Shown piece by piece: positions 1 to 45,306 of a stretch of 45,306 nt of DNA. The first letter of the stretch is position 1. Each line of letters opens with the position of its first letter. Position numbers and translations under genes: made by a program. This DNA is from a virus, in the IMG/VR virus record IMGVR_UViG_3300030116_002552, positions 1 to 45,306 of that record; one strand, written 5' to 3'. A model generated the notes under the pieces. It was not told the DNA's origin. It saw only the letters and a program-made list of their open reading frames with translations, and ran no database searches.

Positions 1-113
1 GAGACTTACTTGTCACACTCACACAACCAATTCCTATTGAGATCAGCTCAATTCTCAATACATATATCAAAGTATTGTATCGTAGTGTACGCTGAGTTTA
101 GCACAATATAAAA

Positions 114-136
114 AAGCACTCCGATTAGGAGTGCTT
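114..136 (-). terminator. Rho-independent terminator of the leftward gene
   Basis: A perfect 9-bp stem (114-122 with 128-136) has a 5-nt loop. Read on the minus strand it is followed by TTTTT (complement of 111-115). It lies 19 bp past the stop of the leftward 78-aa gene, which supports that gene being real. On the plus strand no T-run follows, so it should act in one direction only. Confidence 0.8.
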
Positions 137-155
137 AGCAAGCGGAAGACAAGAA

Positions 156-392
156 CTATCTACGAGGAACAGCGTTCATCTTGACAATCTTACCTGCCTT
201 GATAGATTTCTCAATCACTTTAGCTTGCGAAACGGGAACAACTTTGGTCTCAAAGTCGATGATAGTCATTTCACTATCAGTTTCTACCATTGTTGGCTCA
301 AACAGAACAACCTTGTAGTCGTTGTTACCGTTCTTTGTGTCGATGACCTCAGATACTGTACCTAAAGTCAAATTTAATTCAGTCAATTTCAT
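156..392 (-). CDS. Hypothetical protein, 78 aa, leftward
   Basis: This is the only convincing leftward gene in the window. I place the start at the internal ATG (392), giving MKLTELNLTLGTVSEV..., rather than at the upstream ATG at 446. The 5' extension is AT-rich and lacks the character of the rest, and the preferred start follows an A/T-rich leader typical of Bacteroidota, where Shine-Dalgarno sites are weak. The product alternates hydrophobic and acidic residues like a small beta-rich domain, and has a basic C-terminus ending in RR. It is divergent from the late genes and probably ends another operon or stands alone, with its own terminator at 114-136. A weak CTACTTTG box (complement of about 432-439) could be its promoter but misses the TAnnTTTG spacing by one base. 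No family recognised. Confidence 0.7.
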   Translation of the reverse strand: MKLTELNLTLGTVSEVIDTKNGNNDYKVVLFEPTMVETDSEMTIIDFETKVVPVSQAKVIEKSIKAGKIVKMNAVPRR

Positions 393-511
393 AATAATAT
401 AATAATTTACGGGGTGATCTAATAATCGAAACAAAGTAGGGGTCATTGATCAAAGTGGTTACCACGCTCACAAAAAGTCCATAAAAAATTTTTTTTAGTT
501 TTATTTTTTTT

Positions 512-519
512 TACATTTG
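512..519 (+). promoter_or_regulatory. Bacteroidota-type -7 promoter box TACATTTG
   Basis: TACATTTG matches the Bacteroidota primary-sigma -7 consensus TAnnTTTG. It follows a run of T residues, and transcription would begin near 524-527. The first credible gene downstream is the 44-aa basic protein at 570. No clear TTTG lies at the -33 spacing, so this is a half-consensus call. Confidence 0.5.
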
Positions 520-569
520 CCCAATGACTTTTAAGGAAATACTAAAAAACTGCAAACAAAAACTAATAG

Positions 570-704
570 ATGGCAAGACAATCAACATTCACAAGACTAG
601 AGACACCAAAGAAAAAAAGACCAGGGGTACATGCAAAAAGTAAAACCAGCAAATTATCTAGTTCAAAAAACTACAAGAAAAAGTACAGAGGGCAAGGAAG
701 ATAA
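570..704 (+). CDS. Small basic protein, 44 aa
   Basis: An ORF from ATG 570 to TAA 702-704 encodes MARQSTFTRLETPKKKRPG..., ending in KNYKKKYRGQGR. It is about one-third Lys/Arg with a Ser/Lys-rich middle and no hydrophobic core, so it probably binds nucleic acid or is disordered. I have a memory-based impression that similar tiny proteins with a KKRPGVHAK segment and a YRGQGR tail occur in marine phages; a search should confirm this. It lies between the promoter at 512 and the promoter at 717. Two other frames overlap it: a 39-aa ORF at 524-643 and a longer one from 631 that runs into non-coding DNA. The basic frame has the most protein-like composition. Function unknown; it could be a minor virion or DNA-associated peptide. 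Confidence 0.7.
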   Translation: MARQSTFTRLETPKKKRPGVHAKSKTSKLSSSKNYKKKYRGQGR

Positions 705-716
705 AAATAGTTTATG

Positions 717-724
717 TATCTTTG
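717..724 (+). promoter_or_regulatory. Bacteroidota-type -7 promoter box TATCTTTG
   Basis: TATCTTTG is a perfect TAnnTTTG match and is identical to the box before the groES-like gene at 1450. The expected start is about 729-732, exactly where the base-paired region begins (732). There is no obvious TTTG at -33. Confidence 0.6.
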
Positions 725-1080
725 CACAAGCACAGGCACTCTTAAACAAGAGTATCACCCCTGAGGATCGAAAGAGCAGTAGGGGGTCAGACGTGGGATT
801 TATACATTCTAATATAATAGTCATCTGGCCAAGTTAGAATGCAAATACGCTTGAAAAAACGCTGTGACAGCGAATCATCGGCAGGAAATTTTCTCCCATA
901 GCCTGTAAAAGAGCGAGTATAGTTCTTAGTTAGGACACATTACACAGAGGTAGGTGTGGTGAATTAACATCAAGATTAGTGTCCTTGGGTCCCCAGTTTA
1001 ATCTGAAATAGTGGGAGCACTGCTAAGAATAAAATCTCAATCGAAATTACAAACTCCTAGGGGGTACCTATATCTACTTC
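725..1080 (+). ncRNA. Candidate structured non-coding RNA or long structured leader
   Basis: This 350-nt stretch has no credible ORF and is visibly richer in G and C than neighbouring genes. It holds many perfect complementary segments: 732-737/901-906 (closing helix), 738-743/748-753 (4-nt loop), 757-761/783-787, 785-791/824-830 (one G-T pair), 805-812/834-841, 860-864/868-872 (3-nt loop), 922-929/1023-1030, 932-938/979-985 and 943-946/955-958. Helices 785-791/824-830 and 805-812/834-841 interleave as an H-type pseudoknot. Some helices are mutually exclusive; for example 880-886/894-903 competes with 901-906. A promoter box ends 8 nt before the first helix. No terminator precedes the SET-domain gene at 1084, so it may be a free RNA or a 5' leader. 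I do not recognise tmRNA, RNase P, 6S, a hammerhead or a group I intron. Structure is inferred by eye. Confidence 0.55.
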
Positions 1081-1083
1081 TCA

Positions 1084-1437
1084 ATGAAAATATACAAACA
1101 TAAAGGTTTATATTTACAAGAAAGCCCAGTGCACGGCTACGGCGTGTATACTGACGTAAAAATTCTAGCGGGAGAGTTAGTAGAAGAGTGTCCTGTTGGA
1201 GATATATTACCTTTAGATTTTAGTAAATACAAACTCACCTTCTTAATGCCGTATCCAAGCCTTAAAAATAAAAAGTCTTTATGGCATCCTACTGGATATT
1301 GCGCATATTTTAATCATTCTAATAGTTATAATGTTGTTTGGGAAATAAACACTAATAAAAATCTAGCATATTTTACAGCAATTAACAATATTATACCAGG
1401 CGAAGAGCTTTTTATCAATTACAATTTGGAAATGTAA
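1084..1437 (+). CDS. SET-domain protein (putative lysine methyltransferase)
   Basis: The 117-aa product is almost entirely a compact SET domain. The N-terminal part has the G-x-G motif in HGYGVYTD (17-24). N77-H78-S79 is the NHS motif that contacts S-adenosylmethionine and the substrate lysine. PGEELFINYN (105-114) carries the catalytic-type Tyr113. No pre-SET or post-SET cysteine clusters are present, so it is a minimal enzyme. The family transfers methyl groups from S-adenosylmethionine to protein lysines; the target is unknown and could be host or virion protein. It directly follows the structured region 725-1080 with no new promoter box, and precedes the promoter of the groES-like gene. 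The fold call is solid; activity is inferred from the conserved motifs. Confidence 0.85.
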   Translation: MKIYKHKGLYLQESPVHGYGVYTDVKILAGELVEECPVGDILPLDFSKYKLTFLMPYPSLKNKKSLWHPTGYCAYFNHSNSYNVVWEINTNKNLAYFTAINNIIPGEELFINYNLEM

Positions 1438-1457
1438 AAAATTTATTTATATCTTTG
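1425..1457 (+). promoter_or_regulatory. Bacteroidota-type promoter, -33 TTTG and -7 TATCTTTG
   Basis: TTTG at 1425-1428 and TATCTTTG at 1450-1457 are 21 bp apart, the best two-box promoter in the window. Transcription would start near 1462-1464, leaving a leader of about 16-18 nt before the ATG at 1480. The -33 box lies inside the end of the SET-domain gene. It probably drives the groES-to-terminase cluster. Confidence 0.75.
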
Positions 1458-1479
1458 CATATAAACTAAATTTATAGAC

Positions 1480-1755
1480 ATGGCAAAGAAATTAAATTTC
1501 ACACCTTATGGTCAATGGATAGTATTACCTAATCCAGCAACTAAAAAAACCAAATCAGGTATTATTTTAGATGACGAAACTGCAAAAAAATTACAAACTA
1601 ATATTTTAGAAGTATTAGCAGTAGGACCAGATTGTAGACAAACTGAAGTAGGAGATACTGTAATGGTAGATCCAAACTCTGAAGCAATGCTTATACATAT
1701 TGATGATGTGCAGCATTTGTTTGTTAACGAGTTTCAAATATTAGGTAAATTCTAA
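1480..1755 (+). CDS. GroES-like co-chaperonin
   Basis: The 91-aa product matches GroES length and layout. An N-terminal strand, FTPYGQWIVLPNPATKKTKSG, resembles the GroES start; T24-K25-S26-G27-I-I-L-D lies where the mobile loop binds GroEL; LEVLAVGPDC is followed by VGDTVMVDP; and the C-terminus NEFQILGKF ends like the GroES dILA strand. Phage co-chaperonins such as T4 gp31 replace host GroES so that GroEL can fold the major capsid protein. No GroEL is present in the window, so host GroEL is the expected partner. The gene heads a run of small genes leading to the terminase, with a two-box promoter just upstream. The start is fixed by that promoter and the MAKKLNF opening. Confidence 0.8.
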   Translation: MAKKLNFTPYGQWIVLPNPATKKTKSGIILDDETAKKLQTNILEVLAVGPDCRQTEVGDTVMVDPNSEAMLIHIDDVQHLFVNEFQILGKF

Positions 1756-2015
1756 TGAAACTGTCAGGAACTGTTACAATAACGTTAGAAGATTATCAAG
1801 CTCTACTAGATAATCACACTAAAATTTCTGAAAGGGAAGAAAAAACAAAACTTGCGGCAAAAGAGCTACAAGTTTTTTTAACTTATATGTGTGATAAAAC
1901 TGATATATCTCAATACGTAGAAGAGTTTAACAGACAATCTAAAACAGCGCAGATATTAATAACTAACGGTAGAGCACAAATAAAATTTAAAGATGAAAAA
2001 GAAAATAACAGTTAA
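1755..2015 (+). CDS. Hypothetical protein, 86 aa, helical
   Basis: The start overlaps the groES-like stop by one base (TAATG), a sign of translational coupling. The product opens with a short beta segment (MKLSGTVTITLEDYQALL), then is mainly charged and helical (SEREEKTKLAAKELQVF), with a polar C-terminus. EDYQALLDNHTK suggests the start of a coiled coil. I recognise no domain. Position between the co-chaperonin and a winged-helix protein suggests an accessory role. The last 23 bases overlap the next gene in another frame. Confidence 0.65.
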   Translation: MKLSGTVTITLEDYQALLDNHTKISEREEKTKLAAKELQVFLTYMCDKTDISQYVEEFNRQSKTAQILITNGRAQIKFKDEKENNS

Positions 2016-2322
2016 TATTGATAGTACATACAAGCATTTACAGTTATGGAATGGCATCTTTGATCTAACAAATACAGAACTAAAAGTTTTGTCTAGTTTT
2101 ATTGATGTACAAGATATTACAAAAGACAGTAATATGTGCTCAATGAAAAATAAAATACAAGTTGCAAGGTTTATAGGTATAAAAGATCCTAACACCCTAA
2201 ACAACTACATTAAAAAATTTAAAGACAAAAGAGTTATCTCTAAAGTAGGGGGTAACTATGTGTTAAATCAATTATTAGATACAAATGCTAGATCCATTGA
2301 GATTACTATTAACAAGATTTAA
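1993..2322 (+). CDS. Putative winged-helix DNA-binding protein
   Basis: The 109-aa product has helices around LTNTELKVLSSFIDV (26-40) and KNKIQVARFIGIKDPNTLNNYIKKFKDKRVISKVGG, with a short wing-like turn and strand after it (VGGNYVLNQLL). The layout of helix, recognition helix (DPNTLNNYIKKF) and wing matches winged-helix regulators and replication-initiator-type domains. It likely binds DNA and could regulate late genes or take part in packaging-site recognition, in the role a small terminase plays in other phages. It overlaps the previous gene by 23 bp. The fold is inferred from pattern; the specific role is open. Confidence 0.6.
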   Translation: MKKKITVNIDSTYKHLQLWNGIFDLTNTELKVLSSFIDVQDITKDSNMCSMKNKIQVARFIGIKDPNTLNNYIKKFKDKRVISKVGGNYVLNQLLDTNARSIEITINKI

Positions 2323-2425
2323 TTTAATAGTAACATATTATGAGGTAGGTCCTTATAATATAACTATAATTCAAGATAAATATGGAAATTTTTTACATTC
2401 AGATGTAGAAGAAACAATTTTTTAA
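2285..2425 (+). CDS. Small hypothetical protein, 46 aa
   Basis: An ORF from ATG 2285 to TAA 2423-2425 overlaps the previous gene by 38 bp and ends 2 bp before the zinc-ribbon gene, so it tiles what would otherwise be a 105-bp gap. The product has a Leu-rich start (MLDPLRLLLTRFNLIV) and a beta-like, acidic end (KYGNFLHSDVEETIF). No family is recognised. The long overlap and lack of a later start codon lower confidence, but the tight tiling matches the rest of this compact cluster. Confidence 0.45.
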   Translation: MLDPLRLLLTRFNLIVTYYEVGPYNITIIQDKYGNFLHSDVEETIF

Positions 2426-2427
2426 TT

Positions 2428-2688
2428 ATGCCTGATAATCCAGAACAAAATACACCATCGTTTTTACAAATGGTAAAAAGTTTTACAGAAGCATCTGTAG
2501 ATTTTGTAAAAAAGGGCGCACCTGTGTGTACAGTAGAAGAATACAGAGAAAGACTAGACACTTGTAACGAATGTCCTTTTATTATACGTAAAAATAAGCG
2601 TTGTGGTAAATGTGGTTGTTTATTAGAGTTTAAAGCTCGTATGAAAACGCAACATTGTCCAGAAAAGAAATGGCCAGGAGATAAATAA
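2428..2688 (+). CDS. Zinc-ribbon protein, 86 aa
   Basis: Six cysteines are clustered: C46-N-E-C49, then C59-G-K-C62-G-C64, then C77. The pattern C-x2-C...C-x2-C in a CNECPF...RCGKCGC frame is a zinc ribbon, followed by the basic segment LEFKARMKTQHC and a KKW end. The N-terminal 30 residues form a charged helix. Small phage proteins of this type recur in many tailed phages next to packaging or structural genes without an assigned role; DNA or protein binding is likely. Its stop overlaps the start of the HU-like gene (TAATGG). Confidence 0.7.
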   Translation: MPDNPEQNTPSFLQMVKSFTEASVDFVKKGAPVCTVEEYRERLDTCNECPFIIRKNKRCGKCGCLLEFKARMKTQHCPEKKWPGDK

Positions 2689-2918
2689 TGGCTAGGAGTA
2701 AAAAAGAAATAATACAATTACTTGCAACAAAGTATAACTTATCTTTAAAAGAAGTAGCAGATATTGTTGAGTATCAATTTAAGTATGTTTCTAAAATAAT
2801 GAAGAAAGGAGATTTTAAAACAGTGCGTTTACCGTACTTTGGTAAATTTTCTGTTAAACAGGGTAGAAAAGAGTATATAGAAAGATTAAAAAAAGAAAAA
2901 GATGAAACTTCAAGATGA
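2688..2918 (+). CDS. HU/IHF-like DNA-binding protein
   Basis: The 76-aa product fits the first two-thirds of an HU subunit. It has two helices (KKEIIQLLATKYNLSLKEVADIVEYQFKY, residues 4-32), then a K-x-G-D-F-K-x-V-x-L-P-Y-F-G-K-F segment matching the HU turn G-x-x-V-x-L-x-G-F-G-x-F, then basic KQGRKEY. The long DNA-bending arm is shortened or missing and replaced by a Lys/Glu-rich tail. HU proteins bind and bend DNA non-specifically; in a phage they may compact DNA or aid packaging. It lies just before terminase-proximal genes and overlaps the next gene by 17 bp. Confidence 0.65.
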   Translation: MARSKKEIIQLLATKYNLSLKEVADIVEYQFKYVSKIMKKGDFKTVRLPYFGKFSVKQGRKEYIERLKKEKDETSR

Positions 2919-3420
2919 TTTAATCTACATAAAAGACAATAAAGCTATTTCAAGCCCTTATGCAAAAACTATTATAGAGTTTAAAAATTTAAAAACAGAA
3001 GAGCTTGGATTTGTTTATTTTATGTGCGATCATAGGTCTCCTTTTGCAGTTTATGAATGGGATCAACGTGTAGAAGAAGTAAAAAATAGTATATTTGGTA
3101 ATAAAAAATGGGCACCTAATGAAAAAGTATTAGGAGCTTGTGAAAAATATGAAAAATTAATAGAAACTTCTGCAGTTAGACTTTTAAAAGCAGCAAAAGA
3201 ATCTGTTGTTAAATTAGAAAAGTATTTTAGAACTGTAGATTTAACTTTAATGGATGATAACGGTAAACCTATCTATCACGCTAAAGATTTGATAAATAAT
3301 CTAGAAAAAATGGGTAAAGTAGTAGATGGATTGACAAGATTAGAAGATATAGTTAAAAAAGAAGAACAAGCAGCAAATACAAATAGAGGAGGAATAGAAG
3401 TAAATAAATATAGTATGTAA
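2902..3420 (+). CDS. Hypothetical helical protein, 172 aa
   Basis: The product has an N-terminal mixed region with MCDHRSPFAVYEWDQRVEEV (about residues 41-60) and a long helical segment from about residue 75 (EKVLGACEKYEKLIETSAVRLLKAAKESVVKLEKYF), then a second helical pair around KDLINNLEKMGKVVDGLTRLEDIVKKEEQ. The C-terminus is polar. It sits two genes before TerL, and its size and helical build would suit a small terminase subunit or packaging factor. I see no clear helix-turn-helix, so this is only positional inference. The stop overlaps the next ATG (TAATGG). Confidence 0.65.
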   Translation: MKLQDDLIYIKDNKAISSPYAKTIIEFKNLKTEELGFVYFMCDHRSPFAVYEWDQRVEEVKNSIFGNKKWAPNEKVLGACEKYEKLIETSAVRLLKAAKESVVKLEKYFRTVDLTLMDDNGKPIYHAKDLINNLEKMGKVVDGLTRLEDIVKKEEQAANTNRGGIEVNKYSM

Positions 3421-3701
3421 TGGATTTTTTAGAAGACTTAGAAATGTATAATAGGGCAATGTTTAATGCTTATGAGTTTATAACTGATAGGCAAAATGTA
3501 GATGACCTAATAATTAATTTAGAAATACACGAAATTGATTCATATCCATTACCATTTGATCCTTTAGTAGAAACTGGTAAGAATCCAGCTATTATAGATA
3601 TGGTAATTGCTCATTTTACAGAACTTGAAGAGTATGAGAAATGTGCAGAACTTGTAAAGGTAAAAAATAAATGTCAAAATTCCAAAACACCGACAGAGTA
3701 A
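3420..3701 (+). CDS. Hypothetical acidic protein, 93 aa
   Basis: An acidic, mostly helical small protein (MDFLEDLEMYNRAMFNAYEF...), with a Pro-containing linker DSYPLPFDPLVETGKNPA in the middle and a final helix FTELEEYEKCAELVKVKNK. The start is coupled to the preceding stop by a one-base overlap, and the end overlaps TerL by 31 bp. No family recognised. Its fixed position immediately before TerL suggests a packaging accessory role, but nothing in the sequence shows this. Confidence 0.65.
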   Translation: MDFLEDLEMYNRAMFNAYEFITDRQNVDDLIINLEIHEIDSYPLPFDPLVETGKNPAIIDMVIAHFTELEEYEKCAELVKVKNKCQNSKTPTE

Positions 3702-5641
3702 GGCCAGCAGCATTATCTTTTTTAAAAGATGGCTATTTTACTAACGCTTTACCTGGAACAAAAGAGTATTATGAGTTTTGGGACGAAGAAAAGCGTAGGT
3801 GTTTATACGGATACACTGTAGATGAATTACATATTACAGGATTTCACTATTTTTATTTAAACTATTGTCCTATTGACAGAGCTGTTGATGAAATAATGCC
3901 AGATGGTAGTACACAAGCTAAACGTGAACGTACATTTCCTAGATTTTATGACGGAGACTGGGAATACTTCCAAGAAATAGACAAGGCGAGAGCTGAAAAC
4001 AGACATATGATAGTTTTAAAAGCTCGACGTAAAGGATATTCTTATAAAGCAGGTTCTATGCTTGCTAGAAACTATTTTTTTGTACGTAATTCTAAAAATT
4101 TTGTATTTGCAGCACAAAAAGAATATTTAATTGGGGACGGACTACTTTCTAAAGCCTGGGATTTCTTAGCATTTATAGATGATCACACTGCATGGGCACA
4201 ACCACGTCTAAGAGACCGTGAAATGCACAAACAATCAGGATATAAGAAAAAAGTAAACGGTTTAGAAATAGAAATGGGTATGAAGTCCCAAATTATGGGG
4301 GTATCTCTAAAAGATAATCCAGATAAAGTAAGGGGTAAGGCGGGAGAGCTAGTTTTCTTTGAAGAAGCAGGATCTTTTCCAGGATTGTTAAAGGCATGGG
4401 AAGTAACAATGCCAACAATGCGTCAGGGTGCTAAAACTTTAGGTATGATGATAGCATTTGGTACAGGTGGTACAGAAGGTGCTGATTTTGAAGCTATGGA
4501 AGAGATATTTTACAATCCTGCAGCATATGACTGCATGGATTATGATAATATTTGGGATGAAGGAGCTGTAGGTACAAGATGTGGGTACTTTATACCAATA
4601 CAAAAGAATTTAGATGGATTTATTGACGATAATGGTAATTCTTTACAAGAAGACGCAATAGAGTATGAAAAAGAAATGAGGGAAAAAAAGAAAGGTGCTG
4701 CTGATGCAAAATCTTTAGACCAATATATGGCGGAGCACCCTTTCTCACCTCAAGAAGCAACTCTTAGAGTAACTGCTAACTTATTTGATGTAGCATCTTT
4801 ACAAGAACAGTATAATAAAATTAAAGCTAGAAACTTACAATCTATAGGTACAATAGGTAAGCTATATTATGGTAAAGAAGGTGAAATAAAGTTTACACCT
4901 GATGGAGATTTGAAACAAATTATAAAATACCCACATAGAAAAGATGATAATACTACAGGAGGTATAGTTATATACCAAGCTCCTCATAAAACGGCAGAAG
5001 GAACTGTTCCTAGAAATATGTATGTAATATGTCATGACCCTTATGGGCAAAATCAATCTGCAGATAGCACATCTTTAGGAGCAGCATACGTAATTAAAAG
5101 ACCAAACAATATATCACAACCAGATGACATGATTGTAGCAAGTTATGTAGGTAGACCAGCTACTCAAGATGAATATAACAGAAATTTATTTATGCTTGCT
5201 GATTATTACGGATGTAAAATAGGATTTGAGAATGATCGTGGTGAAGTTATTGCATACGCAAAACGACACAGAAAGTTACATAGATTACAAGAAGAATTTG
5301 AGATGTTAGACAAAAAAGATTTGCGATCTAAAACTGTAAAACGACAATATGGTATGCATATGACAGAAGGTAGAAAAAGACAGGGTGAAATATACATTAG
5401 AGACTGGCTAAACACTGTTAGAAGTACAGATGAAAATGGTAATCAAACTTTAAATTTACATAAAATATATGATCCTGCATTATTGTTAGAACTTATAAAA
5501 TTTAATCATAAAGGTAACTTTGACCGCGTTATGGCTTTTATGATTGGGATGTACCATACTAGAGAATTATACAACACAGAAATAAAAGAAATATTAGAAG
5601 ATAATTCTAGTAATAAATGGTTTGATCAAAATTATTACTAG
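3671..5641 (+). CDS. Terminase large subunit (TerL)
   Basis: The 656-aa protein has both TerL domains. The ATPase domain carries a Walker A variant, K117-A-R-R-K-G-Y-S124, of the adenine/R-R-x-G-x-S type found in T4-like and crAss-like terminases rather than the GxxxxGKT form. Walker B is ELVFFEEAG (226-234), with E231/E232 as candidate catalytic acids. The C-terminal RNase-H-like nuclease has D456 in VICHDPYG, E520 in GFENDRGE and D618 in GNFDRVMAF, the usual acidic triad. It powers DNA packaging through the portal and cuts concatemers. It overlaps the preceding gene by 31 bp and is followed by a short gap with a promoter before the portal gene. Confidence 0.93.
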   Translation: MSKFQNTDRVRPAALSFLKDGYFTNALPGTKEYYEFWDEEKRRCLYGYTVDELHITGFHYFYLNYCPIDRAVDEIMPDGSTQAKRERTFPRFYDGDWEYFQEIDKARAENRHMIVLKARRKGYSYKAGSMLARNYFFVRNSKNFVFAAQKEYLIGDGLLSKAWDFLAFIDDHTAWAQPRLRDREMHKQSGYKKKVNGLEIEMGMKSQIMGVSLKDNPDKVRGKAGELVFFEEAGSFPGLLKAWEVTMPTMRQGAKTLGMMIAFGTGGTEGADFEAMEEIFYNPAAYDCMDYDNIWDEGAVGTRCGYFIPIQKNLDGFIDDNGNSLQEDAIEYEKEMREKKKGAADAKSLDQYMAEHPFSPQEATLRVTANLFDVASLQEQYNKIKARNLQSIGTIGKLYYGKEGEIKFTPDGDLKQIIKYPHRKDDNTTGGIVIYQAPHKTAEGTVPRNMYVICHDPYGQNQSADSTSLGAAYVIKRPNNISQPDDMIVASYVGRPATQDEYNRNLFMLADYYGCKIGFENDRGEVIAYAKRHRKLHRLQEEFEMLDKKDLRSKTVKRQYGMHMTEGRKRQGEIYIRDWLNTVRSTDENGNQTLNLHKIYDPALLLELIKFNHKGNFDRVMAFMIGMYHTRELYNTEIKEILEDNSSNKWFDQNYY

Positions 5642-5703
5642 TGATATATCTATAAAACGCGCGTAGAAAATAAAACAAATGTAAAACGATTTGTAAAATT
5701 TAG

Positions 5704-5711
5704 TATTTTTG
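5704..5711 (+). promoter_or_regulatory. Bacteroidota-type -7 promoter box TATTTTTG
   Basis: TATTTTTG fits TAnnTTTG and lies in the 77-bp gap between TerL and portal. Only 7 nt separate it from the portal ATG at 5719, so the mRNA would be leaderless or nearly so. A TTTG at 5690-5693 is too close for a standard -33 box. Confidence 0.5.
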
Positions 5712-5718
5712 TAAGATT

Positions 5719-8025
5719 ATGGGTTACGATAAAATTCCAAGGCAAAAACTGCCTTTAAGACAAAAAACAAAAGATTGGAGAGAGAAATGTGTAGAAGCAT
5801 TTATTGATCTATCTAATGCGGGCATTGGTCACGCAAATCGCAAAGACGATATAAAAATATTATATGATTATTATAACGGTGTAATTGATGAGGCAGATTA
5901 CAATTACGTTTTAAAACCTTACGGTAAATCTCGCAAAAATTTTCCTTCAGAGATGCGTAATTATCCTATTATCAAACCCATAATTGATCTTCTCTTAGGT
6001 GAAAAATCTAAAAGACCTCTCAATTATACCGTTACAGTACAAAATGCTGACTCTGTTAGTATTAAAGAGCAGGCAAAAGTAGATGCTATCTATAAAAACC
6101 TACAATTACATTTTTTACAATCTGTACAAAATCAAGGATTAGATGTAGGAGTTGATCCTGAACAAGAAATAGAATTACCTAAGCATATTGCTGAAATGTT
6201 TGAAATGTCTTACGTAGACAATAGAGCTGTGTTAGGACAACAAGCATTAAATTACATTATGCAAGATCAAGAAGTGTATGATAAAATACAAAAAGCTTGG
6301 TTTCATTATTTAGTATCTGGAGAAGTTTACACACATAGAGGTGTACGAAATGGAGAGCCTTTTTATGAGGTTCTTAATCCTATTGATGTAGATTATGATT
6401 TAGATCCAGATTTAGAATTTGTAGAAGATGGTGATTGGGCACTTGTACGTAAATATGTACATCCGTCTACAGCTATTGATCATTACTATGAAAGTTTAAC
6501 AGAACAACAAGTTATGGAGCTTGAAGAACCTAGACATCATGAAAATGATATAGGATTTTTATATGCTAATAACGCAGGAAGAGATGCAAATGCATACAGA
6601 AATAGGTTAATAGAAGTTGTAAATGTATATTGGAAATCTAGAAAAAAGATTGGGTTTTTATCATACATGGATATGGACACAGGGGCTATAGAAGAGGTAG
6701 AGGTAGATGAAAGCTTTAGAATGCCTGCAGAAATGAAAGCTGCTGGAGCTAAATTACAATGGCTTTGGGTAAACGAGGTATGGGAAGGTACTAGAATTGA
6801 TGGAAGGTTTTATATAAATATGAATCCTATACCAAACCAAAGAATATCTTTAGATAACCCATCAACATGTAAATTACCTATTAATGGTAGAAGATATTCT
6901 GACATAAATGCTTCAAATATATCTTTAGTAAAACTTGGTATACCATATCAGTTAAATTACAATATTTATAAGTACAGATTAGAACTTGCTATTGCAAGAA
7001 GTAAAGATATTATTGCACAGTTTGATATAAACATGATTCCTAAGAAATGGGACATGGATAAATTTATGTATTACGTTGAAGGTACGGGTATAGCTTGGGT
7101 AGATTACAACAAAGAAGGAATACAACTCAACCCACAGCATCAATCCGTACTGGATATGTCTATTAAGACAATACAGCAATACATTACACTGCTAGAATCT
7201 ATTTTAGTAGAATGGGAAAAAATATCTGGTGTATCTAGACAAAGACAGGGTACAATTGGTGCATATGAAGGTAAAGCAAGTTCACAACAGGCTATTTTAC
7301 AATCATCTCATATTACAGAAGATTTATTCCGTAAGTTTGAAAGATTAGAGCAACGAGACTTCCAAGCATTGTTAGATTATTCTAAAGAAGCGTGGCATAC
7401 AGGAAAGAAAACTATGTATGTAATGCCTGACGGTACTACAGATTTCCTAGATATTAACTCTTTAGAACATATGGAATCTAATTATGGTATATATGTTTCT
7501 GACGCAGGTAAAGATCAAGAAAAACTTACAAACTTAAAGAATCTTACACAAGCTATGATGCAAAATGGTGCTAAACCATCTGTTATTGCAGAAATGTTAG
7601 ATTCTGACAGCTTTACACAAATTAAAAAGAATCTTAAGTCTGCAGAAAAAGCTCAAGAAGAATTAGAGGCTGCACAACAAGAGGCGCAACAACAACAAGC
7701 ACAGCAACAGTTAGAAGCGGCTCAAATGGAGAAAGAAGCAGAAAGTTTAGAAAGAGAAAAAGACAGACAAAAAGATATTGAAATTGCTTTAATAAATGCA
7801 GAGTCTAAAAAAGATCAAGAAGGTTATTCTCTTAACTTAGAAAAAATGATTAAAGATTTTGAAATTAAAAACAGAGAGCTTGATATTAAAGAGCAAGAAC
7901 TTATGGAAAAATCTAGATCTTCTCAAAGTCAAGAAGATATAAACAGAGAAGCAAATCAAGTTAAACGAGAAGATAGTATATTAAAAGCTGATACCGCTAG
8001 ACAGAATGCTAACAAACGAGACTAG
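5719..8025 (+). CDS. Portal protein
   Basis: The 768-aa product follows TerL and has the size of the long portals of crAss-like and P22-like podoviruses. The N-terminal half holds portal-like segments: RKNFPSEMRNYPIIKPIIDLLLGEKSKRP (about 75-103), and VLNPIDVDYDLDPDLEFVEDGDW in the wing region. A helical stem region contains VEWEKISGVSRQRQGTIGAYEGKASSQQAILQSS. The last 130 residues are a Gln/Glu-rich coiled coil (LEAAQQEAQQQQAQQQ and beyond), which would form a long barrel or core-contacting tail. It forms the dodecameric DNA entry vertex and binds TerL, the scaffold and ring proteins. The C-terminus overlaps the next gene by 20 bp. Confidence 0.85.
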   Translation: MGYDKIPRQKLPLRQKTKDWREKCVEAFIDLSNAGIGHANRKDDIKILYDYYNGVIDEADYNYVLKPYGKSRKNFPSEMRNYPIIKPIIDLLLGEKSKRPLNYTVTVQNADSVSIKEQAKVDAIYKNLQLHFLQSVQNQGLDVGVDPEQEIELPKHIAEMFEMSYVDNRAVLGQQALNYIMQDQEVYDKIQKAWFHYLVSGEVYTHRGVRNGEPFYEVLNPIDVDYDLDPDLEFVEDGDWALVRKYVHPSTAIDHYYESLTEQQVMELEEPRHHENDIGFLYANNAGRDANAYRNRLIEVVNVYWKSRKKIGFLSYMDMDTGAIEEVEVDESFRMPAEMKAAGAKLQWLWVNEVWEGTRIDGRFYINMNPIPNQRISLDNPSTCKLPINGRRYSDINASNISLVKLGIPYQLNYNIYKYRLELAIARSKDIIAQFDINMIPKKWDMDKFMYYVEGTGIAWVDYNKEGIQLNPQHQSVLDMSIKTIQQYITLLESILVEWEKISGVSRQRQGTIGAYEGKASSQQAILQSSHITEDLFRKFERLEQRDFQALLDYSKEAWHTGKKTMYVMPDGTTDFLDINSLEHMESNYGIYVSDAGKDQEKLTNLKNLTQAMMQNGAKPSVIAEMLDSDSFTQIKKNLKSAEKAQEELEAAQQEAQQQQAQQQLEAAQMEKEAESLEREKDRQKDIEIALINAESKKDQEGYSLNLEKMIKDFEIKNRELDIKEQELMEKSRSSQSQEDINREANQVKREDSILKADTARQNANKRD

Positions 8026-9544
8026 AAGACAATTACTCAATAGAGCAAAAGCTGCGCAGTTTCCAGGAAGTATTTTGGAAGTATATAGAGCTGCTGAACA
8101 AGGTATAGATATACTAGCTGACCATGAAGCGCAAATGCAACAACAAATGCAAGTTGCGCAAACTCCACAAGAACAACAAACAGGGTTAAGAGAGGAACAC
8201 GCGCGTGGAAATACGCAGGCGTCTATGGCTTTTCCTAATGTACAACCAGGGCAATCATTTAACACTGTTGGAATGAAAGCTCCTATAAATGTAGATAAAT
8301 ATGACAACCAAGGACACTTGGTAGAATCGTACAAAAACGTTCCTCCAGGAATTCAAGACCTTCCTACAGGACCTTACGAAGGAACTGTAATAGAAACGCC
8401 TGCAGAGTATCAAGAAGGTGGATTTGTTACAGTAACAAATGAGCCTACATATGAACAAAAAATAAAAGATACTACTGGCAAACTTAAAAATTTAGAGGCA
8501 AAAATTAATAAAAGTTTAGGATCTCCTATGGCAGATTCTTTTAATTACTCAGTAATACCTGAAGAACAAATAAGAGAGGCTATGGTGAACGATGGGGAAG
8601 TTAGGGATGCATTAAGACATACAGCAGCAGGTTATAAAACCTCAAAAGCAATAGAAAAGAAAGTAAAAAATGTTCCTTACATTGGTGGATTTTTAGATAA
8701 AATAGGAGCAGACAAACTTGCAGGATTTGTAGGCTCTAATGTTTTAGGAGCGGGTCATGAGGCTATAGGTTATCTAACATCTAAAGATTGGAGAGATCCA
8801 AGGGTAATAGCTGAAGAAGCTTATGAAGATATGTATAATAATTTTATGGGTACAAAAGTGGCATTGTCTGGAAATAAATCTGAAGATGATGATATGAGAA
8901 AAATACTTAGTTTACAACAACAAGGTAAATTAAAAAAAGGACGAGTATACATAGAAGATAAAGATTACTCTAGTAAAGGTTTTCAAAAAGGTGGATTTGA
9001 AGACTTGAGTCAAACAAATTACAAACAAGATTTTGAAAATGCCTACATATCTAATTTTAAAGCTCAAAAAGAACAGGCGCCTAAAGATTTTAAAAAAAGA
9101 TTAAGAATTCCAGAAAGTAGTGGTGGTGTTAATATGATTAATCCTACAAGTACTGCTACAGGATTTTATGGTCAATTATTTAGTGAAATAAAAGATATGC
9201 CAGAATTAAAAGGTATAACTAGAGAAGAATTTGCAGCTGACACTACTTTGCAAAATCAATTACTAGATATGAGATGGAGAGGAGATATTCCTGGCGTAAG
9301 AGGTCTTAAAGATAATGTTAAACATTATAGAGAAAAGTATTCAGAACAGGCTAAAGATTTTACTGATAATGAACTTGCAGCGTTATCTCATTTTTTAGGA
9401 AGACAAGGCGGTAGAAAATATTTTGCTTCTATTAGAGATAATAAATCTTTTAAAGTTCCTGGAGTGAATAAAACTCCAGAAGAATATATAAAAGAATATA
9501 GAAAAGGCAAAAAAAGAGGTGGCTATAGACCAAGATTTTTGTAA
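8006..9544 (+). CDS. Internal virion protein with lytic-transglycosylase-like C-terminal domain
   Basis: 512 aa. The N-terminal 60 residues are helical and Gln-rich (ILADHEAQMQQQMQVAQ). Two Q-x-G-G motifs follow: YQEGG at 135-139 and FQKGG at 326-330. From about residue 365 the protein resembles a lysozyme/transglycosylase fold: E370-S-S-G-G carries the candidate catalytic Glu, followed by MINPTSTATGFYGQLF, the hallmark N-P-x-S-x-A-x-G stretch, then helices with ALSHFLGRQGGRKYF. Phages carry such domains inside the virion to cut peptidoglycan during DNA ejection. Position between portal and scaffold fits an ejected core protein. The catalytic role is inferred from motif order; the QxGG motifs may be processing sites. 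Confidence 0.65.
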   Translation: MLTNETRRQLLNRAKAAQFPGSILEVYRAAEQGIDILADHEAQMQQQMQVAQTPQEQQTGLREEHARGNTQASMAFPNVQPGQSFNTVGMKAPINVDKYDNQGHLVESYKNVPPGIQDLPTGPYEGTVIETPAEYQEGGFVTVTNEPTYEQKIKDTTGKLKNLEAKINKSLGSPMADSFNYSVIPEEQIREAMVNDGEVRDALRHTAAGYKTSKAIEKKVKNVPYIGGFLDKIGADKLAGFVGSNVLGAGHEAIGYLTSKDWRDPRVIAEEAYEDMYNNFMGTKVALSGNKSEDDDMRKILSLQQQGKLKKGRVYIEDKDYSSKGFQKGGFEDLSQTNYKQDFENAYISNFKAQKEQAPKDFKKRLRIPESSGGVNMINPTSTATGFYGQLFSEIKDMPELKGITREEFAADTTLQNQLLDMRWRGDIPGVRGLKDNVKHYREKYSEQAKDFTDNELAALSHFLGRQGGRKYFASIRDNKSFKVPGVNKTPEEYIKEYRKGKKRGGYRPRFL

Positions 9545-9609
9545 TAAGTGTTATACAATAATGACAACTTTGAAAAAATAAAAACTATAAAAAATATTAA
9601 TATAAATCG

Positions 9610-9617
9610 TATTTTTG
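9610..9617 (+). promoter_or_regulatory. Bacteroidota-type -7 promoter box TATTTTTG
   Basis: TATTTTTG, identical to the box before the portal gene, lies in the 96-bp gap ahead of the scaffold candidate. The ATG is at 9641, leaving a leader of roughly 19-20 nt. No TTTG lies at -33 spacing (the nearest, 9569-9572, is 37 bp away). Confidence 0.5.
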
Positions 9618-9640
9618 TAACTTAATAAAACTAAATATAT

Positions 9641-10735
9641 ATGGACCCAAATGAAAAAATACAATTGGATGACATTACCTTTGACGATGTAATCGCAGGT
9701 GATGGAGTTGAGACAGTCAGTATTGATGATACTACTGAAACAAAAACTGAAGAAACTACAAAAGAAACTACAGAAGAAGTAGTAGATGAGGTAGAAGAAA
9801 CAGAAGAAGAAGAAATAGAAGAAGAGGATGACGACGAAGAGTATGAAGAAGATGAAAATGATAATGATGACGACGTTGAACCTTCTGAAAAAAATGACTC
9901 TGTAGTAGGAGAAATATTGGAATCTTTAGGATATGAAGTTGAAGAGGATTATCCTGATACTGCAGAAGGACTTGCAGAGTTAACAAAAGATGTTGCCTCT
10001 AGAATGGCAGATGATAGACTCGACGAAGTTTTAGAAGCATTTCCTCTAGTAAAAGATCATTTACAATATGTACTAGCTGGAGGGCAATCGCAAGATTTTA
10101 TGCAAGCGCATGATCCTAATTTAGATTACAATGCGTTTACACTTGCGGAAGATGATACAAGAAGTCAGAAAGCAATACTATCTGACTATTTTAAAGTAAA
10201 AGGTCATGATAATGACTTTATAAATGAAATGCTGGAAGATTATGAAGATTCTGGCAAATTGCATGGTAAGGCAGAAGCTGCTCGACAAGCTTTAGGTAAA
10301 GCACAAGAACAGCGAAATGCGCAGTTGGTTGAACAGCAAAATCAAATGAGACACCAACAAATGCAAGAACAAGAAGCGTTTTGGAATGGAGTTGCTGATA
10401 CGATTAAAGAATCAAAAGAGTTTGCAGGATTACAAGTTCCAGAGCGTGAGAAAAGTAAGTTTTTTAACTACCTTTCTCAACCAGTGTCTAGAGATGGACG
10501 CACACAACGTGATTTAGATCATGCTGAAGCAGACATGGATGTAAAACTAGCAATAGATTACTTAATGTTTAAAGGTTTTAACTTGGATACAATTATTGAC
10601 AAAAAAGCTAAAACTAAGCAGACTAAATCCCTAAGAGATAAAATTGCCAAAAACGAAGCATCTGTTAAAAGTGCTCGTAAGGCCTCTAGGTCAAAAAAGT
10701 CTTTTGATATAGATGATTTAGATCTTAGTATATAA
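9641..10735 (+). CDS. Putative scaffolding / capsid assembly protein
   Basis: The 364-aa product has an extremely acidic, low-complexity N-terminal third (residues about 30-100 rich in Glu and Asp), a helical middle with Gln-rich coiled coil (QALGKAQEQRNAQLVEQQNQ) and a basic C-terminal region (about 320-360, many Lys/Arg/Ser), ending IDDLDLSI. Acidic N-terminus, helical core and basic C-terminal capsid-binding tail directly before the major capsid gene is the usual profile of a scaffolding protein. It has its own promoter and a small stem-loop before the capsid gene. No protease motif is seen. The role is inferred from composition and position. Confidence 0.65.
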   Translation: MDPNEKIQLDDITFDDVIAGDGVETVSIDDTTETKTEETTKETTEEVVDEVEETEEEEIEEEDDDEEYEEDENDNDDDVEPSEKNDSVVGEILESLGYEVEEDYPDTAEGLAELTKDVASRMADDRLDEVLEAFPLVKDHLQYVLAGGQSQDFMQAHDPNLDYNAFTLAEDDTRSQKAILSDYFKVKGHDNDFINEMLEDYEDSGKLHGKAEAARQALGKAQEQRNAQLVEQQNQMRHQQMQEQEAFWNGVADTIKESKEFAGLQVPEREKSKFFNYLSQPVSRDGRTQRDLDHAEADMDVKLAIDYLMFKGFNLDTIIDKKAKTKQTKSLRDKIAKNEASVKSARKASRSKKSFDIDDLDLSI

Positions 10736-10745
10736 TTGACTAACC

Positions 10746-10764
10746 TTCAAGGCGACTTGAATTT
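10746..10764 (+). terminator. Small stem-loop ahead of capsid gene
   Basis: TTCAAG/CTTGAA (10746-10751 with 10756-10761) encloses a GCGA (GNRA-type) tetraloop, with TTT following. It is too weak for a full terminator. It may be an attenuator, an RNA-stabilising element or a processing site just upstream of the capsid cistron. Confidence 0.35.
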
Positions 10765-10793
10765 AGTATATAACTTTTTAAAATGATAATGAA

Positions 10794-12245
10794 ATGAGCA
10801 ATGGAACTAACATAAGCGTACAAAAAACGTTTTATAATGATTCGCAAATGACTGACATGAACAGTCTAGCAAACGCGTTGTTGTCTAAGCCTACTGAATT
10901 ATCTCCTATCATTACTCATTTGGCGGGTAAAGATGATAAACGATTCCCATTATCTTTCTTAACAGAAGGTGTTGGTAACGTAAAATCAATTGATCGCCTT
11001 GAGTACGAATACCGTGTGGCAACGCACCGCAGGAGAACTAGACCAGTAGCGGCTGCGCCAACAACTACTACCAACTTGGGACTTGGTGGTTCTACGTTTG
11101 AAGTAACTTTCCCAGACAAAAACTTTGTATTTCCATACGTACTAGTATCTCAAACAGGGGTACAAGCTCGTATTATGAAAGAACCAATGCAGGCTTCTGC
11201 TTCAACTGGTTGGGTTTATACTTTACAATTAGTAAATCCTGATCCAGCAGCAACTATGCCAGCAGCTGACGTTGCAGCAGGTTCTTTGTTTGCACAAATG
11301 TTTGCTCCTGTAGGAGTTGATTTCTCTCGTGGAAACGCTTCTAATTGGGAAACTCCAGGTAAAGTAAGAAACAAACTAACTACAGTTCGTAAATCTTACC
11401 ACATGTCTGGTAATGCTAAAGATTTTGTAGCAGAGTTTTCTCTACCAACTAAAGGTGGATCTACTACTAAACTTTGGATGGATTATGAAGAGTACTTACA
11501 CATGCTTGACTTTAAAGAAGAGTGTGAAATGTACTACTGGTACGGGCAAAAGACTTATGATTCTAATGGTATAACAACTATGAAGGATGAAAACGGTCAG
11601 CCTGTAATCGTTGGTCCTGGTTTATTAGAGCAAATTGTTGAAACAGACACTTACTCTACAATGACTGAGACTAAACTTAAAAATATTATCGGTGATTTAT
11701 TCTACGGAATGACTGACGCATCTCAAAAGCAAGTTACTTTGTACACAGGTACAGGTGGTGCTCGTGAGTTTGATGAAGCTCTTAAAAATCACTTCTCAGG
11801 AACAGCTGGTTCTTGGAAAGTTGGTGGAGAGAACAGATTCATTACTGGCTCTGGTCGTTCACTTGGTTTAACAGGATACTTCACTTCATACGAGCATGTT
11901 GATGGACACGTGGTTAATGTGGTAAAATTACCAATTTTTGATCATGGTGCTGTTGCTCAAGCTCGTGCAAAGCATCCTACTACGGGTTATTCTTTAGAAT
12001 CTTATCGTATGGTATTTGTTGATCAGTCAAACTATGACGGACAAAATAACCTACAGATGATTTCTAAGAAAGGCCGTGAAGCAATGAGATGGTGTGTTGC
12101 TGGTTCTGTAGTACCAAGAGGTTTCTCTGCTACAGATACAAGAGCATCTGACGTTGACGGTGCAAGCGTACACATGTTAAAAACAGCTGGTATCGCGCTT
12201 AAGCGTTTTGATACTTCGCTTGACATTACATGCGTCGCTTCTTAA
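10794..12245 (+). CDS. Major capsid protein
   Basis: The 483-aa product follows the scaffold candidate and is flanked by stem-loops. Its codon use differs from its neighbours: many CGT Arg, TTC Phe, TAC Tyr and AAC Asn codons, as expected for the most highly expressed gene. The sequence has features of HK97-fold capsids: a helical N-terminal arm (NDSQMTDMNSLANALLSKPTE), a beta-rich E-loop/P-domain region (GSTFEVTFPDKNFVFPYVLV), a spine helix region with DYEEYLHMLDFKEECEMYYWYG, and a C-terminal A-domain with GREAMRWCVAGSVVPRGF. The size suits crAss-like capsid proteins. I identify it mainly by position, size and codon bias; no single diagnostic motif is visible. A near-promoter TAACTTTT (10771-10778) lies upstream. 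Confidence 0.85.
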   Translation: MSNGTNISVQKTFYNDSQMTDMNSLANALLSKPTELSPIITHLAGKDDKRFPLSFLTEGVGNVKSIDRLEYEYRVATHRRRTRPVAAAPTTTTNLGLGGSTFEVTFPDKNFVFPYVLVSQTGVQARIMKEPMQASASTGWVYTLQLVNPDPAATMPAADVAAGSLFAQMFAPVGVDFSRGNASNWETPGKVRNKLTTVRKSYHMSGNAKDFVAEFSLPTKGGSTTKLWMDYEEYLHMLDFKEECEMYYWYGQKTYDSNGITTMKDENGQPVIVGPGLLEQIVETDTYSTMTETKLKNIIGDLFYGMTDASQKQVTLYTGTGGAREFDEALKNHFSGTAGSWKVGGENRFITGSGRSLGLTGYFTSYEHVDGHVVNVVKLPIFDHGAVAQARAKHPTTGYSLESYRMVFVDQSNYDGQNNLQMISKKGREAMRWCVAGSVVPRGFSATDTRASDVDGASVHMLKTAGIALKRFDTSLDITCVAS

Positions 12246-12286
12246 CGAGGCATTAATTTGCGTCTATATATTGGTTTTTTATTGAG

Positions 12287-12312
12287 GTTGTGGGGGAGTA
12301 ATCCCCCGCGAT
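12287..12312 (+). terminator. Stem-loop after the capsid gene (attenuator)
   Basis: A 6-bp GC-rich core stem GGGGGA/TCCCCC (12292-12297 with 12302-12307) closes a GTAA (GNRA-type) tetraloop, and weaker outer pairs extend it. It is followed by a T-rich but broken tract (ATTTCAATTTT). It lies 46 bp past the capsid stop. Because no strong promoter follows, partial read-through into the next gene is likely, giving much more capsid mRNA. Confidence 0.65.
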
Positions 12313-12378
12313 TTCAATTTTAAAATATTGGGGAGTTATTCTTTACATCCATTATTAAAACTTTAAAAGAACTAAATT

Positions 12379-13191
12379 ATGAACAAAACAGTTTATTTAA
12401 GAAGAAAGCCTTTAGAAGGCTACCTTCCAAAAGAGGTGCGAGCTGAGGCAACAACAAAACTTAGCAGTGTTTATGTAAATAGACAACCTTTGAAAGGATT
12501 TAATCCTGAAGAAGAAAAAAAGTTTATGCAAGAAATACTAGATGTTAGTCCTGAACATGTTGAATGGCCAAAACACTCTAAAAAATTCTGGGCAGAACTT
12601 ACAATTCCTGTAGGATTTACAGGAGTGCAACTTGAGATAGGAATGAATGAAGATGGTACACCCATAAGTATTATGGATTATATCAAATACAGATTTGCAC
12701 TAGCTCATCCATATGTCGCTTTAACAAAAGGGGAAATGGAAAAAGATGCAACAAAAAGGTTTTATATTCAAGATCTTACTAGAGAAGATAAGGATAAAAA
12801 CAATGAAATCCAGTTTAGAAAAGACGCTGATAAAGAATTTATTAAGTTGTCATCTAACCCAAAAAATATGGCAAGAGTTCTAAGGTTGTTAACTAGCAGC
12901 AATCCTGCAAGAATGACCTCTGATCAGATTGAAAACGCTCTTTATGAGTTTAAGAGTAAGAATCCTAAAAAATTCTTACGAGTTGCAACTGATAAGAATC
13001 TTGAAATGAAAGCAGAAATTGACGAAATGGTTTCAGCTGGAGTTTTACGTAAGATTGGAAATCAAGTTATATTTATTGATGAAGTTCTTGGCGATACAAT
13101 GGAAGACACAGTTGTACATTTAAAAGACAAGAAAAATTCTGGAAAGTTGACAATATTAAGATCAAAACTAAAAGAATTAGCATTAAAATAA
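12379..13191 (+). CDS. Head protein, hypothetical, 270 aa
   Basis: Located directly after the capsid attenuator. The N-terminal region has two repeats of an R-K/Q-P-L-x-G-Y/F motif (RRKPLEGYLPKE near 8-19 and NRQPLKGFNPEE near 34-45), then a beta-rich core with HSKKFWAELTIPVGFTGVQLEIG, a MDYIKYRFALAHPYVAL segment, and a charged helical C-terminus that includes LTILRSKLKELALK. A similar order (a protein of this kind right after the major capsid) is, to my recollection, conserved in crAss-like phages. Role unknown; possibilities are a head-completion or capsid-associated factor. It ends 1 bp before the next ATG. Confidence 0.6.
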   Translation: MNKTVYLRRKPLEGYLPKEVRAEATTKLSSVYVNRQPLKGFNPEEEKKFMQEILDVSPEHVEWPKHSKKFWAELTIPVGFTGVQLEIGMNEDGTPISIMDYIKYRFALAHPYVALTKGEMEKDATKRFYIQDLTREDKDKNNEIQFRKDADKEFIKLSSNPKNMARVLRLLTSSNPARMTSDQIENALYEFKSKNPKKFLRVATDKNLEMKAEIDEMVSAGVLRKIGNQVIFIDEVLGDTMEDTVVHLKDKKNSGKLTILRSKLKELALK

Positions 13192-13192
13192 T

Positions 13193-14386
13193 ATGAACGT
13201 AGCAGAAATGCATATAGCTATTCAGCAAGGAGTGGATAAAATTAATTCACTCCAAGCTGATATGCTTTTACCAGAAGAGATAGATATTGAGCTTAATAAG
13301 GCTCAAAGAAAATTTATTAATCTTAAATACGGTAGAGGTAATAAATATGGTAAAGGTTTTGAGCAATCTCAAAAACGTATTGACGATATAAGAGTTCTTT
13401 TAACTGAAACTACATTAGCTGCTACATTTAAAGAACAACTAACTGATATATTTTATGTAGATACAGTAGAGTTTCCAACTGATTATATGTATTTAGTAAA
13501 TCAACGTTCTCTTGTTTTAATAAATAATTGTAATCCAATAACATTTTCTTTACAAGGTGGTGATGAAAGTTTAAGTTATTTTACAGTTGATTTAAATTGG
13601 GTTACAAAAGGTAATACAGGTTTTATCCACTCTCTAGTTATGAGAACTGATCCGTATGATCTTACTACTGCAAATTATTTAAATCAAACTATTTGGGAAA
13701 TTCCTGGAGGATTACAATTTCCACAAGATATAGAAGCATTTAGACTAGCTTTAATAGATCCTGACAATCTTGTAGCTCCTGGTTTTCAAATAGTGTGGGA
13801 ACAATACGGATCTTTAAATTTACCAGGACAATTTATTATAGCAGTAGATACTAATATGTATCCACAATTTAATTGGGATGGATCAGTTACAAATACTTAT
13901 ACAAACACAAACGATCTTACAACACTTGTTGCTGTAGATAGTTTAAACACACTAGAAGAAGCTGACATAGGTTTTGGCGTTCTTCCTTTATTTACTTATG
14001 GTCAATACGAGGCAGATATATATGATGATGCTAGAATTCCAACAACGTATACAAAAAAATTAAAAGTAGAAAATAAATTTGTGCAACAGGACGACGTTTT
14101 TACGTTATTAAATGATCCTTTTAATACAACAAAGTACACAAATCCATTAACTACTATACGAGCTAATAATATTGATATTTATACGAATGATATATTTATA
14201 ACAGAAAGCGTAAAAATATTATATATTAGACAACCCGATCAGATTTCACTATCTTTGGGGACTGACTGTGAGCTGTCAGAACATACACATCAAGAAATTG
14301 TAGATATGACAGTTAACAGTATTTTAGAGGGAATTAGTGACCCTCGATACCGATCTCAAAGCGTTGAGGTTGGCAAAAATGAATAA
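13193..14386 (+). CDS. Putative ring / head-tail connector protein
   Basis: The 397-aa protein opens with a helical region typical of head-tail adaptors (MNVAEMHIAIQQGVDKINSL..., then EEIDIELNKAQRKFINLKYG, residues about 28-47), followed by a beta-rich body (YFTVDLNWVTKG, QFIIAVDTNMYPQFNW) and a C-terminal helix (HTHQEIVDMTVNSILEGISDPRYRSQ). The N-terminal helical bundle with IELNKAQRKFI resembles adaptors that bind the portal. I recall related proteins in Bacteroidota podoviruses serving as ring proteins. The assignment is inference from layout and position, between head genes and decoration-like genes. Confidence 0.6.
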   Translation: MNVAEMHIAIQQGVDKINSLQADMLLPEEIDIELNKAQRKFINLKYGRGNKYGKGFEQSQKRIDDIRVLLTETTLAATFKEQLTDIFYVDTVEFPTDYMYLVNQRSLVLINNCNPITFSLQGGDESLSYFTVDLNWVTKGNTGFIHSLVMRTDPYDLTTANYLNQTIWEIPGGLQFPQDIEAFRLALIDPDNLVAPGFQIVWEQYGSLNLPGQFIIAVDTNMYPQFNWDGSVTNTYTNTNDLTTLVAVDSLNTLEEADIGFGVLPLFTYGQYEADIYDDARIPTTYTKKLKVENKFVQQDDVFTLLNDPFNTTKYTNPLTTIRANNIDIYTNDIFITESVKILYIRQPDQISLSLGTDCELSEHTHQEIVDMTVNSILEGISDPRYRSQSVEVGKNE

Positions 14387-14396
14387 TTATTAATTC

Positions 14397-14411
14397 GTGG
14401 CATAAAGCCAC
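14397..14411 (+). other. Small hairpin ahead of the 313-aa structural gene
   Basis: GTGGC/GCCAC (14397-14401 with 14407-14411) has an ATAAA loop, between the connector stop and the next ATG at 14427. No T-run follows directly, so it is unlikely to terminate. It could be an mRNA processing or stabilising hairpin ahead of a highly expressed virion gene. Confidence 0.35.
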
Positions 14412-14426
14412 AAAAACTTTATTAAA

Positions 14427-15368
14427 ATGGCAAGACATTTAATAGTTGGTGACGGTGTTGCTTATGGGATCTCAAATGGTCTTTATACAGACGGCGCAGT
14501 TACTATTGAAAAGAAAAGCGATAATGGACCAGTTCCATTAGCTTTAGGAGATACTTTTGCAGATTCTCCATACATTAGAATTGTACAAGGTGGATACCAT
14601 GGTAAAAATATTTACACTCCTTGGATTTACGGTAAAGATGTAATTGATTATAGTGGAAAATCTTATTCTGCAGCTTTACCTCATCAACACACTGTAACAA
14701 TTGCAAATACAGCAGGTTCAGCAGGAGAGGTTGTTATTAAGTTTGTAAGAAAAGATGGTGTAAAACCAGAATTCTTTAGCTTTACAACAGAGATTCCTAA
14801 CGGTACAGCTCACACGGCTGCAGATGCATTAGTAAAAGCAGCTTATGAGGCTGCAACTTTACCTGATTGGTTAGAAGATACATGTGATGCAACTGCAGGT
14901 GCTACTGTAGTATTTGAAGGCGCTGTTAGAGGTGATGTAGCTCAAAGTGGTAACACTTGGGAATACGGACCTGCTATCTTTGATGTAATTGTAGAATCTT
15001 ATTCTGGAACTACACAAACTTACACAGCTACTGCATCTGGATCAGCTACTCAAAATGCTTTTCCTGGTATTGGTGATAACGCTGCTGTAGCTAACTTTGA
15101 AAAAGAGTTAAGAGGTACAGCTTATGGATTTTACAACAGATTAGAGTTACCAAACACTCCTGTAGCGCAAGTTCAAGCTGGTACAAACTATAACATGTTT
15201 AATATTGTAGCTACTAAGGATGGAAGTTCTCATTCTCAAATTCACGGAGTTGATAATTTGATTGAAATTAGTTTAGCATTAAAAACAAATGATGCTAATA
15301 CTAATGTAGTTCAAAATATTCTAAACGGGTATTTCATAGGAGTGTTCCCATCATTGATTTTAGCATAA
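14427..15368 (+). CDS. Virion protein, probable capsid decoration or tube protein
   Basis: The 313-aa product is Ala/Thr/Gly-rich and beta-structured, with few charged helices. It starts MARHLIVGDGVAYGISNGLY and ends GYFIGVFPSLILA. A mid-region with IANTAGSAGEVVIKFVRKDG and FFSFTTEIPNGTAHTAADAL looks like immunoglobulin-type strands. It sits between a connector and a small beta protein, upstream of a strong terminator, in a stretch whose codon use suggests high expression. Candidate roles are auxiliary capsid (decoration) protein or tube/ring component. I cannot separate these from sequence alone. No recognised domain. Confidence 0.6.
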   Translation: MARHLIVGDGVAYGISNGLYTDGAVTIEKKSDNGPVPLALGDTFADSPYIRIVQGGYHGKNIYTPWIYGKDVIDYSGKSYSAALPHQHTVTIANTAGSAGEVVIKFVRKDGVKPEFFSFTTEIPNGTAHTAADALVKAAYEAATLPDWLEDTCDATAGATVVFEGAVRGDVAQSGNTWEYGPAIFDVIVESYSGTTQTYTATASGSATQNAFPGIGDNAAVANFEKELRGTAYGFYNRLELPNTPVAQVQAGTNYNMFNIVATKDGSSHSQIHGVDNLIEISLALKTNDANTNVVQNILNGYFIGVFPSLILA

Positions 15369-15394
15369 TTATTAACTTTTAAAATTTAGAAAAA

Positions 15395-15778
15395 ATGGCA
15401 AACTCAAATCCAAAATACGGATACGTATCTGCAAGATACTTAGAAAGTGATGGTGCTACTGCAGCTACTCACACTTTAGCAACTACTAGTAATGTTCCTG
15501 AAGGAGCTATAATTACATCTACTACTGTAATTGCTCGTGGGGCAGTTGCTTCAGCAGGTTCGGCTACAGTTGCAATTGTTGCGGGTGGTGTTACTACTAC
15601 TTCTGCAATTGCAAAAGCAAAACTAGACACTGCAAATTTTGTAGTTAGAGAAGATGTTCCAGAAGATGCAGCAGCTCTTTCTGATGGTACAGCAATTAAA
15701 GTAACTATTGGTACTGCAGCTTTAAATGGTGGTACAGCAGATCTAGATATTATTGTTGAGTACGTATTCATCGGATAA
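15395..15778 (+). CDS. Small beta-sandwich virion protein, 127 aa
   Basis: Ala/Thr/Val-rich protein with a central NVPEGAIITSTTVIARG motif (about 32-48) and a C-terminal DLDIIVEYVFIG strand. I recall this layout, VP-x-GAII followed by A/T-rich strands and a final VEYxF strand, in small structural proteins of several phage groups. It is likely a decoration or fibre-base protein. The strong terminator 20-60 bp downstream and the pairing with the 313-aa gene suggest a high-copy virion component. No signal peptide or membrane segment. Confidence 0.65.
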   Translation: MANSNPKYGYVSARYLESDGATAATHTLATTSNVPEGAIITSTTVIARGAVASAGSATVAIVAGGVTTTSAIAKAKLDTANFVVREDVPEDAAALSDGTAIKVTIGTAALNGGTADLDIIVEYVFIG

Positions 15779-15795
15779 TATTTAATTTAATATAA

Positions 15796-15835
15796 GACTC
15801 ATAGGGGGCATAGTCCCCCTATAGGTCTTTTTTTT
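15796..15835 (+). terminator. Strong rho-independent terminator
   Basis: ATAGGGGG/CCCCCTAT (15801-15808 with 15815-15822) forms an 8-bp stem with a 6-nt loop. Outer pairs (15796-15799 with 15824-15827, one wobble) extend it past a mismatch, and TTTTTTTT follows at 15828-15835. It is the strongest terminator here and comes after the decoration-type genes. No TAnnTTTG box follows before the next ATG at 15852, so downstream genes probably rely on read-through. Confidence 0.88.
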
Positions 15836-15851
15836 CTTAAAACTCAAAGCA

Positions 15852-16364
15852 ATGGCATACACAAATGTAAATGTAGTTAGTAGCTGTAAATATCTTTTTA
15901 TAAAAGGTAAATCTTATACTGGAGCTAGTAGTGCAACTTTAAAAATTACACCCTTACACGCACAAGGAAGTACTGAAATATATACTTTAAATTATTCGTC
16001 TAATGGTACGGGGCAACTAATGGTTAATATACCCGATTTACCTTTTTCTGGAGGAGTATATGAAATTGACATTATAGAAAATGCAAATTCTACAGCAAAA
16101 AAACTAGTAATGATACATTGTGATATAGATTGCTGTTTAGTAAAACTTACAAATGAATTATTAGATTGTGAATGCGATTGTGCAAAATGCGCATCGTCTT
16201 TAGCAAAAGCTGAGAAAATTTATTTATTGTTACATTCTGCAAATACAGCAATAGATTTATTTAATACCGCAATTTCTTCTAATAGCGGGTATTCTTTAGA
16301 TGCAGCAAATAAATATAAAAAAGCAAAAGAACTATGTGACGCGTCATGCGGATGTAATTGTTAA
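15852..16364 (+). CDS. Virion protein with Cys-rich helical C-terminus, 170 aa
   Basis: The N-terminal 90 residues look like a beta sandwich (LFIKGKSYTG, LKITPLHAQG, GVYEIDIIENA). The C-terminal half is helical and Cys-rich: CDIDCC, then CECDCAKCASSLAKAEKIYLL, ending CDASCGCNC, 11 Cys in all. Reducing cytoplasm followed by an oxidising exterior would suit disulphide or metal cross-linking in the particle. The next gene also ends in a Cys-containing helical region (CQLDASQKNRILGKIENC), hinting that the two products interact or share ancestry. The family looks familiar from Bacteroidota phages as an unassigned structural protein. Confidence 0.6.
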   Translation: MAYTNVNVVSSCKYLFIKGKSYTGASSATLKITPLHAQGSTEIYTLNYSSNGTGQLMVNIPDLPFSGGVYEIDIIENANSTAKKLVMIHCDIDCCLVKLTNELLDCECDCAKCASSLAKAEKIYLLLHSANTAIDLFNTAISSNSGYSLDAANKYKKAKELCDASCGCNC

Positions 16365-16378
16365 TTCTATAAAAGTAT

Positions 16379-19300
16379 ATGGCAAAGTACACTAAAGAAG
16401 AACTTTCTGGTTTAACTAAAGATCAAACACAAGAATTTCAAAGACTTCTTAAAAGCGAAGGCGAAGAAGGTGCATCTGCATTTATACGTACTATTTATGA
16501 TGGTAAACTTACTTCTAATGAATCTGAAAAATTATCAAAAGAAGTAGAAGAAAGACAAGAAATTAAAGAAGCTGAAGCTCAAGCTCAACAAAATGATTCT
16601 CGTGTACAAACTTCTCAAAATTTAAATCAAATAGTAGAACGAAATGCTTTTGTTAGTAGAAGCGAAGTATCAGACGATCAGATTAATGTTCTTATTAGGA
16701 CTGCTGCTTATAAAAGGGTATTAGAAGATGGGGTACCAAAAACGTATCAAACTATTCTTATTACATATCCTGATAACCCTACGTTTTCTAAAGTTTCTAA
16801 TATTGAATTTATAAATGATATAGCTATTGATAGTGAATACATTTATACTTCAAATAATTCTACTTATTCTCAACTTAGATTTACTGTTAGCTTTTTAGCT
16901 TCTGTTTCAGCTGAGCAGCCAGTTAAAGTTACTTGGGAAAACGGTTACGCTAAAACATTTAATTTATTTATTCCTTTTAGATCTCCTTTTAACTTTGAAA
17001 GTGAGCCTGCTAACTTAACATTTGGACTATTTGCACAGCAGTATGATCAAGTTACAGATGATTGTAGTAATGAAACTTCTAATTGGGGTGGAGGTGGAGA
17101 TTATTTTAGTTATAGTCAACACTATAGTTTACAAAAACAAGAAGAAGATTTAAATACAGCTACTTATAATAAAGCGCTTCATACAATTGCGAGAGTAGTA
17201 GAAGATCCTTTAAATTTATGGGGATCAATGTACACTTGGATGTACCAGTTACGTGCTGATACTGCTGTATCAGAATTTTTATTTCAGTTTGGTAACCATA
17301 CTCAGCCACCATTTAATGCTGGTTTAACAGCTAACAACGATCAAACTAGAATAGCTTTTCTTTATGAATTTCCACATTGGAATGATGATAGTTTCAATTT
17401 ATATAATATTGACACATCTTGGGAAGCAAATGCGACTTTTGGTGGTGATGATTACATGACATTAGGTATATCAGGACTTACAGCTAACGAGCAACAAGTT
17501 CAATATATTCAATTTTATGGAGATAAAACTGCACCTTCTGCGTGGGGAGATGGTAGAAATCAAATACAATCTAATTGGTGGACCACAAGTAATCCTGACT
17601 ATAGTGAGGGTATAATGTGGAATTTAGATTTTGCAGAAGAAATGGGAGAAGCTTTTACAACATGGCAGATTGGTAATGCTTATTCTCCTGGTCTTTTATG
17701 GGCGTATAATAACCAGCAAGCTGTAAACCTTGTAACAGCACTACAGAATCAAATTTCATATGAAGCTTGGATAAATTCGCATGACGATACAGATAGCGAC
17801 GGTTATATTGTTCTTAATGCAGATAACAGTTTAACATTAGGACCATTTAGTCAACAGGTAGGCCCAATTAACGTTCCAACAGGAGTTAGAAATTCTCCAG
17901 CAATAGGGTATACTACATATTCTGTAAATTTACAACCTTGTCAACAAGGAGCTATACCAGATTTTTATGTTTGTTCAGATAGAGCAAATACTGATTATTA
18001 TAATACAACAGGTAAAGATTGTGACGGAAATACAATTCCTGCAGACTATTTAAGCGGATTATTATCGGCTAATTTTATACCTACAGACTGTTGTACATTT
18101 GATTGTTTACCTGATCAGTTTAATTCTACTATTAATAATGTTACGCAAGCTAGTTATAATACTTCAAATGGTAGTTTTAGATTTACAATATTTGATAATG
18201 ATGGTGACGGTATAGCTGATACAGGATTTCCTACAACAACTGGAGGAAGCCAGTTTACAATAGCCTTATCAGCTGAAGGTGGTTCTGCTATTACACAAAC
18301 AATGCCTGCTTCTCAAGGCAGTTCTACAGGAATTTCTTGTATTACAAATACTACAGCAGCTACTGCACATCAAGTTACTCTTGCAGGAGGGGCAGAAAGC
18401 GATTTAATATCACCAGGCATGCAAGTTACTGGTACTGGTATTCCTGACGGTACTTTTGTTGGACAAATACTTACAGGATCTGTAGGAGCTGACGGAGCTT
18501 CAGGTGTAGCTACGTTTACATTAGTAAATGTAGGAGGAGAGCAAGTAAGTGCTACTGCGGCCGCTACAAACACTTTACAATTCTCAATGGGGTATTCTAT
18601 TGAGTTTGGAAGTTTAGCTCCAGATACTTATACAGTTACAGTAACAAACTCTGAGAGTTGTGTTTACACAATGTCTACTATTATTAACGAGATGCCGCCT
18701 CCTCCAGGATGTACGGATGCTAATGCTCTTAATTATAGTTCATCAGCAGCTACTGATGATGGTAGTTGTATCTTCTGTAATGCTACAACAGGTAATATTG
18801 AAGATGCTTCTGGAAATTTAGTTGAAGAGGGGTTATCTTCATCTTCTACTGTTGATATTGAAGAACTTGTTACAAACCCTTTAACAGCTAATAACACTGG
18901 AGAAATTAAATTTGGCTTTAATTTATATCCAATAGTTACAACAAACCTAACTACTAACATGTCGTACACGATGACTCTTTACAGTCATGCGACATTGGCA
19001 GATGCTCAATCTTTTACTGGCGGCACCCAAGTAGCTCAACAAACAGGGCTTGCAGTACCTACTCATATTTTTACAGGATTAGGATATGGGTATTACTCTG
19101 TAAAATTAGAAATTGAAGATTCTTCAACGGGATCTGATACAGGTTTAGAAAAATGTTTTAGTAGAGCTGCAGGTTTTATACCAGCAAATGTTTGTTCAGA
19201 TTCTCAATCTACTACTTTTGCTGATTATCAAAGTATACCCGCAGATTTATGGGCGCATGAACAAAATTTATGTACATACGAATGTACTACTTCAGCAGTT

Positions 19301-21145
19301 ATTGAGTTTGGATATGATCAAGATATTCCTTGTAATCCTGTACTTATTCAAGTAGTTGTAGATTATGAAAATGTTGCACTAGGAGAGTTTGGGCAAACTG
19401 GTACATCTGAAATGCAGATACTCTGGTATCAAAATGGAACTTTACTAGAAACTTTTGTACAACCTGGAGTTTTTGGTAATGGTAATTTAATAAATGTTTT
19501 AAGTAGTCCTCAAATTGGATGGAACGGAGTAGTTCCAGGCGTAAATCTTTATACAGCAGAAGTTACAATTACAAATCAACAAACTGGACAAACTTGTACT
19601 GTAATAGCAACTACGCAGATTACTATTCCATTGTGCGGGTGTACAGATAATGACCCTAGCACAAACGGTGGCGTAGCTTTAAATTATAATCCTCTAGCAA
19701 CTATTGAGGACGGAAGTTGTATTTATCAAAGTTTTAATTGTAACACTCAAACTTTTCAATGTACTGATCCACTAGACGGAAGCGGAGCTTTTCAGGATTA
19801 TAATACATGTATGCAAAATGCATGTACGCCAGATGTAGTAGATTGTTTTGATGTTCTTGCAGATAATTATAATCCAAATACAACAATACCTGATAATAGT
19901 TTATGTATCTATTCTGCTTGTTTAGATCCTAATTCTATACAAATAAATGGGCAATATGGAATGTATTATAATTGTGATGGTCAGTATTTGCCTAGCGCAA
20001 CTGTTGCGCAAAATACTTGTTGTGTATATTGTGCGGGTAACGAACCTGTAACTCAAAATCCTACTACAACAGATGCAACAATTACTTCAGATTGTATTAC
20101 TAACTCGGATGGTTCTTTTAGTATATATGCATTTAATAGTACTTTTTTAGGATGTCCTACTTGGAGTATTGAAATTTCTGATTCTAACGGGCCAATTTCA
20201 TTATCTAATAATACTGCACTTAATAATAATGCAATATTTAATACAGGTAATATTTTACCTGCAGGAGCATACACATATACAGTAACGGATAATTGTTTTG
20301 GATGTTCTGTAAGTGGAACTTTCTTTATTACTGCAGATAGTGCTACTTGTGGTTGTACAGATCCAAATGCTGATAATTATGACCCTAATGCTACAAATGA
20401 TGACGGTTCATGTGTTTATTGCGGGTGTACTGATCCTTTAGCAAATAATTATGATCCAAATGCTGTTTGTGATGACGGATCTTGTACATATACAATTCCT
20501 GTAAATCCTTGTCAATTAGATGCGAGTCAAAAAAATAGAATATTAGGAAAAATAGAAAACTGTGTATCTAACAAAGGATTATCTTATTTAAACAAATTAA
20601 AAACAGGTTTAGCAGACGATTGTTCTATTATGAACACTTGGAAACTTATTTTAGTTGATTATGTATTAAAAAGTCATGGAGGTGAATTAGATTGTTTATA
20701 TAATTGTCAAGATGGTCTTACTCCTGATGAAATTCAAAATAATCAAACTTGTGCAGAACTGCTTGCAGAAGGAGGTCCTACAACAGGAGTAAATGATGCA
20801 GGTTATCCTGGATCTACATACACACCTGGAATAGGAACAGTAATTACAGATCCTACTGATTATTTTGTTACTAATACATTAGTTTATGAGGGAGATGTAA
20901 TACAAATGCCTAGCGGAAATATATACGTAATGGTAGATGGAGGAAACTGCTCTCAAGGATGCTATAATCCAGAAACATCACAAGGACAACAATCAGGACA
21001 TTGGCAATTATGTCAAAACAATACAACTTTTACATTTACAAATGCAGATACTACTACAGAAGCTAGTATAGCATATTTAGATAAATTTATTAACTTTGCA
21101 AATAAGTTTTGTGCAGATTGCGGCACAGACTTTATTGCTCAATAA
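16379..21145 (+). CDS. Giant virion protein with GCTD Cys repeats (probable tail fibre or spike)
   Basis: 1588 aa. The first 85 residues are charged and helical, a likely particle anchor. A beta-rich body follows to about residue 770. Then come Cys-rich modules of the form GCTDxxAxNYxxxAxxDDGSC, starting at residues 777, 1087, 1325 and 1349, plus one degenerate copy (FDVLADNYNPNTTIPDNSLC). Between them lie domains with FDNDGDGIADTGFP and immunoglobulin-like strands (LAPDTYTVTVTNSESC). The C-terminus has a Cys-containing helical segment (CQLDASQKNRILGKIENC and onward). The same Cys module occurs 22 times in the exported protein at 25952-29113. The gene has no signal peptide, so it is cytoplasmic and fits a fibre or spike rather than a secreted protein. 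Host adhesion is inferred. Confidence 0.7.
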   Translation: MAKYTKEELSGLTKDQTQEFQRLLKSEGEEGASAFIRTIYDGKLTSNESEKLSKEVEERQEIKEAEAQAQQNDSRVQTSQNLNQIVERNAFVSRSEVSDDQINVLIRTAAYKRVLEDGVPKTYQTILITYPDNPTFSKVSNIEFINDIAIDSEYIYTSNNSTYSQLRFTVSFLASVSAEQPVKVTWENGYAKTFNLFIPFRSPFNFESEPANLTFGLFAQQYDQVTDDCSNETSNWGGGGDYFSYSQHYSLQKQEEDLNTATYNKALHTIARVVEDPLNLWGSMYTWMYQLRADTAVSEFLFQFGNHTQPPFNAGLTANNDQTRIAFLYEFPHWNDDSFNLYNIDTSWEANATFGGDDYMTLGISGLTANEQQVQYIQFYGDKTAPSAWGDGRNQIQSNWWTTSNPDYSEGIMWNLDFAEEMGEAFTTWQIGNAYSPGLLWAYNNQQAVNLVTALQNQISYEAWINSHDDTDSDGYIVLNADNSLTLGPFSQQVGPINVPTGVRNSPAIGYTTYSVNLQPCQQGAIPDFYVCSDRANTDYYNTTGKDCDGNTIPADYLSGLLSANFIPTDCCTFDCLPDQFNSTINNVTQASYNTSNGSFRFTIFDNDGDGIADTGFPTTTGGSQFTIALSAEGGSAITQTMPASQGSSTGISCITNTTAATAHQVTLAGGAESDLISPGMQVTGTGIPDGTFVGQILTGSVGADGASGVATFTLVNVGGEQVSATAAATNTLQFSMGYSIEFGSLAPDTYTVTVTNSESCVYTMSTIINEMPPPPGCTDANALNYSSSAATDDGSCIFCNATTGNIEDASGNLVEEGLSSSSTVDIEELVTNPLTANNTGEIKFGFNLYPIVTTNLTTNMSYTMTLYSHATLADAQSFTGGTQVAQQTGLAVPTHIFTGLGYGYYSVKLEIEDSSTGSDTGLEKCFSRAAGFIPANVCSDSQSTTFADYQSIPADLWAHEQNLCTYECTTSAVIEFGYDQDIPCNPVLIQVVVDYENVALGEFGQTGTSEMQILWYQNGTLLETFVQPGVFGNGNLINVLSSPQIGWNGVVPGVNLYTAEVTITNQQTGQTCTVIATTQITIPLCGCTDNDPSTNGGVALNYNPLATIEDGSCIYQSFNCNTQTFQCTDPLDGSGAFQDYNTCMQNACTPDVVDCFDVLADNYNPNTTIPDNSLCIYSACLDPNSIQINGQYGMYYNCDGQYLPSATVAQNTCCVYCAGNEPVTQNPTTTDATITSDCITNSDGSFSIYAFNSTFLGCPTWSIEISDSNGPISLSNNTALNNNAIFNTGNILPAGAYTYTVTDNCFGCSVSGTFFITADSATCGCTDPNADNYDPNATNDDGSCVYCGCTDPLANNYDPNAVCDDGSCTYTIPVNPCQLDASQKNRILGKIENCVSNKGLSYLNKLKTGLADDCSIMNTWKLILVDYVLKSHGGELDCLYNCQDGLTPDEIQNNQTCAELLAEGGPTTGVNDAGYPGSTYTPGIGTVITDPTDYFVTNTLVYEGDVIQMPSGNIYVMVDGGNCSQGCYNPETSQGQQSGHWQLCQNNTTFTFTNADTTTEASIAYLDKFINFANKFCADCGTDFIAQ
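18707..20492 (+). repeat. Dispersed GCTD-type Cys modules within the giant virion protein
   Basis: Four clear modules (starting at 18707, 19637, 20351 and 20423) and a degenerate one (near 19850) each encode about 24-30 aa with Gly-Cys-Thr-Asp at the start, an N-Y-x-P/S core and an D-D/x-G-S-C end. The last two are directly adjacent. The acidic D-x-D-D-G pattern suggests calcium binding as in thrombospondin-type repeats. Confidence 0.75.
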
Positions 21146-21156
21146 AAAAATAAGAA

Positions 21157-22596
21157 ATGCCACAATACGATAGAGAATCGGACATAGCTTACAAAACACT
21201 GGCTAAAAATGATATTAATAGTAATGACATTTTTAGAGTAACAAATACGGCTACAGGTAGAAAAAGAAAACTTACTGTAGAAACAATGTTGCCTTCTTTA
21301 GCAACTTCAGGTACAAGTTCAGAACAGTTATATGTAAGTATTACAAATAAAAATCAACTGAATTTTAAAGGAATAAAATCAGGTGATACAGGTTTGCTAA
21401 CTGTAGCAACAACAAGTAATAATATAGTACTTACAGTATTAGAAGCTGGAATAGATCTTAGCTTATGTAATAATACAACATCAGGGTTTTTAACTGGTGT
21501 TGATTTTACAGAAACTGTTACAGGAGAATGTGCAGTTATAAACGGAGGTACAGGATTATCTACAATAGCTAAAGGTCAATTATTATATGCAAACGCAGAT
21601 AATGCAATAGCAGCTACAACAGCAATGTCTACAAATGGACAGCTGCTTATAGGTAATGCAACTACTGGTTATCCATCAGTAGCTACACTTACAGCTGGTA
21701 CTAATATGACTGTTACTAATGGTGCAGGATCAATTACACTTGCAGCTACTTTAGAAACTTTAACTGCAGATTTAGATTGTGCTGGTTATGATATTGATTT
21801 ACATACAGGGTATTTAAGTGCAGATGGATCTTCAGCAGGTATTAGGGTTACAGGAAATAATAGTTATTTTGGTGCATCTGCTAATTACTTTAATGATGAC
21901 CAATTAAATTTAGGTAACGGAGGCATTAGATTTGGTAATACTTTTGCTCCTACAATTAAACCTAATGCTACAACATCGAGTACTGCTGGTAAAGAATTAA
22001 CAATTGAGGGTGGTAGTAGTAATTCAGGAGCTGCAGGTGATTTAACACTTAAAGCAGGAACTGCTGCATCAGGAAGTGGTAATGGTGGACACGTAAATAT
22101 ATACGGTGGATCTGAAGCTGGAGGTACAGCAGGATCTATTAAAAACTTTGTATATGACGGGTCAGGAAATGGAGTACAAGCTTTAACTGTAGCTGGAAGC
22201 AGTGCTAATCCTAATGTAACAGTTGATAAAGGTAATTTAGTTATTACTGAAGCTACAAAAGGTATTGTACATACAGGAAAAGTAACACCTACACAATCAA
22301 CTGATCACAGTACAACTGTAACAGCTAATGCAACATCTGGAGTTATTACATTAGCAAATGTAGCTTTAAATGCTGCAGCAGAAGCAGATTTTCAAGTTAC
22401 AAACTCAACTGTAACAGCAAATTCAGTTATATTACTAACTGTACAATCTCCTGCAGCTTCGTCTGCAACTGACAATGCTTCAATGCATGCAGAGTTAGAT
22501 GATGTAGGTAGTGGAACATTTAATATAAGATTAACAAATCCTGGAGCTGGAAATACTTCAGGTATATATAAGATTCACTTTTTAGTGATCAATTAA
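21157..22596 (+). CDS. Tail fibre-like protein, 479 aa
   Basis: A Gly/Thr/Ala-rich, low-complexity, beta-structured protein. It opens with an anchor-like region (MPQYDRESDIAYKTLAKNDI), then fibre-type segments such as INGGTGLSTIAKGQLLYANA and NGQLLIGNATTGYPSVATLT, typical of phage tail fibres. A Gly-rich block (about 285-320: GDLTLKAGTAASGSGNGG) resembles that in the 29944-31248 protein. The C-terminal 110 residues form a separate domain (TPTQSTDHSTTVTANATSG...), a likely receptor-binding or trimerisation tip. It follows the giant Cys-repeat protein by 11 bp. Fibre identity is inferred from composition and motifs. Confidence 0.65.
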   Translation: MPQYDRESDIAYKTLAKNDINSNDIFRVTNTATGRKRKLTVETMLPSLATSGTSSEQLYVSITNKNQLNFKGIKSGDTGLLTVATTSNNIVLTVLEAGIDLSLCNNTTSGFLTGVDFTETVTGECAVINGGTGLSTIAKGQLLYANADNAIAATTAMSTNGQLLIGNATTGYPSVATLTAGTNMTVTNGAGSITLAATLETLTADLDCAGYDIDLHTGYLSADGSSAGIRVTGNNSYFGASANYFNDDQLNLGNGGIRFGNTFAPTIKPNATTSSTAGKELTIEGGSSNSGAAGDLTLKAGTAASGSGNGGHVNIYGGSEAGGTAGSIKNFVYDGSGNGVQALTVAGSSANPNVTVDKGNLVITEATKGIVHTGKVTPTQSTDHSTTVTANATSGVITLANVALNAAAEADFQVTNSTVTANSVILLTVQSPAASSATDNASMHAELDDVGSGTFNIRLTNPGAGNTSGIYKIHFLVIN

Positions 22597-22622
22597 TATT
22601 AACCAATTTATTATATAGACAA

Positions 22623-23036
22623 ATGACTAAAATTAATGCAACAAAAGACGAATTCGCAAAACTGTACAACGGACTTGTAGAGGTTAAGGATTTAAAAAGT
22701 AAAAAATTTGCTTTAGTAACAAGCAAAAATATGGCAATTATTAGAGATGCTTTACAGCATGTAGAAGATTTAAATAAACCTACTGAAGAGTTTATTGAAA
22801 TTGCACAAAAAATTAATGCTATAGCAAATAAAAATGAAGAGGGAGCAGAAGAACAAATTAAAAGTATTGAAGAAGCTAATGCTAAGATCATACAAAATCG
22901 TAAAGATCAAATAGCAAAAGTTACTGAAACATTAAAAGAAGAAATGGAATTAAAATTAAATTTAATTTCTGAAGACATTCTTCCAGAAGATATTACTGCA
23001 GACCAAATAACTAATATTATAAAAATTATAAAATAA
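22623..23036 (+). CDS. Helical coiled-coil protein, 137 aa
   Basis: A Lys/Glu/Ile-rich, almost fully helical protein (NATKDEFAKLYNGLVEVKDL, KNEEGAEEQIKSIEEANAKI), with coiled-coil heptads in the middle and a short C-terminal helical motif (PEDITADQITNIIKIIK). It may be a chaperone for the adjacent fibre or a structural linker; many tailed phages place a small fibre-assembly protein after a fibre gene. The stop overlaps the next ATG by one base. No family is recognised. Confidence 0.6.
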   Translation: MTKINATKDEFAKLYNGLVEVKDLKSKKFALVTSKNMAIIRDALQHVEDLNKPTEEFIEIAQKINAIANKNEEGAEEQIKSIEEANAKIIQNRKDQIAKVTETLKEEMELKLNLISEDILPEDITADQITNIIKIIK

Positions 23037-23323
23037 TGGCAATAATTAGAACAGATCAAGATGCGTTTTTAAATGATATAAAAACAAATACAGGATCAGC
23101 TTTACAACCTAGAGCAGCTATATTAATAGATGATACAGACGAACACACAGGACCATACTTTGCAATTACAGCTTTAGAAGATGCTGCTGTAGATGTAAGT
23201 CAATGTGATATGTCTTTTATAACAGATGTAGCAGATTTTACAATTCCTAAAGGAGTAACTATATATGGAAATTTTGCATCTATAGAATTAGACAGCGGAA
23301 AAGTAATAGCATATTCATTATAA
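23036..23323 (+). CDS. Small beta-rich protein, 95 aa
   Basis: An acidic, beta-rich protein (GPYFAITALEDAAVDVSQC, DFTIPKGVTIYGNFASIELD). The IPKGVTIYGNFASIEL segment has the form of short phage accessory proteins that sit near fibres or decoration sites. It has no signal peptide or membrane segment. It is translationally coupled to its upstream neighbour (TAATGG) and ends 1 bp before the exported protein at 23325. Likely structural; function not known. Confidence 0.6.
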   Translation: MAIIRTDQDAFLNDIKTNTGSALQPRAAILIDDTDEHTGPYFAITALEDAAVDVSQCDMSFITDVADFTIPKGVTIYGNFASIELDSGKVIAYSL

Positions 23324-23324
23324 A

Positions 23325-24356
23325 ATGAAATTAAAAATACTCATATTATTTTTATTTGTATCGTTTTCTGCAACTGCGCAATTTAAGAAAGCTTTTAAGT
23401 TTTCTACATTTTATGTAGCAGCAAACGGTGGTACATCTTTATCTGATAGAGATATATACTCTATAGATGGCAGTACACTTGTATATGATACAGTTTTTAC
23501 ACCATACGACTATTCAGTATCTATGGGTATACGTAAAATACAAAGATTTCAATATGAAGGCAGTACTCCTTTTAAAGATGGTACAGAGTCTTCATTTTCT
23601 GATGCTGCTAATGTAGGTAGAAATCCTTTTGAATATCTTTTTGAAATAGATTACAAAAGACAAGAGGGTATTGAGTATTTAGATCAACATCATTTTATAA
23701 GATATGTAAAGCCAAAGTGGCTTGCTAAAGTAGAATATATTAAAGATGGTTTTGCAGACATTGAGTATTTTGAAAGCGCACAAAGATTAAGATTAAACGG
23801 TAATAAAAAATTATCGTTTAATATTGGTGCAGTACAAAGACTTGCAGAGCCTTATGGATATGATCCGCTAGAAGAGTGGACAATGGAAACAGGTAATATA
23901 CATTATACACAATTAGCTATTGATGAAGGGTATAGCATAGATGTATATGAATCTGAATATAGAGCACCAGACGGTGCAATAGTAGCAACTAGTTCTGAGG
24001 TTTGGAATAAAGTTGTTATGCCACAAGTATTAGAAGACTATGTATCTAAGAAAAGAAGCGAGTTAGCTAATCAGTGGCAACACTCGTTAGTTATAGGATT
24101 TGATTTCTATCACTATAAGAAAAACTTTTGGTTACATTCTTGGGGTAACCTAATGCCATATCATTACGATGATGGTGGACAATACTCATATCATAACTTT
24201 AACGATGGAGAACAGTGGTATGATTACTCAGGAGGACTAATATTTGGACTAAAAGCCACTAAACATCTAGGATGTTTTATTGAAGGTAAATACAATAAAT
24301 ACTGGAATCGTGAGTGGTATGATTTTAAATTAGGAATTAATTATATAATATTTTAA
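23325..24356 (+). CDS. Exported protein with signal peptide, 343 aa
   Basis: The first 19 residues form a classic signal peptide (MKLKILILFLFVSFSATAQ), cleaved probably before Q19, as is common for Bacteroidota exported proteins. The mature part is aromatic-rich (many Tyr, Trp, His, Phe) with repeated strands ending FIEGKYNKYWNREWYDFKLGINYIIF, an outer-membrane-barrel-like C-terminus with alternating residues and terminal Phe. Roles could include outer-membrane modification, superinfection exclusion or help in lysis. It lies directly before small membrane proteins. I have a memory-based impression of related proteins in marine phages. No enzyme motif seen. Confidence 0.65.
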   Translation: MKLKILILFLFVSFSATAQFKKAFKFSTFYVAANGGTSLSDRDIYSIDGSTLVYDTVFTPYDYSVSMGIRKIQRFQYEGSTPFKDGTESSFSDAANVGRNPFEYLFEIDYKRQEGIEYLDQHHFIRYVKPKWLAKVEYIKDGFADIEYFESAQRLRLNGNKKLSFNIGAVQRLAEPYGYDPLEEWTMETGNIHYTQLAIDEGYSIDVYESEYRAPDGAIVATSSEVWNKVVMPQVLEDYVSKKRSELANQWQHSLVIGFDFYHYKKNFWLHSWGNLMPYHYDDGGQYSYHNFNDGEQWYDYSGGLIFGLKATKHLGCFIEGKYNKYWNREWYDFKLGINYIIF

Positions 24357-24358
24357 AA

Positions 24359-24445
24359 ATGAAAAAAGCAATTTGTAACTTAATTAAATTTTTAACTTTT
24401 GGAAAAGTATGCTACGGATACTGCTCTACAAAATGTAAAAAATAA
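24359..24445 (+). CDS. Small peptide, 28 aa
   Basis: An ORF from ATG 24359 to TAA 24443-24445 encodes MKKAICNLIKFLTFGKVCYG... ending KCKK. It has a hydrophobic centre flanked by Lys and contains four Cys. It fills the gap exactly between the exported protein (stop at 24356) and the next ATG at 24447, which argues for a real gene. A one-helix or membrane-active peptide at a lysis locus is plausible but unproved. Confidence 0.5.
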   Translation: MKKAICNLIKFLTFGKVCYGYCSTKCKK

Positions 24446-24446
24446 A

Positions 24447-24722
24447 ATGGCAAAAGAATTAAACGAAGATACTGGTTTTAATATAAGTATTAAAACTTTA
24501 ATAGGTATAGGTTTTGCAATGGCTACGCTTATCGGTATGTGGTTTACTTTACAAGCAGATATATCAGAAGCTAAAGAACTTCCTAAGCCTGATATTACTC
24601 GTATGGAGTTTGATATGAAGGATCAAAATATACGCCAATCTATTTTAAATACAGAAAAAAATGTAGAAAAACTAGAAGAGCGTATGATTAGAATGGAAGA
24701 TAAAATTGATGCTTTAAAATAA
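24447..24722 (+). CDS. Membrane-anchored coiled-coil protein (lysis candidate), 91 aa
   Basis: I start at ATG 24447 (MAKELNEDTGF...), not the upstream TTG at 24399, because the 28-aa ORF occupies that space and the ATG follows its stop by 1 bp. A single membrane span lies near residues 16-35 (TLIGIGFAMATLIGMWFTLQ), followed by a coiled coil (QNIRQSILNTEKNVEKLEERMIRMEDKI). One span plus a periplasmic coiled coil is the form of an inner-membrane spanin or a pinholin-like protein. It is coupled to the two-span protein at 24722. Role is inferred from topology. Confidence 0.6.
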   Translation: MAKELNEDTGFNISIKTLIGIGFAMATLIGMWFTLQADISEAKELPKPDITRMEFDMKDQNIRQSILNTEKNVEKLEERMIRMEDKIDALK

Positions 24723-24934
24723 TGAATATATTTAAAGATAATAACGATTGGAATGAAAAAACTATAATAGGAGCACTAGCATTTTTAGTTATGTGTATTG
24801 TTATGGCTTTTGATCTTTCCACAGGATACTGGGGTTTAGAGTTAACAATAAATGAATTTGTTTATGATTCATTTGTTTGGGTAACTTTAGGATGTTTTGG
24901 TATTGCTGGTGTCGAAAAATTTGCTAAAAAATGA
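24722..24934 (+). CDS. Two-span membrane protein, holin-like, 70 aa
   Basis: Two hydrophobic segments (IIGALAFLVMCIVMAFDLS at about 15-33 and FVWVTLGCFGIAGV at about 50-63) are separated by a short loop, and the tail is basic (EKFAKK). Size, two spans and charged tail fit a small holin, which would open the inner membrane at lysis. Its start overlaps the previous stop by one base and its end overlaps the next gene by 4 bp. A three-span holin candidate lies further on at 31727, so the two may have divided roles. Confidence 0.55.
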   Translation: MNIFKDNNDWNEKTIIGALAFLVMCIVMAFDLSTGYWGLELTINEFVYDSFVWVTLGCFGIAGVEKFAKK

Positions 24935-25257
24935 AAAAATATATATTTATTTTAACTTTAGTATTATTAACATTTTCAGTGAATGCGCAAGTAACAGCAA
25001 TACATTTTAATGCTGATTGGAATGATGCTAATAAAGTAGAGTGGTTTGGTAAATTATCTGATGTTGAAAAAGATAATATGGATATATCAGAAGGAGATTG
25101 TCAAAAAAAATACAAAATAGCTGTAGTTCCTACAATAATAGTATTTGATGATGGCGAAGAGGTAAAACGCTTTCAAGCAGATCTTAGTTTTAAAATACAA
25201 GCAACAAGAAACGAAGTGCAAGATTATATTGATGAACTTTTAATGAGTAAATTTTAA
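24931..25257 (+). CDS. Exported thioredoxin-fold protein lacking CxxC
   Basis: 108 aa. A signal peptide covers residues 1-19, with cleavage after A19 leaving Q20 first. The mature part follows the thioredoxin outline: a beta strand TAIHFNADW (22-30), then W30-N-D-A-N-K35 in place of the catalytic W-C-x-x-C-K, and a cis-proline V-V-P67-T with strands IIVFDDGEEVKRF. Both active-site Cys are Asn, so it cannot be a dithiol oxidoreductase; C57 is the only Cys. It may act as a binding module in the periplasm. Its place after the membrane proteins suggests a lysis or envelope role. The fold is fairly clear; function is unknown. Confidence 0.65.
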   Translation: MKKYIFILTLVLLTFSVNAQVTAIHFNADWNDANKVEWFGKLSDVEKDNMDISEGDCQKKYKIAVVPTIIVFDDGEEVKRFQADLSFKIQATRNEVQDYIDELLMSKF

Positions 25258-25259
25258 TT

Positions 25260-25949
25260 ATGTTAGGATTAGGACATAGCCTAAGTAGAGGCGCGTTATC
25301 TAGTGGGTTTAACATACTTGATTTAAGCCCAGAACTTTGGTTAAAGTTTAATACTGGTCAAGGCGCTATTACAGACGGCATACAATGGGATGATCAGTCT
25401 GGCAATAGCAGGCATGCTTCTCAAACAACAGATGCTCAAGAAGGTAGTGGTTTTAGCGGCGGTGCTTTTGTTACTGATGCAAATAACAACGATAACTTAG
25501 ATTTAGCATCTACTTTTAATCTAGCTTCAGATTACCATATATTTGTAGTATTGAATTTATCACAAGAAAGCAATGAAACATTTGTAAGTAGTGTTGACAA
25601 TACTAGCTTTATACGGTTTGCGCAAGGTGGCTCCGACGTTACTGCTTATCGTATGAAAAACGGTGGTACAACTTTAAACATAAGTTTATCAGAAGGTTTT
25701 GGAACTACTAAAGCAATAGCGGAAGTGTCAAGAGATGGTAGCAATGGTGTTAGAGTAAGTAAAAACGGAAGCACTTTAGGAACAGGAACTGGATCTGGCA
25801 CTTTTGCTTTTGAGCAAATAGGTACTTCATCTAATAGTATTACTTCTGGTGAGATACACGAAGTAGTTGTTTTTAGTAGTTTGCTTAGTATGGCTAACGC
25901 CACGCTTGTAAGAAATGATATTGCTGACAGAAATAGTTTAAGTATATAA
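25260..25949 (+). CDS. LamG-like / concanavalin-A-like protein, 229 aa
   Basis: The sequence has the LamG-type beta-sandwich outline: LSPELWLKFNTGQGAITDGIQ, then WDDQSGNSRHASQ, YHIFVVLNLSQESNETFVSS, and the C-terminal SGEIHEVVVFSSLLSMANATLVRND. Such folds bind glycans or proteins. It has no signal peptide. It sits between the exported thioredoxin-fold protein and the T9SS-type protein, 2 bp from each, so all three are translated from one mRNA. It could be a virion tip protein that contacts surface sugars. The fold assignment is by motif order from memory. Confidence 0.65.
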   Translation: MLGLGHSLSRGALSSGFNILDLSPELWLKFNTGQGAITDGIQWDDQSGNSRHASQTTDAQEGSGFSGGAFVTDANNNDNLDLASTFNLASDYHIFVVLNLSQESNETFVSSVDNTSFIRFAQGGSDVTAYRMKNGGTTLNISLSEGFGTTKAIAEVSRDGSNGVRVSKNGSTLGTGTGSGTFAFEQIGTSSNSITSGEIHEVVVFSSLLSMANATLVRNDIADRNSLSI

Positions 25950-25951
25950 TT

Positions 25952-28900
25952 ATGAATAATTTTACAAAAATATTATATGCAGTGTTAATGATAGTTGTAT
26001 TTGCTACAGCTACAGCATTTGGGCAGGCTTCATATATGGTTATAGAGGCACAATACGACTCGTGGGGACCGCAAGAGTCTAGCTTTGAAATATTAGATGT
26101 AAATGGAAATCAAGTATATTTTAATCAGCCTACAATACAAGACGAATATTTACTAGATACATTATGGATAGGAGCTGGTTCTTATACAGCTATATTGTAT
26201 GATCAGTATGGAGATGCATGGCAAGATACAGATTTACAAGGATACTTTAGAATATGGAATACGTGTCAAGATACAATGGTAGAGTTTTTATGTAGTCAAA
26301 CTAATTACTTTGCTACAGAAACAATACCTTTTATGTTAGGACCTTGTAATCCAAATGCACCTCCACCACCGCCATGTTTACAAGCAACAGTTATTATCAA
26401 CCTAGATCAGTATCAGTCAGAAACATCTTGGCAGATAGCTGATACTAATGGTATGGTAGTTGCTTCAGGAAGTGGGTATGGAGCTGAACCTGATTATGGA
26501 ACAGTTGTAATACCAGTCTGTTTACCACAAGGACCACTAGAGTTTACTATAATGGATACATACGGTGATGGCTTACAAGGGTCATTGTGGCAAGGACAAG
26601 ATGGTTCTTATTTTATTAAACAATGTAATGATACATTAGTGTATGGTACAGATCCAGCATTTGGGAATGATACAGTACATCCTTTTGTAATTGATAGTTG
26701 TCCACCAATACCTGGTTGTACAGACCCAGATTACTTAGAGTATAACCCATTTGCAGATGTAGATGATGGTAGTTGTTTGACAGTAGCTGTATATGGATGT
26801 ATTGATAGTACAATGTATAACTACGATCCTAATGCTAACGCAATGCTTGTAACACCTGTTTGTGAGTATAAACTAACTTTACATGACTTGGTTGGTAATG
26901 GTTGGGTAGCATCAAACTTAAAAATAGTTACACCTGATACTATGATGAATTTTACTCATACAGGTGGTTTTACAGACACTTACTATTTTTATTTACCTAC
27001 AGGCACGCCTGTAACAAGTATATTTACTATAAGTAATCAAGCATCACTTACAACAATAGAATGTGGATTTACTTTAACAAATCCAGAAGGTGACACAGTT
27101 ATGCATGTGCCTGCACCATTTATACAACCTATATTCCCATATCAAGGAGTAAGTGTTTGTCCTAATGAGTGTATAGATAAAATATTTGGATGCACAGATA
27201 CATTAGCATTAAACTATCAAGATACTGTAAATACAGACGATGGAAGTTGTTATTACGTAGCTGGTTGTATGAATCCCTTATACTTAGAGTATAATAATTT
27301 AGCTGACTATGATGATGGGTCATGTTCTACTTTGATTGTAGTAGGTTGTATGGACAGTACAGCATATAATTATGATCCTGCAGCAAATGTAGAATTAGCT
27401 GGTTCTTGCATACCTTTTGTATACGGATGTATGGACCCAATGATGTTTAACTATGATCCGCTAGCAACAGCGAATGATACTTGTATATCTTATATATATG
27501 GATGTACAGATCCATCAGCATTTAATTATAATGTAAATGCAAATACAGATAACGGAAATTGTATACCAGTAATTTTTGGGTGTACCGATTCTACAGCATT
27601 TAATTTTGATCCTTTAGCTAATACAGATAATAGCTCTTGTATTGCTATAGTAGAAGGTTGTACTAATCCTTTAGCTATTAACTATAATGTTAATGCAAAC
27701 GTAGATAACTTTAGTTGTATCTTGCCTATATATGGCTGTACTGATTCTACTGCGTTTAATTATGACGAACTAGCTAACGTTGATAATGGTAATTGTATTG
27801 ATGTTGTCGAAGGTTGTACTAATCCAATTGCATTAAATTATGACCCACTTGCAAATACAGATGATTTTTCCTGCATACTACCTATTTATGGGTGTATGGA
27901 CAGTACGGCTTTTAACTACGATGAATTAGCTAACGTAGACAATGGGACTTGTGTTCCTTTTATATATGGCTGCACTAATCCAATAGCGTTAAACTATTGT
28001 GATACTTGTAACACAGATGATTTTTCTTGTGTGTTACCAATATACGGTTGTACTGATAGTACAATGTTTAATTATAACCCATTAGCTAATGTTGATAATG
28101 GCTCATGTATTCCTTTTGTTTATGGGTGTACTGATCCAAACGCTTTAAATTATAATTCATTAGCAAATATTGAAGATTTTAGTTGTATAGATTACATTTA
28201 TGGGTGTACAGATTCTACAATGTTTAATTACAACCCAAATGCTAACACGGACAATGGTAGTTGCTTGCCATTTGTTTACGGATGTACTGACGCTGATGCT
28301 ATAAATTATAATATATTAGCTAACACAGATGATGGTACATGTATAGATGTTGTATTAGGTTGTACAGATTCAACAGCATTTAATTATGATATATTAGCGA
28401 ATACAGACGATGGTTCATGCATACCCGTTGTCTGGGGCTGTACAGACGGTACGGCCTTCAACTTTAACTCATTAGCAAACACTGATGACGGTTCTTGCAT
28501 TCCTGTTATATTTGGATGTATAGATCCAACTATGTTTAACTATTGTGACACTTGTAATACTGATAATGGAAATTGTATACCTTATTATTATGGATGTACT
28601 GACAGTACAGCTCTTAACTATGACGATGATGCAAATACTGATAATGGTAGCTGTATTTATCCTTTGCTTGGCTGCACTGATCCGACCGCTGTTAATTACA
28701 ATATCAATGCTAACGTGGCGGACAGTTCGTGTTATTATAGTGCTGGGTGTAACGTTGGTGATGTATATTATATTCCTAATGAATGTTTTGAATGGGTAAT
28801 ACAGGTAGACCCGTATTGCTGTGATGTAAATTGGGACAGTAGTTGCGAAGGATTATACACATATTGTATTGATGGTTGGTCAGGTCCAACTGATATTGCA

Positions 28901-29113
28901 ATGTTTGAAAGAATGGGAGTTTTACCTTACCCTAACCCGTCTACAGGAAATGTTTATTTTAATGAAAAAGTAGATATTAAAGTATATGATACAATAGGTA
29001 AATTAGTTTTAGAAAAAGATAATATTTCTAGCGTAAATCTTAGTAAAGGAGTATACTTAATTAAGATAGAAAAAGAAAATATAAATTTAATAACAAAAAT
29101 AATAATAAAATAA
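25952..29113 (+). CDS. Exported repeat protein with T9SS type A C-terminal sorting domain
   Basis: 1053 aa. Residues 1-24 are a signal peptide ending AFG before Q25. Two domains with DxYGDxW/L motifs (LYDQYGDAWQ, IMDTYGDGLQ) fill 26-250. Two Cys repeats (from residue 255) and a third domain of similar kind follow. An array of 20 tandem modules spans 413-931, each near 26 aa with G-C-T/M/I-D/N at the start and S/N/T-C near the end. A Cys-rich segment leads to a C-terminal sorting domain, Y993-P-N-P-S-T-G-N onward, with strands IKVYDTIGKLV, VNLSKGVYLIKI and KIIIK. This is the tripartite T9SS type A signal, so the protein should be exported by host Sec and then T9SS and displayed or released. 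It has no promoter of its own and lies within the late block. Role unknown. Confidence 0.85.
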   Translation: MNNFTKILYAVLMIVVFATATAFGQASYMVIEAQYDSWGPQESSFEILDVNGNQVYFNQPTIQDEYLLDTLWIGAGSYTAILYDQYGDAWQDTDLQGYFRIWNTCQDTMVEFLCSQTNYFATETIPFMLGPCNPNAPPPPPCLQATVIINLDQYQSETSWQIADTNGMVVASGSGYGAEPDYGTVVIPVCLPQGPLEFTIMDTYGDGLQGSLWQGQDGSYFIKQCNDTLVYGTDPAFGNDTVHPFVIDSCPPIPGCTDPDYLEYNPFADVDDGSCLTVAVYGCIDSTMYNYDPNANAMLVTPVCEYKLTLHDLVGNGWVASNLKIVTPDTMMNFTHTGGFTDTYYFYLPTGTPVTSIFTISNQASLTTIECGFTLTNPEGDTVMHVPAPFIQPIFPYQGVSVCPNECIDKIFGCTDTLALNYQDTVNTDDGSCYYVAGCMNPLYLEYNNLADYDDGSCSTLIVVGCMDSTAYNYDPAANVELAGSCIPFVYGCMDPMMFNYDPLATANDTCISYIYGCTDPSAFNYNVNANTDNGNCIPVIFGCTDSTAFNFDPLANTDNSSCIAIVEGCTNPLAINYNVNANVDNFSCILPIYGCTDSTAFNYDELANVDNGNCIDVVEGCTNPIALNYDPLANTDDFSCILPIYGCMDSTAFNYDELANVDNGTCVPFIYGCTNPIALNYCDTCNTDDFSCVLPIYGCTDSTMFNYNPLANVDNGSCIPFVYGCTDPNALNYNSLANIEDFSCIDYIYGCTDSTMFNYNPNANTDNGSCLPFVYGCTDADAINYNILANTDDGTCIDVVLGCTDSTAFNYDILANTDDGSCIPVVWGCTDGTAFNFNSLANTDDGSCIPVIFGCIDPTMFNYCDTCNTDNGNCIPYYYGCTDSTALNYDDDANTDNGSCIYPLLGCTDPTAVNYNINANVADSSCYYSAGCNVGDVYYIPNECFEWVIQVDPYCCDVNWDSSCEGLYTYCIDGWSGPTDIAMFERMGVLPYPNPSTGNVYFNEKVDIKVYDTIGKLVLEKDNISSVNLSKGVYLIKIEKENINLITKIIIK
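27188..28744 (+). repeat. Array of 20 Cys-rich repeats in the T9SS protein
   Basis: About 78 bp per unit, 20 units without gaps (residues 413-931), preceded by two units at 26714-26870. The consensus is GCTDSTAFNYDPLANTDNGS followed by C. From unit 8 to 18 alternate units read GCTDSTA/MFNY and GCTN/DPxA-I/L-NY, a two-unit higher-order pattern. At DNA level synonymous codons vary from unit to unit, so the array is not a fresh amplification. Confidence 0.85.
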
Positions 29114-29114
29114 C

Positions 29115-29477
29115 ATGGCAACATTAACAGCAAAATTAACATTAACAAGTAGCAACGCTACAAGCGATGCTTTAAATCTTAGTATATCAGATATATTAGC
29201 TACAGGAAATCCTGCAATTAGTACATCTAGATCTGATATATTACATACTGGAGCTACTAATATTTTAACTACTAGCTCTTCATCTATTACTTATGTATAC
29301 TTGAAGAATTTAGATAGTACAAATATTATTGTAGTAAAGACTGATGGAGGAACTGCTTTTGCAGACTTAGGTCCTGGAGAATTTATGTTTCTTCCTTTAA
29401 AAGGAGCAGTTGGATTAGAAGTACAGGCTGATACAGCTACATGTTCATTAGAGTATGCTTATTTTACTAAATCGTAA
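29115..29477 (+). CDS. Small structural protein, 120 aa
   Basis: A Ser/Thr/Leu-rich beta protein starting MATLTAKLTLTSSNATSDAL and containing SSITYVYLKNLDSTNIIVVK, DLGPGEFMFLPLKGAVGLEV and a final EYAYFTKS strand. This outline (small virion-associated beta protein with a G-P-G-E-F-x-F-x-P-L motif) is familiar from phage fibre-adjacent genes. It starts 1 bp after the stop of the T9SS protein and shares one base with the DUF5675-like gene (TAATG). Probably a virion component; no specific role can be assigned. Confidence 0.6.
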   Translation: MATLTAKLTLTSSNATSDALNLSISDILATGNPAISTSRSDILHTGATNILTTSSSSITYVYLKNLDSTNIIVVKTDGGTAFADLGPGEFMFLPLKGAVGLEVQADTATCSLEYAYFTKS

Positions 29478-29944
29478 TGAAGTTAAAAGTATTAAGATTT
29501 AGTTCTCAGCCTGACTCTACACATGGTCTGCTTTTTGAAGAAAGTGACTTAGGTAATAAATTTCTATGTTACACACTTGAAGATGAACGTAGAGCTTTAA
29601 AAGTTAGAGGAGAAACTAGAGTACCTGCTGGTATTTATAAAATAGAATTAAGAAAAGAAGGTGGTTTTCATGAAAGATACACTAAAAAATATCCTGGTAT
29701 ACATCGTGGTATGTTGCATGTCACTGATGTTCCTAACTTTGAGTATATTCTTATTCATACTGGAAACACTGACGAGCACACTGCTGGGTGTTTATTGGTG
29801 GGCGATTCGCAAGAAAACAACCAACTTTTACCAGATGGATTTATTGGGAAAAGTGTTAACGCTTACAAAAGGATCTATCCTAGTATTGCAAAAGCAATAT
29901 CTGAGGGAGAAGAAGTAACAATTGAATACATTGATTTTGATTAA
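29477..29944 (+). CDS. DUF5675-like protein, putative peptidoglycan-cleaving lysin
   Basis: 155 aa. Conserved segments of the DUF5675 family are seen: LCYTLEDERRALKVRGETRVPAG (about 32-54), GMLHVTDVPNFEYILIHTGN (77-96), and the motif H94-T-G-N...T-A-G-C105-L-L-V-G. The His and Cys arrangement H-x-G-N...G-C resembles the L,D-transpeptidase catalytic Cys/His pair, so a peptidoglycan-related reaction is plausible. Members are often found next to phage lysis genes, as here near two membrane-protein candidates. No signal peptide, so it would need a holin. Confidence in the family is fair; the reaction is inference. Confidence 0.75.
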   Translation: MKLKVLRFSSQPDSTHGLLFEESDLGNKFLCYTLEDERRALKVRGETRVPAGIYKIELRKEGGFHERYTKKYPGIHRGMLHVTDVPNFEYILIHTGNTDEHTAGCLLVGDSQENNQLLPDGFIGKSVNAYKRIYPSIAKAISEGEEVTIEYIDFD

Positions 29945-31248
29945 TGAAATGGATTGGTCAACATATAGTAGATATTATAGCTAGATTTCGTTCTGACATT
30001 TATTTAGAAGATATATCATCTGGCACTATAGCTAGTGGTGGTAACTTAGGTCTAGACTCAAATAATAAAATAGTAAAAGCTAATGAAGCATCAGGGGGTA
30101 TTTCTTTTGATGGCTCTACAGCTAATGGTGTTTTAACATATAAAGACTCCGACGAAGCCAGTGTTGAATCAGCTCTTACATATGACTCAGAAGAATTAAC
30201 TATTGGCGATGATGATGACGGAACTGCTGTTATTACAAGACGAGCACATTCTGATGAAACTGGAGGACATTTAACTATTAGAGCAGGTAATGCTGGGGGA
30301 ACAGATAAAACTGGAGGTAATTTGACTTTATGGGCTGGTGGTGGTACAGGTGTTGGTTATGGTGGTGATATATATTTCTATGCAGGCAATAGGAATAGTT
30401 CTTCGGGAAGTACAAACAGTTTCCCATCTTTAATGGCTACTATAGATGGTAGTGCTGGAGATTTTATTATGTCTGGTATTGATACTATATCTGGTAAAAC
30501 AGATAGTGATTTTACTATTTCTTCTGATGGTCAATTAACATTTAGAATAGACGCAGATGCCGATGAAGCAGGTCAAAATTTTAGATGGGTAAACTCTACT
30601 ACAGAAATAGCAAATCTCGATGAAGGTGGTAATCTTCATATTGATGGAAATTTAGAATTAGGTCATGCAACTGATACTACAATAGCTAGATCTTCTAGTG
30701 GCGTAGTTACAATAGAGGGTAACACAATTAAGACAAGTGCTGATTATCATTACCAATATATATCTTTTTTAGGTAACTCTACTGTTCAAGCAAATGGTGA
30801 TTGGGAGTTTCCTGGTGGTAATGGTATATCGAACCACACTTGGGCTATAGATGCTAATGAAAGCGCAACAACGGTTGATAGTACTACAATATCTGTTGCA
30901 CAACAGTATCAACACGCTGGAATAAGGGTTCCGTATGCTGGTAAATTAGTTGGTGTTTTTGGTGCAGGTAGAAATACTAACGCCGACAGACAATTTGCAG
31001 CAGGATTGTTTGTAGGTGTGCCTGACTGGGGGACTACAAATAGTATTAACGCGACACTTAGATCTTACGCTGCTGCTAATAATGAAAGCGGATCTTACCA
31101 AAATAGATCTTCTAAAATAGAAGACTTAACTAGAGATTTTGATTTGAGTGCTGGTGATATAATATATCCAGCTATAAGAGGAGATGGAAGTAATGCTGAT
31201 ACTATTCAAATATCAATGACTGTTGTTATTAAAACTTTAATACCATAA
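29944..31248 (+). CDS. Tail fibre-like protein, 434 aa
   Basis: The N-terminal region is helical (MKWIGQHIVDIIARF), then a fibre-type body rich in Gly, Thr and Asp with RAHSDETGGHLTIRAGNAG and GGTGVGYGGDIYFYAGN (roughly 95-155), similar to the Gly-rich block in 21157-22596. The C-terminal 160 residues form a beta domain (YQHAGIRVPYAGKLVGVFGA, DFDLSAGDIIYPAIRGDGSN) that looks like a fibre head. It is coupled to the DUF5675-like gene and the next gene by one-base overlaps. It likely binds the cell surface or forms the fibre shaft. Confidence 0.7.
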   Translation: MKWIGQHIVDIIARFRSDIYLEDISSGTIASGGNLGLDSNNKIVKANEASGGISFDGSTANGVLTYKDSDEASVESALTYDSEELTIGDDDDGTAVITRRAHSDETGGHLTIRAGNAGGTDKTGGNLTLWAGGGTGVGYGGDIYFYAGNRNSSSGSTNSFPSLMATIDGSAGDFIMSGIDTISGKTDSDFTISSDGQLTFRIDADADEAGQNFRWVNSTTEIANLDEGGNLHIDGNLELGHATDTTIARSSSGVVTIEGNTIKTSADYHYQYISFLGNSTVQANGDWEFPGGNGISNHTWAIDANESATTVDSTTISVAQQYQHAGIRVPYAGKLVGVFGAGRNTNADRQFAAGLFVGVPDWGTTNSINATLRSYAAANNESGSYQNRSSKIEDLTRDFDLSAGDIIYPAIRGDGSNADTIQISMTVVIKTLIP

Positions 31249-31724
31249 TGGCATATAAAGACTCGACATATATTAAGCATAAGATTACTACTACTGGTAG
31301 TGAAATTAAAATACTAGAATATAAGAATTATAAAAATTATTATTCAAGATTTTACATTAATAGTATAATGTTTACAAATCCGACAACAGGTAGTGCTAGT
31401 TTAGACGTTTATTTTACTAACGAACAATTGTCAACAGCTACTAGGGGAGATTTAGTAGCGTTAAAAAATGGCGATAGGACTCGACTTAATAGTACAACTG
31501 TAGAATATTATATACTTAAAGATGTAGTTATACCTGCAGGAAGTAGTTTAGTTTTAGAACAAGATGATATACATTTAGAAACTCCATTTGATTTAGCAAT
31601 AGTGACTACACAAAGACTTGATGTTTCTATTGAAATAATAGATCAAAAAGATCCTATATATACAGTAGCTGAAAAATTAAGCAGAAGAAATACTAAAAAA
31701 GTAAACCAAAAATATACAAAATAA
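31248..31724 (+). CDS. Structural beta protein, 158 aa
   Basis: Beta-sandwich-like with a lysine-rich tail (SRRNTKKVNQKYTK). Strands are visible at SEIKILEYKNYKNYYSRFY, INSIMFTNPTTGSASLDVYF, and VVIPAGSSLVLEQDDIHLETP. The VIPAGSSLVLEQDD segment is of a type found in small phage virion proteins. It follows the fibre gene with one-base overlap and precedes the holin by 2 bp. Probably a fibre- or tail-associated protein; no family is assigned. Confidence 0.6.
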   Translation: MAYKDSTYIKHKITTTGSEIKILEYKNYKNYYSRFYINSIMFTNPTTGSASLDVYFTNEQLSTATRGDLVALKNGDRTRLNSTTVEYYILKDVVIPAGSSLVLEQDDIHLETPFDLAIVTTQRLDVSIEIIDQKDPIYTVAEKLSRRNTKKVNQKYTK

Positions 31725-31726
31725 TT

Positions 31727-32116
31727 ATGATAAATAATATACTAGGCGGAATATTAGGTAAAGTAGTAGATAATGCTGAAGGCATTTTAGATAAAGTAAT
31801 TACTACTGATAAAGAAAGGTTAGATGCAAAAAAACAAATTAAAGAATTATTAATCAATGCTGAAGCGGCAGCTCAAGAACAAGTAACAAGGAGATGGGAA
31901 GCTGATGCAAAAGCAGGATGGCTTCCATCAAATATAAGACCATTAACTTTAGCGTTTTTAACTATTGTATTAGTTGTAATGTCTTTTTGTGATGGTAATA
32001 TAGGAGCATTTAAAATGAATCCAATGTATGGCCCAATTTATACTAACTTGCTTATGGTTGTTTATGGGGCTTATTTCGCTGGAAGATCCATTGAAAAAGT
32101 AAAAAATAAAAAATGA
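31727..32116 (+). CDS. Three-span holin (GTA holin 3TM family)
   Basis: 129 aa. The amphipathic N-terminal helical region is followed by the family hallmark W-E-A-D-x-K-A-G-W-L-P-S-N-I-R-P-L (about 56-72), then spans LTLAFLTIVLVVMSF and LLMVVYGAYFAGRSIE with a basic end (KVKNKK). The WLPSNIRPL motif is the signature of the phage 3TM holin family. It would permeabilise the inner membrane to release the endolysin. The 4-bp ATGA overlap with the ring-protein gene 32113 shows one polycistronic message. Confidence 0.8.
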   Translation: MINNILGGILGKVVDNAEGILDKVITTDKERLDAKKQIKELLINAEAAAQEQVTRRWEADAKAGWLPSNIRPLTLAFLTIVLVVMSFCDGNIGAFKMNPMYGPIYTNLLMVVYGAYFAGRSIEKVKNKK

Positions 32117-32817
32117 CATTAAACGAAATAGCATATAACTTACTAAATCTTGTAAGAGGGGGGAGGTCTAATCATGATGAGCACATATCGTTAGATCAAA
32201 TTAAATTTAATATTATGTATTATCGTGCTATGTTTATACGACGAGACTATGCTAAAAATGGTTTTGTTAGTAGACATGTAGAGCAAGATTTAGGATGTAT
32301 AAAATTAATAAAAGTTGACGCTAGTAAATGTTGTAATTTACCTATTAATTGTGCGGTATACAGAACAGAAGAAACTATACCTAAAACAATACGTAGAAAC
32401 TTTGAAGAATCTATTACACATGTAGGCGATGTTACAGGTTTGGGAACAATACCTTTTGTTGAGTCTAATTCTATTCAATGGATACCGTATGACAAATACA
32501 CAAAAGATAAAATGAAAGCATATATGATAGAAGATTATTTATATGTGTATAATGCAAACGGTTTAGAATATATAAATGTTAAAGGAATATTTGAAAATCC
32601 TAAAAGTGTAGAAAAATTTGCTGATTGTGCAGAGACGGGGGGTAAATGTTATAGCGATGACTATGATTATCCAATACCTATGGATATGATTACTATGATT
32701 AATCAAGGTATATTAAGTGGAGAATTAACTTTGCTTTCTTCTAGTATGAGTGATACATACAATGATAGAATGCAAGATGTACAAACAAAACAACAACTAA
32801 GTAAAAAACAAAACTAA
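32113..32817 (+). CDS. Ring / connector-like virion protein, 234 aa
   Basis: The N-terminus (MTLNEIAYNLLNLVRGGRSN, then DEHISLDQIKFNIMYYRAMF) is a helical opening that I recall as highly conserved in crAss-like and other Bacteroidota phages. A beta region follows (VDASKCCNLPINCAVY, IPFVESNSIQWIPYDKYT), with a C-terminal helix (MDMITMINQGILSGELTLLSSSMS). Cys are paired in CC and at the C-terminus (CAETGGKC). Position between lysis genes and neck proteins suggests a head-to-tail ring or connector. The name is an inference; the conservation claim is from memory. Confidence 0.65.
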   Translation: MTLNEIAYNLLNLVRGGRSNHDEHISLDQIKFNIMYYRAMFIRRDYAKNGFVSRHVEQDLGCIKLIKVDASKCCNLPINCAVYRTEETIPKTIRRNFEESITHVGDVTGLGTIPFVESNSIQWIPYDKYTKDKMKAYMIEDYLYVYNANGLEYINVKGIFENPKSVEKFADCAETGGKCYSDDYDYPIPMDMITMINQGILSGELTLLSSSMSDTYNDRMQDVQTKQQLSKKQN

Positions 32818-33344
32818 TGGGAAAACAAATGATTAAAAGAAAAGACGGCTCTTACTCACAACGAGGTCTTTGGGATAATATTAGAGCAAATAAAGGTAGT
32901 GGTAAAAAACCTACTAAAGAAATGTTAAAACAAGAAAAGAAAATTAAAAACGAAAATAAAATGGGTGGCAAAAGAAAACTTTACAAAAAAGGCGGTAAGT
33001 CAGAATTTGGCATGCTTAGCGTAAAAGCAGGGGTTGACAACAATCCTAATCCTACAGCAGCTGATAGAATTGTTGGTGCTAAAAAGAATAAAAAGAAAAT
33101 GGGAGGAAAAGCACCAGAAAAGAAAATGTATGGTGGTAAGAAAAAAATGCAGAAAGGAGGGCAAGGCGGACCATTTATAGAAAAACCTAAAGATATGGAT
33201 CTTCCTAAAAAAATGAAGAAGAAAGGTGGAAAGAAAATAATGATGGGTGGCAAGAAGAAAATGATGGGTGGAGGTATGAAAAAAATGTACCAAAGCGGTG
33301 GATTTTTAGATGCTCCTTCAGTAGTTGATTTAGACAACTTATAA
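32817..33344 (+). CDS. Lys/Gly-rich basic protein with GG motifs, 175 aa
   Basis: Extremely basic: Lys, Gly and Met dominate from residue 40 on, with repeated K-K-M-G-G-K units (GGKKKMMGGGMKK). It ends with Y158-Q-S-G-G162 followed by FLDAPSVVDLDNL. It starts MGKQMIKRKDGSYSQRGLWD, an ordered head region of about 30 residues. It may be an internal DNA-binding protein packaged in the head. The tail resembles that of the 33820-34128 protein (GGFLEPPVEN), so the two may share a recognition or cleavage signal. Start and stop are each coupled to neighbours by one-base overlaps. Confidence 0.65.
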   Translation: MGKQMIKRKDGSYSQRGLWDNIRANKGSGKKPTKEMLKQEKKIKNENKMGGKRKLYKKGGKSEFGMLSVKAGVDNNPNPTAADRIVGAKKNKKKMGGKAPEKKMYGGKKKMQKGGQGGPFIEKPKDMDLPKKMKKKGGKKIMMGGKKKMMGGGMKKMYQSGGFLDAPSVVDLDNL

Positions 33345-33820
33345 TGGCTTATACTATTGTAGATATATACAATAGTTATAAAGCTGATAAAAACCAATAT
33401 GTAGACAAAGAAACTTTTAAAAATATTTGTAATCAGTTTAATATAATGATTATGGATTATATTTTAGAAGGTAAGGAGTTTAACATGGGCTACAATTTAT
33501 CTACTTTATCTATTGTAAGAAAAGAAAGAGATCCTAGAACTCCTAGAATAAATTGGGGAGAATCTAACAAATACAAAAAAGAACTTGTAGAACAAGGTAA
33601 AAAATTGTATAGTGCAGATACTGACTCAGGAGAAAAATGGCATATATACCATACTGATGAATTTTATTGTAAATTTTATTGGAGAAAAGGTAAATGCTCT
33701 GTTCCTAATAAATCAGTATATAGATTTGACGCAACGAGAGGAATAAAAGGTAACAAAGAAAAACTAATAAATCTATTAAAAACAGATGAGTTAGCGTATC
33801 TTAAATTTAAAAAGAACTAA
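33344..33820 (+). CDS. Putative HU-like fold protein, 158 aa
   Basis: The segment DYILEGKEFNMGYNLSTLSIVRKERDPRTPRINW (about 37-71) follows the HU/IHF pattern of G-x-x-V/F-x-L/M-x-x-L-x-x-x-x-I-x-R, with an arm-like basic stretch after it. The rest has FYCKFYWRKGKC and PNKSVYRFDATRGIKGNKEKLINLL. I recall similar proteins in crAss-like phages without an assigned function. It sits among neck genes, so it may be an internal DNA-associated virion protein rather than a regulator. The HU analogy is by eye and tentative. Confidence 0.55.
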   Translation: MAYTIVDIYNSYKADKNQYVDKETFKNICNQFNIMIMDYILEGKEFNMGYNLSTLSIVRKERDPRTPRINWGESNKYKKELVEQGKKLYSADTDSGEKWHIYHTDEFYCKFYWRKGKCSVPNKSVYRFDATRGIKGNKEKLINLLKTDELAYLKFKKN

Positions 33821-34128
33821 TGGCAAAAACACCACTATGGCAAAGAAAAGCAGGTAAAAGTCCTTCAGGAGGGCTAACCGCAAAAGGCTCTAAAAGTGCT
33901 GGTGTAGGCAGACCTGTTACTCAAAAAAATCCAAAAGGTAAAGCTAAAAAACGTAAAAAGTCTTTTTGTGCTCGTATGAAAGGTATGCGTAAAAGACAAA
34001 AAGCTAAAAACAATACTGGTAAGGATAGATTAAGTTTAGCTTTAAGAAAATGGAATTGTAGAGAGTGTGGAGGTTGGTATAGAGACGGAGGTTTCTTAGA
34101 GCCACCAGTAGAAAATATATTTGAATAA
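33820..34128 (+). CDS. DUF6321-like basic protein, 102 aa
   Basis: Conserved elements of DUF6321 are seen: WQRKAGKSPSGGLTAKG (8-24), GRPVTQKNPKGKAKKRKKSF (30-49) followed by CARMKGM, then GKDRLSLALRKWNC. To this the gene adds a C-terminal CRECGGWY87-R-D-G-G91-FLEPPVENIFE tail, which resembles the tail of the 32817-33344 protein. The protein is very basic and probably binds DNA or RNA. The family is common in marine phages but has no known role. The CRECGG cysteines might bind zinc together with C50. Starts and ends are one-base overlaps with neighbours. Confidence 0.65.
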   Translation: MAKTPLWQRKAGKSPSGGLTAKGSKSAGVGRPVTQKNPKGKAKKRKKSFCARMKGMRKRQKAKNNTGKDRLSLALRKWNCRECGGWYRDGGFLEPPVENIFE

Positions 34129-35021
34129 TGGCTATATATAAAACAATATCAAGTAAAGCAGTAATCCGTAAAATATTTAGAGATTTAAAACCTCAAAATG
34201 ATAATTGGATTGATGACGCAGTAGAATGGATAGGAGAGGCTTTAGAGCACATAGGTGCCGCACCTCAACTATGTCAAAAGCAATGTGTATTAGATGTAGA
34301 AAATCATAAGACATTAATGCCTAGTGATTTATATTACATTAACCAAGTTGCAATAAATAACTCTGTATCACCTGTAAATTCTAACGAATTAGATAAATTA
34401 ATAGATAAGGTAAAAGAACTAAAAGATGAAATAGCAGAAGCGCAAGCAGCTGGGCAAGAGTATTCAGATACTGCATCTGTATTACACGAAATTAATTCTA
34501 GAATTGTAGTATTAGAAAATGTTTATTTTAAAAACGAAAATCTTTTACAGCCTTTACAGTACGGAGCTAGTACGTTTCACAAATCTATGCATTGTGACAA
34601 CTGTGTAAATGAAAACACTAGACACGAAGATACTTATATTGTAGATTGCGATTATATAAAAACATCATTTGAGTCAGGTAAAATTTGTATTAGTTATATG
34701 GCTTTTCCAACAGATGAAGAATGCTATCCATTAGTACCAGACGATATTAGTTACATGGAAGCTATGTTTTGGTATATATACAAAAAACTTTTAATATCAT
34801 TTGTAGCACCACCTGAAACAAAAAGAAATGGAATAAACTATACGTTTGCAGATCAAAAATGGAAGTACTATTGTACACAAGCTAGAAACGCTGCAAACTT
34901 TCCAGATATAGATAAATACGAGTCATTTATGAATCAATGGGTTAGAATGATACCTAACATAAATAGACACGATACAGCATTTGAAGATTTAAATACAAGA
35001 GAAGATTTATATAGAGGGTAA
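34128..35021 (+). CDS. Head-tail adaptor/ring protein (P22 gp4-like position), 297 aa
   Basis: The N-terminal region is helical (SSKAVIRKIFRDLKPQNDNWIDDAVEWIGEALEHIG, residues 8-43), followed by a mixed core including NHKTLMPSDLYYINQVAINN, a long coiled coil (ELDKLIDKVKELKDEIAEAQ) and a C-terminal helical part (PDDISYMEAMFWYIYKKLLIS). This layout matches the adaptor proteins that sit under the portal in P22-like and crAss-like phages. It immediately precedes the giant neck protein, as gp4 precedes gp10 in P22. Family assignment is by layout and memory; no single motif proves it. Confidence 0.6.
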   Translation: MAIYKTISSKAVIRKIFRDLKPQNDNWIDDAVEWIGEALEHIGAAPQLCQKQCVLDVENHKTLMPSDLYYINQVAINNSVSPVNSNELDKLIDKVKELKDEIAEAQAAGQEYSDTASVLHEINSRIVVLENVYFKNENLLQPLQYGASTFHKSMHCDNCVNENTRHEDTYIVDCDYIKTSFESGKICISYMAFPTDEECYPLVPDDISYMEAMFWYIYKKLLISFVAPPETKRNGINYTFADQKWKYYCTQARNAANFPDIDKYESFMNQWVRMIPNINRHDTAFEDLNTREDLYRG

Positions 35022-38000
35022 TGGCAGATAAAAGATTTATAAAAGGATTATTTAAAGATACTGCGCATATTGACCAACCTGAAGGAAGTTGGCGATATGC
35101 GTTAAATGCGTTTCTTAATCATGCTGATGGAGCTATTACAAATGAAGGAGGTAATGAGGTTGCTGGTGTAATTGCAGATCCAGAGTATGCACCAAACATT
35201 GAATTTTATTTAGTTGTAGGAGAAATAGGAATAGATAATGATAGAACAATATTATTTTTAAAAGATTCTAGACTTCCTTCTGCAGGCTTTACGCCGTATT
35301 CAGCAATAGGTGTTTTTAATCCTAACGGGCAATTATCTGATGGCTATGTTGATAAATTTAAAATGTTACTAGAATTAGATGTAAATAATGGTACTTCATC
35401 GTTTACTAGTAAAAATTTAGATTTAAATTTTAGTCTTAATAGAAGAATTGAAGGTACTTTTAAAGTAGACAGTAGAGGAAATACAATTATATATTGGACA
35501 GATGATTTAAATCCTCCTAGAGCCTTAAATGTTACAAGGCAAGAAAATAATCCAAACTTTAACATAGCTCGTACTATATATGGAACTTCTATTGTAGGAT
35601 CTACAAATCCTTACTATATAGAGCAATTAAATTTATTTCCACATTCTGGACAAACTCCTCATATTAGATTAATAGATAATATAACTAGTCAAGATGCTGT
35701 AAAAGAAGGAGGAGGATTATTAACTGGTGTTTATTATTTAGCTTTAGCATATGTAGATGAAGATTTTGTAGCTACTAATTTTGTAGTAGTTTCTAATCCT
35801 GTATCTATTGTAGATGAGTACGATCACACAAGGCCTACATATAAAAAAGATGGAGCAAAAGATGGAGTACAAACTAGTAAATCTATAAGGTGGGCTATAT
35901 CTAATTTAAATTCTGATTACCCTTATGTAAGACCTGTTGTAATTAGAAAAATGGGAGATGCCATTGATGCATATAGATTAAATGATTTAGATAATACAAT
36001 TGTACAACAGAGAGGAATAATGTTTAGCGGTGTAGAAGGTTATGCAAAAGCTTCTATAGATGATGTTATTATTGACACAGTATCTTACGAAAAAGCTAAA
36101 ACAATTAATCAATTAGATGGTATATTATATTTAGGAAACTTAGAAGCTAAAGAAGATTTAGGATTTCAAAAATATGCTAATAATATAAAAGTAAATTCTA
36201 GATTAAAAACTATAGAGCCTTTTGATGAAATGCATTATAGGGTTGATATGCTAGAAACAGGATATTTAAATTCTCCTGTAGATGGTGGTAATTTAGTAGA
36301 CGAGACTAAATCTTATAGATACCAACCTAATATATATAAATATAAAGGTTTTAAAAGAGATGAAGTATATGCTTTATATATTGCATTTATATTAAATGAT
36401 GGTAGCATGTCATATGCTTACCATATACCTGGAAGAACAGCCGAAAATATACAATGGTTTAATGATGCTGATTATATAGCAGGGTCAGGAATAACTAATG
36501 GGCCATGGCTTGAGAGTGCTTCTGCACCCCCAGGTGACTTTAGAGAACTTAGTCCTTCTGACGCTAAACTTTATCATTTTTGGGATTCAAGTCATGTAAA
36601 TCAAGGGTCTAATTCAAATGCTGCAGGTAACTGTAGACATATGAATTTTTGGCATAATAGAACTGAATTTTATCCATATACAGATAATTATAAAGTTTTT
36701 GATAAAGACGGCGAAATTTTAATAGCAAATTTACAAGGAAGTAATGTTAGACATCATCACTTTCCGTCTAATGAAAATTTAGATAGGATGGTGGTTACAC
36801 AAAGAACAAATCACCATGAAGAAGTAAACACTGATTCTTTTACAGCTCCAACATTTGGAGGATGGCAAGGTGTGTTTGGTTTTGTACAAAAAACTTCAAA
36901 TGATGGAACTGGGAACGCTAGAATTTCACAACCTTCTTGTAACGAAACTTGTGATTGTGCTTATCAAAGTATAGATTATGGTGGTAGTCTAATATCAGAA
37001 ACTGTTGGTACTATTCGAGTAGGAGGTGGTACTGGTTCTTTTACAAGTCAGCTAGATCAGGCTACTGCACTTCCTTTTTCAGGAGGTAACCCAGCAGGAT
37101 ATGCAAATCATGATGCTTGGGCAGCTGATGCAGCATCTAATTTTATACCACCAGTTGATTTAACTGGTGGTGTTTGTAGTGGTTCTGGAAACGGTCCTTA
37201 TGGAGCATTTAATCATAGATTTGTAGCTACTGAGCCTAATACTACAGTTTTTGTTAATTGGTCTTTGGTAATGAACAATACGCAGGGAGGCACCAAACGA
37301 GCATATGTAGGATTAAGAAGTAATATAGCTAATCATCCTACTGATCCTGGTCGACATTCAACTTTTTCAGATGATTGGGAAGCTCAAAATCAAGCAATTT
37401 GGGAGTCTCGATTTATGGATGATGCACCTGGACAAGGGCCTCATTGTGTATCTCCTGCAGGTGGGGTTACAAGACACGGTCTTGATGGGTGGTTTGAATT
37501 TAATTTAATAGATCCTGGAGATTATGTAGAAATGTGGGCACATGGGCATTCTGACAGTGGGTCATCTTCGGACCTTTCTCCAATTTTTAGTGGTACAGGT
37601 GGACATATATTGTGGGATGTACAAGCACCAAATACTAGTGGAGATTTTGATAATATAGAAAATGTAAAAGTATCACATGAAGTAAGAGCATTAGGTTTTG
37701 ATTTAGAAGATATACATATACCTAGATCTATTGCAGATAAAGTACAAGGATTTAGAGTGTATTATGCAAAAAGAGAACACTCTGATAAAACATGTTTAGA
37801 TCAAAGTGTAGTTATACCACAACAAAGACAATCTGGTATATTAGGACTTTGTGCGGAAGCTGCTATAGACCCTGTAGGTGCTCAAACAATGCAAAGTCTT
37901 TTAAATACTCAAGAAAGTTTTTATACAAATAGTGCGTATGCACTTGATCCTGTAGTTTATCCATTTGGATATGAACAGCTTTCTTTTTATGGATTTAATC

Positions 38001-40666
38001 TATTAAGAAGCAAAGATAGTATTGCACCTGCTACGCATATTAAAGTTCAATACGGCGTATATGATTATGTTTGGAATGGGGGAGACATAGAACAAGAAAA
38101 ACAAGAATTTACTGAGTTAGAAGCAAATGCACAAAATAACAATGCTTTAGAGTCTAAAGAAGTATGGACAAATGATAGTGTTCAAAATTGTTATACTCCT
38201 GCAGTATTATCTGCATTATTTGTAGGTAGAAATTATTGTAGTACTAGATTATTTTCTACAACATATAATTTAAATAGAATATTAGGACAAAAAGCAAAAT
38301 CATATATAAACGGAGATTCTATATTTAATGGACAAGCTTTAGGACTAGCTAAAATATTAAATTTATATGGAGATAGTCATATAGCTTTAGGATTAAAAGA
38401 TAATCATGAACTCCCTGCTTTAAGTACAAGACAGAATGGAAACTATGGTGTTACTCCTCTTAATGGCGCTCCGTGTATATTACAAAATTCTTTAGGATAT
38501 TTTGATTTTAATGCACAAAATGGACATTTAACAGACGAAGGTGTAGGATCAACAAATGGTCATGGAACTAGTACAAGTCAAAACATGCATGAATCTTATA
38601 TAGTAGATTTAAAAGCATTTAAGTCAGATGTATATAAATCTATAGATAGTCAACAGTTAATATGGACAGGTTTTGAAGTTTTACATGAAGAAATGGAAAA
38701 CTTTATATTTGAAGAAGATAGTTCTATGACTGGTACAGGGCATACTGCAGATTTAAATGGTTATTTAGATAACGGTTCTGGTGTTAATAATAACTACGAT
38801 GGTATATTTGGTGGAGATATTTTTATATGCAGATATGGTATTATAAAAAGTGTAAGTCCTTTACATAGTAATTCTGATTCTAATGCGCAAAGAGCTATTT
38901 ATGAACATATTGTCGAATCTGTAGATAATATTAATTTTAGACATGCAGAATCTGATGAAAGTTTATATTTCCCAGCTGCTAATTTTAGAGATTTAATTAC
39001 AAAAGGGGGTAAGCAGGATTACATGTCTCAAGATAATTTAAAATACAATAAAAATTATAGTGAGGTAAATGATTTAAGAACTGCAATACCTTTACCAGTA
39101 AAAGATCCAAATCAAATAGATTTTCCTACTAGAACGCATAGAAGTGCTAAGAATGACACTACTAGTTTAATTGATAACTATAGATTATTTTTAGCTAACC
39201 AGTTTAAAGATTTACCTAGAAATAGAGGAGAGTTATGGAAATTAGCATCATTTAGCAATTTATTATATTTCCATATGGAGGATAGTTTATTTAAAGCAAA
39301 AGGTAAACAATCTTTACAAATGAAAGATGGGTCAGAATCTTTTGTAGGAAGTGGTGATATATTCCAACAAGATCCTGATGAAGTTGTACAAACTAGTGAA
39401 GGGTTTGGCGGTACGCAATCTCAATGGGCAGCTATTACTACAAAAGCTGGATACTTTTTTATAGATAAAGATGCTAGAAAAGTATTTTTAATGCGAGACC
39501 AACTTACAGAGATTAGCGCTAATGGAATGGAAAATTGGTTTAAAGATAATATTCCTTTAGCTTTAGAAAGTTATGGACTTAAAAATACAAATGATAATCC
39601 ATTAACAGGAGTAGGTTTTCATTCAGTTTGGGACCCAAAATATAAAAGGATTCTTTTAACGAAAAGAGATATAACTCCTACACAAGATTTCCTAGATGCT
39701 TGGATTGGTTTTGTAGAAGACACTGGAACTCAAGGTTGGCAAAACGGATTAATAGACTACGATGAAGAGCTTAATCAATACTATATATATAATATTAGTA
39801 TGGCTGGTACTACTTATGATTATATAAGCTGGGATAATACAGACTATTTTACAAAAGGCGGTTGGACTATATCATATTTTCCAGAATTAAATGTATGGGT
39901 TAGTTTCCATAGTTATGTTCCTTATATATATTTAAATGACTCTACAAATTTTTATTCTATATCAGATGCTTATTTACCTTATACTAATGGAACTATTAGT
40001 GATACAGGCGCTTTAGATAATCAAGTTAGTTTAGTTGGTAATGCAGGTATTTGGGCGCATCACAGTAAAGTAAAAGGGAGATATTATAAAGACTATACAG
40101 GAAACCTTGATTCAGATAATTTTGAGGTAGAATTTATACATAATGGTAGTAAAACATTAGATAAAATTTATTCATCTTTTGATTTTACTTTACAAACATT
40201 TAAATATAATAGTAATACTGGTACGCATGATATAAATATTTTAGATCATGGGTTTAATAGTTTTTACATATATAATACAAGCCAAATAGATACTTCTGAT
40301 TTACAGTATATGGTAAATACTAGAAAAATTGGTAACGAATGGAAAGTTAATAAGTTTAGAGACATGGCAGATATAAGCAATAATGTTGACGCTTATTATA
40401 CTCCTGGAGTAACTAATATTATTGGAGGTATTAGTACAGGAACTACTACTACATCTCATCTACAAAAAATGTTTACAATAGATAATACTGCTAATTATTA
40501 TGCAGAAATTGTTAATAATAATTATATAAATGCAGGAAAAGCTTGGAATTTACAGAAAAAATTTGTAGACAAATGGATAGGAATTAGATTAATTTGTAGT
40601 AATTCTGATAATAAATTGTTAAATTTGTATGCTACCAATGTAGCGTCGCGAAAATTTTATAGATAA
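35021..40666 (+). CDS. Giant neck/tail protein (P22 gp10-like stabilisation or crAss muzzle-type), 1881 aa
   Basis: The N-terminal region (KRFIKGLFKDTAHIDQPEGSWRYALNAFL, residues 4-32) and the following strands with NGQLSDGY, RGNTIIYWTDDLNPPRALNV resemble the opening of the P22 gp10-type stabilisation proteins that form beta-propeller-like rings below the portal. It is far larger than gp10, with many Asn-, Tyr- and Gly-rich beta regions and Cys clusters (CNETCDCAYQ, near residue 640). In crAss-like phages a giant 'muzzle' protein fills this slot. Likely role: closing the portal channel, forming the neck or tube and binding fibres. Confident that it is structural; the exact homologue is inferred. 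Confidence 0.65.
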   Translation: MADKRFIKGLFKDTAHIDQPEGSWRYALNAFLNHADGAITNEGGNEVAGVIADPEYAPNIEFYLVVGEIGIDNDRTILFLKDSRLPSAGFTPYSAIGVFNPNGQLSDGYVDKFKMLLELDVNNGTSSFTSKNLDLNFSLNRRIEGTFKVDSRGNTIIYWTDDLNPPRALNVTRQENNPNFNIARTIYGTSIVGSTNPYYIEQLNLFPHSGQTPHIRLIDNITSQDAVKEGGGLLTGVYYLALAYVDEDFVATNFVVVSNPVSIVDEYDHTRPTYKKDGAKDGVQTSKSIRWAISNLNSDYPYVRPVVIRKMGDAIDAYRLNDLDNTIVQQRGIMFSGVEGYAKASIDDVIIDTVSYEKAKTINQLDGILYLGNLEAKEDLGFQKYANNIKVNSRLKTIEPFDEMHYRVDMLETGYLNSPVDGGNLVDETKSYRYQPNIYKYKGFKRDEVYALYIAFILNDGSMSYAYHIPGRTAENIQWFNDADYIAGSGITNGPWLESASAPPGDFRELSPSDAKLYHFWDSSHVNQGSNSNAAGNCRHMNFWHNRTEFYPYTDNYKVFDKDGEILIANLQGSNVRHHHFPSNENLDRMVVTQRTNHHEEVNTDSFTAPTFGGWQGVFGFVQKTSNDGTGNARISQPSCNETCDCAYQSIDYGGSLISETVGTIRVGGGTGSFTSQLDQATALPFSGGNPAGYANHDAWAADAASNFIPPVDLTGGVCSGSGNGPYGAFNHRFVATEPNTTVFVNWSLVMNNTQGGTKRAYVGLRSNIANHPTDPGRHSTFSDDWEAQNQAIWESRFMDDAPGQGPHCVSPAGGVTRHGLDGWFEFNLIDPGDYVEMWAHGHSDSGSSSDLSPIFSGTGGHILWDVQAPNTSGDFDNIENVKVSHEVRALGFDLEDIHIPRSIADKVQGFRVYYAKREHSDKTCLDQSVVIPQQRQSGILGLCAEAAIDPVGAQTMQSLLNTQESFYTNSAYALDPVVYPFGYEQLSFYGFNLLRSKDSIAPATHIKVQYGVYDYVWNGGDIEQEKQEFTELEANAQNNNALESKEVWTNDSVQNCYTPAVLSALFVGRNYCSTRLFSTTYNLNRILGQKAKSYINGDSIFNGQALGLAKILNLYGDSHIALGLKDNHELPALSTRQNGNYGVTPLNGAPCILQNSLGYFDFNAQNGHLTDEGVGSTNGHGTSTSQNMHESYIVDLKAFKSDVYKSIDSQQLIWTGFEVLHEEMENFIFEEDSSMTGTGHTADLNGYLDNGSGVNNNYDGIFGGDIFICRYGIIKSVSPLHSNSDSNAQRAIYEHIVESVDNINFRHAESDESLYFPAANFRDLITKGGKQDYMSQDNLKYNKNYSEVNDLRTAIPLPVKDPNQIDFPTRTHRSAKNDTTSLIDNYRLFLANQFKDLPRNRGELWKLASFSNLLYFHMEDSLFKAKGKQSLQMKDGSESFVGSGDIFQQDPDEVVQTSEGFGGTQSQWAAITTKAGYFFIDKDARKVFLMRDQLTEISANGMENWFKDNIPLALESYGLKNTNDNPLTGVGFHSVWDPKYKRILLTKRDITPTQDFLDAWIGFVEDTGTQGWQNGLIDYDEELNQYYIYNISMAGTTYDYISWDNTDYFTKGGWTISYFPELNVWVSFHSYVPYIYLNDSTNFYSISDAYLPYTNGTISDTGALDNQVSLVGNAGIWAHHSKVKGRYYKDYTGNLDSDNFEVEFIHNGSKTLDKIYSSFDFTLQTFKYNSNTGTHDINILDHGFNSFYIYNTSQIDTSDLQYMVNTRKIGNEWKVNKFRDMADISNNVDAYYTPGVTNIIGGISTGTTTTSHLQKMFTIDNTANYYAEIVNNNYINAGKAWNLQKKFVDKWIGIRLICSNSDNKLLNLYATNVASRKFYR

Positions 40667-41985
40667 TGAAACGTAATAAAAAGAAAAATAAGTATATGAG
40701 CAGGTACCAGGCTGGAGGACCTGTTGTAATTGGTGGTAACACTCAGCAAGATATGGCAAGAGCGATAGCAATGCAACAAGCTAAGATGGATTCTACTCAA
40801 TTTGTAAATGCTACAGGTATAAATACAGGAAAAACTCCGTCAGTTAATGCAATGTATAATGCGACTGCTAATTTAAGTCCTGCAAGATTTAATAACTTAA
40901 TGGCTTTAATGAATAAAAAGCCTACACAAGTTAAACAATCTGGGGGTATGTATGGTGACAATCAATTGCCAGCAGGTTTAGGATCTACAGCAATGACTGT
41001 ATATCAAGAAAGTAATCCTATAGTACAAGAACAAAGAGAAAGAGCTGTACAACAAGAAGCTCAAAACATTAAACAAGAAGGAGTAGAATTAGGACGAGAA
41101 CTTCAAGCGGATGAGCAACAAGCTCAAATAGATATTGCAAAAGCAGGACAAGGAACAGCCAAGTTTGATACTGCAGTAAGTATGGGAGTTGAAGGTATTA
41201 AAGGTTTAGATAAGCTTGGTGCATTCGATAATATGAAGAAAAAGTTAGCAGAAAAAGCAGCTGAAAAAGCTGCAAAAGAATTAGCAGCAAAACAAGCTGC
41301 TAAACTAGCTGCATCAGATATTACTACAGAAGCAGGTAAACAACTTTTAGGTGAAGCTACTTTAAAAACTGGATTACAACAAGCAGCTCCTGGAGCAATG
41401 CCTAAGATAGGAGTTACAGGAATTCAATCTGCAAGTCAACAAGCTCTTAAATCTGGTACTACAGAATTAGCTAAAGCAGGCGCTCAAGAGGCAGCTAAAT
41501 CAGGATTAATAGCTGGTTCTGTAAATCCAAATGCAGCTGCAATGGTTGCTAATATTGGTGGTAAAGCTATTAGAATGGCATCAGACGATCAAGATGCTAC
41601 TACATGGAATGCAGGTGAAGTAACAGGTGATGTTCTTGGTAGTATGGGAGAATATGCAGGATATGGAGCAATGGTTGGTTCTTTCTTTCCTGGGCCAGGA
41701 AATTTAATAGGAGCTGGTGTAGGTGCTGCTGTTGGTGCAACTAAAGCTGCTGCACAGGGATTAGTTAGACGTAAAAAGGCTAGAGAGGAAAAAAGGAAAG
41801 CAGAAGAACTGAAAGCTAAAAAAGTACAAGAGTTTAATAAAGAAGCTAGAGAAGATATAGCTACGAGAAGAGCTATAGCACAAGCTGGAGCACTTAGACA
41901 GAAAACTTATTCTGGATATGATTTAGGTAGAAACGTTTCTTACAAGTTTGGAGGATATAACCCAATGCCAAGATACGCGGCGTAA
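40666..41985 (+). CDS. Internal/ejected-type protein with N-terminal YQAGG motif, 439 aa
   Basis: Residues 1-13 are very basic, then Y14-Q-A-G-G18 occurs; K90-Q-S-G-G94 is a second copy. Residues 110-390 are helical and Ala/Gln/Glu/Lys-rich. A Gly/Ala-rich hydrophobic stretch (VGSFFPGPGNLIGAGVGAAVGATKAAAQG, about 341-369) looks like a membrane-inserting or glycine-zipper segment. The C-terminus returns to basic and Gly. This composition suits a pore-forming ejected core protein. Position after the neck protein fits the cargo region of crAss-like phages. Role inferred. Confidence 0.6.
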   Translation: MKRNKKKNKYMSRYQAGGPVVIGGNTQQDMARAIAMQQAKMDSTQFVNATGINTGKTPSVNAMYNATANLSPARFNNLMALMNKKPTQVKQSGGMYGDNQLPAGLGSTAMTVYQESNPIVQEQRERAVQQEAQNIKQEGVELGRELQADEQQAQIDIAKAGQGTAKFDTAVSMGVEGIKGLDKLGAFDNMKKKLAEKAAEKAAKELAAKQAAKLAASDITTEAGKQLLGEATLKTGLQQAAPGAMPKIGVTGIQSASQQALKSGTTELAKAGAQEAAKSGLIAGSVNPNAAAMVANIGGKAIRMASDDQDATTWNAGEVTGDVLGSMGEYAGYGAMVGSFFPGPGNLIGAGVGAAVGATKAAAQGLVRRKKAREEKRKAEELKAKKVQEFNKEAREDIATRRAIAQAGALRQKTYSGYDLGRNVSYKFGGYNPMPRYAA

Positions 41986-41996
41986 AATAGATTATT

Positions 41997-44474
41997 ATGT
42001 TTAGAAAAAAGTTTATAGATAGATTACGCGATAAATATCAGACTGGTGGCAGCAGAATTGATAATACTAGAGTTTTACCAGGTATTGTTCCTAAAGTATT
42101 AAATTTAAGTGAAAACGATATACAGAATATACAACAACTAGCAGAATCAAAAAAACATACTGGAAATGTAGATATGGCTACTAAACTTGCTTTAGGAAGA
42201 CCTTCGTCTGGAGCAGAGTTTATTCAACTACGAAAATTTATGAATAATCCAGAAGCATTTCAATATAAAAATACTATTTCAGAAGATAATTTATTAGAAC
42301 TATATAAGCAAGCAGATAGAACTAGACTTATTAGTCCTAACTATTCTGAAAAAACTGATGCTGCTTCAAAAAGATTTGATCGTCCTGTAGAAGGTATTCA
42401 ACCAATGTCTCAAAAAGAATTTAGAAATATTGTAGATAAAAAACAAACAGGTGGGGTTCCTGCATCATTGCAAAATATGCCTAGACCTAATATACCAATG
42501 CCTACTAATCAAGAAGTTATAAAACCAAAAATACCTAGTGCAACTGATAATGTAATATCAGCTACTTCCGATTTTTTAACAAAATCAGGTATAAAAAAAT
42601 ATGCAAAAAAAGGTTTAGTTCAAGGTGCTAAATTTTTAAGAGCTGGAGTAGCTGCTGCAAAACCATTATTAGGAACAATAGCTTTAGTTGATCCTACAAA
42701 AGATGCTAGTAGTATGCCTGCTCTATATGGTACTGGTGCAGCGGGTGACCCGACTAGTATGAATAAATACTCTGGTAAAGTATACCAAAAAGGTGGTACT
42801 ATGGGTTCTAATACTTTACCCTCAGCTATGTTACCAGGTAGAGCTGGAACAGGTGTAGGTAGTAATACAATGAGTTCTGCAGAAGCTTTAACAATACAAA
42901 GACTTCAAGAACAAGCAGAAATGCAAAAACAACAAGAAGCTATGGATAATTTAGCTAGTATAGTTGGCACAACCAAAAGACAAATGGGTGGAGCAGTTGA
43001 TTTACCAGGCGGTAGTGTAGAGCCTATACCAGGTAGTGATGCTGTAGAATTTAAAGGTCAAACGCATGACGAAGGTGGTATTATGATGGACCCACAAACA
43101 GAGGTAGAGGATGGAGAAACTATGGATCAAGTCACTATGGCTAAAAAAGGCGGTAAGCGTGATTATTTCTTTTCTTCATATCTTAAAAAAGGGGGCGTAT
43201 CGTTTGCAGATATGCATAAACAAATATTACAAATGGGTGGAAGCCAAGAAGACATAGACGCGTTAGCTAAAGAACAAGAAAAAGCAGCAGGTAGAAATCC
43301 TGATACTGTAAAAGCAAAACATGGGGGAGCAAAAACACTAAACAAAGTATCTAAAGAATTAGCAAAAGCTTCTAAAATGCATAAAGCACAGTCTGTTAAA
43401 ATTGCAGACCTTGTAGACCATATGGATAAAAAACAAGGAGGAGGATTTTTTGGAGAGCCTGTTAATATTACTACATTAGAAGAGCAAGCTAAGTTAGATA
43501 GTGAGGGCGGTTATGTAACACCTACTCCTGCACAAATTGAGTATGACAGAAGTATAACTATGGATATGTTAAATAATCCTGAAGAGTATGGATTAGATGA
43601 CGATATAGAAATAAATGAAGAAGAAGAAAATGTAGAAGATCCAATTGTAGAAGTATATAAAGCTCAGCAACAACAGAAAAAAGATCTTATGGATAAAGCT
43701 AGAAAGAAAGCAGCTAGAGGTAAAGGTACTCCTACAGAAGCATATATAGGTATGGGAGCTCAAGCAATTCCTGCATTGTATGCGTTTTTACATAAACAAA
43801 AACCACCACAAGAAGTAAGTTTTACTAAAGGTTTTACAGGTGATGTAAGAGCAGGTAGAATAAAAGCTCAAAAATTAGACAGAGTAAATTACAATGCAGA
43901 AAGATCTGCAGCGGATGCAGACAAAAGATCTTTTGATAGATTTATTGAAACATCTGGCGGAGGTCCTGCTAATGTAATTAATAGATTAGCAATGCATAGT
44001 AAGAACCTAAGAGCTAAAATGGCTATTACTGCTGCAGAAACTAAAGCTAATACTGCAATTGCAAACCAAGAAGCTGCTATGGCTCAACAGGCTGAAACAC
44101 AAAACGTTGCCAACGCATTAAGAGCTGCTCAATTTAGCGCTCAAATGAATAGAGCTGAAGCTGCAAGAAGAGATCAAGTAGAAGCAATAAATGTTGCAGC
44201 TAGAAACAAATTCCAAGCAGATCAAGAGCTTAATAGAATGAATGCTCTTAGCGCACTAGGACAAGGTGTTGCAGGGTCTATGGGTGATATAATGGCTTAT
44301 AAATCTCAAGAGCGTATGGCAGAGGCTATAGGCTCTGAAGGAATATACCAAAGAGATATAATGAGAAACTATATTGCAAGACAAGCTCAAAAAGATGGTA
44401 TTCCAGGAATTTGTGAGTCTGGAAAATGTACTGATGATCAGTTAAACGAGTTTGTTGCTAATATAAAATTTTAA
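41997..44474 (+). CDS. Large protein with five QxGG motifs and a GGI-rich core, 825 aa
   Basis: Residues 1-13 are a basic leader, with Y14-Q-T-G-G18, then K149-Q-T-G-G153, Y263-Q-K-G-G267, R328-Q-M-G-G332 and L411-Q-M-G-G415. A conserved-looking core follows RQMGG: DLPGGSVEPIPGSDAVEFKG, THDEGGIMMDPQTEVEDGET and DYFFSSYLKKGG. I recall this from proteins of many Bacteroidota phages. The C-terminal 250 residues are helical and Ala/Gln-rich, as in ejected or internal virion proteins (AQFSAQMNRAEAARRDQVEA). It starts 11 bp after the previous gene. Likely packaged with, or ejected before, the genome; possibly processed at QxGG sites. Function is unproved. Confidence 0.65.
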   Translation: MFRKKFIDRLRDKYQTGGSRIDNTRVLPGIVPKVLNLSENDIQNIQQLAESKKHTGNVDMATKLALGRPSSGAEFIQLRKFMNNPEAFQYKNTISEDNLLELYKQADRTRLISPNYSEKTDAASKRFDRPVEGIQPMSQKEFRNIVDKKQTGGVPASLQNMPRPNIPMPTNQEVIKPKIPSATDNVISATSDFLTKSGIKKYAKKGLVQGAKFLRAGVAAAKPLLGTIALVDPTKDASSMPALYGTGAAGDPTSMNKYSGKVYQKGGTMGSNTLPSAMLPGRAGTGVGSNTMSSAEALTIQRLQEQAEMQKQQEAMDNLASIVGTTKRQMGGAVDLPGGSVEPIPGSDAVEFKGQTHDEGGIMMDPQTEVEDGETMDQVTMAKKGGKRDYFFSSYLKKGGVSFADMHKQILQMGGSQEDIDALAKEQEKAAGRNPDTVKAKHGGAKTLNKVSKELAKASKMHKAQSVKIADLVDHMDKKQGGGFFGEPVNITTLEEQAKLDSEGGYVTPTPAQIEYDRSITMDMLNNPEEYGLDDDIEINEEEENVEDPIVEVYKAQQQQKKDLMDKARKKAARGKGTPTEAYIGMGAQAIPALYAFLHKQKPPQEVSFTKGFTGDVRAGRIKAQKLDRVNYNAERSAADADKRSFDRFIETSGGGPANVINRLAMHSKNLRAKMAITAAETKANTAIANQEAAMAQQAETQNVANALRAAQFSAQMNRAEAARRDQVEAINVAARNKFQADQELNRMNALSALGQGVAGSMGDIMAYKSQERMAEAIGSEGIYQRDIMRNYIARQAQKDGIPGICESGKCTDDQLNEFVANIKF

Positions 44475-44477
44475 CTA

Positions 44478-45306
44478 ATGGCTAAGTACGAATTACCACA
44501 ATACCAGTCTATGTATGTAGACCCTCAATCTGTAGCAATTAATACAGAGTTGAGACAAAGATTTGTTGACTCTTTTGCAGCTGATGATACTTTACAGGCT
44601 ACTGTAGATGGTATGGAAGTTGCAGACTTTGATGGAGATATAAATAGAAAGAACCAGCTAGCAGATCAGTATAACGAGCAAATAAGAGCTAGAGCTGAGC
44701 GAGGCGATTATGAAACTTTAGGTATGTCTATTAGTAGAGATGCTAGAAATTTTATTAAAGACTATACTCCTTTACAGCGTAACAAAGAGCAATACGATAA
44801 TTATATTAAAACAATTGGAGAAGCTGAAAAGCTAGGTGCAGGTAAGCCAGGTGGAATAGATTCTTCAACAGCAGCAAAATTAAAAAAATATGCTGTCCAT
44901 AATTATGACGGATTAGAGTATGATGAAAATGGTAATTTAAATAGAGAGTCTTATTTTAGTGCTCCTGGGTTTGTAGGAGAAGTTAACGAGTATGAGTTAA
45001 TTAAAGACGAAATGGCTGACGTAGTTGCTAGACAAGATCCTAAAAACTTAGGATTTGAAGTACCTTTAGACAGTCAAGGAAAAGCTATTATAGAAAATGG
45101 TATTATTAATGGTGTTCCTAGATATTGGATGACAACTAAAAATGGTCGTGAATATATAGATGATGACTTAGTAAAAAATGTTACAAATAGAGTTTTAAAT
45201 AGGGCAGATGTAAAAGGAGCTTTTAATCAAAGAGCCTTACTTGATACATATATGTATGATGAAATTGTAGATGATCAAGGAACTACAGCGGCTCAAGTAC
45301 AGTTAG
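44478..45306 (+). CDS. Partial structural/internal virion protein (runs off window)
   Basis: Starts at ATG 44478, 3 bp after the previous stop, and stays open to the window end (276 codons seen). It begins MAKYELPQYQSMYVDPQSVA and continues with helical stretches (TELRQRFVDSFAADDTLQAT, NRKNQLADQYNEQIRARAE). I recall similar N-termini (KYELPxYQSMYVD) in large virion or cargo proteins downstream of neck genes in related phages. It has no signal peptide or membrane segment in the visible part. Probably very large in full. Confidence 0.65.
   Translation, partial: MAKYELPQYQSMYVDPQSVAINTELRQRFVDSFAADDTLQATVDGMEVADFDGDINRKNQLADQYNEQIRARAERGDYETLGMSISRDARNFIKDYTPLQRNKEQYDNYIKTIGEAEKLGAGKPGGIDSSTAAKLKKYAVHNYDGLEYDENGNLNRESYFSAPGFVGEVNEYELIKDEMADVVARQDPKNLGFEVPLDSQGKAIIENGIINGVPRYWMTTKNGREYIDDDLVKNVTNRVLNRADVKGAFNQRALLDTYMYDEIVDDQGTTAAQVQL

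Follow-up and report, generated by a model that had tools for sequence, protein, structure and literature searches.

A predicted structured non-coding RNA gene in one group of crAss-like phages

Structured phage RNAs and the locus at 725-1080

Phages and mobile elements carry large, ornate non-coding RNAs such as GOLLD, ROOL and similar molecules, whose function is unclear. HK022 put and other cis-acting antitermination RNAs are structured RNAs that open a long phage transcription block, and ColE1 RNA II is a promoter-proximal structured RNA with a G-rich stretch. The Crassvirales are an abundant phage order. Our searches of the open literature on non-coding RNAs of crAss-like phages, RAGATH RNAs in crAss phages and origins in the clade returned no description of an RNA such as the one reported here; with neither Rfam nor this literature giving a match, this RNA of the Crassvirales has so far not been described there.

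The window is the whole 45,306-nucleotide stretch that we analyzed (IMG/VR record IMGVR_UViG_3300030116_002552). It encodes a crAss-type large terminase and portal, and the terminase matches Crassvirales records at about 36-42% identity. From the comparison of relatives, positions 725-1080 are predicted to be the gene for a folded non-coding RNA that occurs once per genome, at a fixed site, in one crAss-like phage group (Table 1). This identification is, in our judgment, almost certain: compensatory changes exceed the controls and a conserved reading frame is absent. The first-pass annotation had proposed an unrecognised structured phage RNA here, and that description holds, as the helices covary, the RNA is universal in the sampled clade and Rfam has no match.

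We compared the RNA, which measures ~260-350 nt across relatives, to the closest known systems. Like GOLLD and ROOL it is a large structured phage RNA without a reading frame, but it is smaller and has no Rfam match. The phi29 packaging RNA is also a phage-made structured RNA with its gene in a packaging-gene region, whereas the window RNA differs in size and fold and shows no sequence or structure match to that family in Rfam. It is larger and more complex than HK022 put, and in roughly two of every three loci it forms a unit by itself. A promoter-proximal position and a G-rich stretch are common to this RNA and ColE1 RNA II. The RAGATH-6, -7 and -14 and Hatchet RNAs of gut crAss phages are likewise structured, unannotated and near a divergent switch, but they form arrays on the leftward strand behind one or two genes, and match the window RNA in neither sequence nor structure.

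Known RNA families were ruled out by strict and lax Rfam searches of the window and its relatives. With all 4227 models of Rfam 15, including the curated tmRNA, ribozyme, intron and RAGATH models, there was no match at the gathering threshold in either, in agreement with the earlier view that tmRNA, RNase P, 6S, hammerhead and group I intron do not fit. Relaxing the E-value to 10 gave, for the window, matches to two microRNA families and to DM_SisR1 only, all three at chance level and well short of threshold, and a lax search of one relative (L180) gave none. ARAGORN found 0 tRNA or tmRNA genes in the window.

Fold and covariation in relatives

The minimum free energy of 725-1080 folded alone is not exceptional (z = -1.1; 13 of 100 shuffles were as good), so the case for a structured RNA rests on the relatives. 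We aligned 32 full-length sequences of the main type and obtained a model of 11 helices and 55 pairs, including a closing helix that spans a long range and a pseudoknot formed with the 3' tail. Standard pairs fill 96.8% of its cells (88.8% when shuffled), and 23 pairs show double changes. The covariation score is 0.317, versus 0.167 for shuffled and at most 0.076 for slid alignments; for the 3' domain, with 45 sequences including the window type, it is 0.365 versus 0.180 and at most 0.104, the comparison in both cases being with shuffles and slides and not with a phylogenetic null. An APC-corrected G-test over all column pairs, which is independent of the scoring of the helix model, also ranks the helix pairs at the top. 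Covariation exceeds both kinds of control, and we conclude from these alignments that base pairing of the predicted RNA is under strong selection.

Table 1. Positions of the predicted RNA, its helices and associated features (window coordinates unless a locus is named)
Feature	Position	Strand	Basis or remark
Conserved DNA element, outside the RNA	411-475	.	nhmmer, 81 distinct sequences; upstream of the RNA promoter
-7 promoter box TAnnTTTG, Bacteroidota type	717-724	+	box of the RNA gene; spacing to UUUUCUCC in relatives
Structured RNA	730-1076	+	inferred extent, ~7 nt after the box to just past the P13 strand; conservation and pairing in relatives
P1 5' strand ACAGGC	732-737	+	pairs with 901-906; counterpart 100% paired in 32 relatives, double changes at 4 of 5 pairs
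P1a hairpin, 738-743/748-753	738-753	+	window type, some relatives; 3 covarying pairs, 85% paired
P2 hairpin, 757-762/782-787	757-787	+	100% paired, 2 covarying pairs, in window and main types alike
P3 5' strand GUGGGA	793-798	+	pairs with 894-899; CGGA/UCCG versus GGGA/UCCC between types
P3a hairpin, 805-813/833-841	805-841	+	window-type insert; 3 covarying pairs, 92% paired
P3b hairpin, 859-863/867-871	859-871	+	CGCUG/CAGCG; CGUU/AACG in relatives; read by eye
P3 3' strand	894-899	+	overlaps invariant UUUUCUCC (889-896)
P1 3' strand GCCUGU	901-906	+	pairs with 732-737
P12 5' strand	915-917	+	pairs with 1036-1038 (GAG/CUC)
P13 pseudoknot loop UAUA	918-921	+	pairs with tail 1069-1072; 97.4% of cells paired across 32 relatives, all changes one-sided and of G-U type
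P5 5' strand	922-930	+	long-range, pairs with 1022-1030; double changes at 5 of 7 pairs, 91% paired
P6, 932-938/979-985	932-985	+	closes three-way junction; 100% paired, double changes at 4 of 7 pairs
P7	942-945/954-957	+	in P6 junction; 98.9% paired
P8	958-961/968-971	+	in P6 junction; 100% paired
P10 hairpin, 992-995/1012-1015	992-1015	+	double changes in all 3 counted pairs
P5 3' strand	1022-1030	+	pairs with 922-930
P12 3' strand	1036-1038	+	pairs with 915-917
Near-invariant G5 loop, AAGGGGG or UAGGGGG	1060-1064	+	tail rows of relatives
P13 3' strand	1069-1072	+	pairs with 918-921
SET-domain gene	1084-1437	+	directly after the RNA, this clade only; PF00856, E 6e-10; 6 of 106 loci
Hatchet/RAGATH gap regions of gut crAss phages	L202 1665-2262	-	
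	L236 1796-1919		
	L237 1786-2635		
	L238 1789-2707		

In the 5' domain, P1 closes P2 and P3/P4. The 3' domain is arranged as the long-range P12 and then P5 around P10 and the P6 three-way junction with P7 and P8, and the tail includes, besides the G5 loop, a segment that base-pairs with the linker between P12 and P5 (P13). In the alignment of relatives, the junctions are surrounded by stretches that are unpaired and do not vary. The closing helix predicted from the single sequence (P1) and a second domain at 922-1030 shut by a perfect helix (P5) both reappear in the relatives with compensatory changes. P3 of the main type (AUCGGA/UCCGGU) is 100% paired and near-invariant over the 32 rows; in the window type, an insert within P3 bears the hairpins P3a and P3b. 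P12 varies in a paired fashion: GAAC/GUUU, GAGU/ACUU and GAGC/GCUU interchange in the main type, and GAG/CUC, GGA/UCC, AGG/CCU and AGA/UCU can be read by eye in the window type. Its outer pairs fail in some rows, and 81.6% of its cells are paired.

The earlier proposal of a pseudoknot was half right. Its arm 805-812/834-841 is real in the sense that it covaries, extends by one pair at the inner end (P3a) and has both arms swapped jointly in L005. The crossing arm 785-791/824-830 clashes with the better backed P2 and, by eye, shows no compensatory change in the alignment. The pseudoknot with support, unlike that pairing, is predicted to join the loop at 918-921 with the 3' tail at 1069-1072. 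It is less certain than the other helices because, although well paired, it shows one-sided changes only.

Three further roles for the conserved segments were considered and rejected. Pairing of CCUUGG (near 983-988) with CCAAGG before G5 looks fine in single sequences but shows no covariation by eye. Pairing of G5 with UUUUCUCC fails because UUUUCUCC is invariant where G5 varies. The perfect form AAGGAGG, expected of a Shine-Dalgarno mimic, was absent among the tails inspected.

Distribution, genomic place and expression unit

We searched for relatives with the proteins and with the RNA itself. With the SET protein we retrieved five close relatives; the RNA is complete in four of them (94-99% nucleotide identity) and truncated in the fifth. 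Of 80 loci found with the terminase, ~40 carry the RNA, whose core is mostly 72-83% identical in nucleotides; the flanking GroES and small proteins of the same loci are mostly 48-61% identical in amino acids. A 22-nt core pattern occurs in at least 119 viral contigs of IMG/VR, from datasets many of which we take to be marine, and in 0 bacterial genome contigs, where the phage terminase also had no relatives. The invariant UUUUCUCC lies upstream of the core in 103 of 106 distinct loci; the other three comprise two truncated upstream and one short downstream.

A covariance model (R1) identified one high-scoring copy per contig in 17 contigs, nine of which exceed 80 kb. It was also applied to 22 further loci that extend 5.3 kb or more upstream of the terminase, and 21 of these scored strongly. 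The remaining locus, L300, holds a diverged copy (2340-2575, 24 bits). Although its score is chance-like, we accepted it on its place and matching helices: P1, P2, P3, P12, the G tract and the tail are visible by eye, and the P7/P8 hairpins, near-invariant elsewhere, are replaced. By these searches the predicted RNA is universal within the sampled clade, with one copy diverged. It is absent from eight whole records of gut, termite-symbiont or cultured phages (seven listed as Crassvirales; best E 0.25), and BLAST against 50,697 phage records gave no homologues. The weak model matches in the cultured and gut phages, in the window itself (44764-44824, minus strand, 19.8 bits) and in G008 (33066-33133, 22.8 bits) were set aside as chance. 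Since the RNA is kept in nearly all examined members with its pairs maintained while the neighbouring proteins drift to ~50-60% identity, infection probably depends on it. With the alignment and covariance model it can be found in new genomes and metatranscriptomes, and the covarying pairs indicate mutants suited to testing the fold.

The place of the RNA is constant. It is co-stranded with and upstream of groES in 104 of 104 loci, and of the terminase in 89 of 89, at a distance of 2.2-5.2 kb, and it reads into the groES-terminase block. Four long contigs are organized as one leftward and one rightward gene block, the latter split by contig ends in some of the four, and the RNA opens the rightward block at the single divergent switch, where cumulative GC skew is at or close to a local minimum. 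GC skew follows gene direction, so the minimum alone does not show an origin.

The gene next after the RNA varies by phage: SET, LamG-like, small zinc-ribbon-like, peptidase-like, others, or none directly (names read from the sequences, except SET, assigned by PF00856). Because the following ORFs differ, the RNA is not the leader of one gene. A regulatory leader of the SET-domain gene, as once suggested, or a riboswitch of that gene is contradicted by synteny: SET follows the RNA in just 6 of 106 loci, unrelated genes stand there elsewhere, and a separate box precedes the next gene in 64 of 99.

The RNA-groES interval is an insertion spot for varied genes (window 1084-1437; L041, L071, L110, L129, L148 and L153). 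Window positions 1993-2322 encode a conserved small protein with a weak match to the NucS C-terminal domain (E 4e-4, below the Pfam cut-off). Upstream of the RNA, the 70-bp element at 411-475 contains TTCACACGTTCACA-like repeats as well as two runs of GGGGT, and an A/T tract comes after it. We rejected it as a second RNA, as neither strand shows RNA-type covariation; it is probably a regulatory DNA site. A stretch resembling it occurs in cr114_1 (L202 4008-4115).

TAnnTTTG is the -7 element of Bacteroidota sigma-A promoters. The box TATCTTTG is present at 717-724, where the first-pass annotation had placed it. Among 95 loci, 79 have such a box 80-110 nt upstream of UUUUCUCC (83-85 nt in 56), where shuffling expects 1.6, and 9 more, of the insert-bearing type to which the window belongs, have it 160-195 nt upstream, giving 88 of 95 overall. 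The region is free of ORFs, as had been claimed (zero of at least 80 aa between 447 and 1083), and a protein frame conserved across 725-1080, which would have spoken for a coding sequence, was not found: 0 of 91 homologues have a plus-strand frame open over 80% of the RNA. A second -7 box stands before the next gene in 64 of 99 loci; in these the tail hairpin is stronger than in shuffles (-5.1 vs -3.0 kcal/mol) and longer T runs follow. For the other 35, including the window, the next ORF has no -7 box before it and often begins within 24-55 nt. In these 35 loci an mRNA probably begins with the RNA, which would suit a cis role too.

Candidate roles of the RNA

We favor, as the probable explanation, a non-coding RNA gene of one crAss-like clade whose product stands alone and acts in its own right. 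The RNA's own promoter box, with P1 starting at the likely 5' end, argues for this, as do the compact fold, whose tail is paired, and the fact that in most loci the next gene has a promoter to itself. The RNA gene would have a sigma-A-type promoter of its own, used by host RNA polymerase. A 5' domain in which P1 encloses P2 and P3/P4, and a 3' domain in which P12/P5 enclose the P6-P7-P8 junction and P10, would then fold into a compact body, which the tail pseudoknot P13 would hold together, exposing the G5 loop. The product would work as RNA itself, probably bound by protein, during infection. Because the place of the RNA never changes between phages, action in trans is something that we infer, and we lean only narrowly towards a stand-alone, trans-acting mode. 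More tentatively, the RNA may belong to a hitherto undescribed kind of phage RNA that is used throughout a large environmental crAss-like clade and works by a mechanism foreign to known families; it could, for example, prime replication, act as a novel ribozyme or antiterminate the whole late block.

The 35 loci that lack a separate promoter make a cis-acting leader of the whole rightward block the main rival. The RNA would then start the late transcript and either alter the polymerase that passes through it, in processive antitermination as put does, or stabilise the mRNA, whatever gene comes next. The RNA always heads the rightward block and shares its strand, unrelated ORFs follow with no intervening -7 box in those 35 loci, and such boxes are few elsewhere in the block of the window. 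The 64 loci with a new -7 box and a stronger tail hairpin argue against it, and put is far smaller and simpler than this RNA; on this evidence we consider a leader role unlikely.

A replication-priming RNA is improbable. As in ColE1 RNA II, transcription across the divergent region would produce an R-loop at the C5 template facing G5, and the position at the minus-to-plus gene switch near the skew minimum in the four long contigs, the near-invariance of G5 and the adjoining conserved DNA element with its A/T tract are all in keeping with this. However, the skew merely tracks gene direction, and the tail past G5 pairs back through P13, which makes the G tract the loop of a folded RNA.

Less probable again is a self-cleaving or other ribozyme, or a role akin to that of the Hatchet and RAGATH RNAs of gut crAss phages. 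Those phages bear such unannotated RNAs near their own divergent point, and in this RNA too invariant unpaired stretches surround the junctions, but the Rfam ribozyme and RAGATH models find no match here, and the gut RNAs lie on the opposite strand, inside the leftward block. A role in DNA packaging like that of phi29 pRNA, to which the constant place upstream of the large terminase gene would point, is very improbable, as the RNA matches no Rfam family and the other tested Crassvirales with related terminases do not have it.

We also recorded several features of the gut crAss phages. In a non-coding gap near the divergent point, the genomes of cr114_1, cr115_1, cr4_1 and cr53_1 each contain one or two unannotated Hatchet ribozymes, and three of the four also have RAGATH-6, -7 or -14, RAGATH-6 scoring below gathering. 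A non-coding piece of 46-50 nt (L202 ~2667-2715; NC_055897 ~25756-25805) is 91-100% identical among gut crAss phages of several genera. Stop reassignment is known in some crAss phages, and the annotated terminase of cr114_1 (L202 11983-14028) contains 12 stop codons under table 11, which is consistent with such reassignment.
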